Below are positions 1 through 64,000 of a stretch of DNA of 64,000 nucleotides, piece after piece. The translations under genes were made by a program, and so were the position numbers. The first letter of the stretch is position 1. The number at the start of each line of letters is the position of its first letter. Under the pieces are notes generated by a model. It worked only from the letters and a program-made list of their open reading frames with translations, had not been told where the DNA came from and searched no databases. The DNA is from Candidatus Thiodiazotropha sp. 'RUGA' (GTDB taxonomy: Bacteria > Pseudomonadota > Gammaproteobacteria > Chromatiales > Chromatiaceae): the NCBI GenBank assembly GCA_016842065.1, contig JAEPDS010000013.1, positions 1-64,000 on the forward strand, read 5' to 3'.

Positions 1-3000
1 TGTGGTCGAAGCGAACCGAGAGCCAGTTGACGGTTGAGATGTGGCAGCTGTCGCACTGACCACTGGTAAGGATATGGCTCGCATGTTTACCGGTGGCGAT
101 GGTGCCGTTGTGGCAGCTTGAGCAGGTTCCCGCAACACCGGCATGATCGAAGGTACCGGTTGCCCAGGTCACCGTGGTATGACAGTTCTCGCACGGCTCA
201 TTGGTCGGAATGTGATTGGCCGGTTTACCGGTGGCGTCCACATTGTTATGACAGCTTGCACAGCCGGAGACGATACCGGTGTGATCAAAGCGGATGTTCA
301 ACCAGGTGGTATTGGAGATGTGGCAGTTATCACAGGCCGCATTGGTCTGCACATGGTCGGCCGGCTTGCCGGTTGCCGTATTGCCATCGTGACAGCTGGC
401 GCAGGCACCGGAAACCACCGCATGATCAAACGTGATCTGCAACCAGTTGTTGGTGGAGGTATGGCAGGCCTCACAGGAGGCTGTGGTCGCCACATGGGCG
501 GCATGCTTACCGGTCGCTCTGACCCCGTCGTGACAGGATTGGCAGCTGTCCACAACCCCATCATGGTTGAAGTTGGTGATGGTCCAGCTGCTGGTGGTGT
601 GGCAGGTATCACAGGTGGCGTTGGTCAACACATGGGAGGGTGACTTGCCGATGGCGATATCCCCGTTATGACAGAGATGACAGGCCGTGGTAACACCACT
701 GTGGGTAAAGCCGTTGAGGTTCCAGTTGGTCGGCGTATGGCAGTCCTCACAGGGCTGGGTGGTTGCAATATGTCCGGCATGTTTACCGGTGGCGGTGGTG
801 CCGTCATGACAGGATTCACAATCCCCGGTGATCCCCGCATGGTCGAAATTGGAGATCAGCCATCCATCAACCGTATGACAGGTATCGCACTGGGCATTGG
901 TTTGCAGATGGCCGGCGTGCTTACCGGTCGCCCGTACCCCGTTGTGACAGCTTGAACAGACCCCTGCTGTCGGCACGGAATTGTGATCGAAACTGACCCT
1001 CAGCCAGCTGGTAGTCGAGGTGTGGCAGGCATCACACTGCTCAGTGGTAGCGATGTGGTTACTGTGCATACCGGTGGCAGTGGTGCCATTGTGACAGCTC
1101 GAGCAGACGCCGGTGGTGGTCACACCACTATGGTCGAAGCTTGTATCCTGCCAGTTGATGGTCGAGAGGTGGCAAATATCACACTGAGCCGTGGTTTCGA
1201 TATGTTGTGCATGCTTGCCGGTTGCCTGAGTACCGTCATGGCAGTTGGAGCAGTTGCCGCTGGCAGCCACGTTGTCATGATTGAAGGTAAGCAACAGCCA
1301 GTCGATGGTTGATGTATGGCAGCTGTCACATTGGGCATCCGTGGGGATATGCGTGGCGTGTTTGCCAGTCGCGACCACACCATCATGACAGCTCGAACAG
1401 GCCCCTGCCACACCCGCATGATCAAAACGGCCGGTGCTCCAGGTGATGGTGTTGTGGCAGTTCTCACAGGGTTCCGTGGTAGGAATGTGAGTGGCCGGTT
1501 TGCCGGTCGCATCCACCCCATTGTGGCAGGATTCACAGCCACTGGTGATACCGCTGTGGTCGAAGCGAACCGCGGTCCAGGTCTCGTTGGAGATATGGCA
1601 GTTGTCACAGGCCGCTGTGGTCTCAATGTGGTCAGCCGACTTACCTGTTGCGGTGACCCCGTCGTGACAGCTGGCACAGGTGCCGGTGACGATGGAGTGG
1701 TCGAAGGTGACCTCCGCCCAGCTGGTGGTCGAGGTATGACAACCTTCACAGACTGCCGTTGTCGCCACATGGGTATCGTGCTTGCCGGTGGCTCGCACGC
1801 CATCATGGCAGGAGTGACAACTCTCGGTTACCCCTTCATGATTGAAGTTGCTGATGGTCCAGGCGTTGGTGTTATGGCAGTTGTCGCATGAGGCGGTGGT
1901 CGGTATGTGGTTATCGTGCTTACCGGTGGCCACACTGCCGTTGTGGCAGGATTCACAAGTGCCGGAGACACCTTCATGGGTAAATCCTGTCAGTGTCCAA
2001 TCATTGGTTGAGTGACACGCCTCACAGGGTGAAGTGGTCAGAATATGATTCGAATGCTTGCCGGTGGCGGTCACCCCGTTGTGGCAGGACTCACAATCGG
2101 CCGTGATACCTTCATGGGAGAAGTTGTTGACGTTCCAGGCACTGGTTGTATGGCAGGTGTCGCACTCGCCGTTGGTCTGCAGGTGATTGGCGTGTTTGCC
2201 GGTGGCGCGTACGCCATTGTGACAGCTGGAGCAAACGCCCGCGGTTTCGATCGAACCGTGATCAAAACTGACATCATTCCAGTTGCTGGTCGAGTTATGA
2301 CAGACATCGCACTGCTCGGTGGTCTCGATATGCGTCGCATGCAGTCCGGTTGCCTGGGTACCGTTGTGACAGGTGGAGCAACGCCCGGCGGCATCCACCC
2401 CACTGTGGTCAAAACTGGTGTTCAGCCAATTGTCGGTGGAGAGGTGACAGACATCGCACTGTTCAGTGGTCTGAATATGCTGCGCGTGTTTACCGGTCGC
2501 CCGGGTACCATCGTGACAGGAGGAACAGACACCGGCGCTCTGAAATCCATCATGACTGAAGTTGATGACATGCCAGTTGGCGGTGGTTGCATGACAGACG
2601 TCGCAGGACTCATTGGTGACAATATGGGTATCGTGTTTGCCTGGCGCCTGCACACCGTCGTGACAACTCGCACAGGTACCCGGTACTACTTCACTGTGAT
2701 CGAAACCGACCACACTCCAGTCTTCAGTTGAGGTATGACAGGTATCGCACTCTGCGGTGGTCTGTACATGGTCCGCATCTTTGCCGGGCTGTGTAATACC
2801 GTCATGACAACTGGAACAACGGCCGAACACCTCCTCTCCATGGACGAAGTTGACCACCAACCAGGAGTTGGTCGAGGTATGACAGATCTCGCACGGTTCA
2901 CTGGTTGGCACATGACCGACCGGCTTTCCGATGGCGCTGACCCCGTTATGACAGCTCTCGCAATCTCCCCGGATTCCGGCGTGGGAGAAGTTATCCACTC

Positions 3001-3600
3001 GCCAGCTGTTGGTGGTATGGCAGAGATCACAGGCCTCATTGGTCACAATATGATTGGCCGATTTACCCGTGGCGCTGGTGCCGTTATGACAGGTTTCACA
3101 ACTACCGGCAGCAACAGCCGAATGATCGAAAAAGACCAGTAACCAGCTGTTGGTGATATGACAGGTATCGCAGGGCTCTTCGGTGGCGATGTGGGTATCG
3201 TGTTTGCCACGGGCAATGTTGCCGTTATGGCAGCTTTCGCAGGTGCCGGTCACTACCGAGTGATCCACACGGCTGACCCGACCCCAACTGAAAGTGGTGT
3301 GACAGAACTCGCAGGTATTACCGGTACTGATATGGTCACTGTCCTTGCCCTGGGCAGCCGAACCGTTGTGACAGGAGAAGCAGCCACTCTCGATGGTACC
3401 GTGATCGAAACGGGCTACATGCCAGCCGACTGTGGTATGGCAATCATCACAGCGGTCGTCACTTTGAATGTGATCGATCGGTTTACCGGCGGCATCGGTA
3501 TCGTTATGGCAGCCGTCACACATCACCGGTGTGCCCTGGAACTGCCCCTTGTCATGACACTGATCGCACTCCACGTTGCGATGCTCACCGGTGAGCGGAA
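1..3600. repeat. Degenerate 138-bp tandem repeats encoding two-heme units
   Basis: The DNA shows a strong period of about 69 bases (one heme motif) and 138 bases (a pair of unlike motifs). On the plus strand each motif reads as gtg/atg-gca/aca followed six bases later by gca/aca, always in the same frame. Copies differ by many substitutions but keep phase, so the array looks like old duplication held by selection for heme sites. Confidence 0.8.
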
Positions 3601-3730
3601 AGCCGGTTTCAAAATGGTCGAACTCGGCACTCTCGGCGTGGACGAAATTCATCAATGACAGACTGACAACCATGGCCAAGAGCCAGCTGGCCTGTTGCAA
3701 CAGTAATCTAGTTTTAGGCAGTCTCATCAT
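1..3730 (-). CDS. Giant multiheme c-type cytochrome (partial, runs off left edge)
   Basis: The frame is open from the ATG at 3730 to the window edge: at least 1243 residues and no stop. A signal peptide is evident (basic start, hydrophobic stretch, FVHA then ES), so it is exported for heme c attachment. My hand count gives about 51 CxxCH motifs, about 23 residues apart. They alternate between two types (for example FDHTGIVSGCASCHNN, then CENCHTT), giving a 46-residue, two-heme unit. Extra histidines in FDH and in the ATGK..HI segment could be distal heme ligands. The start is chosen for the GGAAGATAGG ribosome site just upstream; an in-frame ATG at 3742 is possible. It lies 22 bases after the 21-heme gene, probably in the same operon. 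Role as a periplasmic or surface electron conduit is inferred; the C-terminus is outside the window, so anchoring is unknown. Confidence 0.88.
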   Translation of the reverse strand, partial: MMRLPKTRLLLQQASWLLAMVVSLSLMNFVHAESAEFDHFETGFPLTGEHRNVECDQCHDKGQFQGTPVMCDGCHNDTDAAGKPIDHIQSDDRCDDCHTTVGWHVARFDHGTIESGCFSCHNGSAAQGKDSDHISTGNTCEFCHTTFSWGRVSRVDHSVVTGTCESCHNGNIARGKHDTHIATEEPCDTCHITNSWLLVFFDHSAVAAGSCETCHNGTSATGKSANHIVTNEACDLCHTTNSWRVDNFSHAGIRGDCESCHNGVSAIGKPVGHVPTSEPCEICHTSTNSWLVVNFVHGEEVFGRCSSCHDGITQPGKDADHVQTTAECDTCHTSTEDWSVVGFDHSEVVPGTCASCHDGVQAPGKHDTHIVTNESCDVCHATTANWHVINFSHDGFQSAGVCSSCHDGTRATGKHAQHIQTTEQCDVCHLSTDNWLNTSFDHSGVDAAGRCSTCHNGTQATGLHATHIETTEQCDVCHNSTSNWNDVSFDHGSIETAGVCSSCHNGVRATGKHANHLQTNGECDTCHTTSAWNVNNFSHEGITADCESCHNGVTATGKHSNHILTTSPCEACHSTNDWTLTGFTHEGVSGTCESCHNGSVATGKHDNHIPTTASCDNCHNTNAWTISNFNHEGVTESCHSCHDGVRATGKHDTHVATTAVCEGCHTSTTSWAEVTFDHSIVTGTCASCHDGVTATGKSADHIETTAACDNCHISNETWTAVRFDHSGITSGCESCHNGVDATGKPATHIPTTEPCENCHNTITWSTGRFDHAGVAGACSSCHDGVVATGKHATHIPTDAQCDSCHTSTIDWLLLTFNHDNVAASGNCSNCHDGTQATGKHAQHIETTAQCDICHLSTINWQDTSFDHSGVTTTGVCSSCHNGTTATGMHSNHIATTEQCDACHTSTTSWLRVSFDHNSVPTAGVCSSCHNGVRATGKHAGHLQTNAQCDTCHTVDGWLISNFDHAGITGDCESCHDGTTATGKHAGHIATTQPCEDCHTPTNWNLNGFTHSGVTTACHLCHNGDIAIGKSPSHVLTNATCDTCHTTSSWTITNFNHDGVVDSCQSCHDGVRATGKHAAHVATTASCEACHTSTNNWLQITFDHAVVSGACASCHDGNTATGKPADHVQTNAACDNCHISNTTWLNIRFDHTGIVSGCASCHNNVDATGKPANHIPTNEPCENCHTTVTWATGTFDHAGVAGTCSSCHNGTIATGKHASHILTSGQCDSCHISTVNWLSVRFDH

Positions 3731-3752
3731 CCTATCTTCCATACCGAATCAA

Positions 3753-5327
3753 TCAGCGAATTTCCGGATTCTCGAAAGTTTCCGTGGAGTGGCAGCGGTC
3801 GCAATGCCGCCCAAATCCACCACGATGAATGTCATCTCCACGATGACATCCGTAACAATGGTTGGCTGACTGTTTGTGCTCGGTCAGCTCAGCGCGATGG
3901 CAGGCGTGGCAGAAAACCTCACCGTGCTTGCCATCCAATGGAAATTCTGTCTGTTCGTCGTGATTAAAGGTCCAGAGCATCCAGGCATTCGGGTTGTGGC
4001 AATCGCCACACAGCTCACCCATTTTTCCTTCATGGGTGTCGTCTTTTTCATGACAGGAGAGGCACTCGATCGCCGTCTGTGGATAGACCGCATCGAGATG
4101 ACAGGATTCACAGGCGGTGACGCTATGGATCCCAATCAATGGAAAGCGTGTGATGTCGTGCTCAAAAAAGAGCTTTTCAGTCCAGCCTTTTTCATTGTGG
4201 CAGTAACCGCAATCCTCACCCAGGTCACCTTTATGCAGATCGATGGCCCGATGGCAGGTGATACACTCGGCCTCTTTCAAGTCGTCCATCGCGGCATTTC
4301 GGTGACAGGCGTGACAACTCAGCTTTTTATGTTTGCCTTTCAATTCAAATTTAGCGTCCTTGCCGTGATCGAACTTGGTCTCTGTCCAACTTGATGGGCG
4401 ATGACAATCCTGGCACTTCTCACCGTTACGCCCTTTATGGTCGTCATCTTTTTCGTGACAGGCGAAACACTTCTTTGAGATTTGCTTTTCGAATGGGCCG
4501 CGGGTATGGCAGGTATCACATGGCACATCCTTATGACGACCCTCAAGCGGAAATTTGGTATCCGCACGGTGATCGAAAGAGAGCTCCTTCCAATCCTCGG
4601 TCGCGTGGCATTTCGCACAAACTTGGCCGTAACGGCCATTGTGCGCATCATTGATCAGATGGCAGCCAATACACTCTTTGGGTGTGTTCTTGTAGTGTTC
4701 ATCGGCATGACAGAGCTTACAGTCGAGATCCCGATGTTTTCCGCTCAATGGATAATCGGTATCCAGATCATGATCGAAATCCTGTTTGCGCCAGCTCTTC
4801 TCGTTATGACATTTATCGCACTCTTCACCCAGTTCCCCACGGTGAGCATCGTCCGACTCATGGCAATCGAAACAGAGAGAGGGGGCTTGGCTGTATTTCT
4901 TATACTCTTTGGTATGACAAAGCTGACAGGCCAACTGCTCATGGCGGCCCCTGAGCTGGAAATCTGTCTGTGAGTGATCGAAATCTTCCGTATCCAGATT
5001 GACGACATCCCGATCCCTACCTTTATGATCGGTATGACACTGCTTACAGTTGGCGGCGCGCTCCTCATCCAGTCTGCCGTGAAAGCCGGTACCCTGCTCG
5101 ATATCCTTGGCCACGTCACTATGATCATGACAAGCCAGGCATCGCTCGACCTGGTCCGCTTTTTTCAAGGTCTCATGGCAGCTTTCACACTTCTCTTCGA
5201 ACTCGGCATGGCCTTCGATGACCGGTCCCGGCATCAAGAGTAGATCCAGCTTCCCTGCATGGCTTGGAGATAGGGTAAATATCATCAGCAATAGTACGCA
5301 AATGACATGCCAGCCAAATCGATTCAT
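3753..5327 (-). CDS. 21-heme periplasmic c-type cytochrome
   Basis: This 524-residue protein has an N-terminal signal peptide (MNRFGWH..., cleavage near PSHA/GK) and 21 CxxCH heme c sites spread over its whole length. Motifs again fall about 20-25 residues apart with recurring FDH and G(K/R)H histidines that may be axial ligands, as in class III/NrfB-like cytochromes. There is no obvious membrane anchor after the signal. Linkers are richer in Lys, Asp and Glu than in the giant cytochrome downstream, so the two are diverged relatives rather than recent copies. It lies between the diheme membrane protein (35 bases upstream) and the giant cytochrome (22 bases downstream). A periplasmic electron carrier linking the two is the simplest inference; no substrate-binding domain is visible. 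Confidence 0.9.
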   Translation of the reverse strand: MNRFGWHVICVLLLMIFTLSPSHAGKLDLLLMPGPVIEGHAEFEEKCESCHETLKKADQVERCLACHDHSDVAKDIEQGTGFHGRLDEERAANCKQCHTDHKGRDRDVVNLDTEDFDHSQTDFQLRGRHEQLACQLCHTKEYKKYSQAPSLCFDCHESDDAHRGELGEECDKCHNEKSWRKQDFDHDLDTDYPLSGKHRDLDCKLCHADEHYKNTPKECIGCHLINDAHNGRYGQVCAKCHATEDWKELSFDHRADTKFPLEGRHKDVPCDTCHTRGPFEKQISKKCFACHEKDDDHKGRNGEKCQDCHRPSSWTETKFDHGKDAKFELKGKHKKLSCHACHRNAAMDDLKEAECITCHRAIDLHKGDLGEDCGYCHNEKGWTEKLFFEHDITRFPLIGIHSVTACESCHLDAVYPQTAIECLSCHEKDDTHEGKMGELCGDCHNPNAWMLWTFNHDEQTEFPLDGKHGEVFCHACHRAELTEHKQSANHCYGCHRGDDIHRGGFGRHCDRCHSTETFENPEIR

Positions 5328-5362
5328 GACGAATGTAGGTAGAGTGTTGCTTGTTTAACGGT

Positions 5363-6274
5363 CTAGTATGCATGCACAGCATAGACATGCACAAAACCGG
5401 TAATCACCATCATGATGAAGAGCGGCATATGCAGCAGATGCCAGATCGCAAAGAGTCTTTCATAGAAATGTAGCTCTAGAACCTGCCGAAGGATAGACCT
5501 GTGGGACAACAGCATTTTTCTGATACGCAGCTGATTACGCCGTACTTTGGACTTGGACCAGCCTTTTTTGTAGCCCACTGCCAGCAGTTTCTTGTTCAGA
5601 GAACGCATCACTTTTGGGTAGAGCACAGCTGAGGTATAGCGCATCTTGACCCAGTGCTTGGCACTCGCGATTGGGCCTGTAGGGGCATTCATGACATCCT
5701 TTTCATACTGCTTCATCAGCTCCTTGGCTTTCGGATTCAATTCAAAAAGGCGTCCCAGTTTTTTCTTCAGAACCAAAGAGTCGGCATGCAATGAAGCAAA
5801 TGTGGCCTTTTTACCATACAAACCGTAGTGGATTCGGGTATAGAAGTAGCGTCCGAACAGACCGCTGATCGCAACAAACAGCATGCTGTAGAGGGCCACC
5901 TGGCCGTTCAGAGAGCCAATATGGAAACTGGAGTGCATCATGATCAGTACCGGACCCAGCACACCAAACACCATGTGCAGGCGGAACCAGAACTTGACAG
6001 TCAGCCATTTGGACATAAAGTGGAGACGTTTACGCATCGGATAGAGCAGTAACAGCAACATCATGCTGCCACCGACGATACCGAGCCAGTAACCCCAGCC
6101 GGCCTCAGCTGTCCACACCGCCTGGGAGTGGTTCAACCATGCCATATAGAGCAGCAGGAGTGAAAACAGGGTAAATCCAAGGGTTGTTATAAGCCCCGCT
6201 CTGCGTTGCCAGGCAGAGAGAATACTCTCCAGTACTGACTCATTTACACTGGTTGATATGGCTGCTGTTTGCAT
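5363..6274 (-). CDS. Diheme b-type transmembrane cytochrome-like protein
   Basis: From the ATG at 6274 this is 303 residues with about five hydrophobic segments: three near 27-47, 59-78 and 97-115, one near 125-142, and one at the C-terminus (about 278-300). Two His-x13-His pairs stand out, H100/H114 and H282/H296. That spacing is the hallmark of cytochrome b helices carrying two hemes across the membrane. A long, very basic loop (about 145-265) separates the pairs. The start is chosen because AGGTGAT, a near-perfect Shine-Dalgarno, sits just upstream; GTG at 6283 and ATG at 6280 are in-frame alternatives. It leads the minus-strand cytochrome operon and faces the Fe-S/flavin oxidoreductase gene. 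A quinol/flavin-to-cytochrome electron-transfer role is inferred; I do not recognise a named family. Confidence 0.8.
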   Translation of the reverse strand: MQTAAISTSVNESVLESILSAWQRRAGLITTLGFTLFSLLLLYMAWLNHSQAVWTAEAGWGYWLGIVGGSMMLLLLLYPMRKRLHFMSKWLTVKFWFRLHMVFGVLGPVLIMMHSSFHIGSLNGQVALYSMLFVAISGLFGRYFYTRIHYGLYGKKATFASLHADSLVLKKKLGRLFELNPKAKELMKQYEKDVMNAPTGPIASAKHWVKMRYTSAVLYPKVMRSLNKKLLAVGYKKGWSKSKVRRNQLRIRKMLLSHRSILRQVLELHFYERLFAIWHLLHMPLFIMMVITGFVHVYAVHAY

Positions 6275-6283
6275 CGACATCAC

Positions 6284-6557
6284 CTACATATTTGGTATTA
6301 ATTACAATCACTTAATTTTTTGTTACTGCTATTTATTCAGAATGAGAGCCGCGATCAGCATTTTCTCCACATTACGTCTCTATGTTATGTTGGGACAAAT
6401 TTCCCATCCATGAAGGGCTTCACAAAAACTCACTCTAAATACATTTATGTTTTCGGCAGAAACCTCAGTGATTGAAATTACTGTGTACAATTTAGGCATC
6501 ATTTCCCACAAACTGTGACAGCTAGCACTCTTTTGAGCCTTTGAGACACGATCAACC
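6284..6557. promoter_or_regulatory. Divergent control region of the electron-transfer cluster
   Basis: This 274-base AT-rich gap separates the minus-strand cytochrome operon from the plus-strand oxidoreductase and ankyrin genes, so both promoters should lie here. I could not assign -35/-10 pairs or a regulator site with confidence. Confidence 0.5.
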
Positions 6558-7874
6558 ATGCAGTACACCATCGATTTCCTGCTGATCTATCTAATACCCA
6601 TACTGCTTGTATGGGCTATTTACATATTGCATAGCCGTAGGAAAAGTAAAAAGAATCTTGCCCTTAAGACTGAAGAGTTCGAAGCGGGCCTGACCGAGCC
6701 GGCCTCTCTCCACCCACTCATCGATCCGGCAAAATGCATGGGCTGCGGAACCTGTGTGAAAGCCTGCCCGGAACAAGCCAACCATCCTGTACTCGGGCTG
6801 ATCGACAATAAGGCTGAACTGATCGCCCCGACCAACTGCATCGGCCACGGCGCTTGCAAAACCGCCTGTCCTTTCGATGCCATTACCCTGGTCTTCGGCA
6901 CGGAGCGGCGTGGTGTCGATATTCCACTGCTGGATAATTTTCAAACCAGCATGCCGGGTATCTACATCGCCGGTGAACTGGGAGGCATGGGTCTGATCAG
7001 AAACGCAATCGTGCAAGGCACCAAAGCCATGGACCAGATCCTGGAGGCACTTAAAGGTGACGGCAGTGCACCCCTGGATCTTCTCATCGTGGGTGCCGGC
7101 CCGGCTGGATTCTGTGCCTCCTTGCGAGCGATGGAGAAGAAGCTCAAATACAAGACAGTGGAGCAGGAGTCTCTGGGAGGAACGGTTTTTCAATTCCCCA
7201 GAGGCAAACTGGTGATGACCGCACCGGTAAAACTGCCCGTGGTTGGCGAGGTAAAATTTACTGAAACCACCAAAGAGAAGCTGCTTGAGTTCTGGCAGGA
7301 TGTGGAGCAGAAAACCGGCGTACAGATCAGCTACCATGAGCGGGTGGAGAAGATAACCGCCAACCCGGCTGGTGGCTATGATGTGAAAACCAACAAAGAC
7401 ACCTATCATACCCGCGTGGTCCTGCTCGCTATCGGCCGGCGCGGTACTCCTCGAAAACTCGGTGTGCCTGGCGAGGATCTGAGTAAGATCACCTATCGTT
7501 TGATCGATCCAGAACAGTATAAGAACCAACATGTTCTGGTGGTTGGCGGCGGTGACAGTGCGCTCGAAGCGGCAACCAGTATCGCGGCGGAACCTGGCAC
7601 CACAGTCACCCTCTCCTACCGCAGTGGCGCCTTTAGCCGGGCAAAGAAAAAGAATCGGGAGAAGGTGGATCAGGCTGCCGCATCAGGTGAACTGAACCTG
7701 TTGCTCAGCACCAATGTCACTGAGTTCACTGAAGAGACCGTCACCATCGACAAGGGTGGGGAGAAGATTGAAATTCCCAATGACGCCGCCATCATCTGTG
7801 CTGGCGGTATACTTCCAACAGGTTTTCTTAAAGAGACTGGTATCAATGTGGAAACCAAACATGGCACTGCCTAG
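6558..7874 (+). CDS. Membrane-anchored ferredoxin/FAD pyridine-nucleotide oxidoreductase with permuted FAD motifs
   Basis: 438 residues. An N-terminal transmembrane helix (about 6-24) is followed by a ferredoxin domain. Its first cluster is canonical (C60, C63, C66, C70). The second reads CIGHGACKTACP, so the second ligand position is His97 instead of Cys. Next comes a GIYIAGELGG motif (134-143), which in thioredoxin-reductase-like flavoproteins normally lies at the C-terminus. Then come the FAD Rossmann motif VGAGPAG (178-184) and the NAD(P) motif VGGGDSALEAA (329-339); the protein ends soon after. No CxxC redox disulfide is present, so it is not a thioredoxin reductase. It is divergent from the cytochrome operon and overlaps the next gene by 14 bases. 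Likely role: moving electrons between NAD(P)H or ferredoxin and the membrane cytochrome. Confidence 0.87.
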   Translation: MQYTIDFLLIYLIPILLVWAIYILHSRRKSKKNLALKTEEFEAGLTEPASLHPLIDPAKCMGCGTCVKACPEQANHPVLGLIDNKAELIAPTNCIGHGACKTACPFDAITLVFGTERRGVDIPLLDNFQTSMPGIYIAGELGGMGLIRNAIVQGTKAMDQILEALKGDGSAPLDLLIVGAGPAGFCASLRAMEKKLKYKTVEQESLGGTVFQFPRGKLVMTAPVKLPVVGEVKFTETTKEKLLEFWQDVEQKTGVQISYHERVEKITANPAGGYDVKTNKDTYHTRVVLLAIGRRGTPRKLGVPGEDLSKITYRLIDPEQYKNQHVLVVGGGDSALEAATSIAAEPGTTVTLSYRSGAFSRAKKKNREKVDQAAASGELNLLLSTNVTEFTEETVTIDKGGEKIEIPNDAAIICAGGILPTGFLKETGINVETKHGTA

Positions 7875-9906
7875 ATCCAACACAATAATCAGACAGACAG
7901 GGATGGTGATGTTGCTGTGTCTTATGCTGGTTGTACCCTTTCCTATACTTTCAGCAGAACATGCCGAGGCTGAAGCGGCGGTTCGTATCCGGGATTTCGA
8001 TCGTGCCGTCGAGATTTACACTCAACTTGCCGAGCAGGGGGATGCCGAGGCGCAATTCGCACTCGGAGGTCTCTATCGTGGCGGCCGTGGTGTCAAGAAG
8101 GATTATGCCAAGGCGCTCCACTGGTACCTGAAAGCCGCCAATCAGGAGCATACGGAAGCCCAGTACACCACCGGCACCATGTATGAGAACGGCTGGGGCG
8201 TTGACGCGGACTCAGCAGTCGCCAGCGAATGGTACGATAAAGCCGCGATTCAGGGTCATCGATTGGCGAAGAAGCGGTTGGAAAATCTCTCCACCACCTC
8301 TCCGGTAACAGGCTTGAGCGACCAGCAAGCGGCCGAATTTCTCAATCGCGCGGCGGCCGCAGGCAAGAGTGAAACCCTGAAACGCATCCTGGCTTCAGGT
8401 CTCTCTCCCGATACCCGGGATGAGTTCAGTCGCAGCGCCCTGCATGAGGCGGCTATCAATGGCCGAACAAATGCGGTTGAAATCCTGCTTGCAGCAGACG
8501 CCAACCCGAATACCAGTGACAGCCTCGGGGACACCCCGCTCCACTCCGCTGCCGGATTGGGTTACGCATCGATTGTGCGCAGCCTGATCAAGGCTGGCGC
8601 CAAGACGGAAACCCTGGACGCCAATGAAAACACGCCTTTGTTGGTCGCCACCGGCAGAAAACACCTGGAGGCCATTAAGGCCCTGCTGGAAAATGGTGCC
8701 AGTGTGAATGCCAAAAACCGTAAAAAACAGACCTCACTGGATATGGCAATACTGCGTAATGACAAAGCAATTGCCAGACAACTTAAGGCCGCTGGTGGTA
8801 TCGCAACCCAGACTCAAAACAAAACCAAAGAGTTCCCGGATCTTGCAAAGATCACCGCATCAATTTCCCAGTCGAATGAAAACCCGGATAACAAGAGTAA
8901 TCCGTTTGCGGGCTGGAGCACTTTGCATCTTGCTGCCTGGCGTGGCCAGAAGCCTTTGATCGAGGCACTGCTCAAACAGGAGAGTAATCTCGACACACTG
9001 GATCCTGAGGGATTGACCCCACTCAGCCGAAGCGTATGGCAAGGCCACGATGAAGTAACAACCTTACTGCTTGATCATGGTGCCGATCCCAATCTGGCGG
9101 CCAGCGGTAGCCCTACCCCTCTATTGTTGGCCTGCCGTGAGAACAACCTGAAGCTGGTCAAGCTGTTGATCGCACGTGGTGCGAAAATTGATGTCTCCGG
9201 CAAACATGAGATAACGCCACTGCATTTGGCGATCGAGCAACAGAATCTGGAATTGGTAGAGCTGCTGATCAGAAACAATGCCCGATTGTCCACCACCACC
9301 GATGCCGGTATCACGCCATTGATACTGGCGGTACTCAAAGCCCAGCCTGAAATCGTCAAGATTTTGCTTTCGCGCGGTGCCTCACCGGATCAGGCAGACA
9401 ACAAGGGCCGGACTCCGCTCTACCATGCGATTGGTGTTGGTGATCCCACTATTTTTCATCAACTGTTGAAGAGTGGGGCAAAAATCGAATTGCAAGCCGA
9501 TGATGGACTCACCCCCATGATGCGCGCCGCTGCAAACGGTCATGCCGACATGGTGGAAGAGCTGATTCCCCGTGAGGGTTATGTGGACCGGCTGAGTAAC
9601 AATGGCAATACGGCATTGATGCTGGCAGCCAGAAGCGGCTCGCTAAACACGCTGAATATCCTGTTACGCTATTCGGAAAACCTGGAACATCGCAACAATG
9701 CGGGGAACAGTGCCCTGATGCTCGCAGCAGAACAGGGACATCTCTCGATTGTAAAACGTCTGCTGGAGATGAAAGCCAACGCCCACCATCTCAACCTGCG
9801 ACGTGAGAGTGCCGAAGACCTCGCCCGACAGGGGAATCATGATGAAGTGGCTGAGTATATCGATGCCAATAAAGGCAGTGGTGGTTTACTCGACTTGATG
9901 CGCTAG
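7861..9906 (+). CDS. Exported Sel1-like/ankyrin-repeat protein
   Basis: From the ATG at 7861 the product is 681 residues and begins with a clear signal peptide (hydrophobic MVMLLCLMLVVPFPILSA). Two or three Sel1-like (TPR-type) repeats follow (A.AQFALGGLYRGGRGV..D and A.AQYTTGTMYENGWGV). The remainder is a long series of roughly a dozen ankyrin repeats with G.TPLH/LAA and LL..GA signatures. Both repeat types bind proteins. The frame stays open upstream to 7714, but that extension overlaps the oxidoreductase and would bury the signal peptide. The 14-base overlap suggests translational coupling. Possible roles are assembling or protecting the periplasmic redox proteins (compare the periplasmic ankyrin AnkB of Pseudomonas) or a host contact factor. 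The partner is unknown. Confidence 0.82.
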   Translation: MALPRSNTIIRQTGMVMLLCLMLVVPFPILSAEHAEAEAAVRIRDFDRAVEIYTQLAEQGDAEAQFALGGLYRGGRGVKKDYAKALHWYLKAANQEHTEAQYTTGTMYENGWGVDADSAVASEWYDKAAIQGHRLAKKRLENLSTTSPVTGLSDQQAAEFLNRAAAAGKSETLKRILASGLSPDTRDEFSRSALHEAAINGRTNAVEILLAADANPNTSDSLGDTPLHSAAGLGYASIVRSLIKAGAKTETLDANENTPLLVATGRKHLEAIKALLENGASVNAKNRKKQTSLDMAILRNDKAIARQLKAAGGIATQTQNKTKEFPDLAKITASISQSNENPDNKSNPFAGWSTLHLAAWRGQKPLIEALLKQESNLDTLDPEGLTPLSRSVWQGHDEVTTLLLDHGADPNLAASGSPTPLLLACRENNLKLVKLLIARGAKIDVSGKHEITPLHLAIEQQNLELVELLIRNNARLSTTTDAGITPLILAVLKAQPEIVKILLSRGASPDQADNKGRTPLYHAIGVGDPTIFHQLLKSGAKIELQADDGLTPMMRAAANGHADMVEELIPREGYVDRLSNNGNTALMLAARSGSLNTLNILLRYSENLEHRNNAGNSALMLAAEQGHLSIVKRLLEMKANAHHLNLRRESAEDLARQGNHDEVAEYIDANKGSGGLLDLMR

Positions 9907-9917
9907 ATCTTTTCAGC

Positions 9918-10018
9918 CGTGAATGTTCGCCAAGCACCGCCAAATGACGCAAATGGATCTAATGAGTGATTAAAGTGCTGGCGTGTATTTGCGGTGATTT
10001 GCGCAATTTGCGACCGAT
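9918..10018. repeat. Imperfect palindromic intergenic repeat, copy A
   Basis: Between the convergent ankyrin and rarA genes lies an imperfect inverted repeat. Its left arm is rich in cgccaa/cgcaaatgg words and its right arm in gcgtgtatttgcggtgatttgcg. The same vocabulary recurs at 50607-50703 and 59805-59895. It could fold as a long stem-loop and end transcription in both directions. Confidence 0.55.
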
Positions 10019-10051
10019 CTGTAGACCTGGCAGAAGCTCAGAAAACAGGCA

Positions 10052-11386
10052 TCACTCCTCGCCTGCCTGTTGATCCAGCTTGCGCAGAAACGCCAGTTTT
10101 TCGGCAATTTTAATCTCCATGCCCCGATCCACCGGTACATAGTAGTGGCGACCGCTCAGCTCTTCCGGCATATAGTTTTCACCCGCCGCATAGGCATGAG
10201 GTTCATCGTGGGCATACCGATAGGCCTTGCCATAATCGAGAGACTTCATCAGTTTGGTCGGTGCATTGCGAAGTGCCAACGGCACCTCCAGTGAGCCGGA
10301 TGATTTGGCATCCGCCAGGGCACTTTTCCAAGCCATGTAGACTGCGTTGCTTTTCGGCGCGCAGGCCATGTAGACCACAGCCTGGGCAATCGCCAGCTCC
10401 CCTTCCGGGCTACCCAGCCGCTGCTGGACATCCCAGGCATTGATCGCCAGTTGCAAAGCTCGGGGATCCGCATTGCCGATATCCTCCGATGCCATTCTGA
10501 CCACCCGGCGGGCCACATAGAGGGGATCGCAACCACCATCGATCATCCTGGCCAACCAGTAGAGTGAGGCATCCGGTGAGGATCCACGAACTGATTTATG
10601 CAGTGCGGAGATCTGGTCATAAAAGGCCTCGCCCCCCTTATCGAAACGACGCAGGGTACCACTTGCCACCTCCTCGACCGTCGCCGTTGCGATCTGTTTT
10701 GAATCACTCAGATCAGCGGCAATCTCAAGCAGGTTGAGCGCCCTTCGGGCATCTCCGTCGGCCGCTTCAGCAAGTAACGCCAAAGCCTGTTTTTCGATAC
10801 TCAGCTGCCTGACACCAAGACCGTTCGACGCATCGTCCAACGCCTGCTGGAGAATCTTTTCGATCTCACTTTTTGTCAGCGCTTTGAGAACGTAGGTACG
10901 GGCTCTCGAGAGCAGTGCGTTGTTCAACTCAAACGATGGATTCTCAGTAGTTGCACCGATGAACACCACCGTGCCGTCCTCCACATGAGGCAGAAAGGCA
11001 TCCTGTTGTGATTTGTTGAATCGGTGAACTTCATCGATGAACAGCACCGTCGGTCGCTGCTGTTGCTGCTGAAACAGTTTTGCTTTCTCTACGGCGGCAC
11101 GGATCTCCTTGACTCCGGAGAGTACTGCGGAAAGACTGAGAAACTGTGCACCTGAATGTTCAGCAATCATACCGGCCAGGGTGGTCTTGCCGGTACCTGG
11201 GGGTCCCCAGAGTATCATTGAGTGGAGACGGTCCTCTTCGATCGCTACCTGCAGCGGTTTACCAGAGCCGATTATGTGGCTTTGGCCGATGAATGCCGCC
11301 AGCTTGCGAGGTCGCATACGGTCTGCAAGAGGTCGAAACTCCTCGACCGGATTTTGCGTAAAAAGATCCTGATCCTGAACCGTCAT
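10052..11386 (-). CDS. rarA: Replication-associated recombination protein A (AAA+ ATPase)
   Basis: 444 residues, the normal length for RarA/MgsA, the bacterial relative of Mgs1/WRNIP1. The Walker A motif GPPGTGKT (61-68), a Walker B LFIDEVHR (about 115-122) and the sensor region [12 protein letters not shown] are intact. The C-terminal tetramerisation half ([30 protein letters not shown]) is full length. It acts at stalled replication forks with SSB. The start codon overlaps the lolA stop as ATGA, so it is translated from the ftsK-lolA-rarA transcript, an order common in gammaproteobacteria. Confidence 0.96.
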
Positions 11387-12009
11387 AGATCGCCAATCAG
11401 GTCGATCAGTGGGGGTGGTTCGAATTCGAACAAAGCGTCATCCAATGGAGGATTGCGTTGCATATCATCGAAGAAAAAGCGGGTTACCTGGCCAAAATTG
11501 TCAAACATCTCCATGCGTTCCAGGCGACTCTCCTGGAGTGCCAGGCGAACACTGGAAAACTGAGCCTCTTTGCCTTTTGGAATCAGCTCAAGCCAGGTCA
11601 GCTCACTCTCCACGCCCAACTCATTGATCTCAAAGTGCTCGGAGATTGGTCCTGTACCGCTTAGCAGTTGTGCCGGCGTACCATCCAAGACCGCCGCTTG
11701 GCTGCGGTGTGATACCTGCTCCAGTTCAATATCATGCAACCAGACCCGATCTCCGTCAGCAACGATCAACTGTTCACTGGGTGTCTGATACTCCCAGCGC
11801 AACTGTCCGGGGCGTCTCAGATAGAAGACTCCGTTACTGGCGTAGACCTGATCGTAATCCGGCTGTTGCAAGGTCTGACGAAAGTCGGCTTTGAGGGTTT
11901 TCAGATCCTGCAAAAAAGTCTCAAGCTGGCTGATTCCACTCTCTGCCGAGAGGGTTTGGGAGAGGCTTAAAAACAGTAGCAGCATCAAGCCGCTCAAGCA
12001 CTTTTTCAT
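11383..12009 (-). CDS. lolA: Outer-membrane lipoprotein carrier protein LolA
   Basis: 208 residues with a signal peptide ([20 protein letters not shown], cleaved near LSA/ES). The mature part matches periplasmic Lol[10 protein letters not shown] near the start, the [14 protein letters not shown] strand and [13 protein letters not shown]. LolA takes lipoproteins from LolCDE and passes them to LolB at the outer membrane. It lies 26 bases downstream of ftsK and overlaps rarA by four bases. Confidence 0.96.
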
Positions 12010-12035
12010 AGCGTGATCCGTGTTAATCAGTTACT

Positions 12036-14348
12036 TCAATCTTTTGGCGGAGGTGGCGCCAGTACCGTACGGCTGCCATTGTTTTCTGCCGGCCCGACAA
12101 TCCCGGTACGCTCCATCTCTTCAATCATTCTGGCCGCCCGGTTGTAACCGATCTTCAAGCGGCGCTGCACGCCGGAGATTGAAGCACGCCGGGTTTCTGT
12201 AACGATTCGTACCGCTTCGTCATAAAGCGGATCGTTGTCCTCCGTATCACCATTCTCCGCCGGAAATCCGGGTACCGATTCTGTCGCCTCCTGCACGATC
12301 TCTTCCAGGTAATCGGGTTGCCCCGACGCCTTCAGGTGTTTCACCACCCGATGTACTTCATTGTCGTCTACGAAAGCGCCATGCATACGCTGAGGAATGT
12401 TACTGCCGGTTCCCATATAGAGCATGTCACCATGACCCAACAGATGTTCGGCCCCCATCTGATCGAGGATCGTTCTTGAATCGACTCGGGATGAGACCTG
12501 GAAAGCGATTCGGGTAGGAATATTCGCCTTGATCAGACCGGTGATGACATCCACAGAGGGCCGCTGGGTCGCCAGGATCAGATGGATACCGGATGCCCTC
12601 GCCTTCTGTGCCAATCGTGCAATCAACTCCTCAACCTTCTTCCTCGCCATCATCATCATGTCGGCAAGCTCGTCGATAATGACCACAATAAATGGCAGAG
12701 GTTCCAGGGTCGGATGCGCCATGGCTTCGATGACTTCGGTCGGTTCCGGTTGAAACAGGGGGTCCTTGATCGGCTCGCCTTTCTTGATCGCCTCTTTCAC
12801 CTTGCGGTTGTAGCCGGTGATGTTACGAACCCCCAGACTGGCCATCAGACGATAACGACGCTCCATCTCACCGACACACCAGCGCAGGCCATTGGCAGCC
12901 TCCTGCATGTCGGTCACCACCGGGGTCAGCAGATGAGGTATGCCCTCATAGACTGAAAGTTCCAACATCTTCGGATCGACCATGATCATCCGCACTTCAT
13001 CCGGTTTCGATTTGTAGAGCAGACTGAGGATCATGGCATTGATCGCAACGGATTTACCGGAACCGGTGGTACCGGCAATCAATGCATGGGGCATCTTGGC
13101 CAGATCGGCACACATCGGATTACCCGCGATATCCTTACCCAGCGCGAGCGTCAGAGGTGATTTAGCGGCCTCGTAGGTCTCCGACTGCAACACCTCACTG
13201 AGAAACACCATCTCCCGATACTCATTCGGAATCTCCAGTCCGATCACCGATTTGCCGGGGATCACTTCGACTACCCGCACTGCAACCGTTGAGAGTGCCC
13301 GGGCAAGGTCTTTCGACAGGCCACTGATCTTGCTGACCTTGGTACCTGCTGCAAGCTGTAATTCATACAGGGTGACAACGGGACCGGGATGTACGGCAAC
13401 CACCGCCACATCGATATCGAAGTCGGCAAATTTGAGCTCCACCTGACGCGACATGGCCTGCAGGGCCTCCTGTGAATAGGCCTGTACCGTCTGCTTGGCT
13501 GGATCGAGTAGCGCCAGAGGCGGCAGCTCGCTGTTGGGGTCGGCCTCAAACAGCGGAACCTGGCGCTCTTTCTCAACCCGCGCACTGGGCTTGGGCGCAT
13601 TGATGACCGGTTCTATTCTCGGTTGTTTGCGGCCCTTCTCCTTCTTCTGCTCCTTTTTGATCAACTCCACCCGCTCCTGTCGCGCACGCTTCGCTGCATG
13701 ACGCTCCTGCAGTGTAAGGAATCCCTGTTGAAGCGCGTGTGAGGTTTTCAGTACCAGACCACCGAGAAAATCCATCACGGTAAACCAGGAGACGCCGGTA
13801 AACAGAGTGAAGCCGCTGAGAAACAGCGCCAACATCATCAGACTGGCGCCCGAGCTACTGAAAACCGCCTCGAAATAGTTACCCAACAGCGTTCCCAATG
13901 CCCCGCCCGTACCGGTAGGCAGATTCGCCATCAGATGATTGGTATGCAGTGCCGCCAGCGCACATCCCGATGCCAGGGTAATGAAAAAACCCAGCCAGCG
14001 AACCAGTACCAGATTGATGTTCACCGAGTCGTCCGGATTGCGACGACGAAAAACCAGTACCGCACTCCAACTCAGCATGATCGGAAACAGATAGGCAAAG
14101 ATACCGAACAGATAGAGAAAGACGTCTGCAAACCAGGCGCCCGCAGGTCCCCCTGAGTTGAGTACCTTGGCTTCGGATCCGGTATAGGACCAGCCCGGAT
14201 CGAGCGGAGAGTAAGTGAACAATGAGAGCAGCAGATAACCACTGAGGCAGAACAGGCTCCACATGATGCCTTCCCGCATGGCATGACTGACATGGGAATG
14301 GAAGGCGCTCTGTTCTGGTGTTTGTTGGCTTTTTGCCTGTACTGCCAT
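12036..14348 (-). CDS. ftsK: DNA translocase FtsK
   Basis: 770 residues. About four N-terminal transmembrane segments (residues 28-200) anchor it at the septum. A short charged linker rich in Lys and Glu (about 205-265) follows; this is a short-linker FtsK compared with the 1329-residue E. coli protein. The motor domain has Walker A GTTGSGKS (426-433) and Walker [16 protein letters not shown]. The C-terminal winged-helix gamma domain (about 705-760, [18 protein letters not shown]) reads the KOPS sequences that direct DNA toward dif. All parts look intact. Confidence 0.96.
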
Positions 14349-14527
14349 AAGTTTCGTCTCAATCCAATCGCTGACCCTGGCGGGTTCAATCAGGAGCGTG
14401 CGCCCAAAGGATGAATCATCCCACAGGGATCTCTGCTCAATCTCTCGTTTCCGGTTTTATCAACCTACAATATTCTAACAATTATCACTTCTAAATTATA
14501 GAGTTACACATTATTGTTATTCTTGAT

Positions 14528-15592
14528 TCACAAGTATTGATCACGCAGGACAGGATGCACCAGCTGCCCCTTGGCCAGGTTTACCGCAGCCCAGAGCTGC
14601 TGATCGCTTTGCCAATCCTCCCCGACCAGACGATACAGATAGGGCATCATCGATGCCGACAGGGCCTGACTGGCGCTTCTCGGCACCGCACCTGGCATAT
14701 TGGTCACGCAGAAGTGGGTCACCCCATCCACTTGATAGGTTGGATCTTCGTAGCTGGTCGGCCGGGTGGTCTCAATGCAGCCGCCCTGATCCACCGATAT
14801 ATCCACTACCACACTACCAGGACTCATTGAGGAGATCTGCGACCGATCAATAATTTTGGGTGCCTTGGCTGCAGGAATCAGTACCGCCCCAATCAACAGA
14901 TCCGCATCTGCCACAGCCTTGCTCAGCGCATCCTTATAGGGGTAGAGAGCGGTCACATTCCGGCCGATCCGGCGCAACGCTCCCATCCGATCCCTCAAGC
15001 GATCGAACACTGTCACCCGTGCGCCCATGGCGGCAGCCAACTCCGCCGCATTGCCACCCGCCTGGCCACCACCCAGAATCACCACATGACCCGGTTCTGC
15101 AGCCGGCAGACCACCAAGCAGCAATCCCTTGCCACCCTGCTGATGGTGCAGCAGAGTGGTACCGTTCTGTACCGCAAGACGTCCGGCAATATCGCTCATG
15201 GGGGCCAGAATCGGCAATTTGCCCTGCTCCTCTACCGTCTCAAACCCAATCCCTGTGACCCGGGATGCAAGCAGCCGTTGTGTCAGTGATTCATCGGCAG
15301 CAAGATGCAGAAAGCAGAACAGTAACTGCCCCTCTCGAAGCATCTCCGGCTCATCCCCATAGGGCTCCTTCACCTTGACCACCAGATCAGCTTCCTGATA
15401 GATCTCAGCCCCACTGCCGACAAGCGTCACCCCCAGCTCAGCATAGCTCTGATCCGGGTAGCCGCTTGCCACGCCGGCACCACTTTGCAGAAGCACCTGA
15501 TGACCTCGCTTGACCAGCTCCGCACAGGCTTCCGGCACCAGACCGACACGTCCCTCCAGGGGTTTGATTTCTGTTGGAATTCCAATTTTCAT
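14528..15592 (-). CDS. ald: Alanine dehydrogenase
   Basis: 354 residues from the ATG at 15592, which begins MKIGIPTEIKPLEGRV like other alanine dehydrogenases. A longer frame opens at 15787, but its extra 65 residues resemble nothing and overlap the trxB start. The Rossmann motif VILGGGQAGGNAAELA and the substrate-side segment TEIKPLEGRVGLVP are present. The enzyme converts L-alanine and NAD+ to pyruvate, ammonium and NADH, reversibly. It is somewhat shorter than the usual 370 residues at its C-terminus. It stands alone, divergent from trxB with about 180 bases between. Confidence 0.9.
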   Translation of the reverse strand: MKIGIPTEIKPLEGRVGLVPEACAELVKRGHQVLLQSGAGVASGYPDQSYAELGVTLVGSGAEIYQEADLVVKVKEPYGDEPEMLREGQLLFCFLHLAADESLTQRLLASRVTGIGFETVEEQGKLPILAPMSDIAGRLAVQNGTTLLHHQQGGKGLLLGGLPAAEPGHVVILGGGQAGGNAAELAAAMGARVTVFDRLRDRMGALRRIGRNVTALYPYKDALSKAVADADLLIGAVLIPAAKAPKIIDRSQISSMSPGSVVVDISVDQGGCIETTRPTSYEDPTYQVDGVTHFCVTNMPGAVPRSASQALSASMMPYLYRLVGEDWQSDQQLWAAVNLAKGQLVHPVLRDQYL

Positions 15593-15763
15593 ACCATGTT
15601 TCTCGTGGTGAATCTTTACCCAGGAGTGATGATTCCGTAGTATTCCCCGCATTCTCTGATTCAGACTTGGGTGCGGGTCTCCGATTTTCGGACTCTCTAT
15701 TCCTCTAGTCCCATAGTTTTTCATAATCTGCCGCCAATTCCGGGCAGATTCCGAGTGGAGTAA

Positions 15764-16735
<972 letters not shown>

Positions 16736-16746
16736 CCACTCTGGAT

Positions 16747-16781
16747 TATCCCGGTTTCTTTAACGCAAACCGGGATAGTTT
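16747..16781 (+). terminator. Rho-independent-like terminator after trxB
   Basis: An 11-bp perfect stem (tatcccggttt / aaaccgggata) with a 9-base loop starts 11 bases after the trxB stop and is followed by gtttc. The T tract is short but the stem is strong. Confidence 0.75.
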
Positions 16782-16907
16782 CAATTGGCTCATGATTCTG
16801 GCTGCATCCCTGCCACTCTCATCAGGGCAAGCCAAACGCTGCCACCCTCACTTGCCTGTCAATAGGCAGCTTTCCCTGGGCACCACTCTTCTGTCATCTG
16901 TTTGCCC

Positions 16908-17087
16908 ATGACCGGGTTAATCGTATTGACCATCGTCACCCTGGGCAGTGCAATCCTCTGCCACAGGATCGCTAAAAAACGGGGAGGAAATGGTGCTGTT
17001 TGGGGCCTGATAGGCCTGCTGTTAGGGCCGATAGCGATACCATTTGTCTTTTTAGTCAGGCGCAAACCACGAAATACCGAGAATTAG
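16908..17087 (+). CDS. Small membrane protein, hypothetical
   Basis: The ATG at 16908 (TTG at 16902 in frame) gives 59 residues with two hydrophobic segments (about 3-17 and 26-46) separated by a basic turn (HRIAKKRGGNGAVWG), ending in a basic tail. The glycine-rich second helix (GLIGLLLGPIAIPFVFL) resembles small two-helix membrane proteins found in many bacteria. No strong ribosome site is visible, and the frame is short, so it may not be real. Function unknown. Confidence 0.45.
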   Translation: MTGLIVLTIVTLGSAILCHRIAKKRGGNGAVWGLIGLLLGPIAIPFVFLVRRKPRNTEN

Positions 17088-17107
17088 CCTGCTATCAGCG
17101 TACCCTG

Positions 17108-17791
17108 TCAGCCTCGTTCACGGGCAATACTGCCAAGCACATAGGAGCAGAGCAGTAACTGCTGAAAGCGATTGAGTCCGCGAAACTCAAGACCGTGGAG
17201 ATAACGCATAGACCCATCGGCAGCCGGTGTCTCTCGGATGTTCCTGATGGTTGCCAATACCTTGAGAACATCATTGCCACCACAGACCGACAGGGTCTGG
17301 GTGATCTGAATGATCGAACCCACCTCACCAAGTTTGTCACTATCGATTACCCGGGCGCCAGTACTGCTCAGGTCGGTGATGATCACATGTCTCTGCAGGT
17401 CCGTGCCGCTTGCGCCTTGCGGTTTGATGACCACAGCCTGCAATTCAGTGGGTACGCGAGGTGCGTTTCTTACCACCGCACTCTCGACATCGTCAGGATA
17501 GGCAAGATGAATGTGTGGATAGGGCTTTGACGAGACGTGAAGCACTCTGGCGACAAATCCGAATATGTTACTGCCCTGCAACATCCGTACAGTAAAACTC
17601 TGACCGTCGCGAACAATAATGGGATTACCGGTTTTACGCGGTGTGGTGATCACCAGACTTTGGCCTGGCAGAAAGCCGACCAGGGTAGCGGAATAGCGAT
17701 CCTGGTTTTCAGCGGGAGGTGCAAACTGCAATTGCAATACATCACCAATCTGCAGGTGTTTGACGGCGTCAGACAAAACAATACTCCGCAA
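17108..17791 (-). CDS. PilZ-domain c-di-GMP receptor, YcgR-like
   Basis: 227 residues in two halves. The N-terminal half (about 12-100) looks like the YcgR-N/flagellar-brake barrel (IGDVLQLQF, LVGFLPGQSLVITTP). The C-terminal PilZ domain (about 105-220) has the c-di-GMP contacts R108-x3-R112 and D140-x-S-x-x-G145. YcgR-type proteins slow or steer flagella when c-di-GMP is high, which fits the flagellar locus elsewhere in the window. The gene stands alone. Confidence 0.85.
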   Translation of the reverse strand: MRSIVLSDAVKHLQIGDVLQLQFAPPAENQDRYSATLVGFLPGQSLVITTPRKTGNPIIVRDGQSFTVRMLQGSNIFGFVARVLHVSSKPYPHIHLAYPDDVESAVVRNAPRVPTELQAVVIKPQGASGTDLQRHVIITDLSSTGARVIDSDKLGEVGSIIQITQTLSVCGGNDVLKVLATIRNIRETPAADGSMRYLHGLEFRGLNRFQQLLLCSYVLGSIARERG

Positions 17792-18068
17792 TCTGATTCA
17801 AAATTTATTCCCCATCAAGCCATAGAGACAAACTGACAACAATTATATGCAGGTGCTTGTAGCTTAGCGTAAACCGATACCTAAGATCAGTTGCACATCG
17901 ATCTCCCGAGCCATTACAACTACAGCATCCCATTCATAAACCTGGACCTAGGTAAGTCGTTCAACGATTTCCCGATAACCACAGATTCAATCAGTGAATA
18001 ATGCGAATTTTTTATTGTTTGTACAAGTGCCTGTTATGATTATATTAAAACCAGGCTATAAACAAACT

Positions 18069-18776
18069 ATGATTTTTCTACTCGACGATAACCCGAACAC
18101 CCCGTTCCCGGATGTGTCACTGGCTGAAAAAGAGCCGGATGGGTTGTTGGCAGTGGGCGGAGACCTCACCCCACAACGCCTCATACAGGCCTATCAGTTG
18201 GGTATCTTCCCCTGGTTTTCCGAGGGGGAACCCATTCTCTGGTGGTCACCTGACCCTCGAACCGTGCTCTATCCCGAAAAGATCAAAATCAGTCGCAGCC
18301 TGCGTAAAACCCTGAGAAAAAAACTCTATCGGGTCACTTTTGATCATCAATTCGATGAAGTCATCCGAGCCTGTGCAGCTCCCAGGGACGACTCCCCTGG
18401 AACCTGGCTGGTACCTGAAATGATCGATGCATACACGGAACAGTACAAGCTGGGACTTGCCCACTCAGTCGAAGTCTGGAAGGAGGACCATTTGGTGGGT
18501 GGGCTATACGGTATGGCAATCGGGCGTGTCTTTTTTGGCGAGTCCATGTTCAGCCGGGCTAATGATGCCTCCAAAGTTGCCCTGGTCTATTTAAGCAACC
18601 AACTGAAGGCATGGGGATTCAGAATGATTGACTGTCAAGTCTACACCCGACATCTGGCCAGCCTTGGAGCTGAAGAGATTCCAAGACAGCAGTTCTGTCA
18701 GGATCTCTACAGTTGGACCCGGCTTGATACCCAGGTAGGCAGCTGGGCTAGCATCGAGCCAACCCAACCATGTTAG
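18069..18776 (+). CDS. aat: Leucyl/phenylalanyl-tRNA-protein transferase
   Basis: From the ATG at 18069 the product is 235 residues and begins MIFLLDDNPNTPFPDVSLAE, the expected Aat start; the frame is open to a GTG at 17994 but the extra residues are unlike the family. Signature segments GLLAVGGDLTPQRLIQAYQLG, FPWFSEGEPILWWSPDPR and FFGESMFSR are intact. It adds Leu or Phe from aminoacyl-tRNA to proteins with N-terminal Arg or Lys, marking them for ClpS/ClpAP. It overlaps bpt by seven bases, so the two N-degron enzymes are made together. Confidence 0.95.
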   Translation: MIFLLDDNPNTPFPDVSLAEKEPDGLLAVGGDLTPQRLIQAYQLGIFPWFSEGEPILWWSPDPRTVLYPEKIKISRSLRKTLRKKLYRVTFDHQFDEVIRACAAPRDDSPGTWLVPEMIDAYTEQYKLGLAHSVEVWKEDHLVGGLYGMAIGRVFFGESMFSRANDASKVALVYLSNQLKAWGFRMIDCQVYTRHLASLGAEEIPRQQFCQDLYSWTRLDTQVGSWASIEPTQPC

Positions 18777-19516
18777 ATAACCCGGGCTTTGCACAGGAGA
18801 ACGCCTATGCACTCTATATGAGCCAACTGCATGAGTGTTCCTATCTGCCCGGCAGAGATGCCAGAAACCTGTTTCTCGATCCTATGGCAAAGGTCAACGA
18901 TGAACTCTACCAGCAGTTGATCGACAGAGGTTTCAGACGCAGTGGCTGTTATCTCTATCAGCCCGCCTGCCCCTCCTGTAGCAGTTGTGTCTCACTGCGA
19001 ATACCGGTGGAAGCTTATCAACCATCACGCAGTCAGCGTAGAAACTGGACCAAGAACCGTGATCGTTACCAGGTCAAACTGTTAAACTCCGACTACTCTG
19101 AGGAGCACTACCAGCTCTACAAGAGATACCTTCTGCAGCGACATCCTGATGGCGCCATGGCTTGTAACAGTCCCGGGCAATATACCCAATTTCTTACCTG
19201 TGACTGGGCTGACACGCAGTTTATAGAGTTCCGTGATGCCGGTCGTTTAGCGGCCGTAGCGGTCAGTGATCTGCTGCCGAATGGCACTTCATCGGTGTAT
19301 ACCTTTTATGATCCACAACTGACCCGGGAGGGTTTGGGTGTATTTGCATTGATCTGGCAGATCTACCATACGAAAGAGCTCGGCCTGGAGTGGGTCTACC
19401 CGGGATTCTGGATCGAAGCCTGTAGTAAAATGAGCTACAAATCCCGCTTCCGCCCATTCGAATACTGGACAGGACAACAGTGGGTCAGTCATACAGATAT
19501 TGTGGTTGGGAAATGA
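18770..19516 (+). CDS. bpt: Aspartate/glutamate leucyltransferase (Bpt; R-transferase family)
   Basis: 248 residues. The N-terminal cysteine region typical of ATE/Bpt proteins is present (GFRRSGCYLYQPAC then CSSCVSLRIP), followed by RSQRRNWTKNRD and the C-terminal acetyltransferase-like fold with SSVYTFYDP and LGLEWVYPGFWI. Bpt transfers Leu to proteins with N-terminal Asp or Glu for ClpS recognition. Its start overlaps the aat stop. Confidence 0.94.
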   Translation: MLDNPGFAQENAYALYMSQLHECSYLPGRDARNLFLDPMAKVNDELYQQLIDRGFRRSGCYLYQPACPSCSSCVSLRIPVEAYQPSRSQRRNWTKNRDRYQVKLLNSDYSEEHYQLYKRYLLQRHPDGAMACNSPGQYTQFLTCDWADTQFIEFRDAGRLAAVAVSDLLPNGTSSVYTFYDPQLTREGLGVFALIWQIYHTKELGLEWVYPGFWIEACSKMSYKSRFRPFEYWTGQQWVSHTDIVVGK

Positions 19517-19654
19517 CTTGCACTACACCATCCAGACATTGCTGAAAAATCACCCGCTACCGTTACAATAGCGGCAGCTCACCCTGCTGCAACAAGTCAG
19601 TAAGAATAACAACAGTATCAATCCTATGAGGAACTCTTAACCTCTATGCCTGGT

Positions 19655-19680
19655 GCCTGTTAACACGAATCCAATCCTGG
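19655..19680. repeat. Solo degenerate terminal repeat of the 26-kb MITE-like element
   Basis: gcctgttaacacgaatccaat at 19655-19675 matches the terminal inverted repeat of the element at 26059-26342 with one mismatch, and is followed by cctgg. No second arm is seen nearby, so it looks like the remnant of an element of the same family. Confidence 0.6.
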
Positions 19681-19710
19681 AACCGTATAGAGTTCTATTT
19701 TCACCCGGAG

Positions 19711-19962
19711 TCAGAGATCGAGAACAAGCTTTTTACGTCTTGGTTTGTATGTGACCTGCGGTTGATTCTTGTTTCGATCGGTAACAGAGGATTTGAGGGT
19801 GGTCGTATTCATTCTGTTAGCCAGCTCTTCTCGCAAAATCAATACATCGGATGGCGCATCGATCCCAAATCTTACATTGCCATTATTGATACTCAGAATC
19901 CTCAGTGTGACTGCTTCTCCTACTTGCAGCGACTGATTCAAATGGCGTGTCAGTACCAGCAT
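19711..19962 (-). CDS. csrA: CsrA/RsmA-family RNA-binding regulator with basic tail
   Basis: 83 residues. The N-terminal 55 align with CsrA: MLVLTRHLNQSLQVGEAV, the GNVRFGIDAP turn and LREEL. RNA-contact residues L4, R6 and R44 are kept. The tail (about 53-83) is longer than usual and basic (KPRRKKLVLDL). A perfect AAGGAGGT lies just upstream of the ATG. CsrA dimers block translation at GGA hairpins and control motility, biofilm and carbon flow. The divergent middle (SINNGNVRF instead of VKGNQVRIG) and lone context suggest a second, specialised CsrA rather than the main one; that is inference. Confidence 0.88.
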   Translation of the reverse strand: MLVLTRHLNQSLQVGEAVTLRILSINNGNVRFGIDAPSDVLILREELANRMNTTTLKSSVTDRNKNQPQVTYKPRRKKLVLDL

Positions 19963-20574
19963 TAGCTACCTCCTTGGAGCATATAATTATAAGTTTCCTG
20001 TACTGAAGCGATAAAACCCGATCACTATTTCCAAACAATGACTGATGAAATGTACAGTAGAACTCTAAGCCCAATCATACATTATTGGATAGGCAGGTCC
20101 ACAGAAACTCAATCCAATATTAGTTGATTTTTTTGATTTCAGTGGCTCTAAAGAAGCCCGATTCTATTGCAAATTTTAAGTATTAAGAACTAGTGATTGT
20201 TCAATTAGATTTCACCTGACCAGATGCATTAAATATGGTTTTTTGATCCCAATACCAACTGGTTTTTCAGCAACCTCTCTGTTGGATAAGATTCACTGAA
20301 AACCACTTAAATATTTTTCAGCCTGTCACTCGACAACAACGGGTTTTAATAGCGTATTTTATATCGAATTACCTGACTAATGGTTCGGCATGTCCAGTCT
20401 GCATGGAGCAAAATATAAATGGCGTTTAATTACAAAAAGGCATCATCGTTGCACCGATACCGAGCGGGTTCATTCTGACCGTCTGTCTGACCAAGGGAAC
20501 AGAGCGATAGCCACAACAGAAATCGTGGATTGACTCGGATCAGACGATGTTGACCAAGTCGATCGCGCTTTCAC
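19963..20574. other. Long AT-rich intergenic region
   Basis: 612 bases without a convincing gene. Base composition is distinctly more AT-rich than the flanks, with many T runs. It should hold the csrA promoter. I found no tRNA, riboswitch or clear repeat, only short matches too weak to name. Confidence 0.4.
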
Positions 20575-22281
20575 CTAAGCGAGAGCAAACACCTCTACCG
20601 GTTTGCCTTTTTTGTGTTGTCTCGGCCAGAGCGCATAACGACCTGCAACATAGCGATTGCCAGTTAACTGATTGATCCTAGCCACCCCCATATCCGTCAG
20701 CGTAATAACAGGCAAGCGTCTTCGGCTGCCCTGCACCACAACCTTCTCACTCAGGGTCAACCGTTCTGCGATCCATTGGGGTGTTTTTCCATTCACCAGG
20801 CTGAATTGGCAGTAGTCCCATAACAGCCACTCCTGCAGAACGGGCGTCTCCTCCAGGTAGGGAATTATAAAATTGCATAGCTGTTCAAACAACGCGTCTG
20901 GCTGCAGGTTGTCCCTGGCTATCTTTTCTCTTGAGTCGTTGAGCAACTGTTCAAAACAGCGGCTGATACTACCCTCAAAGCATTCACTCACCAGACCCGC
21001 CAGGGTGGTTTTTAACAAACCACTGTTGTAGAGACGCTCCAGTAATTCTGCGTAGCGTTTGAATTGCGCTATCTGCTTGAACGCCATGCAAGGATTTGAC
21101 AACACCTCATAGGGTGGTTCGGTATCCCAGCGATATCCAAGCTGATGAGCCTGTTGTTGCAAAGGGGTTCCCGGGAGCAGTTTCAGGATTCCCAGTTGGA
21201 GATGATCCGGGTAGAGCCTGAAGGTCTGATCAAGGGAACTGGCACAGAGCTCAACGCTCTCTCCCGGTAGCCCCACGATCAGATCGAGATGGACTGGATG
21301 TCTTCGCATCTCAACCAGCTGGCGAATATTCTCCAGTGACTTTGCCACATCCATCCGCCGATCGATGTTGACCAGCACCTGGTCGTTCAGGGTCTGTAAT
21401 CCAATCTCAAACTGGAACTTTCCTGGTAGCGATTGGCTGAACACACTCATCGCCTGTTCAGAGATCCGATCCGGGTTGAGTTCCAGGTGAAAACGTAGCC
21501 CTTCAGGGGTATCAGCAAAGCGCTGCAGCAGCGTCGAGGTACGTTTTTCCCCAAGATGGAAGCTGCGATCCAACAGCTTGACGGTTTTATTGGAAAGCTG
21601 TTCAAGCACCTGAAGATCAGCTTCAACCCTTTCCATTGGAAAAGCTCTCAAACGCTCAGTTGCGCTGCTACAGAAGCTGCATCGAAAGGGACAACCTCTG
21701 GACGTTTCCCAATAAACCAAAGGCTTAGCGCTATCGAAACGCCCTTCTGACACAATCGACGGAATCTCCGACACCGGCATTAACTGAACTGGATTCTGCT
21801 GAATCTGATCATTTTTCCTGTAAACCAGACCCGATACAGCCTCAAAATCCCCTTTCTCTTGCAAAATTCCATTCATCAGCTGAGTAAATGCCGCTTCCCC
21901 CTCCCCTTCAATCACATAATCGATTTCAGCTACCTGGTGCAGTAACTCTACCCCTCTGGCACCAGCCTCTGGTCCACCGAATACCACCCGCAACTCGGGC
22001 AACAGCTGTTTTAGTAGGCGGGTCAGTCGTATGCTGGCCGAGATGTTCCACAAATAGGTGGAGAAGCCGAGAATTTTCGGTGCATATTCAACCAGCCTCT
22101 CTATCAGGACCTGGTGACTGGTATTGACCAGCGCATCGAATAGCTGCATCTGGTGCTCACAGCCTCGATCATCCGCATAGGCTGCAATGGATTGGAGAGC
22201 GAGGGAGCTGTGGCTGTATCCGGCATGTAACGCAACAAGCGCAACCTTGGGACGATTTTCTGAAGCGGATGGCGGTAACAA
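20575..22281 (-). CDS. B12-binding-domain radical SAM protein (DUF4080 type)
   Basis: 568 residues. The N-terminal cobalamin-binding-like Rossmann domain (about 12-150; HAGYSHSSLALQSIAAYAD, ILGFSTYLWN, VVFGGPEAGARG) lacks an obvious DxHxxG base-on motif. The radical SAM core follows with C197-x3-C201-x2-C204 in RGCPFRCSFC. The C-terminal part (about 400-568) matches the DUF4080 region that accompanies this type. The family is widespread and its reaction is not established; relatives modify RNA, lipids or natural products. It stands alone. Confidence 0.85.
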   Translation of the reverse strand: MLPPSASENRPKVALVALHAGYSHSSLALQSIAAYADDRGCEHQMQLFDALVNTSHQVLIERLVEYAPKILGFSTYLWNISASIRLTRLLKQLLPELRVVFGGPEAGARGVELLHQVAEIDYVIEGEGEAAFTQLMNGILQEKGDFEAVSGLVYRKNDQIQQNPVQLMPVSEIPSIVSEGRFDSAKPLVYWETSRGCPFRCSFCSSATERLRAFPMERVEADLQVLEQLSNKTVKLLDRSFHLGEKRTSTLLQRFADTPEGLRFHLELNPDRISEQAMSVFSQSLPGKFQFEIGLQTLNDQVLVNIDRRMDVAKSLENIRQLVEMRRHPVHLDLIVGLPGESVELCASSLDQTFRLYPDHLQLGILKLLPGTPLQQQAHQLGYRWDTEPPYEVLSNPCMAFKQIAQFKRYAELLERLYNSGLLKTTLAGLVSECFEGSISRCFEQLLNDSREKIARDNLQPDALFEQLCNFIIPYLEETPVLQEWLLWDYCQFSLVNGKTPQWIAERLTLSEKVVVQGSRRRLPVITLTDMGVARINQLTGNRYVAGRYALWPRQHKKGKPVEVFALA

Positions 22282-22576
22282 GTTTTTCCTCTACCCTTAA
22301 AACGATCCAGGAACAAGATTCACCAATCAAAGGTCACTACCAGGAACCCGTGACAGCCTGACAAGCTTAGAGCTTTGATGACTAAATCGAGTGTTCATTG
22401 TACACCTTACAGGTTCATCGTTATCGCTACTTGACCATTAGAAATTCCTCGATTTCAATGGCCTGCCAAGTTATCATTCACGAGCCTATTTGCAGATATT
22501 GAGACTCTGCTCAGTTTTTCTCAAGTAGCGCTCTGAATACACTTTAATACTCTCATGGCAGAAAGGATTTGGAAGC

Positions 22577-23854
22577 ATGATCGATTTCGATAAAGTGCAC
22601 ATCGGTGTACTTGGTCTTGGTTACGTTGGGCTGCCTCTGGCAGTTGAGTTTGGAAAGAAATTTCCCACCATCGGTTTGGACATCAATGAAGCACGTGTCG
22701 AGGAGCTCAAACAGGGCAAGGACAGCTCTCTGGAGGTCGATCCGACTGAGCTTCAGCAGGTCCCTCACCTCAGCTATACCAGCCAGCTTGAAGATCTGAA
22801 ACCATGCAATGTCTTCATTGTTACGGTTCCGACACCAATCAACGAGCACAAACAGCCGGATCTGTCACCACTGGTGGGTGCCAGCCATGCACTGGGCAAG
22901 GTGATGAAACCGGGTGACATTGCCATCTTCGAATCGACGGTCTATCCCGGTGCCACCGAAGAGGTCTGCGTACCGATTATGGAACAGGAGTCCGGCTTGA
23001 CGTTCAACCAGGACTTTTATGTCGGCTACAGCCCTGAGCGTATCAATCCCGGAGATAAGGAGCACAGACTACCCACCATCAAGAAGGTAACCTCTGGCTC
23101 CACCCCGGAAGTTGCTGATTTTGTTGATGAACTATACAAGTCAGTCATCACTGCCGGAACCCACAAAGCGAGCAGCATCAAAGTGGCCGAGGCCGCAAAA
23201 GTCATCGAAAACACCCAGCGGGATGTCAATATCGCCCTGATTAACGAGTTGGCTCTGATTTTCAACAAATTGAATATCGATACCCTGGAAGTGCTTGAAG
23301 CGGCGGGCAGCAAATGGAACTTCCTCCCCTTCAGACCGGGACTGGTGGGTGGTCACTGCATTGGTGTCGACCCCTACTACCTTACCCACAAAGCCCAGTC
23401 CATCGGCTACCAACCGGAGATCATACTGGCCGGTCGCCGTCTGAATGATGGCATGGGTGCCTATGTGGTACACAGTGTCGTCAAGATGATGATGAAACGG
23501 GGCATGGCCACCAACAACAGCCGCGTTCTGGTGCTCGGCCTGACATTCAAGGAGAACTGTCCAGACCTGCGCAATACCAGGGTCGTCGATATCGTCAGTG
23601 AATTCGAGGATTATGGGGCATCGGTCGATGTCTACGACCCCTGGGTCAATCCTCAGGAGGCGCAGGAAGAGTATGGACTTCGTCCCATCGAGAGTCTCTC
23701 TGAAGGCACCTACGATGCGGTCATCCTGGCGGTCGCTCACAAGGAGTTCCAGCAGATGGGTGCAGAGAAGATTCGAGCTCTGTGCAAACACAATGGCGTT
23801 CTCTTCGATGTCAAGAACGTGCTCCCCGTTGATGAAGTTGATGCCAGATTATGA
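22577..23854 (+). CDS. tviB: UDP-N-acetylhexosamine 6-dehydrogenase (TviB/WbpA-type)
   Basis: 425 residues, the usual length. The NAD motif GLGYVGLP (13-20), the catalytic cysteine C261 in [17 protein letters not shown] and the C-terminal UDP-binding half are intact. The sequence is closest in pattern to TviB/WbpO, which oxidise UDP-GalNAc or UDP-GlcNAc at C6 to the uronic acid. It overlaps the epimerase gene by four bases (ATGA), the same pairing as tviB-tviC in Vi antigen synthesis. Confidence 0.88.
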
Positions 23855-24885
23855 CTACCTATGAATCACTGAAAGAGCATCTGAAGAGTCAGCCGTCGAC
23901 CTGGCTGATCACCGGAGTGGCCGGATTTATCGGCTCTAACCTGCTCGAAACCTTACTGAAATTGAATCAGAAAGTTGTCGGTCTGGATAATTTCGCAACC
24001 GGCCACGCCTACAATTTTGACAAGGTAGAGGCCGCTGTTTCCGCTGAACAGTGGTCCGGTTTCCGCTTCATCGAAGGTGATATTCGTGACTTGCAGACCT
24101 GCCACGACGCCTGTAACGGTGTCGATTATGTGCTCCATCAGGCAGCTCTCGGCTCAGTGCCCCGCTCTCTCACTGATCCAATAACCACCAATGAGTGCAA
24201 TATCAGCGGATTCTTGAATATGTTGGTTGCCGGCAGGGATGCACAGGTGAAGCGTTTCGTCTATGCCGCCTCCAGTTCGACCTATGGGGATCACCCGGGT
24301 CTGCCGAAGGTCGAGGATAAAACCGGAAACCCGCTCTCACCCTATGCAGTCACAAAGCTGGTAAATGAACACTATGCTCAGGTATTTGCCCGTTGTTACG
24401 ATTTCAACACCATCGGCCTGAGATACTTCAATATCTTCGGTCAACGACAGGATCCGAACGGCGCCTATGCGGCGGTAATTCCCAAATGGGTGGCTTCGAT
24501 GATCGACCGGGAAGATGTCTTCATCAATGGCGATGGTGAGACCAGCCGTGATTTCTGTTACATCGACAATGCGGTTCAGGCAAATCTGCTGGCTGCCACA
24601 GCCGCCAATCCGGACGCTACCAATCAGGTCTATAACGTTGCGGTTGGTGATCGCACCAGCCTCAACCAGCTGTTCACCAAGATCAGAGACATTCTGGCTG
24701 ACAGATTTGACTATCTGAGCGACCTCGCACCGGTATATCGGGATTTCCGGGCGGGTGATGTCAGGCACTCCCTGGCCAACATCGATAAGGCAAAATCCCT
24801 GCTTGGTTATCAGCCCAGCCACAATATCGATCAAGGCCTGACTGAAGCAATGTCCTGGTATGTTGATGATTTAACCGGTAAATAG
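23851..24885 (+). CDS. tviC: UDP-N-acetylhexosamine C4-epimerase (TviC/WbpP-type)
   Basis: 344 residues, an extended short-chain dehydrogenase/reductase. It has the NAD motif TGVAGFIG (21-28), the catalytic pair Y165-x3-K169 in SPYAVTK, and the [16 protein letters not shown] segment typical of WbpP/TviC. It interconverts UDP-GlcNAc and UDP-GalNAc, or their uronic acids, and works with the dehydrogenase it overlaps. Confidence 0.88.
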
Positions 24886-24983
24886 CCGTTCCAACTGCGG
24901 CTAATCTTGGTGTTCAGCCGCCAATAACCCATAGTGGTGATCAACCGATCTGGTTATTTTCCCTAGAGTAGGAATTCGAACTC

Positions 24984-25991
24984 ATGCGTGTACTCATCAC
25001 CGGCGGTGCCGGTTTTATCGGATCCGCCCTGGCGCTGCGATTGTTGGAAAGGGGCGATGAGGTCATCAGCATCGATTGCCTGAACGACTACTACGATGTG
25101 AATCTGAAAAAGGCGCGGCTGGCGCGTACCCAGGCTCACCCCAATTTCACCGACCTTCGGACCGAGCTCGAGGACAGGTCGGGGATAGCAAAGATTTTTG
25201 CAGAGTATCAACCCCAAAGGGTTGTCAATCTGGCCGCCCAGGCCGGGGTCCGCTATTCAATCGAAAACCCTCTGGCCTATGTCGATTCCAATCTGGTCGG
25301 CTTCGGCCATATTCTCGAGGGTTGCCGTCATCACGGCGTTGAGCACCTGGTGTATGCATCGAGCAGCTCCATCTATGGCGCGAATACCTCCATGCCCTTC
25401 TCCGTGCACGACAACGTGAATCACCCGGTGAGCCTCTATGCCGCGACTAAAAAAGCCAATGAGCTGATGGCTCACACCTACAGCCATCTCTATCGCCTGC
25501 CCACCACCGGATTGAGGTTCTTCACGGTTTATGGCCCCTGGAGCCGCCCGGACATGGCGATGTTGAAATTTGCCCACAAAATCATGCAGGGCGAGCCGAT
25601 CGATGTCTTCAATTATGGTAAGCACAAACGGGATTTCACCTACATCGACGACATTGTCGAAGGGGTGATCAGGGTATTGGACCGGATACCTGAACCCAAC
25701 CCGGAATGGGATTCCGACCACCCCGATTCTGCCAGCAGTACCGCCCCCTATCGCCTCTATAACATCGGTAACAATCAACCGGTTGAGCTGATGCGCTATA
25801 TCGAGCTTCTCGAAGAGAGTCTGGGTAAAAAGGCACAACTGAATCTGCTTCCGCTTCAGGATGGGGATGTGATCGCAACCTACGCAGATGTGGCAGAGCT
25901 GATTGAAGATACCGGATATAAACCCCCTACACGCCTGGAAGATGGTGTGAGCAACTTCGCCCGCTGGTTCCTCGACTATTACGATTACTGA
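24984..25991 (+). CDS. UDP-glucuronate 4-epimerase-like NAD-dependent epimerase
   Basis: 335 residues. NAD motif GGAGFIG (7-13), catalytic Y152-x3-K156 in [10 protein letters not shown], the [13 protein letters not shown] segment and [14 protein letters not shown] are the signature of UDP-glucuronate to UDP-galacturonate epimerases (LpsL/Cap1J type). It follows the two HexNAc genes after 98 bases, possibly with its own promoter. Together the three supply acidic sugars for capsule, O-antigen or exopolysaccharide. No glycosyltransferase or transporter is adjacent here. Confidence 0.88.
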
Positions 25992-26058
25992 AAACCGCCA
26001 CGACTAAACAATCGTTGACGAGCGACAATCGCAAACCGCCTGGAGAGGGAGTATACTA

Positions 26059-26342
26059 GGGCCTGTTAACACTAATCCAATACGCCCTGCTGGGTCTGTT
26101 TTTGTGTCCAGCAAGGCAGAATGAGCGTAGTGTAGTTATTCTACATGAGCGAATGATAACGCCGCTGGGCGCAAATACAGACCCAGCCCCCTCTTTTACA
26201 ATCAGTATGGGGGGTTGCGCCTGAAAAAGCTCCACTCGGCGTTGCTCGTCACTCATTTGGAACAACCAAACTACGTTCCTCGCGCCTTGATTGGCGCTTT
26301 TTCAGGCGCAACAGGGCGCATTGGATTAGTGTTAACAGGCCC
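26059..26342. mobile_element. MITE-like element with 31-bp terminal inverted repeats and two nested hairpins
   Basis: The ends are 31-bp inverted repeats differing at one position: gggcctgttaacactaatcc... at 26059-26089 and its complement at 26312-26342. Inside are two further palindromes. One has arms gctgggtctg (26089-26098) and cagacccagc (26178-26187). The other has 17-bp arms starting gttgcgcctg (26214-26230) and their complement at 26296-26312. No coding frame is visible. A TA-containing flank exists on both sides but no clear long target duplication. A related end lies at 19655. Confidence 0.8.
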
Positions 26343-26586
26343 TTAGAAAAAAACAGGCGGGGGATGGCCCTGGAGGCAGTTGGGCCACCGATCCCCGCCA
26401 GACTAGCGCTTAACACGGAAACGACCAACCGTGAGCGTAGGGAGAGACTATAGGCTCTCATCCCTGCGGACATTGACCTGAGTCAATAAACCATAATATA
26501 GACCAGGTTATTGGGGGGACAATGCCCAAATTATTTCGACGGGCACACATACCCCACTGTAAACCAAGCCAATTTTTCTGGCCCAC

Positions 26587-27492
26587 CTATTCCGAGGCAC
26601 CGCCAAACAGCTCTATCAGACTGGGTAGAAAGCGCCGGAACTCCAGACACATCAAGGTGAAGTGGCTGTCGAATGCGTCAGCCTCAGTCTCAATCTGATT
26701 GTCGGCAGCCTGCTCTTGAATCAGATCCAAAAACCGCAACCGTTTGATCGATAGGTCTGACTCGATCAGACAGGAGATCCGCTCATCCCACTCAACTGCC
26801 AGCTTGACCACATCTTTACCCGCTTCCAGATGAGCCAGAATCTCATCAGCCGTCAAATCCTGACCCTTGCAGCGCACCACACTCGCCTCTTCCGATCGAT
26901 CCTGCAGTTCACAGCTATCGAGCAGACTGAAGTTTTTATGCTGGCCCGGGTGCTTCAGCCACTCCGTCATGATAAAACTTGGCGCGGTGGCGCTCTCCAG
27001 GGGTTTCACCGGCAGAGAGCCCAAGGTATCCCTTAACAGGGTGATCAGCGCCTCTGCCCGGTTGGCACTGGCGGCATCCACCAATATCCATCCCTGCTGC
27101 TTGTCGATCATGGCATATTGCCGGGTATGGCGACTGAAGGCCTGGGGCAACAGCTGCTGAAAGGTATCCTCACGCAGCTCGGTACGCTCTTTGCGCCCCA
27201 CCTTGCGCCCCTCGCCTTGTTCGATCTCAGAAATTTTTTCCTCCACGATCTCATTGATAACCGTCGACGGTAACAATTTCTCTTCCTGGCGGGCACAGAT
27301 CATCTGGCACCCTGCGATCTCATGAACCAGCATCTCCGATTGCCTGCCCAGAGGCGTATCCCAGCCCAGAGTCATCAGTTCCTGACTGCTACAGGATTGA
27401 AAGGCCTTGCTTTTCAGCTGCTCCTCCATGGCCTCCTGTGAGAGATTCAAAGGTTGTTGCAACAGATAGATCCGGAGATTCTTAAACCACAT
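26587..27492 (-). CDS. rdgC: Recombination-associated protein RdgC
   Basis: 301 residues, the RdgC length. It begins MWFKNLRIYLL and includes WDTPLG, the long VPS-like central region GRKVGRKERTELREDTF and LPQAFSRHTRQYAMID, and the C-terminal ESDLSIKRLRFLDLIQEQA, all typical. RdgC forms a ring dimer around double-stranded DNA and restrains RecA. Single-gene unit. Confidence 0.95.
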   Translation of the reverse strand: MWFKNLRIYLLQQPLNLSQEAMEEQLKSKAFQSCSSQELMTLGWDTPLGRQSEMLVHEIAGCQMICARQEEKLLPSTVINEIVEEKISEIEQGEGRKVGRKERTELREDTFQQLLPQAFSRHTRQYAMIDKQQGWILVDAASANRAEALITLLRDTLGSLPVKPLESATAPSFIMTEWLKHPGQHKNFSLLDSCELQDRSEEASVVRCKGQDLTADEILAHLEAGKDVVKLAVEWDERISCLIESDLSIKRLRFLDLIQEQAADNQIETEADAFDSHFTLMCLEFRRFLPSLIELFGGASE

Positions 27493-27821
27493 AAATTATT
27501 TCCATCGGAGAGTGTCAGGGAGCGGATTATCCAGAACTGTCAGTTGTCGAGTCAAACCGATTTTCCTGCAATCTCCGGAGTTGGGGAGTGCAACCATCAG
27601 GCTTTCATTGATAAATCATAGAGTTCACTCAACTGTAAATAATTTCTATGCTGTTTGGATCCAGACGCCTGTTGCCGGTAGGCTATTCTTTAAGAGTGAA
27701 GAGGTTCTGACAGACTCTATTTTCATCGCGTCATTTCCTCTCATGTAAACGGCAAATCAGGGCCTATTGACTTTATGTAGCTAGGCTCTGCCCAATCCAA
27801 AGCAACCGAGTCAGGGCCTGT
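27493..27821. other. Intergenic region between rdgC and the AMMECR1 gene
   Basis: 329 bases between divergent genes, presumably with both promoters. A 78-codon plus-strand frame inside (27512-27748) has no ribosome site and a composition unlike real proteins. Nothing else is recognisable. Confidence 0.4.
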
Positions 27822-28397
27822 ATGACCTCCGAATTCACCACCCTATCCGATCAGGATCGCGCCCGATTACTGGATGTTGCAAACCGCTCAATCGACTACG
27901 GTCTCAGCAATCATGAGCCGTTGGAAGTGAACCCGGAGGAGTACCCGGAAGCGCTAAGAGCCATCCGCGCCAGCTTTGTCACGCTGAAACTGGCTGATCA
28001 GCTACGGGGTTGCATCGGTCACTTGGACGCCATGCAACCGGTGGTATCCGATGTGGCTGGAAACGCCTTCGCAGCGGCTTTTCGTGACCCTCGATTTCCG
28101 CCGTTAAGTCCCTCGGAAAGAGACCAGGTGGCGATTCACCTCTCCCTTTTAACCCCATCGGTTGCTATTGAATTTGATTCAGAAGCCGATCTGTTGGCCA
28201 AGATCAGACCCGCTAGAGATGGATTGATCCTGATCGAAGGGATACGCCGAGGTACCTTTCTGCCATCGGTCTGGGAGTCGTTGCCCGATCCAAAGGATTT
28301 TCTCGATCAACTCAAACTGAAGGCCGGCCTGCCCAGTAACTACTGGTCTGATAGTCTGCAAGTGAGGCGATACGAGAGCGAGTCCTTTGCAGAGTAG
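27822..28397 (+). CDS. amrA: AMMECR1-domain protein (AmmeMemoRadiSam system protein A family)
   Basis: 191 residues, all AMMECR1 domain. The hallmark LRGCIGHL (in DQLRGCIGHLDAMQPV) is intact, as are AAFRDPRFPPLS and ISLL-like HLSLLTPS. In AmmeMemoRadiSam systems this protein occurs with a Memo protein and a radical SAM protein; neither is next to it here. The reaction is unknown. The gene name reflects family membership only. Confidence 0.85.
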   Translation: MTSEFTTLSDQDRARLLDVANRSIDYGLSNHEPLEVNPEEYPEALRAIRASFVTLKLADQLRGCIGHLDAMQPVVSDVAGNAFAAAFRDPRFPPLSPSERDQVAIHLSLLTPSVAIEFDSEADLLAKIRPARDGLILIEGIRRGTFLPSVWESLPDPKDFLDQLKLKAGLPSNYWSDSLQVRRYESESFAE

Positions 28398-28480
28398 TTC
28401 GAGTCTGTTTGTATACACCGATCCAACCCAACGGTCGGCCCTGGTTAAGGCCCTGATCTGGTTGCCTGATCGATCCCCAA

Positions 28481-29257
28481 CTATCGACAGGTTCCCAAAG
28501 ATTGTGCTGCACACTGCCTGCCATCGGTCCAGATTGCATCATCGAGCCGGGATCCCGATAACAGCATCCCTTGCAACCGTGCACCGGTAAAGTCTGCAAA
28601 GCGTAGATCACTCTCTCTGAGGTCAGCGTCGCGAAGGTCAGCCCCCTGTAGGTTGGCGCCAACCAGCCGTGCGTTGGTCAATTGTGCATAACGCAGATCC
28701 GCCTTTCTCAAATCGGCATAACTGAGATCCGCCGCCGAGAGGTTGGTCGCACTGAATCTTCCCTGGCGCAATACAGCGCTGTTTAAATTGGCTCCCGCCA
28801 AACTCGATGAACCGACATCGATGCCCAACAGCAGACAGTTCCGCCAATTGACACCCGGCGCAGGCGGTTGGTCACATTGGGGGGTATCGATCTTCTCCGG
28901 CATGCCGATCAATAGTGAGAGCAACAGCACCCCAACCAGAATCACCACGGAAACAACCAGCGGTACCACAGGAATCCTCCCCACCCGCGCCCGCTCTTTG
29001 GAGCGCTGCTTGGCTCTGGCCTCAACCTTGGCAATGGCCGCTTTATCTCCCGATTCAGCACGCATCTGCAGGGGTACAACACCTGGAACCTTGCCGATCT
29101 CCAGCCACGCCTGCTGATCCTGGCTGATCTGATCTGTCAGGTTGAGTAACCCCTCGAGTAACTGCTGTCTGATACGAGCCTCACTGACCGGCCCGGAGAT
29201 CACGCCATCATGGCGGGTAAACCAGGCCTTCGGAGATTCGTTGTTTTTTTCGTTCAT
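28481..29257 (-). CDS. GYF_2-pentapeptide repeat membrane protein
   Basis: 258 residues. The N-terminus (about 10-60) resembles the GYF_2 domain: AWFTRHDGVISGPVSEARIR then AWLEIGKVP. A basic stretch and one transmembrane helix (about 95-117) follow, and the C-terminal part (about 140-235) is a pentapeptide repeat helix of A(D/N)LR units (ADLSYADLRKADLRYAQL). The GYF-like part should be cytoplasmic and the repeat helix on the other side. Pentapeptide repeats are protein-binding scaffolds. Function unknown. Confidence 0.8.
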   Translation of the reverse strand: MNEKNNESPKAWFTRHDGVISGPVSEARIRQQLLEGLLNLTDQISQDQQAWLEIGKVPGVVPLQMRAESGDKAAIAKVEARAKQRSKERARVGRIPVVPLVVSVVILVGVLLLSLLIGMPEKIDTPQCDQPPAPGVNWRNCLLLGIDVGSSSLAGANLNSAVLRQGRFSATNLSAADLSYADLRKADLRYAQLTNARLVGANLQGADLRDADLRESDLRFADFTGARLQGMLLSGSRLDDAIWTDGRQCAAQSLGTCR

Positions 29258-29413
29258 AGTTAACCGCTGACTGGAGCTTGGACCCGGCTCGTCTCAGGAG
29301 CTTCAAGCAGGTCCTGAATGCGGGACGAAGCCTGTATTCCTGTAAGTGAACTATTTGGTCACCTGGCTGTTAAGTTGAGTATACTTCTGATTATCCACCC
29401 ACTGGAAGTTTCC

Positions 29414-30625
29414 ATGCCCTTTTCGATCGCCAAAATTTTGCCGCCACTGCCGACCGCGACCAGTGCCAGGTCCCTGCTGGAGGCAATCCAGCCCGGTCAG
29501 CTGTTGAAAGGCACGGCGCTGTCCGAAAACCTCAATGGGGCCATGAGATTGCAAATTGGCGTAACCCAGTTGACGGCCCAGACCACCTTGAGTGTCACCC
29601 CTGGCCAATCGCTGCTACTTCAGGTGGAAAAAGCCGGCAAATTACCTGAATTGCGCGTCCTGACTCAACCCACCCAGAAGGAGTTGACTGCCTGGGCATT
29701 GAAGAGCAACCTTCCAAGACAACAGCCCCTGCCGCAACTGTTCAAAGCACTTACCCAACTGGTCTCGCAAGCACAGACAAAACCCCTACCGGAGCCGGTC
29801 AGACAGGCGATCAGCCAGGTTTTGACAAGCGCCCTGTCGATCGACAAGCCTAGCTTCAAAACTGAGTTGAAGCAGGCATTGCAACTGAGTGGTAACCAGA
29901 CTGAATCCCTACTGATTCGGCAACTACCGGTGAATCAGGATCTAAAGCTCAATCTGCTCAGACTGATCGGCATCATCAAACCCTATCTTGCTCAATCATT
30001 TGATGCCGCCGGTCTAAAACTCCCCATGACTGGCGCGCCCGCAACCAGCCAAACCAATCCATCGTCGCCTGCTCCGGCACTAACATTACCCAACCAAATC
30101 CTGCTATCCAACTCGCAGGCAGCATTGCCGGCCCAGACCCTGGACGCCAATCCCACACTGAAGTTGTTGCTCGATCTGTTCAAACATCTCGATGGCGCCA
30201 TTGCCAGGATTCAAACCAACCAGCTCAGTTCACTGCCACCCACCGATGAGTCGGCCAAACAGATCTGGCAGTTCGAGCTGCCGATCCGCCATGAGAACGG
30301 TTTTGACCTGTTTCATGTAAAGATTGCCAGGGATGGACAGCGGGGAGCTGCCAACCAATCCGGATGGCAGTTAACCCTGCACATGAACATAGATCCACTT
30401 GGACCAATGCGAATCAGGCTGCATCTGGTTGGCGAGAGCCTCTCAACCACCATCTGGTCGGAAAACCCGGATACATCGAAGCTGGTAAGCAATCATCTGG
30501 ACAGGTTGCGCATCGGCTTTGAAACCGCTGGACTGGAGGTGAAGAAGTTGGAATCCTTCCAAGGTGCTGCGAGAAACGAAGAGCAGATACCCGGCGAACA
30601 CTCACTACTCAACGAACAGGCATGA
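29414..30625 (+). CDS. FliK-like flagellar hook-length control family protein
   Basis: From the ATG at 29414 (GGAAG upstream) the product is 403 residues; the frame is open to 29318 but without a ribosome site. It is Gln/Leu/Pro/Thr-rich with low-complexity stretches (residues 60-260). The globular C-terminus (about 290-390; WQFELPIRHENGFDLFHVKI, LGPMRIRLHLVGESLSTTIW) matches the Flg_hook/FliK C-domain. FliK measures hook length and switches export by contacting FlhB-C; the next gene is an FlhB-C homologue. It is away from the main fli cluster. Confidence 0.82.
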   Translation: MPFSIAKILPPLPTATSARSLLEAIQPGQLLKGTALSENLNGAMRLQIGVTQLTAQTTLSVTPGQSLLLQVEKAGKLPELRVLTQPTQKELTAWALKSNLPRQQPLPQLFKALTQLVSQAQTKPLPEPVRQAISQVLTSALSIDKPSFKTELKQALQLSGNQTESLLIRQLPVNQDLKLNLLRLIGIIKPYLAQSFDAAGLKLPMTGAPATSQTNPSSPAPALTLPNQILLSNSQAALPAQTLDANPTLKLLLDLFKHLDGAIARIQTNQLSSLPPTDESAKQIWQFELPIRHENGFDLFHVKIARDGQRGAANQSGWQLTLHMNIDPLGPMRIRLHLVGESLSTTIWSENPDTSKLVSNHLDRLRIGFETAGLEVKKLESFQGAARNEEQIPGEHSLLNEQA

Positions 30626-30912
30626 ACAGAAAAGACCTAGACACCTCGGATCTTGCTGTCGCACTCAAGTACGATGGGGAGAATGCCCCAAGGCTGACTG
30701 CGAAAGGCCGCGGTGAACTGGCTGAGAGAATCCTGGCTCTGGCGGAAGAGCACAATATACCATTGCATGAAGATGTGGAGCTTGCCGCCCTACTCTCACA
30801 GATACCGCTTGGCGATGAGATACCCCAGGCCCTCTATCGGGCAGTTGCAGAAGTGATTGCGTTCGCCTATCTGCTTTCCGGTAAACGTCCGCCTGGGTTT
30901 GAGGACCAGTAG
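30622..30912 (+). CDS. Stand-alone FlhB C-terminal domain-like protein
   Basis: 96 residues matching the cytoplasmic C-terminal domain of FlhB: DLAVALKYDGENAPRLTAKG and AEEHNIPLHEDVELAALL. The four membrane helices and the self-cleaving NPTH motif are absent; its place reads DTSDLAVAL. It overlaps the FliK-like gene by ATGA. Short FlhB-like proteins of this kind are known next to FliK-like genes and may modulate export specificity; full-length flhB must be elsewhere. Confidence 0.88.
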   Translation: MNRKDLDTSDLAVALKYDGENAPRLTAKGRGELAERILALAEEHNIPLHEDVELAALLSQIPLGDEIPQALYRAVAEVIAFAYLLSGKRPPGFEDQ

Positions 30913-30944
30913 CAAACCACCCCATAGCAATCGTGGAGCGAATC

Positions 30945-31214
30945 ATGTCTAGCAAACGAACCCTCTTGATCTCTACTCTCTTGGTCGGCTCTGTTTCACT
31001 TGCCATGAATCTGCAGGCTGAAGAGAAGGCCACCGAGCAAGCACCAACCGTACAGAAAAAAACCTATACCGCAGGCGGTGACAGCAGACCGAAACTCAGT
31101 CGAAAATGCGCTATATACTCAGGCATCTGCCCAATGAACAGACGCAGTGAGGTCGGTGCATACTGCATCTGCAACACACCTTCAGGACCGATACACGGCG
31201 TTGTGATTCCCTAG
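30945..31214 (+). CDS. Small secreted four-cysteine protein, hypothetical
   Basis: 89 residues from the ATG at 30945, with GGAG nine bases upstream (an in-frame GTG at 30933 is less likely). A signal peptide is clear (KRTLLISTLLVGSVSLAMNLQA, then EEK). The mature protein is about 65 residues with a Lys/Gln/Thr-rich front and a C-terminal segment with four cysteines (CAIYSGIC and YCIC), which could make two disulfides. I do not recognise a family. Confidence 0.7.
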   Translation: MSSKRTLLISTLLVGSVSLAMNLQAEEKATEQAPTVQKKTYTAGGDSRPKLSRKCAIYSGICPMNRRSEVGAYCICNTPSGPIHGVVIP

Positions 31215-31316
31215 TGCGTGGTTGGAAAGGAGTAGACGCCTGGCAAGAGCGGTGGTTTACCCTGATAAATGCGAATCGACCGCCATCCCTTTCGGATGGT
31301 TACCACCTCATCCCTG

Positions 31317-32579
31317 CTAAACCTTCTCAGCGGAAAACACCCCTCTGATCTGCTCAACCCGTTCCAGCGCATGGACATACATCGTATTCAGCTGTTCTAC
31401 CGGAAGGAGCTTGGTCGATTCACTCATCCAGTGGCATCTTTCGAGATCGATAGCACACTGAAGACTATTACCGAATGGGCCCGAGTGACGACCCAGAGCT
31501 TCCACCATATGGTCAGCCAACGGGATCTCTTCGAGCAGCTGTTCCATCGGTTGATTCAACATCGCATCGAGGGTGGAAAGCAAACCTATGGTATAGCCGC
31601 TATCAGGATGACCAGAATCAAACTCATCGGCTAATGCTCTGCACATCTCTGCCCTGACCAGACTGGTGGTGATCAATTCAGGGGAAGCCTCCTCCATACT
31701 GGCCATGACAAAAAGCGTCGACCAGGCCCTCAGGCGATTCAGGCCGATAAAGACAACCGCCTCCCGGATCGATGAGATCTTGCGCGTCAAGCCCTGAGCA
31801 GCAGAGTTTATGACTCGAAGCAGTTTGAAACTCAAGTTGGGATCAAGCTCAATCAGTTTGGCAACTTCCTCGATATCCGCATTGGGATCGTTGAGCTGAG
31901 CGATGGTTCTGAGCAGTATTTTCCTGTTACCCGGATTTCGCGTGGTGCTGAGAGTTTGGGGCTTGGCAAAGAAATAGCCCTGAAACAGGGTAAAACCGAG
32001 ACGTTTTGCGGTTTCGTACTCCTCGCGGGTCTCCACTTTTTCCGCAAGCAGGGTTATACCTCGCCTCAGTAGATCATTGATTGGCTCGACATATTTCTCG
32101 AGATCAAGTCCCAGAATCTCGACCTTAATCAAAGCACAATAAGGTAGCAAGGGTATCCAGCGTTGCTCGAACCGATAGTCATCCAATGCGATCGCATAGC
32201 CTGCTTCATGGAGTTTTTTAATACCATCAATGACGGCCGGTGTCAGATCAAAGTCCTCCAGAACCTCGATCACAATCTGCTGAGGGTCAACCGGTAGAGA
32301 AGTGAACTCGGTAAAAAACCGCTCAGTCATGTTGATAAAAACACGATGCTTGCCAACCAGGCGATGCAGGCCAAACTCCAGAAAACTGTTCAGCACAGTA
32401 CGGGCCGTTGCCACATCGCCATCAAAACCCTGCTGCGAGTCAGAGGTTGATCGATAGAGCAACTCATACCCATAGACGTTCAGTTTTTTGTCGAGAATAG
32501 GCTGGCGACCCACCTGAACCACTTCCGGGGGCAGATGCAATTCAGTGTCTGGCATCGATTCACTCATGCTGTTTATCAT
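31317..32579 (-). CDS. EAL-HDOD signalling protein (YuxH/CdgJ-like)
   Basis: 420 residues. The N-terminal EAL-like domain (about 20-215) begins VGRQPILDKKLNVYGYELLYRS. It keeps E-x-L, IVIEVLEDFD and ALDD, but several catalytic positions are changed (KVEILG instead of KID), so hydrolysis of c-di-GMP is doubtful. A HDOD domain follows (about 225-410; LNDPNADIEEVAKLIELDPNLS, SSIREAVVFIGLNRLRAW). CdgJ of Vibrio, of the same build, affects motility. It is convergent with the small secreted gene and upstream of, but separate from, fliJ. Confidence 0.87.
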   Translation of the reverse strand: MINSMSESMPDTELHLPPEVVQVGRQPILDKKLNVYGYELLYRSTSDSQQGFDGDVATARTVLNSFLEFGLHRLVGKHRVFINMTERFFTEFTSLPVDPQQIVIEVLEDFDLTPAVIDGIKKLHEAGYAIALDDYRFEQRWIPLLPYCALIKVEILGLDLEKYVEPINDLLRRGITLLAEKVETREEYETAKRLGFTLFQGYFFAKPQTLSTTRNPGNRKILLRTIAQLNDPNADIEEVAKLIELDPNLSFKLLRVINSAAQGLTRKISSIREAVVFIGLNRLRAWSTLFVMASMEEASPELITTSLVRAEMCRALADEFDSGHPDSGYTIGLLSTLDAMLNQPMEQLLEEIPLADHMVEALGRHSGPFGNSLQCAIDLERCHWMSESTKLLPVEQLNTMYVHALERVEQIRGVFSAEKV

Positions 32580-32900
32580 ACATAAGTTGGTATTCTCAGT
32601 CCTTCACTTGAAGATAGTTCACACGATCCTAGCCATAGTCGCACAACAGTGTGTCAGCTGGACATTCACTCAAACAGACTCTGAAATCCCCTGATTTGCC
32701 CAGCAACTCATTTCACTTGCAAAAAACCTTGATGGATCAAACATTGCGTGAGGAATAAGGTCTGGTTGTTCCGCTAGACCGGCAAGTGTAGCGGCTTCGT
32801 GGATGTTTAATAACGGGCACCAGCTGTGGGATTTATGCACATCGTGAAGCCGATGGATCGAGGCATGACTGGAGGGAAAAAGCCTGATTAAAAAGTCCTA
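32580..32900. other. Intergenic region between the EAL-HDOD gene and fliJ
   Basis: 321 bases on the downstream side of the fli operon. It should contain the end of the fli transcript and the promoter of the EAL-HDOD gene. I see no gene and no clear T-tailed hairpin. Confidence 0.35.
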
Positions 32901-33329
32901 TTAACGATTTCTTTGATTATGTTCGTCGCTCTCTTTCTGCTCTCTGCGATCGGCACTTTTCTGTTCTTTTTCGCGATAACGATCGATCACTTTATTCAGT
33001 GCCTGGGTACGACTGTGCTTCTGTTTCCAATCGGTTTTTTGGCTATTGTGATTGACCATGCTGGCGGCAACGACCTGTTGCTGCTGATTGATCGCCTCAT
33101 CCAGCTTTGCTAGAAAGGTTCTGTATTCCTGTAGTTGAGTGGATGTCATCCCTTCCCGCGCCATCTGCTCAAAGCGCTCCAGATACTCTTGATGGTATTG
33201 CTTCAGCTGTTTTAACTTCGCCTCCTCCTGCTCAAGATTCTTACGCGCCTGCCCCATACTGCGTGCAGCATTCTGCTCCTTGGAGTGCGCGAATCTCTGT
33301 ACTGGCTTGAGTCGTTTCGAAGGCGACAT
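32901..33329 (-). CDS. fliJ: Flagellar export chaperone FliJ
   Basis: 142 residues, almost wholly charged coiled coil (KNLEQEEAKLKQLKQYHQEYLERFEQMA), as in FliJ. It is last in fliEFGHIJ, 17 bases after fliI. FliJ sits in the FliI hexamer like the gamma stalk of F1 and helps open the export gate. The very hydrophilic C-terminus (EKEQKSADRREQKESDEHNQRNR) may be disordered. Confidence 0.88.
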   Translation of the reverse strand: MSPSKRLKPVQRFAHSKEQNAARSMGQARKNLEQEEAKLKQLKQYHQEYLERFEQMAREGMTSTQLQEYRTFLAKLDEAINQQQQVVAASMVNHNSQKTDWKQKHSRTQALNKVIDRYREKEQKSADRREQKESDEHNQRNR

Positions 33330-33346
33330 AATCGATTCTCAGTTCG

Positions 33347-34750
33347 TTATTCCACAGGATTCGGAAGAGTCAATCCTGCCGGCATCTCTGCTTCTGGTTC
33401 CGGTTCAGCAGGAAACAGGGTTTCAAGATCTTCAAGACTCTGCGCCAGAGTCACTGGTGTATGCATGTCCTGACGTAAAAATTCATTCAGTGCCGGCATC
33501 GCTGAAATCGCAATGTCGATCTGCTCATCACTACCAGACTCATAGGCGCCAACACTGATCAAATCTCTATTCTGCTGATATAGAGAGTATAGATGCTTAA
33601 ACGAGCGTGCGGCATCCTGATGGCTATAACTGGTGATATCGTTCATCGCCCGACTGATCGAGGCCTCGATATCGATTGCAGGATAGTGGCCGGCATCCGC
33701 CAATTGCCGGGAGAGTACGATATGTCCGTCCAGGATGGCTCGGGCGGCATCGGCAATCGGATCGTTTTGATCATCCCCTTCAGTGAGGACTGTATAGAAC
33801 GCGGTAATTGAACCGCCACCCTTATCCCCATTACCGGCCCGCTCCACCAGCTGTGGCAGTTTGGCAAAAACCGAGGGGGGATAACCCTTGGTGGCCGGTG
33901 GTTCATGGATCGCCAGAGCAATCTCACGCTGCGCCTGGGCATAGCGGGTAAGTGAGTCCATCAGTAGCAATACATGTTTACCCTGCTCTCTGAAGCTCTC
34001 AGCGATACTGGTGGCAAGCATTGCGCCATGCATTCTCCGCAGTGGTGGGTTGTCGGCCGGCACAGCAACCACAACAGCCCGCTTCATACCCTCTTTTCCC
34101 AGGATATTCTCGACAAACTCCTTCACCTCACGACCACGTTCGCCGATCAACCCGACTACGGTGACATCCGCATTGGTGTAGCGGGTCATCATACCCAGCA
34201 GCACACTCTTACCAACACCGGAACCGGCGAAAAGACCCAGTCGCTGCCCCCGTCCAACACTCAACAGCGAGTTGATCGCACGCACACCCACATCCAAGGG
34301 CTCTCTGATCGGGGTTCTGGCCAAGGGATTGAAACTGGTTCCAGTCAGGGGACGTCGCTCATCGTTGTGGATCGGTCCAAGGTTATCCAGCGGTTTTCCT
34401 GCGCCATCAATGACCCGTCCCAGCAGGTGTTCTCCAACCACAGCTTCGCAGACACGCCCGGTTGGAATGACTCTCGCCCCCTGCTCCAGGCCATGAATAT
34501 CACCCGTGGGCATGAGATAGAGACTGTCTTCACCAAATCCAACCACTTCGGATTCAATATGCGTGCCGTTGCTGCTGACCACATCACATTGACCTCCGAT
34601 CACAGCGCGACAACCGATCGCCTCAAGCGTCAGACCCACCATTCTTGTCAGTCGACCCTCAACCACCAGGCCCCGATCATCGCCGAGTCGATCCTGATAG
34701 CGACGTAACCGTTCCGCCCAGATCTGTTGTCTCTCCGTTCCCAGTTGCAT
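33347..34750 (-). CDS. fliI: Flagellum-specific ATPase FliI
   Basis: 467 residues, usual length. The Walker A motif GSGVGKS (176-182) lies in [14 protein letters not shown], the Walker B in [19 protein letters not shown], and the family segment [21 protein letters not shown] is intact. The protein is a F1-beta relative that powers substrate delivery to the flagellar export gate. Five bases after fliH. Confidence 0.97.
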
Positions 34751-34755
34751 CGTGA

Positions 34756-35439
34756 CTACTCCTCTTCCAGCTGCTCATCGATGGCACGGGCACCGGCCAA
34801 CAGAGGCGCAATCAGACTGGCGAGCCTGGATTCCAGTGAGGCATCGACCTGGGAGGTATCGGTCACCACTTTACAGCCCCCCCGATTGATCACTGGATCC
34901 TCAATCAGATGCCAACCCACTTCGGAATCGCCCAGCGCATAGACCTCACGTATCAGTTCCGCATCCTCCGGATGAAGCAACAGACGCACATTGCGTGAAG
35001 AGACAGGTAGGACGGAAAGGGCTTCCCTGACCACACCGACAATCAGGTTGGGATCACTTTTGACCTCGCGGCGGACCAGTTGCTTTACAATCGCAATAAC
35101 CAGCGCCAGCAGCTCTTTCTCGATTTGATTGTCCAGATTTCTTAATGGCCGTTCGAAGGTTTGCAGCAGGCGATCAAATTGGGAGGTGTACTGATTCAGC
35201 TGCATTTGGGCCTGGTTCAGGCCCTCTTTATGGCCATACTCAAAGCCCTCTTGCTTGCCCTTTTCAAAACCCTCTTCGTAGGCCTGTTGCTGGATTGCCT
35301 CGAGCTCTTCTGCCGTGGGTGGGGCACTCGGAGGATGGATTGTGCCCCGGTTCGTCCGTTTCTTGCCCTCCCCCATCTCCGGTGGCAACCACTGCCTGAT
35401 ATCAACGGTTCCTCCGTCGCCGGATTTAGACGAACTCAT
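34756..35439 (-). CDS. fliH: Flagellar assembly protein FliH
   Basis: From the ATG at 35439 the product is 227 residues; an earlier frame start at 35472 lies deeper inside fliG. Glycine-rich repeats ([20 protein letters not shown]) in the middle are the FliH GxxxG helix, followed by the V-ATPase-E-like C-terminal domain ([11 protein letters not shown]). FliH regulates FliI. It overlaps fliG by 14 bases. Confidence 0.93.
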
Positions 35440-36484
35440 CACCACCGCCTCCGAGCATGATCTCACCGGCATCCGCCAGGCGGCGTGCTACCTGTAGTAT
35501 CTCTTTCTGCGAGGCCTCCACATCACTCAGCTTGGCAGGAGCCGCTGCTTCCAGATCATCCTTGAGCATTTCAGCTGCACGTTTCGACATATTCTTGAAG
35601 ATCTTCTCTTTCAGTGCTTCATCGGCACCGCGCAGTGCCAGCAACAGCTGCTCGGTACTGACTTCGCGCAACAGTGCCTGAATACCCCGGTCATCCACAT
35701 CGATGAGGTTTTCAAAGACAAACATGTTGTCCTGAAGCTCCTGACCAAGATCAGAATCGACTTCGATGATCTCCTCCATCAGTTTGCTCTCGACCGCACC
35801 ATCCAGCATGTTGAGTATCTCTGCGGCGGTTTTAATGCCACCCAGACTGGAAGATTTGACGTTGGAGGCACCGGAAAACTGTTTTTCGAGGATCTCATCC
35901 AGCTCCTGCAAGGCAACCGGTTGAATGCCATCCAGGGTGGCAATGCGCATGATCACATCGGTACGTACCCGGTCGGCAAACTGGCTGACTACCTGGGCAG
36001 CCTGATCCGGTTCCAGAAAAGAGAGTACGATGGCAATGATTTGTGGATGCTCAAGCCGAATCAACTCGGCAATTCCCCGGGGATCCATCCACTTCAGTTG
36101 TTCCAGGCCTTTACTGTTGCGGCCCAGCAGGATGCGGTCAATGACGCCGCCCGCCTTATCCTCTCCCAAGGCATTGGTGAGCATGTTGCGGATATATTCA
36201 TCAGAGCCCAGTCCCAAGGCAGTCTGTTTTTCCAGAGTGGATACAAATTGATGCATCACTGCTTCCATCTGGTCCGTGGTCACCCCTGTCAGAGTAGCCA
36301 TTGCAAGCCCCACATCCTGAACCTCTTTGGGGCCCATATGGCGGAGTATTTCAGCAGCATCTTTCTCACCCAGAGCCAGCAACAAAATAGCAGAGCGTTC
36401 TAGTCCACTCGTTTTGTTGACATCCGAGGCATTTCCATCAGATGCTTTCATTGCCTGATTAGCAGTTTGATTATTTGTTGCCAT
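35426..36484 (-). CDS. fliG: Flagellar motor switch protein FliG
   Basis: From the ATG at 36484 the product is 352 residues; a TTG at 36493 is in frame. Middle and C-terminal switch domains are intact: EHPQIIAIVLSFLEPDQAA, and the torque helix around DDRGIQALLREVSTEQLLLAL with charged residues kept. FliG couples the MotAB stator to the rotor. It overlaps the fliF end by 14 bases. Confidence 0.97.
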   Translation of the reverse strand: MATNNQTANQAMKASDGNASDVNKTSGLERSAILLLALGEKDAAEILRHMGPKEVQDVGLAMATLTGVTTDQMEAVMHQFVSTLEKQTALGLGSDEYIRNMLTNALGEDKAGGVIDRILLGRNSKGLEQLKWMDPRGIAELIRLEHPQIIAIVLSFLEPDQAAQVVSQFADRVRTDVIMRIATLDGIQPVALQELDEILEKQFSGASNVKSSSLGGIKTAAEILNMLDGAVESKLMEEIIEVDSDLGQELQDNMFVFENLIDVDDRGIQALLREVSTEQLLLALRGADEALKEKIFKNMSKRAAEMLKDDLEAAAPAKLSDVEASQKEILQVARRLADAGEIMLGGGGDEFV

Positions 36485-38150
36485 CTTCAGCAATCCACTT
36501 TTTAACTACCTGAGCCACTCGCTTAGGATCTTCTTGAATCATATTACGTGCGGCATCCAGTGTTTTCTCATAACTTCTTGGACCTGGCAGCTGCAGGGAT
36601 TCATCATCTTCAGACAGCATACCCATTTCACCACCAGCGCCACCAGGCATCTCTGCCATACCACCCTCACCTGCAACGGCTCCAGCGGTCGCCATCGATT
36701 CACTCATGTGTGCCGTCACCACCTGCTTGGTCAGTCGGGTCATGGTGGGCTTCAATACCCCGAAAACCAACAGTAGGAACAGCAGTGCGCCACCAACCTG
36801 ACGAATCAGATCCCAAAACCAGCTCTGTTCCCACATCGGAACTTCAGGCAGTGGTTCCATTGGCTGAGGGATATAGAAAGCCTCACTGATCACCTGCACT
36901 CTGTCGCCACGTTGAATGTCGAATCCAACCGCCTCTTTGACCAGGTTGGAGATGCGTGTGATCTCTTCCGCCGTGCGTTCCACCGGCACAGCCACACCAT
37001 CCTCACCGGCCTGGTAACGATCATTCACCACAACAGCGACTGAGATTTTGCGCAGCCGACTGCTGGGCAGACGGGTATGGCTGATGGTCTTATCCAGCTC
37101 AAAATTGCGGGTGGCCCGTTTGCTTGTATTGACCGGAGTGCCTCCGGCTTCACCCTCCGCACCACCAGCCACCTGAGGCGCATTCGCCGCAACCGGAGGC
37201 TGATTGGTCAGTGCGCCTGGTACGCCCTGCACATCGTTCAACACAGATTGCTGCTCATTGATCTGTTCTGACCGCAGTGCGTTCACATCCGGATTATAGT
37301 ATTCCTGGGTCTGTTCAACATAGGTGAAATCCACATCGGCGGTCACTTCTGCACGCAGATTTTCCCGTCCGACTACAGGTTCAAGGATATCTTCAATCCG
37401 CTGCTTGTAGTGACCTTCAAGCTCACGGGTGTATTCAAACTGCCGGGAAGTCAGCTGCATTTCACGGCTGTCTTTCTTGGTGCTCAGCAGACGCCCTTTC
37501 TGATCGACCACCGTGACATTGGAAACATCCAGTTCGGGTACGCTTGAGGCGACCAGATGGGTGATCGCTTCCACATGCCCCTTTTCCAGACTGCGTCCGG
37601 GATAGAGTTTCACCACCACCGACGCGCTGGGGAATTTTCTTTTACGGATAAACACCGACTGTTTCGGTGTTGCCAGATGTACCCTGGCGCTATCCACATT
37701 GGCCATAGTCATGATCGAACGGGCCAGTTCCCCTTCGATGGCACGCTGATAACGGGCTGTCTCCACCAGTTTACTGGTTGAGAATCCGGTATCCTCCTGC
37801 ATCAGTTCGAAACCGGTCGATCCGGAACGCGGCAAACCCTGGCCGGCAAGTTTCATCCGCGCCTCTTGCAGGCTGGAGCTGGGCACCATCACAATGCCAT
37901 TCGCCTGATCGATTTCATACTCGATACCGGCCTGCTGCAGAGCCTGAGAGATCTCCATGGCATCCTTGTTGGGAAGGTTACCGAACAGCGGCGCATAACT
38001 CGGCTTCTGGGTCCACAGCACAACGGCCACCCCCAAGGCGACACTGGCCGCTATCCCCACCATCACGGCGATCTGCCTGACGATGGGATTGTCCTGTATA
38101 CGCGCCACTTCGACTTCGTTTACTGCTTGTTCGGGAGTTACGGTTGCCAT
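36471..38150 (-). CDS. fliF: Flagellar MS-ring protein FliF
   Basis: 559 residues with two transmembrane segments (about 24-47 and 445-467) and the periplasmic ring-building region between (SYAPLFGNLP, AGIEYEID, KRKFPSASVVVKLYPG). The cytoplasmic C-terminal tail that binds FliG (ESLQLPGPRSYEKTLDAARNMIQEDP) is present. FliF forms the base ring of the motor. It lies 23 bases after fliE. Confidence 0.97.
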   Translation of the reverse strand: MATVTPEQAVNEVEVARIQDNPIVRQIAVMVGIAASVALGVAVVLWTQKPSYAPLFGNLPNKDAMEISQALQQAGIEYEIDQANGIVMVPSSSLQEARMKLAGQGLPRSGSTGFELMQEDTGFSTSKLVETARYQRAIEGELARSIMTMANVDSARVHLATPKQSVFIRKRKFPSASVVVKLYPGRSLEKGHVEAITHLVASSVPELDVSNVTVVDQKGRLLSTKKDSREMQLTSRQFEYTRELEGHYKQRIEDILEPVVGRENLRAEVTADVDFTYVEQTQEYYNPDVNALRSEQINEQQSVLNDVQGVPGALTNQPPVAANAPQVAGGAEGEAGGTPVNTSKRATRNFELDKTISHTRLPSSRLRKISVAVVVNDRYQAGEDGVAVPVERTAEEITRISNLVKEAVGFDIQRGDRVQVISEAFYIPQPMEPLPEVPMWEQSWFWDLIRQVGGALLFLLLVFGVLKPTMTRLTKQVVTAHMSESMATAGAVAGEGGMAEMPGGAGGEMGMLSEDDESLQLPGPRSYEKTLDAARNMIQEDPKRVAQVVKKWIAEDGNK

Positions 38151-38173
38151 TTTTCGCCTTCTTATTCAATCAG

Positions 38174-38494
38174 TTAGATTGGCATACTCATTACGTCTTT
38201 GTAGGCCTCAACCAGCTTGTTGCGAACCTGCACCATGGCTTCGAAAGAGAGGCTGGATTTTTGTGCTGCAATCATTACCTGAGCCAGGTCCATCTCGCCC
38301 TCACCACTCTCAAAGCTGGTACGAAGTGCACTGGCTTCCTGTTGGATCGAGTTGACCCGGTCTATCGATTGCTTCAGCAGATCGGAAAAATCGGCCCCTG
38401 AGGCTTTCGGTGACTCCTGCGCATTGTCAGCAGCTTGAGCAGACATCACCCGCATTTGCGCCAATACTTGATCGATGTTCATGCTGTTGTTCAT
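38174..38494 (-). CDS. fliE: Flagellar hook-basal body protein FliE
   Basis: 106 residues. The C-terminal half (LAQVMIAAQKSSLSFEAMVQVRNKLVEAYKDVMSMPI) is the characteristic FliE sequence that joins the rod to the MS ring. First gene of fliEFGHIJ, with a sigma-54 promoter just upstream. Confidence 0.96.
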   Translation of the reverse strand: MNNSMNIDQVLAQMRVMSAQAADNAQESPKASGADFSDLLKQSIDRVNSIQQEASALRTSFESGEGEMDLAQVMIAAQKSSLSFEAMVQVRNKLVEAYKDVMSMPI

Positions 38495-38532
38495 TAGCGA
38501 AGCTCCGTTATCTTTATAACTACTTATGTCTA

Positions 38533-38549
38533 TGCACTATCCGCACCAG
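38533..38549 (-). promoter_or_regulatory. Sigma-54 promoter upstream of fliE
   Basis: On the minus strand the sequence CTGGTGCGGATAGTGCA has GG (38547-38546) and GC (38535-38534) with exactly ten bases between, the -24/-12 spacing of sigma-54. It sits in the 55-base gap between the fleR stop and fliE, about 40 bases before the fliE start. In Pseudomonas fliE is FleR-dependent. Confidence 0.6.
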
Positions 38550-39890
38550 TTAACCTGGTATCGCCACACCCGCGTCACGCATACGGGCAATCTTGTAGCG
38601 CAAGGTCCGTTCACTGATACCCAGACGACTGGCCACATGTTTTCTGCTGACCCCACCTTCACCCAGAGCATCCAGGATCATCTGCTCCTCCACTGAACGG
38701 AGATCATCGGGGAGTTTTCCGGCATTACCGGTCTGATGCTCCACCTCAGGCTTGGCATCAACTGCAGTCGATTCAAAGCAGAGATCATCGACACCGATCT
38801 CACCACTGCCATTGAGAATCAATGCGCGCTGCATCAGATTGTCCAGCTCCCGAACGTTGCCGGGCCAAGGGTGAACCAAGAGTTGTTGCTCTGCCGCGTC
38901 ACTGAACTGAGGCAGTTTTTGGCCAGGTCGTAGACTCTTCTGCAACAGATGGTTCGCCAGCGGCAGGATATCCCGTTGTCGATCACGCAGCGGTGGCAAA
39001 GTCAGTGGGAAGACATTCAGGCGATAGTAGAGGTCTTCACGAAATCTACCGGCCGAGACCTCCTCACGAAGCTTGCGATTGGTTGTCGCCAGAACCCGTA
39101 CATCCAGTTCAATCATTTTGCGACCGCCCAGTCTTTCCAGCTCCTTCTCCTGCAGTACTCTTAGCAATTTGGCCTGCAGAGCCAGACTCATCTCAGAGAT
39201 CTCATCCAACAACAGGGTGCCGCCCTGGGCCTGTTCAAATTTACCGGCCGTGGCCTGATAGGCACCGGTAAAGGCCCCTTTTTCATAACCGAACAGCACC
39301 GCTTCGAGCATGTTTTCAGGAATCGCTGCACAGTTGATCGCGATAAACGGCCCACTGTTTCGTGGTGAATGCTGATGGATATAGCGGGCGAACACTTCCT
39401 TACCCGTACCGCTCTCGCCGTTCAACAATACCGTGGCCTCGCTTTGCGCCACCCGATGGGCCAATTCGAGTACTTCACGGCTACGTACATCTTCAGTAAC
39501 CGGTCCGGCATCGGCTGCATCCACCAGCGGCAGAATATTACCCGCCACTTTACTGACCAGAACTTCCGCCTCAAACGGTTTGACCAGATAGTCGACCGCA
39601 CCGTCATGCATCGCCATTACCGCTTTTTCAATACTGCCATAGGCGGTCATCAACAGAACCGGCAGCTCGGGATAGCCTTTTCTGACCTCCCGCAACAGGG
39701 TATGACCATCCATGGGTTGCATCTGTACATCACTGACAACCATGCCAACAGGCGCTTGCTTCAACAGCTCAAGGGCCGATCTGCCATCTTCTGCGGTGAC
39801 CACTGAATAATCCGCCAGCTCGAGGGTATCGCGCAGTGCTTCCCGCAATGCAGGATCGTCTTCTACTATCAGCACCGTCGTTTGACTCAT
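38550..39890 (-). CDS. fleR: Flagellar sigma-54 response regulator FleR/FlrC
   Basis: 446 residues: receiver (1-120) with phospho-acceptor D54 in VVSDVQMQPMDG, AAA+ domain with GESGTGKE and GAFTGA (the sigma-54 contact loop), and a Fis-type helix-turn-helix at the end (VSRKHVASRLGISERTLRYKI). It is phosphorylated by FleS and activates basal-body and hook genes such as fliE. It overlaps fleS by ATGA. Confidence 0.96.
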   Translation of the reverse strand: MSQTTVLIVEDDPALREALRDTLELADYSVVTAEDGRSALELLKQAPVGMVVSDVQMQPMDGHTLLREVRKGYPELPVLLMTAYGSIEKAVMAMHDGAVDYLVKPFEAEVLVSKVAGNILPLVDAADAGPVTEDVRSREVLELAHRVAQSEATVLLNGESGTGKEVFARYIHQHSPRNSGPFIAINCAAIPENMLEAVLFGYEKGAFTGAYQATAGKFEQAQGGTLLLDEISEMSLALQAKLLRVLQEKELERLGGRKMIELDVRVLATTNRKLREEVSAGRFREDLYYRLNVFPLTLPPLRDRQRDILPLANHLLQKSLRPGQKLPQFSDAAEQQLLVHPWPGNVRELDNLMQRALILNGSGEIGVDDLCFESTAVDAKPEVEHQTGNAGKLPDDLRSVEEQMILDALGEGGVSRKHVASRLGISERTLRYKIARMRDAGVAIPG

Positions 39891-41119
39891 GACAGGCTCC
39901 TTATCTGTGCAACGCCAAGCGTCTGTTTTTCTTTGTTGAATCCCACGGGAGAAAGCGGCTCGATTGCCGGTGAGACAAGTGGAAAATGGATTTGAAAGAG
40001 TGCCCCGCCAAGCGTCGAGTGACTCGCCAGAATCTCACCACCATGGTTAAGCACCAGATTCTGCACCACCGCCAAACCTAAGCCGGTACCGCCGCTTCTG
40101 GTAGTGAAAAATGGATCAAAAATTCGTGGTAACAGCTCATCGGAGATGCCATTACCATCATCGGCCAGATGAATCTCTATCTCATCTTCAACATGCAGTG
40201 CGATCTGAACAATCTTCGCACCCTGCTGAATTGCATTTTCAAGAAGATTACTCAACATACCCAGTAAGGCATCCTCACGCCCTAACATGACCGCCTCTCC
40301 CTGACTCTGATCATCGATCACCAATGAGACGCCACTCTGTTGCAGATCATGCTCGACTGTCGAGGTAAAACGCTTAAGCAGCTCACTCATCAGAATGCGC
40401 GATTCGCCCGCATCTTCGCCCCGGGCAAACATCAGGATGTCGTGAATTTGACGCTCCATATGCTGCAAACGATCTCTCAACTTCAAGGTAAACTGTTGGC
40501 GTTTGGCCGGATTCAGATCATCACTGGCAAGATGGGAAGCATAGAGTAAGGCGCTGCTCAGCGGGGTACGCATCTGATGGGCCAGTTGAGCGGACATTTC
40601 GCCCATTGCGGTCAACCGCTCACGACGGTTGAGTCGTTCCTGCAGCTTGCGGGTTTCGGTGACATCGACCAATACCAGAATATAGCCAGGCGCCTGTTCC
40701 AGGCGACTGGATGACAGTGTCAGCAAATGACCGCTGAGCAGCTTCATCTCGTTGCCTTTGATCACACCGCCCAATGCCTTTTGATGAATAACCTCAGGCC
40801 ATGGGGTCATGGCCTCCAGGTTGCCCAGCAGACGTTCTGCAGCCGGGTTGAACTCACGGATCCGCTCTTCACCATCGAGCACGATCACCGCTGCAGGCAG
40901 GGTCTCCAGCAACCTCTCCAGACGATCGGCCAAACGCTCTTTCTCAGCCAGCTGCACCATTCGCTCACTACGCGCTGCAGCCAGCTCCTGACTCAGTTCC
41001 AGAACCTGGGATTGCAACTGCTGGTAGGAGCCGGTCAACTCTTCGGAGAGCTGATTGAACATATTGAAGGCCGCCTCAAGGGCGTGTTGTCGATCGGCAA
41101 GTGATGGTTTTGGTGACAC
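39887..41119 (-). CDS. fleS: Flagellar sensor histidine kinase FleS/FlrB
   Basis: 410 residues from a GTG start (AGAGG upstream). N-terminal coiled coil (20-70), PAS domain (about 70-160), H-box with H181 in SAQLAHQMRTPLSSA, and HATPase with the N box NLLENAIQQG and G box SGGTGLGLAVVQNLV. There is no transmembrane segment, so it is a cytosolic kinase as in Pseudomonas. Paired with fleR by four-base overlap. Confidence 0.95.
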   Translation of the reverse strand: MSPKPSLADRQHALEAAFNMFNQLSEELTGSYQQLQSQVLELSQELAAARSERMVQLAEKERLADRLERLLETLPAAVIVLDGEERIREFNPAAERLLGNLEAMTPWPEVIHQKALGGVIKGNEMKLLSGHLLTLSSSRLEQAPGYILVLVDVTETRKLQERLNRRERLTAMGEMSAQLAHQMRTPLSSALLYASHLASDDLNPAKRQQFTLKLRDRLQHMERQIHDILMFARGEDAGESRILMSELLKRFTSTVEHDLQQSGVSLVIDDQSQGEAVMLGREDALLGMLSNLLENAIQQGAKIVQIALHVEDEIEIHLADDGNGISDELLPRIFDPFFTTRSGGTGLGLAVVQNLVLNHGGEILASHSTLGGALFQIHFPLVSPAIEPLSPVGFNKEKQTLGVAQIRSLS

Positions 41120-41165
41120 GTCGATAGCCTCTGTAGTCAGTCTTCATTCATCAATGACTAAAGAG

Positions 41166-41180
41166 GCAAAATGTGTGCCT
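41166..41180 (-). promoter_or_regulatory. Sigma-54 promoter upstream of fleS
   Basis: On the minus strand AGGCACACATTTTGC matches the sigma-54 consensus (TGGCAC-N5-TTGC) at all key bases: GG at 41179-41178 and GC at 41167-41166, ten bases apart. It lies about 47 bases before the fleS start, downstream of fleQ, so FleQ is the expected activator. Confidence 0.78.
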
Positions 41181-41234
41181 ATATTGTGTTTTTCTTAATT
41201 TTCAGTAGGTTATGATTTATAAACTGAAGAGACG

Positions 41235-42707
41235 TCAAATTCCCGTCGACTCTGTTTGACGCTGAAGGCCATATTTCCGTAACTTCTCCACCAGGGTGGT
41301 ACGACGCATGTGCAGGCGTTTTGCAGCATGGGCAACGATTCCGTCCGACTCATCCAGGGCCTGTTGAATGAGACTCTGTTCGAGTGAGTTGAGGTGGGCC
41401 TTGAGATCGATACCGTCATTCGGCAATCTTGGCGCATTCTGGGTTGTGCCAGGCTCATCCCCCTCAAGACTGACCTGTGGCAGCTTGGTGGTATCGATCA
41501 ATTCAGCGGCCGGTTTGAACTTCTCCGGCAGTTCCCCTATATCCACAACGCCATAGGGATAGAGGATCGCCAAGCGTTCGATCAGATTGGCCAGTTCCCT
41601 GACATTTCCCGGCCAGCGGTAGTGACTCAAAGCCGCAATTGCTGCCGGGGTCAATCTCACTGAACCCCGCTTCTCATTTTCGATCCGGTGGATCAGATCA
41701 TTCACCAGCACCGGGATATCTTCAACCCGATCCCTGAGTGGTGGCATCTCAATCGGGAAGACGTTGAGACGATAGAAAAGATCTTCACGAAAATCACCGT
41801 TTTTGATTGCCGATTCGAGATTACGGTGGGTCGCAGCGATGATCCGCACATTACATGGGATGGTCTTGTTGCTGCCGACACGTTCAAATGAACGTTCCTG
41901 CAGCACTCTCAGCAGTTTTACCTGCATCGGCATGCTCATATCACCGATCTCATCGAGAAACAGCGTGCCCCCCTCAGCCATCTCAAAACGGCCCTGACGG
42001 GCGCTGATTGCCCCGGTAAACGCCCCCTTTTCATGACCAAACAACTCGCTTTCCAGCAGATCACCCGGAATCGCGCCGCAATTCACCGGCACAAACGGTT
42101 TGCCACGCCGAACCGAGTGAAAATGGAGTTTACGGGCAACCACCTCTTTACCGGTGCCCGACTCACCAAGAATCAGAACGGTCGCCTCGGAATCGGCAAC
42201 CTGTTCGATCATCTTGTTGACCTGGCGTGTCGCGCGGCTGCTTCCGGAGAGACTGCGGAACAGCTCCACCGGGCGTGAACTGGCTGCTTCAGGATTTTTC
42301 AGCTCCTGAAACACCTGCGCCTTGTGAGCCAACGCCATAAGATCGTCGTAGAGGGTGGGCAGCTTGAAACTGCCAATGACATTTTCCAAACCCTCGAACA
42401 GTTGAGGTGCGCCCTCCTGCTCATCATAGATTTGAAATACCGGCAGATAGGGATAGCTCTCGGCAAGATCCTTGACCACCGCCAGTTGCTTATCACGCCC
42501 CTCTCCGGCGCCAACCATAACGGACACACAGTTATACCGACTCTGTTCACTGAGTTCGATCTGAGAGACGTCATCAACCACAACCACATCCCCTTCAACA
42601 AAGCTCAGAATGTGTTGTAGATAATTTTGACGCTGATCGTCTTGATCGAAAAGATAAATACAGAGATTGGGAAACACTGAACCGTCTTTGTCAGAACTCT
42701 GCCCCAT
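41235..42707 (-). CDS. fleQ: Flagellar master regulator FleQ/FlrA
   Basis: 490 residues. N-terminal receiver-like FleQ domain (about 12-125) without a clear phosphorylation site; AAA+ domain with Walker A GESGTGKE (181-188) and GAFTGA (228-233); Fis-type HTH at the C-terminus ([18 protein letters not shown]). The LFRSL motif (149-153), which binds c-di-GMP in Pseudomonas FleQ, is intact. So it should turn on fleSR and other sigma-54 flagellar genes and be inhibited by c-di-GMP. Confidence 0.96.
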
Positions 42708-42990
42708 TCATCAGGCCCTACTTGCGGTGAGAATTTCGTAGCAATGGTGCGAAGTTAAGCAGCATTTTTGCAAAATGTCAAAATTACGGCGATCCAAGAT
42801 TTTAATTAAACAAGTTCTATTAAGATATTGTTATTAAATAAGGTTAGCAGAAATATCGGATGATATTGATATCTTCTCTTCGCAGTAGTTTAATTCCCAG
42901 AATAGGAATTAGAAAGTAGGTTAACTAGTGATTTATCAATAAAATTGGATATATACTTACATTTGTACAGGTTGTATCTAAAATAGCTCC
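42708..42990. promoter_or_regulatory. Divergent region between fleQ and the FHA gene
   Basis: 283 bases, strongly AT-rich, holding the promoters of fleQ and of the FHA-PilZ pair. I could not identify a sigma-54 motif for fleQ, which fits a housekeeping promoter. Confidence 0.4.
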
Positions 42991-43632
42991 ATGCCAAAAC
43001 TAACCCTCTCCTTCAAAGGTCGAGTTATCGACGTTTTTCACCTTGAGGCCGATTCGACAAAGATCGGTCGCGATCCGGACTGCGCCATCTCCATCGATAG
43101 CCTGGCCATCGCGCCACTGCAAGCCACCATCACAGAATCCGGCGATGTCTATCGCCTGGAAGCTCAGGATGAAGAATTTCCGGTACTGGTCAACCATGAA
43201 AAGACAGAAGAGATCAATCTCCATCATGGTGATGTCATACAGATCGGCAAGCACACCCTCACCTTTGCTGAGGACGTGATGGAACTGGGTGCGGACCTTA
43301 CTCTCTCCCCTGGCGCAGCGGACGAGCAACCCAAGGCAGAAACAGAAGATGAGGTTGAGGAGGAAGAGGACGCTTCCTCCAGTGTGCTACAGATTGTTAA
43401 TGGTGACAATTTCGGCCGCATAATCTCGCTACACCGCCATATGACCCGCATCGGGCATACCGGTGGTGATTGCGCCATGATCGCCCGTCGTGAAGAGGGT
43501 TACTACATCTCCTTTCTCGAAGGGATCAATCCACCCACAGTAAACAAGCAGCCTCTTGCAGATCAGGGTCAACTGTTGAATGACGGGGATTTGATCGAAG
43601 TGGGTGGTACACAGATGCAGTTTCACGCCTAA
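42991..43632 (+). CDS. Tandem FHA-domain protein
   Basis: 213 residues with two FHA-like domains: one at about 3-90 (TKIGRDPDCAISIDSLAIAPLQATI) and one at about 130-212 (MTRIGHTGGDCAMIARREEGYYISFLEG). An acidic linker (EDEVEEEEDAS) joins them. The first has the canonical GR...S core; the second is degenerate (GHTG). FHA domains bind phosphothreonine. It lies nine bases before a PilZ gene and divergent from fleQ. Confidence 0.85.
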   Translation: MPKLTLSFKGRVIDVFHLEADSTKIGRDPDCAISIDSLAIAPLQATITESGDVYRLEAQDEEFPVLVNHEKTEEINLHHGDVIQIGKHTLTFAEDVMELGADLTLSPGAADEQPKAETEDEVEEEEDASSSVLQIVNGDNFGRIISLHRHMTRIGHTGGDCAMIARREEGYYISFLEGINPPTVNKQPLADQGQLLNDGDLIEVGGTQMQFHA

Positions 43633-43641
43633 GAGCCAATT

Positions 43642-44007
43642 ATGAGTGATCAAGAAAACAAAGAGCGCAGACGTTTTCACCGCATCATTTTCGACGCTCG
43701 GGCAACCCTTGAAACCAGCAGCGGCAACTATGAAACGGAACTGATCGATATCTCCTTGAAAGGCGCCTTGGCTAAGATACCGACAGCCTGGTCACCCGAG
43801 GTGGGAGAGAGCGTCACCCTGAAAGTGCTGTTGGACGATGGGGGCACCATTTCGATGCTGGCCTCTTGCGCCCATGTGGAAAAAGATCAGATCGGCCTGC
43901 TCTGTGAAGAGATCGATATGATCAGCATCTCCCTGCTGCGCCGCCTGGTAGAATTGAATATCGGTGACGACATCATCCTGCAGAGAGATCTGGAAGCACT
44001 CGGCTAA
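43642..44007 (+). CDS. PilZ-domain protein
   Basis: 121 residues, a single PilZ domain with R10-x3-R14 (RRFHR) and D36-x-S-x-x-G41 (DISLKG), the c-di-GMP-binding residues. The sequence resembles small PilZ proteins that bind c-di-GMP and then a partner. The pairing with an FHA gene next to the c-di-GMP-sensing FleQ suggests a role in motility or surface attachment (inference). Confidence 0.88.
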   Translation: MSDQENKERRRFHRIIFDARATLETSSGNYETELIDISLKGALAKIPTAWSPEVGESVTLKVLLDDGGTISMLASCAHVEKDQIGLLCEEIDMISISLLRRLVELNIGDDIILQRDLEALG

Positions 44008-44030
44008 GCGGGCTGTGCTCTACTGCCATC

Positions 44031-45404
44031 TCAAGTAATCTCTAGAACCTCAGCCAGCGTCTCAACCGGAACCACTTCGAGACCTTCAATTGGTTGTTTC
44101 GGGGCGTTGGCTTTAGGCACCACCGCCCGTTTGAAACCATGTTTCGCTGCCTCACGCAACCGTTCCGGTCCGTTTGGAACCGGCCTGATCTCCCCGGTCA
44201 GCCCCAATTCACCGAAAACCACCAGCCCTTGATCGAGTGGTCGATTGCGGAAACTGGAGAGGGCTGCCATCAACACAGCCAGATCGGATGCGGTCTCCGT
44301 GATCCGCACACCGCCAACCACATTCACATAGACATCCTGGTCGAACATGCCGATACCGCCATGCCGATGGAGCACCGCCAGCAACATGGAGAGTCGGTTC
44401 TGCTCCAGTCCCAGGGTGATACGTCGCGGATTGGCCAGGGGACTCTCATCCACCAGCGCCTGAACCTCGACCAGCAGCGGACGGGTTCCCTCACGGGTCA
44501 CCAGAATCACACTGCCCGGCACCTGCTCCGCCTGGCGTGACAGAAATATGGCGGAGGGGTTGCTGACCGCCTTCAAACCCTTATCGGTCATAGCAAACAT
44601 GCCCAGTTCATTGACCGCACCAAAACGATTCTTGATGGTACGGATCAGACGAAACTGACTCCCCGACTCCCCTTCGAAGTAGAGCACCGTATCCACCATG
44701 TGCTCCAGCACCCTGGGTCCAGCCAGGCTGCCCTCCTTCGTCACGTGGCCAACCAGAAACAGTGCGGTACCGGTGCGCTTGGCGTAATGCACCAGTTGCG
44801 CCGTTGCCTCCCGCACCTGGGAGACGGAGCCCGGTGCCGACTGCAGCAGTTCGGTGTACATGGTCTGGATTGAATCCAACACCATCACCTGGGGCTTCTC
44901 CTGCTCGGCGACCGCGATAATCCGCTCAACACAGGTTTCGGGTAACAGTTTCAACTTGTCTACCGCCAGATCGAGTCGTTTGGCACGCAATGAAATCTGA
45001 CGCGGAGACTCTTCGCCGGACACGTATAGAGAGTGCATGTTCACAGACAGTCTGGCCAGGGTCTGAATCAGCAGAGTTGACTTGCCGATACCGGGGTCAC
45101 CACCAATCAGCACCACAGAACCTTCAACCAGACCACCACCCAACACCCGATCGAGTTCCGCGCTGTCGGTTGTGGTACGGGCCTCATGCTCTATCTCAAC
45201 CTCGGTCAACGGCATCACCTGCTGACCACCGGTTCCCGCATAACCGGCAAAGCGCCCCTTGGAAGATGTGGTCGGGGCCAGGCTCTCCTCCAGCACATTC
45301 CAGGAGTGGCACTCGGAACACTGACCGGACCATTTGGCAAAACTGGCGCCACAGGCACTGCAGACATATTGGGTTTTAGCCGCTTTTTTACCGCCCTGTG
45401 CCAT
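44031..45404 (-). CDS. radA: DNA repair protein RadA
   Basis: 457 residues. A zinc finger (C15, C18, C29, C32), Walker A GGDPGIGKST (101-110), the RadA-specific KNRFG motif (in IKNRFGAVNELG) and the C-terminal Lon-like domain are intact. RadA promotes branch migration in recombination. It starts within the alr stop (TAATG). Confidence 0.97.
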   Translation of the reverse strand: MAQGGKKAAKTQYVCSACGASFAKWSGQCSECHSWNVLEESLAPTTSSKGRFAGYAGTGGQQVMPLTEVEIEHEARTTTDSAELDRVLGGGLVEGSVVLIGGDPGIGKSTLLIQTLARLSVNMHSLYVSGEESPRQISLRAKRLDLAVDKLKLLPETCVERIIAVAEQEKPQVMVLDSIQTMYTELLQSAPGSVSQVREATAQLVHYAKRTGTALFLVGHVTKEGSLAGPRVLEHMVDTVLYFEGESGSQFRLIRTIKNRFGAVNELGMFAMTDKGLKAVSNPSAIFLSRQAEQVPGSVILVTREGTRPLLVEVQALVDESPLANPRRITLGLEQNRLSMLLAVLHRHGGIGMFDQDVYVNVVGGVRITETASDLAVLMAALSSFRNRPLDQGLVVFGELGLTGEIRPVPNGPERLREAAKHGFKRAVVPKANAPKQPIEGLEVVPVETLAEVLEIT

Positions 45405-46504
45405 TATCCCTCCCGCTGCTGGCGATTGAGATCATGAAATCGAACCCGTCGTTTGACCCCACAGAGCAGTTCATAGGCGATGGTACCCGCCTGCCGGGCG
45501 ATCTCCTCCACCGGTAATTCCCCTCCCCACAGCACCACTTCATCGCCAACCTCTATTCCGCTCAGCGCCCTGGCATCGACACACAGCATGTCCATCGAAA
45601 CCCGTCCTATCAGCGGCAGGCGAACCCCTTTGACCAGCACCGGCGTACCGTTCGGCGCATGACGTGGATAACCGTCCCCATAGCCAATCGCGACCACGGC
45701 CACCGGCATGGCTTCAGGACAGACATAACTCCCCCCATAGCCGATTGCATCACCCGCCTGACAGGATTTCACCGCCATCACACGACTGCTCAGAGTCATC
45801 ACCGGTTGCAGTCCCAACTCTGCTGCGGTTGTATTGATGAAAGGGGAAGCACCATACAACATGATACCGGGCCGCACCCAATCAAGATGGGTAGCCGGAT
45901 TTGCCAACAGCCCGGCTGAATTAGCCAATGAACGTGCTTTATAGGGGGATGGATCGATCTGCATCAGCTGTTCACACTGGGAGGCCGTCATCGGATCGTC
46001 CGGATCATCTCCATTCGCCAGATGACTCAACAGATTGATATCAGCAACAACCGGCAGAGCCTTGAGTTGCGTCAGGCTCTGCTTAAGCTCATCCGGTGTA
46101 AACCCCAATCTGTGCATGCCGCTATCGAGCTTTAGCCAGACTGATAGCCGTTGACCGGTTGAGGCGAGGGAATCTAAAACAGCCAACTGATCTCGATGAT
46201 GCACCACGACCTGCAGGTCTGCAGCGATCGCCTGTTCGAAATCCGATCGACTGATGCAGGCAGAGAGCACCAACAGGGGCTTGACCACACCCTGCTGTCT
46301 GAGTGCCAGGGCTTCATCAAGCCGCGCGACGGCAAGCCCATCCGCTTCCTGCAGAGCCTCTGCAATCCGTAACAGCCCATGGCCGTAGCCATCCGCTTTG
46401 ATGACCGCCCAGATTCGACTCCTGTCTGCAGCCTGTCGGGCAAGTCTCAGATTGTGCCTCAGGGCAGCATGGTCGATCGATGCCTGCGGCGCAAACTCCA
46501 TCAA
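45404..46504 (-). CDS. alr: Alanine racemase
   Basis: 366 residues. The PLP lysine is K36 in VIKADGYGHG. The C-terminal catalytic tyrosine region is AIGYGDGYPRHAPNG. It makes D-alanine for peptidoglycan. It overlaps dnaB by four bases; a second ATG at 46501 is in frame. Confidence 0.96.
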   Translation of the reverse strand: MMEFAPQASIDHAALRHNLRLARQAADRSRIWAVIKADGYGHGLLRIAEALQEADGLAVARLDEALALRQQGVVKPLLVLSACISRSDFEQAIAADLQVVVHHRDQLAVLDSLASTGQRLSVWLKLDSGMHRLGFTPDELKQSLTQLKALPVVADINLLSHLANGDDPDDPMTASQCEQLMQIDPSPYKARSLANSAGLLANPATHLDWVRPGIMLYGASPFINTTAAELGLQPVMTLSSRVMAVKSCQAGDAIGYGGSYVCPEAMPVAVVAIGYGDGYPRHAPNGTPVLVKGVRLPLIGRVSMDMLCVDARALSGIEVGDEVVLWGGELPVEEIARQAGTIAYELLCGVKRRVRFHDLNRQQREG

Positions 46505-47907
46505 TACCCCTCGTCGCCGTAGATATCTTCCGTATAGTTTTCAAATTTGGTGTATTTACCAAGAAAGGTCAGGCGTGTGGTTCCAATCGGACCATTACGC
46601 TGTTTACCGATGATGATCTCGGCAATGCCTTTATCCGGGCTGTCTTCGTTATAGACCTCATCTCGATAGATGAAGACGATCAGATCCGCATCCTGCTCGA
46701 TTGCGCCTGACTCACGCAGATCGGACATGATCGGTCGCTTGTTGGTTCTCTGCTCAAGACTGCGATTGAGCTGAGACAGAGCGATCACCGGCACATCCAG
46801 CTCTTTTGCCAACGCCTTCAGGGAGCGGGAGATGGCGGAGATCTCATTGGTCCGGTTCTCCCCTTCTCCAGGTGCCTGCATCAACTGCAGATAGTCGATC
46901 ACAATCAGTCCGAGATCATCGTGTTCCCGTTTCAAGCGACGTGCTCTGGCACGCACCTCGGTCGGCGACATTGCCGGAGTATCGTCGATATAGAGCTTGG
47001 TTTCAGCCAACATGCTGACTGCGGAAGAGAGTCTCGGCCACTCCTCATCCTCCAGTTTACCGGTACGCACACGCAACTGATCGATACGTCCCAGGGATGA
47101 CATCATACGCATCGCCAGGGCGTCGCCCGGCATCTCCATACTGTAGACAGCCACCGCCTTGCCCGCCTGAATGGCAACATTCTCTGCGATGTTCATGGCA
47201 AAGGTGGTCTTACCCATCGAGGGACGACCGGCAACAATAATCAGGTCTGCATGCTGCAGACCGGAGGTCATCTGATCAAAATCGGAAAACCCGGTGCTGA
47301 TACCGGTAATCGGTTCATCCTGTTGGAACAGGGTTTCAATCCGGTCAACTGCCTTGGTCAGCAGGGATTTGATGGGGGTGAATCCACCCTTCCCCTTACT
47401 GGTCTGTTCTGCGATCTCAAAAACCTTGCGTTCGGCTACATCGAGCAACTCCTCAGCCTTACGTCCCTGGGGATGAAACGCACTGTCGGAGATATCGGTA
47501 CCAACAGAGATCAGCTGGCGCATTACCGAATACTCACGCACGATCCCGGCATAGGATTTTATGTTGGCAGCACTCGGCGTCTCTTCCGCAAGGCGAACCA
47601 GATAGGGTAAGCCACCGGCATCCTGAAGCTCCTCTTTACGCTCCAGATGCTCCGCCAGGGTTACCACATCAAAAGGCTGATTATCCTCAGCCTGTGCGGC
47701 GATGGCGCTGAAGATCAAACGATGCTCTTTGCGGTAGAAATCTCCATCGACCACCAGATCGGCAACCTTGTCCCAACTGGCATTATCCAGCAGCAATCCC
47801 CCTAGAACCGATTGCTCGGCCTGGCTTGAATGGGGTGGCACCTTGATCGCCCGCTGTTCGACTTCCGGATAGACAGCGAGCTCTTCTGGATAGGCAGATT
47901 CAGACAT
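46501..47907 (-). CDS. dnaB: Replicative DNA helicase DnaB
   Basis: 468 residues. N-terminal primase-binding domain (about 25-130), linker, and RecA-like ATPase with Walker A GRPSMGKTT (227-235) and Walker B LIVIDYLQLM. No intein or insertion. It unwinds DNA ahead of the replisome. Confidence 0.97.
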   Translation of the reverse strand: MSESAYPEELAVYPEVEQRAIKVPPHSSQAEQSVLGGLLLDNASWDKVADLVVDGDFYRKEHRLIFSAIAAQAEDNQPFDVVTLAEHLERKEELQDAGGLPYLVRLAEETPSAANIKSYAGIVREYSVMRQLISVGTDISDSAFHPQGRKAEELLDVAERKVFEIAEQTSKGKGGFTPIKSLLTKAVDRIETLFQQDEPITGISTGFSDFDQMTSGLQHADLIIVAGRPSMGKTTFAMNIAENVAIQAGKAVAVYSMEMPGDALAMRMMSSLGRIDQLRVRTGKLEDEEWPRLSSAVSMLAETKLYIDDTPAMSPTEVRARARRLKREHDDLGLIVIDYLQLMQAPGEGENRTNEISAISRSLKALAKELDVPVIALSQLNRSLEQRTNKRPIMSDLRESGAIEQDADLIVFIYRDEVYNEDSPDKGIAEIIIGKQRNGPIGTTRLTFLGKYTKFENYTEDIYGDEGY

Positions 47908-48281
47908 CGGAATAGGTTAGTTTTTGGATTTAACCAAATTGGCCGCAGGGAGAGACAAGGATACGGTATTGAAGGAGTCGAGGAAAGAGAATCAGTCCCC
48001 CTCCTTACGCTCGATTAGGCTCCAAAGCGAACTGATTGGGGCATGAAATGCCGCTGTTCAATCAGCAAACTGAGAGGTGTATTGAAGGTAGTATGGCCAA
48101 TGGGTTGAAACAACTGCAAAAAAGCCAGCCGCAAACCAATGGGTCATCGCAAAAGCGAAATTGTCGTGCCGTTGGCGCTAGCAGTCATCACCACATAGCC
48201 TCAAACGGCGCCTGAAAGGCGCCGTCGAGAACCGTGGTTATGCCACGATAGCGGGTAACGAACACCCGCCGTGACTGGCGA
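47908..48281. other. Intergenic region between rplI and dnaB
   Basis: 374 bases. It contains the rplI terminator-like hairpin and should hold the dnaB promoter. No other gene or RNA is recognisable. Confidence 0.4.
48205..48225 (-). terminator. Hairpin after the rpsF-rpsR-DUF2232-rplI operon
   Basis: A perfect 8-bp stem (acggcgcc / ggcgccgt) with a 5-base loop lies about 57 bases past the rplI stop. Only three Ts follow on the minus strand, so it may be a weak terminator or an RNA-stabilising hairpin. Confidence 0.5.
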
Positions 48282-48731
48282 TCAAGCCTCTGGGACGATG
48301 GTCAGTTTGATGGTGACGTCCACATCTGCGTGCAGATGCAGGTCGACTTCATACTCACCGGCAATCCGGAAGGGGCCATTCGGAAGCATGACCTCTTTCT
48401 TCTCCACCGACTCGCCAGCAGTGCTTGCCGCCTTGGCAATATCCGAGGTACCGACTGAACCGAACAGACGTCCTTCATCACCCGCCTTACAGGTGATGGA
48501 GAGCTCCATACCGTCCAGCTTGGCTTTGCGGGACTCGGCAGCCTGCAACTTCTCCTGAGCCTCTTTCTCAAGCTCAGCGCGACGCTGCTCGAACACCTTC
48601 AGATTCTCTTCGGTAGCCGGAATGGCTTTACCGCTGGGAATCAGAAAGTTACGACCGAAGCCACTCTTAACGTTTACCTTTTCACCCAGATCACCCAGGT
48701 TATCCACTTTTTGCAATAGAATAATTTCCAT
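48282..48731 (-). CDS. rplI: 50S ribosomal protein L9
   Basis: 149 residues from the ATG at 48731, which gives MEIILLQKVDNLGDLGEKV, the expected L9 start (a GTG at 48740 adds three residues). The N-terminal rRNA-binding domain with GFGRNFLIPSGKA, the long central helix and the C-terminal domain are complete. Confidence 0.97.
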   Translation of the reverse strand: MEIILLQKVDNLGDLGEKVNVKSGFGRNFLIPSGKAIPATEENLKVFEQRRAELEKEAQEKLQAAESRKAKLDGMELSITCKAGDEGRLFGSVGTSDIAKAASTAGESVEKKEVMLPNGPFRIAGEYEVDLHLHADVDVTIKLTIVPEA

Positions 48732-48802
48732 TGTAATCACCCTTATTAGGTCAAATCTTTAGTTGCGTCAAAGCTGCCTTCGGCGGCTTGTCGCACGACT
48801 TC

Positions 48803-49714
48803 TTACCCGCTGTTTTGCGATCTAAAGCGGGCTCGAAAATCGATCCAAATATCCAGCAGACCAATGCTGATCATCACCAGCACCATCTGCGGTAAAAAAA
48901 CAATCAGCATCAGGTAGGTCACTACCAACCAGAGCTGGGCGGATTTCATCCGTTTCACCAGACCATGGATCACTGCCATGCCCTGCAGAAACAACAACCC
49001 CAGAACCACTGCCCCCATACAACCCAATATGGCCGGATAGCTCTGCTCCGGAAGCAGTCCCAGCAACAGTGCCGCAGCACCTGCAACACCCACTAACCGG
49101 TGCAGTCGCATCTGCTGATACTCTTCTGCAAACCCGCCCGGGTTGTAGAGTATCGCCTGCCACCAACGAGCCACATAGAGGCTGAGTAACATCTGCAGCA
49201 GAAAACCGACTGAGACCAGGCCACACATCATTCTGGAAAGCTGGTCTAAAACCTCAACGCTTTGAGCCTGATCAAACAGACCGGCTTCAATGAAGCGTTG
49301 ACTCATGGGCTCCAGGTACTCTCGCCAGAAAGTGGCCGGATCCCCCATACTGATGTATTGCACCAGTATGGCCAGTAGGCCGAATACCAATCCGGCCTGG
49401 GTTGTCAAAGCCAAAGAGCGGGTATTCCGAAGCAACAGTCCGAGCAATACCACCGGTATCCATAACACCAGCAGAAAACCCAGCGCCGCAAGCGGGTTAC
49501 CAAATATCAGTGTCATCAGGACAGCGCAGGCAAATGTTGCAAGGAGTAAAACCTTGGCTGTTGCCAGACCACCCAGTCTCAGGGTAACCAGAGCAACACT
49601 GGCACTGCTGAACACACCGATAAATGGAATAATGATCGACAGCACGGCCAGTACCGTTGCCACCATGGCTGATCGCGCTGGCCCACGCATCACAAAGGAT
49701 GCCACTGCTTTCAT
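48803..49714 (-). CDS. DUF2232 multi-pass membrane protein
   Basis: 303 residues with about eight hydrophobic helices and small basic turns. It lies between rpsR and rplI, the standard place of the DUF2232 (YybS-like) gene in many gammaproteobacteria. The family's function is unknown. Confidence 0.88.
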   Translation of the reverse strand: MKAVASFVMRGPARSAMVATVLAVLSIIIPFIGVFSSASVALVTLRLGGLATAKVLLLATFACAVLMTLIFGNPLAALGFLLVLWIPVVLLGLLLRNTRSLALTTQAGLVFGLLAILVQYISMGDPATFWREYLEPMSQRFIEAGLFDQAQSVEVLDQLSRMMCGLVSVGFLLQMLLSLYVARWWQAILYNPGGFAEEYQQMRLHRLVGVAGAAALLLGLLPEQSYPAILGCMGAVVLGLLFLQGMAVIHGLVKRMKSAQLWLVVTYLMLIVFLPQMVLVMISIGLLDIWIDFRARFRSQNSG

Positions 49715-49743
49715 TCCGCTACCCCGGCAGGTATGAACTCCCT

Positions 49744-49968
49744 TTAGTGCTGATCAGTGTATGGCAGCAACGCGATATAACGAGCGCGTTTGATCGCACT
49801 CGCCAGTTGACGCTGATACTTAGCCTTCGTACCGGTAATACGGCTGGGTACGATCTTGCCACTCTCGCTGACATAGGCCTTGAGGAGATTCAGATCTTTG
49901 TAATCAATCTCGCTGATGCCTTCCGCTGTGAAGCGGCAATATTTCTTACGTCGAAAAAAACGTGCCAT
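49744..49968 (-). CDS. rpsR: 30S ribosomal protein S18
   Basis: 74 residues: [17 protein letters not shown] at the start, then [19 protein letters not shown], diagnostic of S18. S18 binds S6 on the platform of the small subunit; the pair may also repress their own mRNA through the rpsF leader. Confidence 0.97.
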
Positions 49969-49996
49969 CTATCTATCCTCTCTGTATCTCTGCTGC

Positions 49997-50410
49997 TCAG
50001 TCGTCGCTCGATTCAGTCTCTTCAACAACCGAATCCTCGTCATCGTCCTGCGCATCATCATTGCCACGGCTCGCTGGGCGTTCGTCAGCTTCCTGTGATT
50101 TGGCCAACTGAGAGAGCTCGGTAATCGCCTCTTCCCGGCGAATCACCATATTGCGAATGACGGCATCGTTGAAACGGAAGGCGCTTTCCAACTCATCCAG
50201 CGCTTCCTGATCGCACTCGATGTTCATCAGAACATAGTGTGCTTTGTGGATCTTGTTGATCGGATAGGCCAGTTGACGGCGTCCCCAATCCTCAAGCCGG
50301 TGGATGGTACCACCCTTGGTTTCGATACCCGAGCGGTAACGCTCGATCATAGCGGGTACTTGTTCACTCTGGTCCGGATGAACCAGGAACACAACTTCAT
50401 AGTGCCTCAT
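49997..50410 (-). CDS. rpsF: 30S ribosomal protein S6
   Basis: 137 residues. The S6 fold [33 protein letters not shown] and YVLMNIE is complete. The C-terminal tail is long and acidic ([21 protein letters not shown]), resembling the glutamate-modified tail of E. coli S6. Confidence 0.97.
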
Positions 50411-50417
50411 TGTATCT

Positions 50418-50455
50418 CCTTACGGTTTAGGCAGCCTTCTGCATGTGCAGTAAGG
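50418..50455 (-). promoter_or_regulatory. Probable S6:S18-binding leader of rpsF
   Basis: The minus-strand leader can form the stem CCTTAC/GTAAGG (50455-50450 with 50423-50418) around an inner CTGCACATGCAG hairpin. A CCG sits immediately 5' of the GTAAGG arm, and that arm overlaps the AAGGAG ribosome site. This is the layout of the known rpsF leader motif bound by S6:S18. Folding was judged by eye. Confidence 0.55.
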
Positions 50456-50606
50456 CAAGGAGCGATGCCCGATTGAGAGTCGATTCACCCCCTGAGAGGG
50501 TTAGCCTTTGGCAATCGGGAATCAGAAAGCGGCGGATTCTACCTTTTTGCCGGAAAATCCGCAAGATTGCTCACTGTAGTGTTGTTCAGGCCAAAAAGCC
50601 GCTCTA

Positions 50607-50703
50607 CCGCAAATGCATGCCAATCACCGCTAAACCACGCAATAAAAAGCAACTAAATCGTAGTTATTTGCAATATTTTGCGGTGATTGGCGTGCATTTG
50701 CGG
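50607..50703. repeat. Palindromic intergenic repeat, copy B
   Basis: The clearest copy. A 24-base left arm (50607-50630, beginning ccgcaaatgc and ending caatcaccgc) and a 24-base right arm (50680-50703) are inverted repeats with one mismatch, and pairing continues loosely inward. It lies between rpsF and the barrel gene, upstream of rpsF. Confidence 0.75.
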
Positions 50704-50736
50704 CTATTATCTTCGGCTGGGGCTAAGCATGAGTGC

Positions 50737-51498
50737 TTAGAAATCCACCTCCAGCCCCATGTAGAAACCGTCGAAATCCCAGTCGGTATAGACCCCATCC
50801 AGATCGTCCAACTCGAGTAAAAAGCTGCGGTAGCCGCCTTTCACGCGCAGATCCACCGCCAGATTGTCAATCACGCTATAGGCCAGACCGAGCTGGTAGT
50901 CCTGCAGTTTATGGTCGCCAACGCTGAGTATGTTGAGATCACCATAAACCCACAGTGGTGTTGACGGTATGCCAATCTGTGCGGCGCTATAGAGCATCGG
51001 CACATAGCCTTTGAAACGATCCTGGGAAGCTTGACTGGTAGCAATATCCTCGACCCGGATGTCCCCATCCAGATATTTCAGGTTCAGTCCGAAATCGAAC
51101 GACACAAGATCATTGTCGAACAGCTCATAATAGAAGACGAAATCGGTGCTTTGCATGTCGAACTCGACATCCACCTCACGACCGGCTGTGAATGTCGTAC
51201 CCGCAAAGCGGAATGTCTCGCTGAGCACCATATCCCCATCCGAACTCAAATCATTGGTTCTGACTTTCAGGTTTGGTACCAATGGCACCGGATGCTCAAA
51301 GGCGATCGAAGCGACCCCTTTGACCTCGCTTCCCAGGTCGAAAAACTGCAGCTCCGATTCAGAGATATCGGAAATGGAACCGGATGAGTCAATATTCCAA
51401 AGCTCTATGCCTGCAGTAAATCCCAGCAGCGTATCCGCCTGCACCTGAGCGCTAGAGAGAACAGATAGCAAGGCGAGACAGGAAAGTTTTCTCATCAC
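50737..51498 (-). CDS. Outer-membrane beta-barrel protein (TIGR04219-like)
   Basis: 253 residues. Signal peptide MMRKLSCLALLSVLSSAQVQA, then alternating strands with aromatic girdles and a C-terminal phenylalanine (FYMGLEVDF), the signal for BAM insertion. Pattern and length match the TIGR04219 outer-membrane family. Function is unknown. Single gene. Confidence 0.85.
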   Translation of the reverse strand: MMRKLSCLALLSVLSSAQVQADTLLGFTAGIELWNIDSSGSISDISESELQFFDLGSEVKGVASIAFEHPVPLVPNLKVRTNDLSSDGDMVLSETFRFAGTTFTAGREVDVEFDMQSTDFVFYYELFDNDLVSFDFGLNLKYLDGDIRVEDIATSQASQDRFKGYVPMLYSAAQIGIPSTPLWVYGDLNILSVGDHKLQDYQLGLAYSVIDNLAVDLRVKGGYRSFLLELDDLDGVYTDWDFDGFYMGLEVDF

Positions 51499-51554
51499 AT
51501 TAAATCTCCAATTGAACTGAATCGTTCCAACATACAGAACTTGAATCCAAGCGT

Positions 51555-52295
51555 TTACTGGCGCTGTCTTAGCGCTTCATAGAGTGACACACCCGCCGCT
51601 ACAGAAACATTGAGGCTTTCCACACTTCCCTGCATTGGCAACTTGACCAACAGGTCACAGTTTTCCCGGGTAAGTCTGCGAAGCCCCTTCTCCTCTCCTC
51701 CCATGATCAGGGCAAGCGGCCCACTCAAGTCAGCCTGATACAACGTTTGCTGTGCCTCACCGGCGGTACCGATCAACCAAATACCCTCATCCTTCAGCCA
51801 TTTCAGGGTACGCGCAAGGTTGGTCACCTGAATCAACGGCACCGTCTCGGCCGCGCCACTCGCCACTTTTCTGACTGTTGCAGTCAAGCCGACTGAGCGA
51901 TCTTTGGGTATCACAATGGCATCCACTCCGACTCCATCTGCGGTACGCATACAGGCACCCAGATTGTGCGGGTCCTTGACTCCATCGAGTATCAACAGCA
52001 GCGGGGGACCATCGAGTCGCTTCAGCAGCGCCTTCAGGTAGGGCTCATCCTGTACCTGTTGCTGTCGGATACGCAGCGCTACCCCCTGATGACGACTCTC
52101 CTCGACCTGCTCATCCAGTTTCTTTCCGGCAATTCTCTGGCAGCTGACACCGACAGCCTCAGCCAGGGAGATCACCTCCCGGATTCGGCCATCATTACGC
52201 GCAGCATCCACCAGCAGCACTTCAGCAGCCCTGTTCTGCTGCAGGGCTGCTTTTACTGCATGCAGGCCTAGGATCCAGGATCGTTGATCAGACAT
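51555..52295 (-). CDS. rlmB: 23S rRNA (guanosine-2251-2'-O)-methyltransferase
   Basis: 246 residues. N-terminal L30e-like domain and SpoU methyltransferase core with DGVKDPHNLGACMRTADG, ALIMGGEEKGLRRLT and SLNVSVAAGVSLYEALRQR, the knotted SAM site. It modifies G2251 in the ribosomal P loop. It overlaps the rnr stop by one base. Confidence 0.96.
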   Translation of the reverse strand: MSDQRSWILGLHAVKAALQQNRAAEVLLVDAARNDGRIREVISLAEAVGVSCQRIAGKKLDEQVEESRHQGVALRIRQQQVQDEPYLKALLKRLDGPPLLLILDGVKDPHNLGACMRTADGVGVDAIVIPKDRSVGLTATVRKVASGAAETVPLIQVTNLARTLKWLKDEGIWLIGTAGEAQQTLYQADLSGPLALIMGGEEKGLRRLTRENCDLLVKLPMQGSVESLNVSVAAGVSLYEALRQRQ

Positions 52296-54616
52296 TAATT
52301 GGGTTTGCTTTTACGGCGCTTCTTCTTGCTGCTTTTTTTCGTACTGCTATCGGACTTTCCAGAGCTGCTGCTTTTGCTTTTCCGTTTCGATTTTTTACGC
52401 TTCGGTTTCGGCTTCGTCGCGACTTCGCTCGATGCGGATTTGGCCGGTACGAAATCGATCTTGCGATCATCCAGGTTGACCTTGGCCACAATGATCGTCA
52501 GCGGATCCCCCAGGCGAAGCACTTTACCGGTGCGTTCCCCGGTCAGTCGGTGTCCTACCGGGTCATAGTGGTAGTAGTCGTTATCGAGTGCCGTGATATG
52601 CACCAGACCATCCACATAGATCTCCTCAAGCTCAACGAACACGCCGAATGAGTTGACGCTGGTGATGATGCCACTGAAGGTCTCCCCGACCTTATCCTGC
52701 ATATATTCGCACTTCAACCAGTCGAGGGCATCACGGGTCGCCTCATCGGCCCGGCGTTCGGTACTGGAGCAGTGTTCGCCAAGACTCTGCAACTCAGACT
52801 TCGGATACTCGAAGTCATCGGGTTTGCGTTTGGAGATGGCATGTTTCAGAGCACGATGAACAATCAGATCAGGATAGCGGCGTATCGGTGATGTGAAATG
52901 GGTATAGGCCTGATAGGAGAGGCCGAAGTGGCCCACATTGTCGGAGCTGTAAACCGCCTGGGAGAGTGAACGAAGCAGTACCGTCTGGATCAGATGACGA
53001 TCGGGCCTCTGGCGAATCTGATCCAACAGGATCGCATAGTCTCCTGCCGTCGGCTTTTTACCACCTGGCAGACTCAGACCCAGCTCAGCCAGAAACTCCC
53101 GTAAATCGGTCAGCTTCTCTTCTGCCGGCCCTTCATGTATGCGGTAGAGGGCCGGTACTTTGTTGCGCAGAAGGAATCGCGCCGCGGCCACATTCGCCGC
53201 CAGCATGCACTCCTCAATCATACGGTGAGCAACATTTCTGACCACCGGAACGATCCGCTCCACCCGCTTGAGATCATTGAATTCGATCCGGGTCTCTGTG
53301 GTATCAAAGTCGATGGCGCCCCGTTCGGCGCGTTGTGACTGCAGCACCTGATAGAGCTGATAGAGATTATGCAGGTGGGGCAACAGCTCCGCGTGTTGCG
53401 CGGTCAGCTCCGCATCTCCATCCAGCATCGCAGCCACGTCATCATAGATCAGGCGGGCATGGGAACGCATAACTGCGGTGAAAAACCTGGAGCGGGTTAC
53501 CTTGCCCTCTTTGCTGACATAGAGTTCACAGGTCATGCAGAGCCGGTCTACCTGTGGATTGATTGAACAGAGGCCGTTTGATAGCACCTCCGGCAACATG
53601 GGAATCACCCGATCCGGGAAATAGACGGAGTTACCCCGGGTTCTGCCCTCCTGATCAAGGGCGCTGGCAGGCTCCACATAGTGAGAGACATCGGCGATAC
53701 AGACCAGCAAACGCCAACCTTTGGGTTTTGCTTCGCAGTAGACCGCATCGTCAAAATCCCTGGCATCCGCACCATCGATGGTGACCAGTGGCAGCTTTCT
53801 CAAATCGACCCGGCCCTGCTTATCCTTCTTGGCGACTTCGGTGGTCAGGGATTTGATCTGTTGAGTGACCTCATCCGGCCAGTCAACCGGGATGCTGTGG
53901 GTGCGGATTGCAATGTCTGTCTCCATGCCCGGCCCCATATGATCCCCCAGCACCTCCTGGATACGGCCGATGGGGGGTGTGCGTTTGGTCGGTTGATCCA
54001 GAATCTCCGCAACCACCATCTGCCCCTGCTCAGCCTGGTTGATCTCACTGGAGGGTATGATGATATCCTTGCTCAGGCGTTTCGAATCGGGTACCACGAA
54101 GCCGACACCGCTCTCCATATAGAGTCTTCCCGCCACTCGGCTGGTATTTCGTTCCAGCACCTCGACCACAGCAGCCTCCAGCCGGTTCCTGCGATCCAGT
54201 CCGGTCACACGAACCACCGCCCGGTCGTCATGGAACACCGGTCTCATCTCCTTGTAGGAGAGATAGAGATCGTCACCCCCGTCATCCGGACGAAGAAAAC
54301 CGAAACCATCCGCATGACCGATTACCCGGCCGACGATCAGATCCCGTTTATTCACCAGACAGTAGTTATCATTGCGGTTGCAGAGTAACTGGCCGTCTCT
54401 CTCCATGGCCCGCAAACGGCGTCGCAGTGCCTCTAACTGCTCCTCCGACTCAATCTTCAGTCTATCCGCCAGTGCCTGGCGGTTCATTGGAATCCCCTCT
54501 TCCTCCAGGGTCTCCATGATGAACTCCCGACTGGGGATGGGATTCTCATACTTACGTGATTCGCGATCCCGGTAAGGATCCTTATGAGTAGCGCCTTTTC
54601 TAGATCTTTTTGCCAC
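52295..54616 (-). CDS. rnr: Ribonuclease R
   Basis: 773 residues. N-terminal helix-turn-helix, two cold-shock-like domains, the RNB catalytic domain (TIDGADARDFDDAV holds the metal-binding aspartates; TSPIRRYPDLIVHRAL) and an S1 domain (SGIITSVNSFGVFVELEEIYVDGLVHI). A strongly basic Lys/Ser tail (about 740-773) helps RNA unwinding. It degrades structured RNA 3' to 5'. It is followed by rlmB as TAATG. Confidence 0.97.
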   Translation of the reverse strand: MAKRSRKGATHKDPYRDRESRKYENPIPSREFIMETLEEEGIPMNRQALADRLKIESEEQLEALRRRLRAMERDGQLLCNRNDNYCLVNKRDLIVGRVIGHADGFGFLRPDDGGDDLYLSYKEMRPVFHDDRAVVRVTGLDRRNRLEAAVVEVLERNTSRVAGRLYMESGVGFVVPDSKRLSKDIIIPSSEINQAEQGQMVVAEILDQPTKRTPPIGRIQEVLGDHMGPGMETDIAIRTHSIPVDWPDEVTQQIKSLTTEVAKKDKQGRVDLRKLPLVTIDGADARDFDDAVYCEAKPKGWRLLVCIADVSHYVEPASALDQEGRTRGNSVYFPDRVIPMLPEVLSNGLCSINPQVDRLCMTCELYVSKEGKVTRSRFFTAVMRSHARLIYDDVAAMLDGDAELTAQHAELLPHLHNLYQLYQVLQSQRAERGAIDFDTTETRIEFNDLKRVERIVPVVRNVAHRMIEECMLAANVAAARFLLRNKVPALYRIHEGPAEEKLTDLREFLAELGLSLPGGKKPTAGDYAILLDQIRQRPDRHLIQTVLLRSLSQAVYSSDNVGHFGLSYQAYTHFTSPIRRYPDLIVHRALKHAISKRKPDDFEYPKSELQSLGEHCSSTERRADEATRDALDWLKCEYMQDKVGETFSGIITSVNSFGVFVELEEIYVDGLVHITALDNDYYHYDPVGHRLTGERTGKVLRLGDPLTIIVAKVNLDDRKIDFVPAKSASSEVATKPKPKRKKSKRKSKSSSSGKSDSSTKKSSKKKRRKSKPN

Positions 54617-54954
54617 GATATTTCATTCTTTTGCTTCAAATCCGTTGATTTTAACACTTAAGGGTTTATTACCCCATGAAATATTGACCCGACGGCAAAA
54701 TAGTTTGCTGATAATGGTCTGTCTGTAATAGAAATCAGAATCTTAGGGAGTTCGAGCCAGCCCTCGCCTGGGCTTACGACGCTTGGCAGGGTACAACCAC
54801 TCTCTGCGCGCCAAATCCTGTTCGATGAGAGACTGGATGACCTGAAATCGAACAATTTGGCTATCCGGCTGATATTTCCGTACTCACGCTGAATGGATTT
54901 CTCCAACCGATTTGCGCAAACTGGCACTCCCAAGAAGTCCAAAAAAAAGCGCCA
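54617..54954. other. Intergenic region between rnr and the antiporter gene
   Basis: 338 bases with divergent promoters. Some gammaproteobacteria carry a tRNA-Leu here; I looked for tRNA arms and found none. An opposite-strand frame (54658-55035) overlaps the antiporter start and looks spurious. Confidence 0.4.
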
Positions 54955-56937
54955 ATGAACATCCACACCCTTCAGATCATTCTCCTGCTGCTTGCTGTCT
55001 CGGTATTGACGGTTACCCTGTTCCGACGCATGCATCTGCCCCCCATACTCGGTTACCTGATTGTCGGTATCCTGGTAGGCCCCTTCGGTGGCGGACTGAT
55101 CGCATCCAACGAAGACACAAGGTTTTTGGCTGAATTCGGGGTTGTCTTTCTGCTCTTCACCATCGGTCTTGAGTTCTCCCTTCCACAGATGATGGCCATG
55201 AAAGGGGCTGTTTTCGGCCTGGGTGGGACCCAGGTTCTGTTAACCGGCATCATCGCCGCGTTGATTGCCTGGCTGTTTGGATTGGAGAGCTCGGCGGCGT
55301 TGATCACCGGAGCGGTTCTGGCGCTCTCCTCCACAGCCATTGTCACCAAGCAACTCTCTGAACAGGTTGAATTGAATACGGAGCATGGACGTTTGGGGAT
55401 CAGTATCCTGCTGTTCCAGGATCTGGCGGTGATCCCGATGCTGGTTATCATCCCCCTGCTCTCGGCAGGAGGCTCTGACGGGTTGCTGATGCCGCTGGTC
55501 TGGGCACTGGTCAAGGCGACGGCGGTATTTGCCGTCATCATGGCCTTCGGCCACTGGATCCTGCGGCCGCTGTTTCACGAGATAGCCCGCGCCCGATCTG
55601 CCGAGCTGTTTACCATGACCGTACTGCTGGTCTCTCTGGCTGCTGCCTGGCTGACCCATGAAGCAGGGCTCTCGCTTGCTCTGGGCGCCTTTCTTGCCGG
55701 TATGATGCTGGGTGAAACAGAGTATCGCCACCAGATCGAAGCGGACATCCGGCCTTTTCAGGATGTGCTGCTCGGACTCTTTTTCATCACCGTGGGCATG
55801 CGGGTGGATCTCAGTTCACTGCTGCCGATACTCCACTGGGTCACCCTCTCTGCCATTGTGCTGATCGCCTTCAAAGCCGGCATCATCTTTCTCATCGGAT
55901 ATCTCAGCAAACGTCCGATTGAGGCGAGTTTCCGCTCCGGTCTGCTGCTCGCCCAGGGTGGCGAGTTCGGTTTTGTGCTGCTCGATTTGAGCCTCGAATC
56001 GTCACTGCTTCCTTCCGAGATAAGCCAGATACTGTTTGCGGCGATCATCATCAGCATGGTGATATCCCCCTTTCTGATCCGCTATAATGGCCGCCTGGCC
56101 CAGCTGTTCTGCTCACTGCGCAGTTCCGCAGCAAATCAGAGACCCCTCGATGAGCTGGTGCATGAGGCGGAGCATCTCGAACAGCATGTGATCATTTGCG
56201 GCTACGGCCGTATCGGACAAAATCTGGGGCGGTTGCTGCAAAACGAGGGGTTTCCTTATGTAGCCCTGGACCTGGATCCGACCGTTGTGCAGGAGGCGCA
56301 TGAAGCGGGTGAACCGGTACACTTCGGTGATGCCAGCCGACAGGAGATCATCCAGGCAGCCGGTATCGACAGAGCCGCCGTGGTTGTTATCACTTTTGAA
56401 GAGCACACCACAGCACTGAAAATCCTCCACCATCTGAAATCCAACTATCTGGATATCAAGGTACTGGTACGCACCCGGGATGACACCCACATGGAAACCC
56501 TGGAGCTGGCCGGAGCGACCGAGGTTATGCCGGAAGCGGTGGAAGCGAGTCTTATGATGGGTGGTCAGTTACTGCTGCTGCTGAAGGTCCCCGGCTCACG
56601 AATTCTCAAGATCATGCGCGAGATCCGCGAGAATCACTACAAGTTGCTAAGGGATTTCTATCATGGCCAGGAGGCGCTCGATATCGAACATGATGAGGGA
56701 TTCCAGGAGCGCCTGCATACGGTGACTCTGCCAGAACGGGCTTTTGCCGTCGGTCACACCATCGAAGACCTGCATCTGTGGGACTGGGAAGTGAGCGTCA
56801 CTGCGGTACGTCGCGGTGGCATCCGGGGCGACGCACCGGGGCCTGAAACCCGCCTGAAAGAGGGTGATGTACTGGTGCTTGCCGGTACACCACACCACTT
56901 GGAACATGCGGAAGGCTTGCTGTTATATGGTCACTAA
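54955..56937 (+). CDS. Monovalent cation:proton antiporter, KefB/YbaL-type (CPA2)
   Basis: 660 residues. About 12 transmembrane helices (1-385), then an RCK/TrkA-N domain with the nucleotide motif CGYGRIGQNLGRLL (about 410-530) and a TrkA-C domain (about 570-655). This is the build of KefB, KefC and YbaL potassium efflux systems. No glutathione-linked ancillary protein gene is adjacent. Confidence 0.9.
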   Translation: MNIHTLQIILLLLAVSVLTVTLFRRMHLPPILGYLIVGILVGPFGGGLIASNEDTRFLAEFGVVFLLFTIGLEFSLPQMMAMKGAVFGLGGTQVLLTGIIAALIAWLFGLESSAALITGAVLALSSTAIVTKQLSEQVELNTEHGRLGISILLFQDLAVIPMLVIIPLLSAGGSDGLLMPLVWALVKATAVFAVIMAFGHWILRPLFHEIARARSAELFTMTVLLVSLAAAWLTHEAGLSLALGAFLAGMMLGETEYRHQIEADIRPFQDVLLGLFFITVGMRVDLSSLLPILHWVTLSAIVLIAFKAGIIFLIGYLSKRPIEASFRSGLLLAQGGEFGFVLLDLSLESSLLPSEISQILFAAIIISMVISPFLIRYNGRLAQLFCSLRSSAANQRPLDELVHEAEHLEQHVIICGYGRIGQNLGRLLQNEGFPYVALDLDPTVVQEAHEAGEPVHFGDASRQEIIQAAGIDRAAVVVITFEEHTTALKILHHLKSNYLDIKVLVRTRDDTHMETLELAGATEVMPEAVEASLMMGGQLLLLLKVPGSRILKIMREIRENHYKLLRDFYHGQEALDIEHDEGFQERLHTVTLPERAFAVGHTIEDLHLWDWEVSVTAVRRGGIRGDAPGPETRLKEGDVLVLAGTPHHLEHAEGLLLYGH

Positions 56938-56976
56938 CCGACCATCAGCCTGCATCCAGACAACCCCTGAATGATC

Positions 56977-57006
56977 GATCTGCCGCCCTGCCTGTGGTGG
57001 CAGATC
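56977..57006. terminator. Bidirectional hairpin between the antiporter gene and lysS
   Basis: An 11-bp stem (gatctgccgcc / ggtggcagatc, one G-T pair) with an 8-base loop sits in the 69-base gap between converging genes, directly before the lysS stop. There is no long T tract on either side. Confidence 0.55.
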
Positions 57007-58500
57007 CTATTCAGGCCGCATATGGGGGAATAGCAGCACATCCCTGATGGAGGGTGAATCGGTCAACAGCATCACCAGCCGGTCGATGCCGATACCCTCC
57101 CCGGCCGTGGGTGGCATACCGTGTTCCAGCGCCCGCACATAATCATCGTCATAGTGCATGGCCTCATCATCACCTGCCTCTTTTTCGGCCACCTGTTTAC
57201 GAAACCGCTCGGCCTGATCCTCCGCATCGTTCAACTCGGAAAAGCCATTGGCGATTTCACGCCCGCCGACAAAGAACTCGAAACGGTCGGTCACGAATGG
57301 ATCGTTGTCATTACGCCTTGCGAGCGGTGAAACCTCAGTCGGATAGGCCGTGATGAAGGTTGGGTTCATCAGGCGATCTTCCACTGTCTTTTCAAAAATC
57401 TCGATCTGCACTTTGCCCAAGCCATAGCTTGGTTTGATGGGAATCTGCAAGCGCTCCGCAATGGCTGTCGCCTGTTCCAGAGAATCGATCTGTTGTTCGG
57501 TAATGTCGGGATTGAAATGGAGAATCGACTGTTTCACCGTCATACGCTGGAAGGGTGCGGCGAAATCGTAACTGTCTCCCTGATAGCTGACCTGCTGGGT
57601 GCCCAGCACATGCTGGCAGAGATCCCGTAACATGGCTTCAGTCAGATCCATCAGATCATGAAAGTCGGCATAGGCTTCATAGAACTCCAGCATGGTGAAC
57701 TCGGGATTATGCCGGGTGGAGAGCCCTTCATTGCGGAAGTTTCGGTTGATCTCATAGACCCGCTCAAAGCCGCCCACCACCAGGCGTTTCAGATAGAGCT
57801 CCGGCGCGATGCGCAGAAACATATCCATATCCAGCGCGTTATGCCGGGTGGCAAAGGGCCGGGCCGTGGCGCCCCCGGGAATCACCTGCATCATCGGTGT
57901 CTCAACTTCCATGAAGCCCCGTGCATCGAGAAAACTGCGGATAAACTGCACAATCCGGGTGCGCTGATGAAAGGTCTCCCGGGAGGCCTCATTCATGATC
58001 AGATCCACATAGCGCTGACGATAACGCAGCTCCTGATCCGACAGGCCGTGAAATTTTTCAGGCAGCGGGCGCAGTGCCTTGGTCAGCAACTTCAAGTTAT
58101 CGACCTTTACCGAGAGCTCCCCGGTCTTGGTCTTGAACAGCACGCCTTCTGCACCAATGATGTCGCCGATGTCCCATTTTTTGAACTGCTGGTTGTAAAA
58201 CCCCTCGTCCAGGCTATCCCGTTGAACAAACAGCTGCATGCGACCGGACATATCCTGCAGATGGGCAAAACTGGCTTTTCCCATCACCCGGCGGCTCATC
58301 ATCCGCCCGGCCAGACTGACTCTCAGTGAGAGGGACTCCAGCTCTTCGTCGCTTTTCGCGTCATATTCTGCATGTAACTCACCGGCCATGCTGTTACGCC
58401 GGAAGTCATTGGGAAAGGCGTTACCGTTGTCACGCATCTGTTGCAGTTTTTCACGACGCTGGGCGATGAGTTTGTTTTCGTCCTGTGTCTGATCATTCAT
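57007..58500 (-). CDS. lysS: Lysyl-tRNA synthetase, class II
   Basis: 497 residues. OB-fold anticodon domain (about 60-150) and class II core with motif 2 ([25 protein letters not shown]) and motif 3 ([19 protein letters not shown]). It follows prfB by 66 bases, the conserved prfB-lysS operon. Confidence 0.97.
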
Positions 58501-58566
58501 AATCTTGTCAACTCGGTTTGGTCTAACTTCTTAAATACTTGGCTTACTGATCTTGGCTGGGGTTTG

Positions 58567-59665
58567 TCACAAACCGCTTTTCAAGCTGGCTTCGATAAAC
58601 ATATCGAGTCCGCCATCGAGCACCGCCTGGGTATTGCCGGTCTCGACACCGGTTCGCAGATCCTTGATACGGGAAGCGTCCAGGACATAACTGCGAATCT
58701 GGCTGCCCCATCCGATATCGGACTTGGTCTCTTCGAGCTCCTGCTGTGAAGCACTACGTTTCTGAATCTCCAGCTCATAGAGCTTGGCTTTCAACTGCTT
58801 CATTGCCGTCGCTTTGTTCTTATGCTGGGAACGGTCGTTCTGACACTGCACCACAGTTCCGGTGGGATTATGGGTGATACGTACCGCGGATTCCGTGCGG
58901 TTTACGTGCTGTCCGCCTGCGCCACTGGCCCGATAGACATCGATTCTCAGATCAGCCGGATTGATCTCGACTTCGATGGAGTCGTCGATCTCCGGTGAAA
59001 CGAACACCGCGGCAAAAGAGGTATGGCGCCGATTGCCGGAATCGAAGGGAGACTTTCTGACCAACCGGTGAACCCCGATCTCGGTACGCAGCCAACCGAA
59101 AACATACTCGCCTTCGAAACGCACCGTAGCACTTTTGATTCCAGCCACCTCACCGGCAGAGACCTCAATCAGTTCGGTCTTGAAACCTCGATGCTCACCC
59201 CAGCGCAGATACATGCGCAGCAGCATCTCCGCCCAGTCCTGAGCCTCGGTCCCGCCGGAACCGGCCTGTATATCCAGAAAGGCGTTGCAGCCATCGGTCT
59301 CGCCGGAGAACATGCGTCGGAATTCCAGACCTGAGACCTGTTTTTCGTAGTCGGAGAGATCGCTCTCGATTGAGGAGACCGCGGTTTCGTCCGCCTCCTC
59401 CACCGCCATCTCCAGCAGCTCCGAGGCATCACCCAGCCCCTGATCCAGCTCGTCCAGGGTCAGCACCACGTTTTCAAGAGTCGAGCGTTCACGCCCAAGC
59501 GCCTGAGCCCTTTCCGGGTCATTCCAGATTTCAGGGTTTTCCAGCTCCCTCAGGACTTCTGTGAGACGCTCCTGCTTGGCATCATAGTCAAAGATACCCC
59601 CTGAGGGATGCCGCCCGTCTCTTCAGGTCATCGATCAGATGGTTGATGGGATTGATATCTTGCAT
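58567..59665 (-). CDS. prfB: Peptide chain release factor 2 (programmed +1 frameshift)
   Basis: Translation starts at ATG 59665 and reads 25 codons ([20 protein letters not shown]...) to an in-frame TGA at 59590-59588. A +1 shift there continues with [16 protein letters not shown] for 340 more residues, 365 in all, like E. coli RF2. The codon-recognition motif SPF ([11 protein letters not shown]) and the catalytic GGQ ([10 protein letters not shown]) are intact. RF2 ends translation at UGA and UAA and controls its own level through this shift. Confidence 0.97.
59586..59603 (-). promoter_or_regulatory. prfB programmed frameshift site
   Basis: The minus-strand sequence AGGGGGTATCTTTGAC has the internal Shine-Dalgarno-like AGGGGG, then TAT, the slippery CTT, the TGA stop and C, identical in layout to the E. 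coli site. Low RF2 slows reading of UGA and favours the shift. Confidence 0.96.
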
Positions 59666-60241
59666 TGCAACACCGGCCGGGAAAAAGCGGAGATTCTACA
59701 CTACCTGGGATGTTGCAGAAAGCCTCAACAGATTCCATTCGGGAGTCAGGGACAAATCCATGGTGCCTGCTGGATAGATTGGTAATTAATTTTGGCAAAT
59801 AAACCGCAAATGGTCGCTAATAGCCGCGAATAGTATCCATATTACAACCTCTATTGCGTAGTTTCGTGGTAATTGGCGCCCATTCGCGATAAATCTGATT
59901 CGGTATCGGATGGTGACGGCCACATCCGAAACCCCAGGTTTGGTCACATTGAAATCCTCTTGCGTAGCCATCTCCCCGGTCTGCCCAACCCTCGCCACAG
60001 CCATTTTCCTTCACCAAGAATCGGTCAGTGGTAACCCCAGTGCTTGACCTATGGAAAAGCCATGACAACTGCATCCCCTCTATTATTGGGCAGCTAATAA
60101 ACTTATAAAAAAGTGATAAAAAAGTGACACAGATTTTTTCAATCTCGACCATCATCCAGAAGATACGAAATCAATTGTTTCGATTGACCACATCCAACCA
60201 GGTCAATCCGCCGTACCCTATACCAGGAGGATAAAACAACG
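59666..60241. other. Intergenic region between prfB and the glutamate-synthase-like gene
   Basis: 576 bases between divergent genes. It holds palindromic repeat copy C, a T/A-rich stretch with a direct repeat (aaaaaagtgata / aaaaaagtgaca, about 60108-60131), and the prfB promoter. No convincing gene. Confidence 0.45.
59805..59895. repeat. Imperfect palindromic intergenic repeat, copy C
   Basis: Left arm ccgcaaatggtcgctaat with ccgcgaa, and right arm ttcgtggtaattggcgcccattcgcg, pair as an imperfect inverted repeat. The words match copies A and B (ccgcaaatg, ccaat.accgc), so it belongs to the same family. Confidence 0.6.
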
Positions 60242-61783
60242 ATGATGACGACACTCGCAGAAAGCTGGTTTTTTGGTTTTATTGAAATTCTGACGGTAAT
60301 CTTCATTTTCCTGATTGGTATAGCGGTCCTGGCCGTTGCGGTGATCTATGTGATCGATGTGACACAAACCCGTCAGACCATTCGGCGAAACTATCCGGTA
60401 ATCGGACGATTCCGCTACTTCTTCGAACATCTGGGGGAGTTTTTCCGCCAATATTTTTTCGCCATGGACAGGGAGGAGCTCCCCTTCAATCGAGCGGACC
60501 GATCCTGGGTCTACCGGGCGGCCAAGGATGTCAACAACACCATCGGTTTTGGCTCGACACGGGATCTGCGCCACTCCGGTTCAATTCTGTTTGTAAACTG
60601 TCCCTATCCAACCCTTGGCGAGGATGCGGTACCAACCCAAAAGGTCATCATAGGACCAAACTGCAACACACCCTATGAAACCGATTCGTTAATCAATATA
60701 TCCGGAATGAGCTACGGCGCCCTGTCGATACCTGCGGTCAAAGCCCTCTCCATGGGCGCCAAGGCGGCAGGCTGTTGGATGAATACCGGTGAAGGCGGCC
60801 TCTCCCCCTACCATCTGGAAGGCGGCGCCGACCTGATGTTTCAGATCGGTACGGCAAAGTTCGGCGTCAGGGATGAAGATGGCAAACTTTCAGATGAGAA
60901 GCTTCGTCAGGTCGCGGCTCATCAAACCGTTCGAATGTTTGAAATCAAACTCAGCCAAGGTGCAAAACCGGGCAAGGGAGGCATTCTTCCAGCCGCAAAA
61001 GTCACCCTGGAGATCGCTGAAATCCGAGGCATCAAACCAGGCACAGATGCGATCAGCCCAAACCGTCATCCGGATATCAACAACCCGGATGATCTGTTGG
61101 ACATGATTCAACGCATTCGACGTGTGACTGGAAAGCCGGTTGGTTTCAAAACGGTGGTTGGCGCCTACGGTTGGCTGGAAACCCTATGTGAGCGAATCAT
61201 CCAACGGGGAGATGACTGTGCGCCCGATTTCATCACCATTGACGGTGCGGATGGCGGTACCGGGGCCGCACCGATGGCACTGATGGATTATGTGGGATTG
61301 ACCCTGCACGAAAGTTTGCCGATGGTGGTCGATATGCTCTGTGAGTACGGCCTCAGAAGTCGTATCAAAGTGATCTGTTCAGGAAAACTGATCACGCCTG
61401 CCGGTGTTGCCTGGGCACTGTCGATCGGCGCTGACTTTGTGGTTTCGGCCCGCGGTTTCATGTTCGCTTTGGGTTGTATACAGGCTCTGCAGTGTAATAA
61501 GAACACCTGCCCCACCGGCATCACCACCCATAACAAGAAACTGCAACGTGGCCTGGTTACCACAGAGAAGGCACAGCGGGTTACCAATTATGTGAAAAAC
61601 ATGAGCTATGAGGTCGGTCTATTGGCCCACTCCTGCGGCGTTAAAGAGCCTCGTGAACTGAAAAGGTTTCATGCCCGGATGGTGGTTGAGAATGGAAAAT
61701 CCCTGCCATTGAATGAACTCTATCCACCGGTTGAGAAACCAACGGCTGAAGTTTTGTTATCAAGGGATCAGTCAGCGCAATGA
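60242..61783 (+). CDS. Membrane-anchored FMN glutamate-synthase-like protein
   Basis: 513 residues. A transmembrane helix (about 15-40) precedes a glutamate synthase central/FMN domain: INISGMSYGALSIPAVKAL, GEGGLSPYH, GAKPGKGGILPAAKV, DGADGGTGAAP. It has a cysteine cluster C-x5-C-x4-C (CIQALQCNKNTCPTG) like the 3Fe-4S site of GltB. The glutaminase domain is absent, so ammonia-dependent or non-glutamate chemistry is likely. AGGAGG lies upstream. Alone in its transcript; substrate unknown. Confidence 0.88.
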   Translation: MMTTLAESWFFGFIEILTVIFIFLIGIAVLAVAVIYVIDVTQTRQTIRRNYPVIGRFRYFFEHLGEFFRQYFFAMDREELPFNRADRSWVYRAAKDVNNTIGFGSTRDLRHSGSILFVNCPYPTLGEDAVPTQKVIIGPNCNTPYETDSLINISGMSYGALSIPAVKALSMGAKAAGCWMNTGEGGLSPYHLEGGADLMFQIGTAKFGVRDEDGKLSDEKLRQVAAHQTVRMFEIKLSQGAKPGKGGILPAAKVTLEIAEIRGIKPGTDAISPNRHPDINNPDDLLDMIQRIRRVTGKPVGFKTVVGAYGWLETLCERIIQRGDDCAPDFITIDGADGGTGAAPMALMDYVGLTLHESLPMVVDMLCEYGLRSRIKVICSGKLITPAGVAWALSIGADFVVSARGFMFALGCIQALQCNKNTCPTGITTHNKKLQRGLVTTEKAQRVTNYVKNMSYEVGLLAHSCGVKEPRELKRFHARMVVENGKSLPLNELYPPVEKPTAEVLLSRDQSAQ

Positions 61784-61887
61784 GAATGTCTTCGATCAAC
61801 CCGGCGACCCAGTAGTCAGGGCCTGTGCGGAATAATTGGAGTTACGCTCAATGCGTACCGGATGGTCGCATTGATCAATCTCGAAAT

Positions 61888-62766
61888 TCAATTGTGTGAC
61901 GATGAAAGCTTGCGATCTCGACTCTGTTTTGACGGTGACTTTCTGTTCAAGGATGAAAGCTTGTTTTTCACTTGATCGCGAAGTTGCTGCCACTTTCCGG
62001 CAATGCCTTCACCACTCTGTGGCTCTTCACGTTTGACAGCTCTGCTGGCTGGGCCATCCGTCTGCCTGATCCACATGTCGAACGATTCGAGTATCTCTTT
62101 ATCCCAGGAGTGCGGCGGCTTCACCACCCGACTCTCCCGGTAGACCTTTTCCAATGAGAGTTTGCGTGGCATTCCGGCCTCATGCAGACTGCTCTTCAGG
62201 GTCTCTTCAGCCGCATCGATACAGCTATGAACAGCCTTTCTTTTGACGCTGAATGTCCGGGCAATCGCCGCTTCACTGATGCCAATTTCGTGCTTGAAAA
62301 GGAAGTAGCGTTTCTGATCATCACCCAACTGCTTCATATGCTCGATCAGAGCCAGACTCCAGTTTTCATCCTGCTCGATATCCCTCGGCAGATAGTTGGT
62401 CTGCTCTTGTATACGCTGGGCAGCCATCAATGAGCCCGCGGATGTACCAAGATATTGAAAAAAAGAGAGTTTTAACTCTTTGGGGGTCTTGCTGTTGACG
62501 CCGGCCACAACCAGATGCCGCCAGGTTGAATAGTAGGCGGCTTTACCATATTCACTGGTACCGTATTGACGAACGATAAAGCGGTAGACGCGCCCCCGAT
62601 ATCGTTCGTAGAAAGAGGAGAATCCCTCTTTATCATGTTGTAAGATCTTTTTTAGTACCGCTTCTGTATCAAATCGTCTCGATTTCACTGTAGCAGAGGC
62701 TCCATGTCTACCCACCGTAAGCAGGTAAGAGATTACGTTCCGCAAAATCCTTTTCCAAATAAGCAC
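61888..62766 (-). CDS. Sigma-70-like (ECF-type) regulator with basic C-terminal extension
   Basis: 292 residues. The region 40-80 (DKEGFSSFYERYRGRVYRFIVRQYG) resembles sigma region 2, and about 150-205 (QLGDDQKRYFLFKHEIGISEAAIARTFSVKRKAVHSC) resembles region 4. Region 2 is short and lacks the usual DLVQD-like core binder, so it may not act as a true sigma. The tail (about 210-292) is basic, probably disordered, and unlike standard ECF factors. No anti-sigma gene is next to it. Function unknown. Confidence 0.6.
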   Translation of the reverse strand: MLIWKRILRNVISYLLTVGRHGASATVKSRRFDTEAVLKKILQHDKEGFSSFYERYRGRVYRFIVRQYGTSEYGKAAYYSTWRHLVVAGVNSKTPKELKLSFFQYLGTSAGSLMAAQRIQEQTNYLPRDIEQDENWSLALIEHMKQLGDDQKRYFLFKHEIGISEAAIARTFSVKRKAVHSCIDAAEETLKSSLHEAGMPRKLSLEKVYRESRVVKPPHSWDKEILESFDMWIRQTDGPASRAVKREEPQSGEGIAGKWQQLRDQVKNKLSSLNRKSPSKQSRDRKLSSSHN

Positions 62767-62937
62767 TTAGTAATCCCTCATTAGCACTTAAAACGGCAAA
62801 CAACACCAGCCAGTATAAAGCAATTATGACATTTTGTCTGGCATCGGACATTTCAAAAACTTTGTTCTTTTATTATCTGCCTCACAATTTCAACAAACAT
62901 ATTAACAACTGAAAGCTGAAAGGTTAGGCTCTCAGGG

Positions 62938-63789
62938 ATGTCTGTATCGGTAATCATCCCCACCTACAACCGCGCCTCCACCCTGCCCCGGGCGTTGGAT
63001 TCCGTATTCGCCCAAACCCTACCCCCTCTGGAAGTGATCGTGATTGACGATGGTTCCGATGACGAGACCAAAACAGTGGTTGAGCGGGACTACCCGGATG
63101 TGATCTATCTGCCGCAGGCCAACTCTGGCGTCAGCCATGCTCGCAATAGCGGAATCGGGCATGCCAAAGGTGAATGGCTGGCACTGCTCGATTCTGACGA
63201 TTCATGGCTGCCTGAAAAACTGCAATTGCAGATGGCGAGCTTGAACCGCTCACCTCAACTTCGAATCAGTCACACGGATGAAATCTGGATCAGAAACGGA
63301 GTCCGGGTGAATCAAATGAACAAACATGCCAAGCAGGGCGGATACATCTTCAAGCACTGTCTTCCGTTATGTGTGATCTCGCCATCGGCTGCGCTGATAC
63401 ACCATTCGGTTTTCCAGGACTACGGCCTCTTCGACACCCAACTACCCGCCTGCGAGGATTACGATCTGTGGCTTCGAATCTGCGCCAGTGAAGCGGTGGA
63501 TTTCATAGCAAAGCCATTGGTTGTCAAATATGGTGGACACCAGGATCAGCTTTCACGGAAGCACTGGGGAATGGACCGTTTTCGGGTCTACGCGCTACAA
63601 AAGCTGCTCGATAACCACGACTTGAATCATGCCAACCGGTGCGCCGCCATCGAAATGCTCTGCAAGAAGTGCTTGATACTCAGTAAGGGTGCCGAGAAGC
63701 GTGGCCAGCAGGAGCGTGCAGACCATTTCATGACGATCCATGCCCAATATCAGCAGGAGTTGCCAGCTTGCAACACAGGCGACATCTGA
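62938..63789 (+). CDS. Family 2 glycosyltransferase
   Basis: 283 residues with the GT-A core: SVIIPTYNRASTLPRALDSVFAQ, VIDDGSDDETK, the DxD-like LLDSDDSW (metal and UDP-sugar binding) and LPACEDYDLWLRIC (catalytic acid). It transfers a sugar to a polysaccharide, lipid or protein; specificity cannot be told. It overlaps the next gene. Confidence 0.88.
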   Translation: MSVSVIIPTYNRASTLPRALDSVFAQTLPPLEVIVIDDGSDDETKTVVERDYPDVIYLPQANSGVSHARNSGIGHAKGEWLALLDSDDSWLPEKLQLQMASLNRSPQLRISHTDEIWIRNGVRVNQMNKHAKQGGYIFKHCLPLCVISPSAALIHHSVFQDYGLFDTQLPACEDYDLWLRICASEAVDFIAKPLVVKYGGHQDQLSRKHWGMDRFRVYALQKLLDNHDLNHANRCAAIEMLCKKCLILSKGAEKRGQQERADHFMTIHAQYQQELPACNTGDI

Positions 63790-64000
63790 ATCTGCTCACT
63801 GCCCTGCCTGCAGAAGCCAAACCACTGATAAAATGTTTTGCCTTGCAACGGCATCAACCGGTTGATGCCATTCCACTCTATAAAACAGAAGGCATTCACC
63901 TGGCCGTATCAGGTCCCGGTTTGAAATCGATAGCACCAGCGGTCAGCTATCTGCAACAGATGTCACCCGAGGCAGGTCAGCCGGTCTGGATCAATCTGGG
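63768..64000 (+). CDS. Nucleoside phosphorylase-like protein (partial, runs off right edge)
   Basis: A frame from TTG at 63768, eight bases after AGGAG, is open to the edge (77 residues visible: LLTALPAEAKPLIKCF, then LAVSGPGLKSIAPAVSYL). The start and the SGPG loop resemble purine nucleoside phosphorylase/MTA-SAH nucleosidase-like proteins. It overlaps the glycosyltransferase end by 22 bases. The rest lies outside the window, so the family call is tentative. Confidence 0.55.
   Translation, partial: MQHRRHLNLLTALPAEAKPLIKCFALQRHQPVDAIPLYKTEGIHLAVSGPGLKSIAPAVSYLQQMSPEAGQPVWINL

Follow-up and report, generated by a model that had tools for sequence, protein, structure and literature searches.

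A PCC3 porin–cytochrome cluster in a clam symbiont, its flavoprotein companion and a possible link to NADPH

PCC3 porin–cytochrome clusters are widespread and are discussed mainly as candidates for iron oxidation. The text of He et al. 2017 (PMC5566968) names four genes in the cluster, gives a median of 21 hemes for the periplasmic multiheme cytochrome (MHC) and of 34, extending up to 85, for the extracellular MHC, and describes an inner-membrane protein (IMP) of about 300 residues with five transmembrane (TM) helices, an SGxxG motif on helix 4 and WX3HX13H motifs on helices 3 and 5. The hosts given in that text include animal symbionts, and its model ends at quinone. Electron transfer between the quinone pool and the outside is a putative function, in the published PCC3 cases too (PMC12442390).

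How does the locus described here compare? It lies in a Candidatus Thiodiazotropha symbiont of a clam, so that an electron conduit is now placed in clam symbionts of a kind known as sulphur oxidisers. Four adjoining genes (entries 1, 3, 5 and 7, table 1) stand at the start of the window, by which we mean the whole 64-kb stretch of DNA that was analysed. The first-pass annotation had named them as an Fe–S/FAD protein, a diheme-b membrane protein, a 21-heme cytochrome and a cytochrome of at least 51 hemes; the list of open reading frames, the CXXCH counts and Pfam bear out both the genes and their placement. It had also read them as an unclassified conduit without a porin, and within the 64-kb window there is no barrel gene near them. 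However, the start of the window is the end of contig C13, and contig C88 of the same genome overlaps it exactly over 91 bases. To the left of the window, where that annotation had suggested looking for a porin, C88 carries the remainder of the big cytochrome and, directly behind it, the gene for an 846-residue putative outer-membrane barrel protein (entries 2 and 4, table 1), in the same order as in relatives. The 51 CXXCH motifs of the window are thus those of a gene cut by the contig end; with the C88 part, the giant cytochrome has 67 hemes. When the 1650-residue, 67-heme protein of the relative G008 is taken as reference, the window part aligns to residues 1–1247 with 98% identity and the C88 part to residues 1218–1650 with 95% identity.

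Table 1. Features of the PCC3 locus. Coordinates are those of the window, except where contig C88 is named; aa, amino-acid residues.
Entry	Feature	Position	Strand	Remarks
1	Giant multiheme c-type cytochrome (PCC3 'extracellular MHC')	2..3742	-	first 1247 aa, 51 CXXCH, signal-like N-terminal helix; cut by contig end
2	Remainder of giant cytochrome	C88 6239-7540	-	433-aa open frame, 17 CXXCH, 30 aa in common with window part
3	21-heme c-type cytochrome (PCC3 'periplasmic MHC')	3753..5327	-	524 aa, about 25 aa per heme, signal-like N-terminus
4	Putative outer-membrane barrel protein	C88 3545-6085	-	846 aa, 98.8% to G008
5	PCC3 inner-membrane protein (IMP)	5363..6283	-	306 aa, two W-x3-H-x13-H motifs, SGxxG
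6	TGGGA-N6-TCCCA inverted repeat	6391..6406		between divergent IMP and flavoprotein genes
7	Membrane-anchored Fe–S/FAD oxidoreductase	6558..7874	+	438 aa, divergent from IMP gene
8	Sel1/ankyrin-repeat protein	7861..9906	+	signal-like N-terminus; overlaps flavoprotein gene end

The order IMP, 21-heme cytochrome, giant MHC, barrel protein is kept in 7/7 other Thiodiazotropha genomes fetched, each with a barrel-type gene behind the big cytochrome; in relatives the cytochrome-then-barrel order lies on single contigs. A search for the same gene order in related genomes, which had been recommended as a check, therefore finds a conserved neighbourhood, which supports the earlier idea of a conduit that several genes encode and that leads from the cytoplasmic side out to the surface. 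A new conduit without a porin is ruled out by C88, unless a repeat has produced the overlap of 91 bases artefactually, and we give such a conduit almost no credence. The locus has these PCC3 features from the text of He et al. 2017 (PMC5566968): a putative barrel, a giant MHC of the 'extracellular' kind, a 21-heme periplasmic MHC, an IMP of about 300 residues with SGxxG and two WX3HX13H motifs, and some 25 residues per heme. Since the barrel gene is present on C88 alongside these published features, we conclude from the sequence that the locus is a PCC3 cluster. To the four genes named in the published text are added a flavoprotein gene and, at most loci, an ankyrin gene. No Rfam matches to RNA elements occur in positions 1–12000, and no tRNA genes in the 64-kb window.

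PCC4, described in the same paper (PMC5566968), likewise has an IMP that carries two HX13H motifs, with further redox proteins alongside. It differs in lacking an extracellular MHC and in its three periplasmic MHCs, which have 4, 5 and 10 hemes. With MtrAB, MtoAB and PioAB the principle of a barrel and a periplasmic MHC is held in common; the locus differs in a barrel without an MtrB_PioB Pfam match, in 21 hemes instead of 10 and in a dedicated diheme-b IMP. The one weak MtrB_PioB match of the genome (22.1 bits) lies elsewhere, on contig C22, and in the 14-kb stretch around it there is no gene with two or more CXXCH motifs. A relation to Mtr/Mto was rejected on these grounds; nor is there an MtrB_PioB match among the Pfam matches of a relative's barrel protein, and the judgement that the system is not of the Mtr, Pio or Cyc2 type is supported. 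The barrel nature of the 846-residue protein is putative, being suggested by weak Pfam matches (OMP_b-brl_3, with an E of 0.0011, falls short of the cut-off), a C-terminal Phe and the position of the gene.

In 500 shuffles of each cytochrome's own residues the mean number of CXXCH motifs was 0.7 for the 51-motif protein and 0.3 for the 21-motif protein, with maxima of 4 and 3. Both proteins contain cytochrome c7/c3 repeats (Pfam); at a threshold of E 0.001 the 21-heme protein has no relative of solved structure. Twenty-one CXXCH motifs also occur in the first cytochrome after the IMP at 56 of the 72 named loci at which that cytochrome is complete. The IMP has no match to a Pfam or NCBIfam family. 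Its earlier description as a diheme-b protein rests instead on the conserved residues W99–H103–H117 and W281–H285–H299 which, like S140–G141–G144, are kept in at least 41 of 42 aligned rows, and from these W/H motifs we infer that it carries two b hemes. The helices of its AlphaFold2 model (mean pLDDT 86.3) fit five TM helices with a helical insert before the last, versus three by a simple hydropathy count (two to five in relatives); the model has no credible match to a solved fold (best E 0.98).

If PCC3 itself is already known, what may be new? It would be the flavoprotein, usually with the ankyrin gene, as a companion of PCC3. In the freely readable text of the PCC3 and Thiodiazotropha papers searched, no passage linking either gene to PCC3 was found; the link may be in print elsewhere. 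In a class sample of 369 genomes the flavoprotein is present in 41 of the 42 genomes with a PCC3 IMP and in 4 of the 327 others. It is present in 10/10 such genomes of a 200-genome order sample and in 4/4 of a second class sample of 376 genomes, and in none of the rest of either. IMP matches at E 1e-8 were found in 61/369 genomes of the class sample, and the count was limited to the 42 whose match has an E of 1e-35 or below; the 19 left out have partial matches, the best at 1e-18. The first class sample includes the window's own genome, and the centre genomes of the other two (G402 and G604) were each picked for having PCC3; without these three, the counts are 40/41, 9/9 and 3/3. Because the sampled genomes are related by descent, they are not independent and a Fisher test overstates the significance of the co-occurrence; the order sampled belongs to the class sampled first, and the two samples may have genomes in common.

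Among the best 80 named IMP loci, 76 have the flavoprotein gene, and for three of the other four it lies elsewhere in the genome. For 40 of 47 IMP copies (second fragments of one copy, in G297 and G371, excluded) it lies at most 12 kb away on the opposite strand; in some PCC3 genomes of the class sample it sits over 10 kb away or on a different contig, and one PCC3 genome, G224, is without it. We conclude that in the sampled genomes this gene accompanies PCC3 nearly always. It is a possible marker of PCC3, better than the variable, repetitive cytochromes. Co-evolution of the flavoprotein and the IMP, sought by distance correlation, was set aside: the correlation is weak (Spearman 0.30 over 74 loci, a value reached in 0/999 permutations, and 0.18 for the 59 loci that are not from Thiodiazotropha). 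Co-occurrence by itself is no proof of contact between the two proteins.

What might the flavoprotein do? Pfam finds Fer4 and Pyr_redox in the plus-strand gene, and the protein combines an N-terminal helix, the motifs CxxCxxCxxxC and CxxHxxCxxxC, and FAD and NAD(P) dinucleotide-binding motifs. The helix is hydrophobic in 73 of 74 complete flavoproteins and is followed within 15 residues by a mean of 5.0 Lys/Arg, versus 0.7 before it; by the positive-inside rule, this skew would place the Fe–S/FAD part in the cytoplasm. The second dinucleotide-binding part has two arginines, R355 and R361, that never vary (45/45 flavoproteins); such arginines are a feature of NADPH enzymes.

In its FAD and NAD(P) domains the 438-residue protein resembles YpdA and thioredoxin-reductase-like ferredoxin–NADP reductases. 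YpdA is matched by the flavoprotein profile at E 1.5e-41, and the closest proteins of solved structure are YpdA and thioredoxin reductases; Foldseek matches of the model have TM-scores near 0.4, taken on the query, a fold likeness at superfamily level only. This kinship, and the optional nature of the ankyrin gene, would suit a part for both proteins in cytochrome maturation or protection, for example in keeping heme-binding cysteines reduced, rather than in handling conduit electrons. We consider such a part improbable. The flavoprotein is set apart by its N-terminal membrane helix and its two Fe–S motifs (one of them CxxHxxCxxxC), which suit one-electron transfer, and the other multiheme loci examined in the genome have no such gene. 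Moreover, none of the 45 aligned flavoproteins has the thioredoxin-reductase CxxC after residue 150 or a Cys in the GxGPxG loop, where position 183 is Ala in 38 and Ser in 7. The loop of the YpdA-type match reads GGGPCG, its Cys being presumably the YpdA cysteine. Lacking both, the protein is disfavoured as a disulphide reductase. Its C-terminal FAD motif also appears to stand ahead of the FAD domain, TSMPGIYIAGE (residues 131–140) preceding the GAGPAG loop. A rotated query matched 14 chains versus 9 with the native query; on the nine that both queries match, its gain was only 0.2–4.9 bits. A circular permutation of the FAD domain is suggestive only.

By what route, then, might electrons pass? 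We propose, at about an even chance, that PCC3 is a system of five to six genes and works as a wire spanning the envelope, its NAD(P)H-type plug on the cytoplasmic side being made through the flavoprotein and the IMP. The membrane-anchored flavoprotein would exchange electrons between NADPH and its own two Fe–S clusters, which would hand them on to the IMP's pair of b hemes, and these in turn to the periplasmic 21-heme cytochrome and on to the 67-heme cytochrome, seated within the outer-membrane barrel or outside it; the Sel1–ankyrin protein would be a periplasmic scaffold. Gene content and order, conservation, co-occurrence and motifs are observed; the cofactors, topology, partner contacts and NADPH as substrate are here predicted from sequence. 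The pairing points to the cytoplasmic site at which PCC3 electrons enter or exit, and opens that question to a test with two proteins and NADPH. More tentatively, and at somewhat less than an even chance, PCC3 may be a five- to six-gene NADPH-coupled conduit in which the flavoprotein, with its unusual Cys3His Fe–S motif and possibly permuted FAD domain, is the obligate cytoplasmic gate, the NADPH pool being joined to the outside by as many as some 90 hemes in uninterrupted series. If this is true, PCC3 bacteria link that pool directly to the outside without quinones.

In which direction would the electrons flow? We favour outward flow, by which the cell would shed reductant onto an acceptor outside, since the path from NADPH to most outside acceptors runs downhill. 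In PCC3 as published, an outside donor, Fe(II) or other, feeds the giant cytochrome and, by way of the barrel, the 21-heme wire and the IMP, the quinone pool; the flavoprotein would then be a side branch or would yield NAD(P)H by reverse electron flow. The inward conduit is the model of He et al. 2017 (PMC5566968), which links the IMP to quinone, and the IMP motifs resemble those of quinone-active cytochromes b. Inward flow is also favoured by Sideroxydans CL21, in which the IMP gene of PCC3 copy 2 rises with iron-oxidising activity (PMC12442390). On the other hand, a mere side branch does not predict so nearly constant a pairing of flavoprotein and PCC3. Both PCC3 clusters of S. lithotrophicus ES-1 fall with Fe(II) (PMC8788666), a pattern in keeping with some role in that strain that is not Fe(II) oxidation, and few known iron oxidisers have PCC3, in the account given by He et al. 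(PMC5566968). We regard inward flow to quinone as possible but less likely. The flavoprotein may tie the PCC3 wire to the cell's supply of NADPH.

The Sel1–ankyrin gene is part of the conserved PCC3 neighbourhood. It is present at 66 of the 80 named loci, usually behind the flavoprotein gene, with a gap of at most 14 bases at 58 loci having both genes complete and on one strand; in the window its open reading frame is listed from 7714, with a likely start at 7861 or 7903. The inverted repeat between the divergent genes (entry 6, table 1) is a candidate for an operator shared by IMP and flavoprotein: it occurs once in the 64-kb window versus 0.05 copies expected, and in 15/15 divergent intergenic regions of the Thiodiazotropha group versus 3/44 others.

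Three genes run leftward from base 6283 of the window, and two rightward genes diverge from them (see table). The first-pass annotation proved correct in all its coordinates, and the CXXCH totals of both cytochromes greatly exceed those of shuffled controls. Contig C13, which the window opens, is 100,789 bases long and belongs to a genome of 4.77 Mb in 177 contigs.

Genes of the locus on contig C13
Feature	Position	Direction	Basis
Giant cytochrome, 1247 aa in window, 51 CXXCH, leaves contig	2-3742	leftward	ORF and motif count
21-heme cytochrome, 524 aa, 21 CXXCH	3753-5327	leftward	ORF and motif count
Inner-membrane protein (IMP), 306 aa	5363-6283	leftward	ORF listing
Flavoprotein (Fe-S/FAD), 438 aa	6558-7874	rightward	ORF and Pfam
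Sel1/ankyrin-repeat protein gene	end at 9906	rightward	ORF and Pfam

If the giant cytochrome leaves the contig, what follows it? Searching this genome for cytochrome c7 repeats turned up a truncated gene at the end of contig C88 (7,540 bases), the final 91 bases of which are identical to the initial 91 of the window. In so repetitive a gene this overlap could by itself mislead. On sequence grounds we regard the join as firm, because the two parts fit exactly to a 1650-aa protein of the relative G008 and are followed by the same genes. The window part covers residues 1-1247 of that protein, while the open frame on C88 (433 aa, 17 CXXCH) aligns to residues 1218-1650; one CXXCH falls in the 30 residues common to both, so the giant cytochrome carries 67 hemes. 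The next gene on C88 encodes 846 aa, with 98.8% identity to its counterpart in the same position in G008. By Pfam its product has SPOR and TPR parts and weak, below cut-off matches to outer-membrane barrels; its C-terminal residue is Phe. In all seven other Thiodiazotropha genomes with fetched stretches, the gene next after the giant cytochrome encodes 827-852 aa. Beyond the 846-aa gene on C88 lie genes that match, in length and start, CrcB, DUF190 and seryl-tRNA synthetase of G008, taken as unrelated neighbours. The earlier view of positions 1-7874 as an electron conduit lacking a porin is thus not borne out: a putative barrel gene lies directly behind the giant cytochrome.

The type 3 porin-cytochrome cluster (PCC3) of He et al. 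(2017; PMC5566968) comprises a porin, an extracellular and a periplasmic multiheme cytochrome (the latter with a median of 21 hemes), together with an IMP roughly 300 aa long that carries an SGxxG and two WX3HX13H motifs. Since all of these features, IMP size and motifs included, were found at the window locus and on C88, we assign the locus, with its porin, to PCC3 and consider it ordinary in kind. An AlphaFold2 model of the IMP (mean pLDDT 86.3) fits five membrane helices, whereas a simple hydropathy count does not. The IMP has a strong match in 20 of 22 genomes surveyed from the genus, the window's own counted; G007 has only a weak match and G014 none. Gammaproteobacterial animal symbionts are already listed with PCC3 in PMC5566968, and our literature search found no paper treating PCC3 and Thiodiazotropha together. 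At two tubeworm symbiont loci, L084 and L088, the 21-heme and giant cytochromes are broken into shorter frames (8+21, 29+13 and 8+13 motifs), which could reflect decay or assembly error. At locus L141 (12584-20744, forward strand) the giant cytochrome has at least 89 CXXCH in 2720 aa before leaving the fetched stretch; the largest multiheme cytochrome known to He et al. (PMC5566968) stood at 85.

What other genes accompany the cluster? We surveyed the best 80 named of 360 confirmed IMP loci. The flavoprotein gene lies inside the fetched stretch in 76 of these 80, the ankyrin gene in 66, a cytochrome with at least five motifs in 77 and, with many loci truncated, a barrel gene in 50. Three of the four loci without a nearby flavoprotein gene have one elsewhere in the genome (two on the contig of the IMP, 10.7 and 13.7 kb off); the fourth, L078, has its IMP at the end of a contig, and its genome as a whole gave no flavoprotein match. 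Where both are complete (74 loci), flavoprotein and IMP genes point away from each other in 60; the flavoprotein gene lies upstream on the same strand in 11 and is otherwise placed in 3. Flavoprotein and ankyrin genes, both complete and on one strand, overlap or lie at most 14 bases apart in 58 loci. The record titles include Alphaproteobacteria, Nitrospirota, Nitrospinaceae, Deltaproteobacteria and Opitutaceae; most records are metagenome bins and may be misnamed. A link of either gene to PCC3 was not found in the searchable literature text.

As an unbiased test, 369 genomes were drawn evenly from the class, with thresholds of E 1e-35 or better for the IMP and 1e-60 or better for the flavoprotein. 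The IMP occurred in 42 genomes and the flavoprotein in 45: both in 41, the IMP alone in one (G224), the flavoprotein alone in four and neither in 323. The flavoprotein-only cases are two fragments (G132, G335), one genome that is 72% complete (G211) and one weak match lying within a longer protein (G173). For 41 of the 47 IMP copies the flavoprotein is no more than 12 kb away along the contig, in 40 of these on the opposite strand. At the same thresholds both genes occur in the same 10 of 200 genomes in the order of a Curvibacter bin and in the same 4 of 376 in the class of a Bradyrhizobium, the rest having neither. The correlation of flavoprotein and IMP distances is weak. What seems new here, and testable, is that PCC3 brings along an NAD(P)H-type flavoenzyme.

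Hydropathy gives an N-terminal helix in 73 of 74 complete flavoproteins, and the basic residues that come next suggest a cytoplasmic body. The protein has a CxxCxxCxxxC motif, the second Cys being Ser in 4 of 45 aligned, and a second Fe-S motif, CxxHxxCxxxC (residues 94-104, window 6840-6873), whose His97 is invariant in 45 of 45 aligned and 74 of 74 relatives; this is possibly a Cys3His cluster. The FAD loop is GAGPAG; a second dinucleotide loop, GGGDSA, and the invariant R355 and R361 after it suggest NADPH as substrate. Among solved structures, YpdA and FNR/TrxR-type enzymes come closest, but the flavoprotein lacks the redox-active cysteines of those families. The piece TSMPGIYIAGELGGMG, which precedes the FAD loop, looks like the superfamily's C-terminal FAD motif in a permuted position; the test of such a permuted domain was only suggestive.

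How do electrons most likely pass through the conduit? The basic loops of the IMP (between helices 2-3 and 4-5) would face the cytoplasm, so that H103/H285 would ligate the inner-side heme and H117/H299 the outer-side one, and the helical insert (about residues 152-272) may be a cytoplasmic docking place. The chain would then link NADPH, by way of FAD, two Fe-S clusters and two b hemes, to the 21 and lastly the 67 c hemes. With most acceptors, electrons would run downhill on their way out; driving them inward to NADP+ would take energy. The literature on the direction of PCC3 flow is mixed: in Sideroxydans lithotrophicus ES-1 both PCC3 clusters decrease with Fe(II) (PMC8788666), and in Sideroxydans CL21 one IMP gene increases with iron-oxidising activity (PMC12442390). 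For PCC3, a quinone-linked chain as in the model by He et al. is a possible alternative to this NADPH-linked one.

Between the divergent IMP and flavoprotein genes lies a TGGGA-N6-TCCCA palindrome (6391-6406), the single copy in the 64-kb window against 0.05 expected. Among divergent intergenic regions it occurs in all 15 from the Thiodiazotropha group, whose members are close relatives, and in 3 of 44 from elsewhere; it may act as an operator common to both genes.

Contig C12 of the same genome carries two groups of 2- to 4-heme cytochromes (L066 and L067), each group with an 11-heme one; these possibly form another electron-transfer system, of Uet-like type. On contig C22 (L163, 3808-8834) a 10-heme cytochrome adjoins genes that have twin-arginine-like starts and probably belongs to a separate respiratory enzyme.
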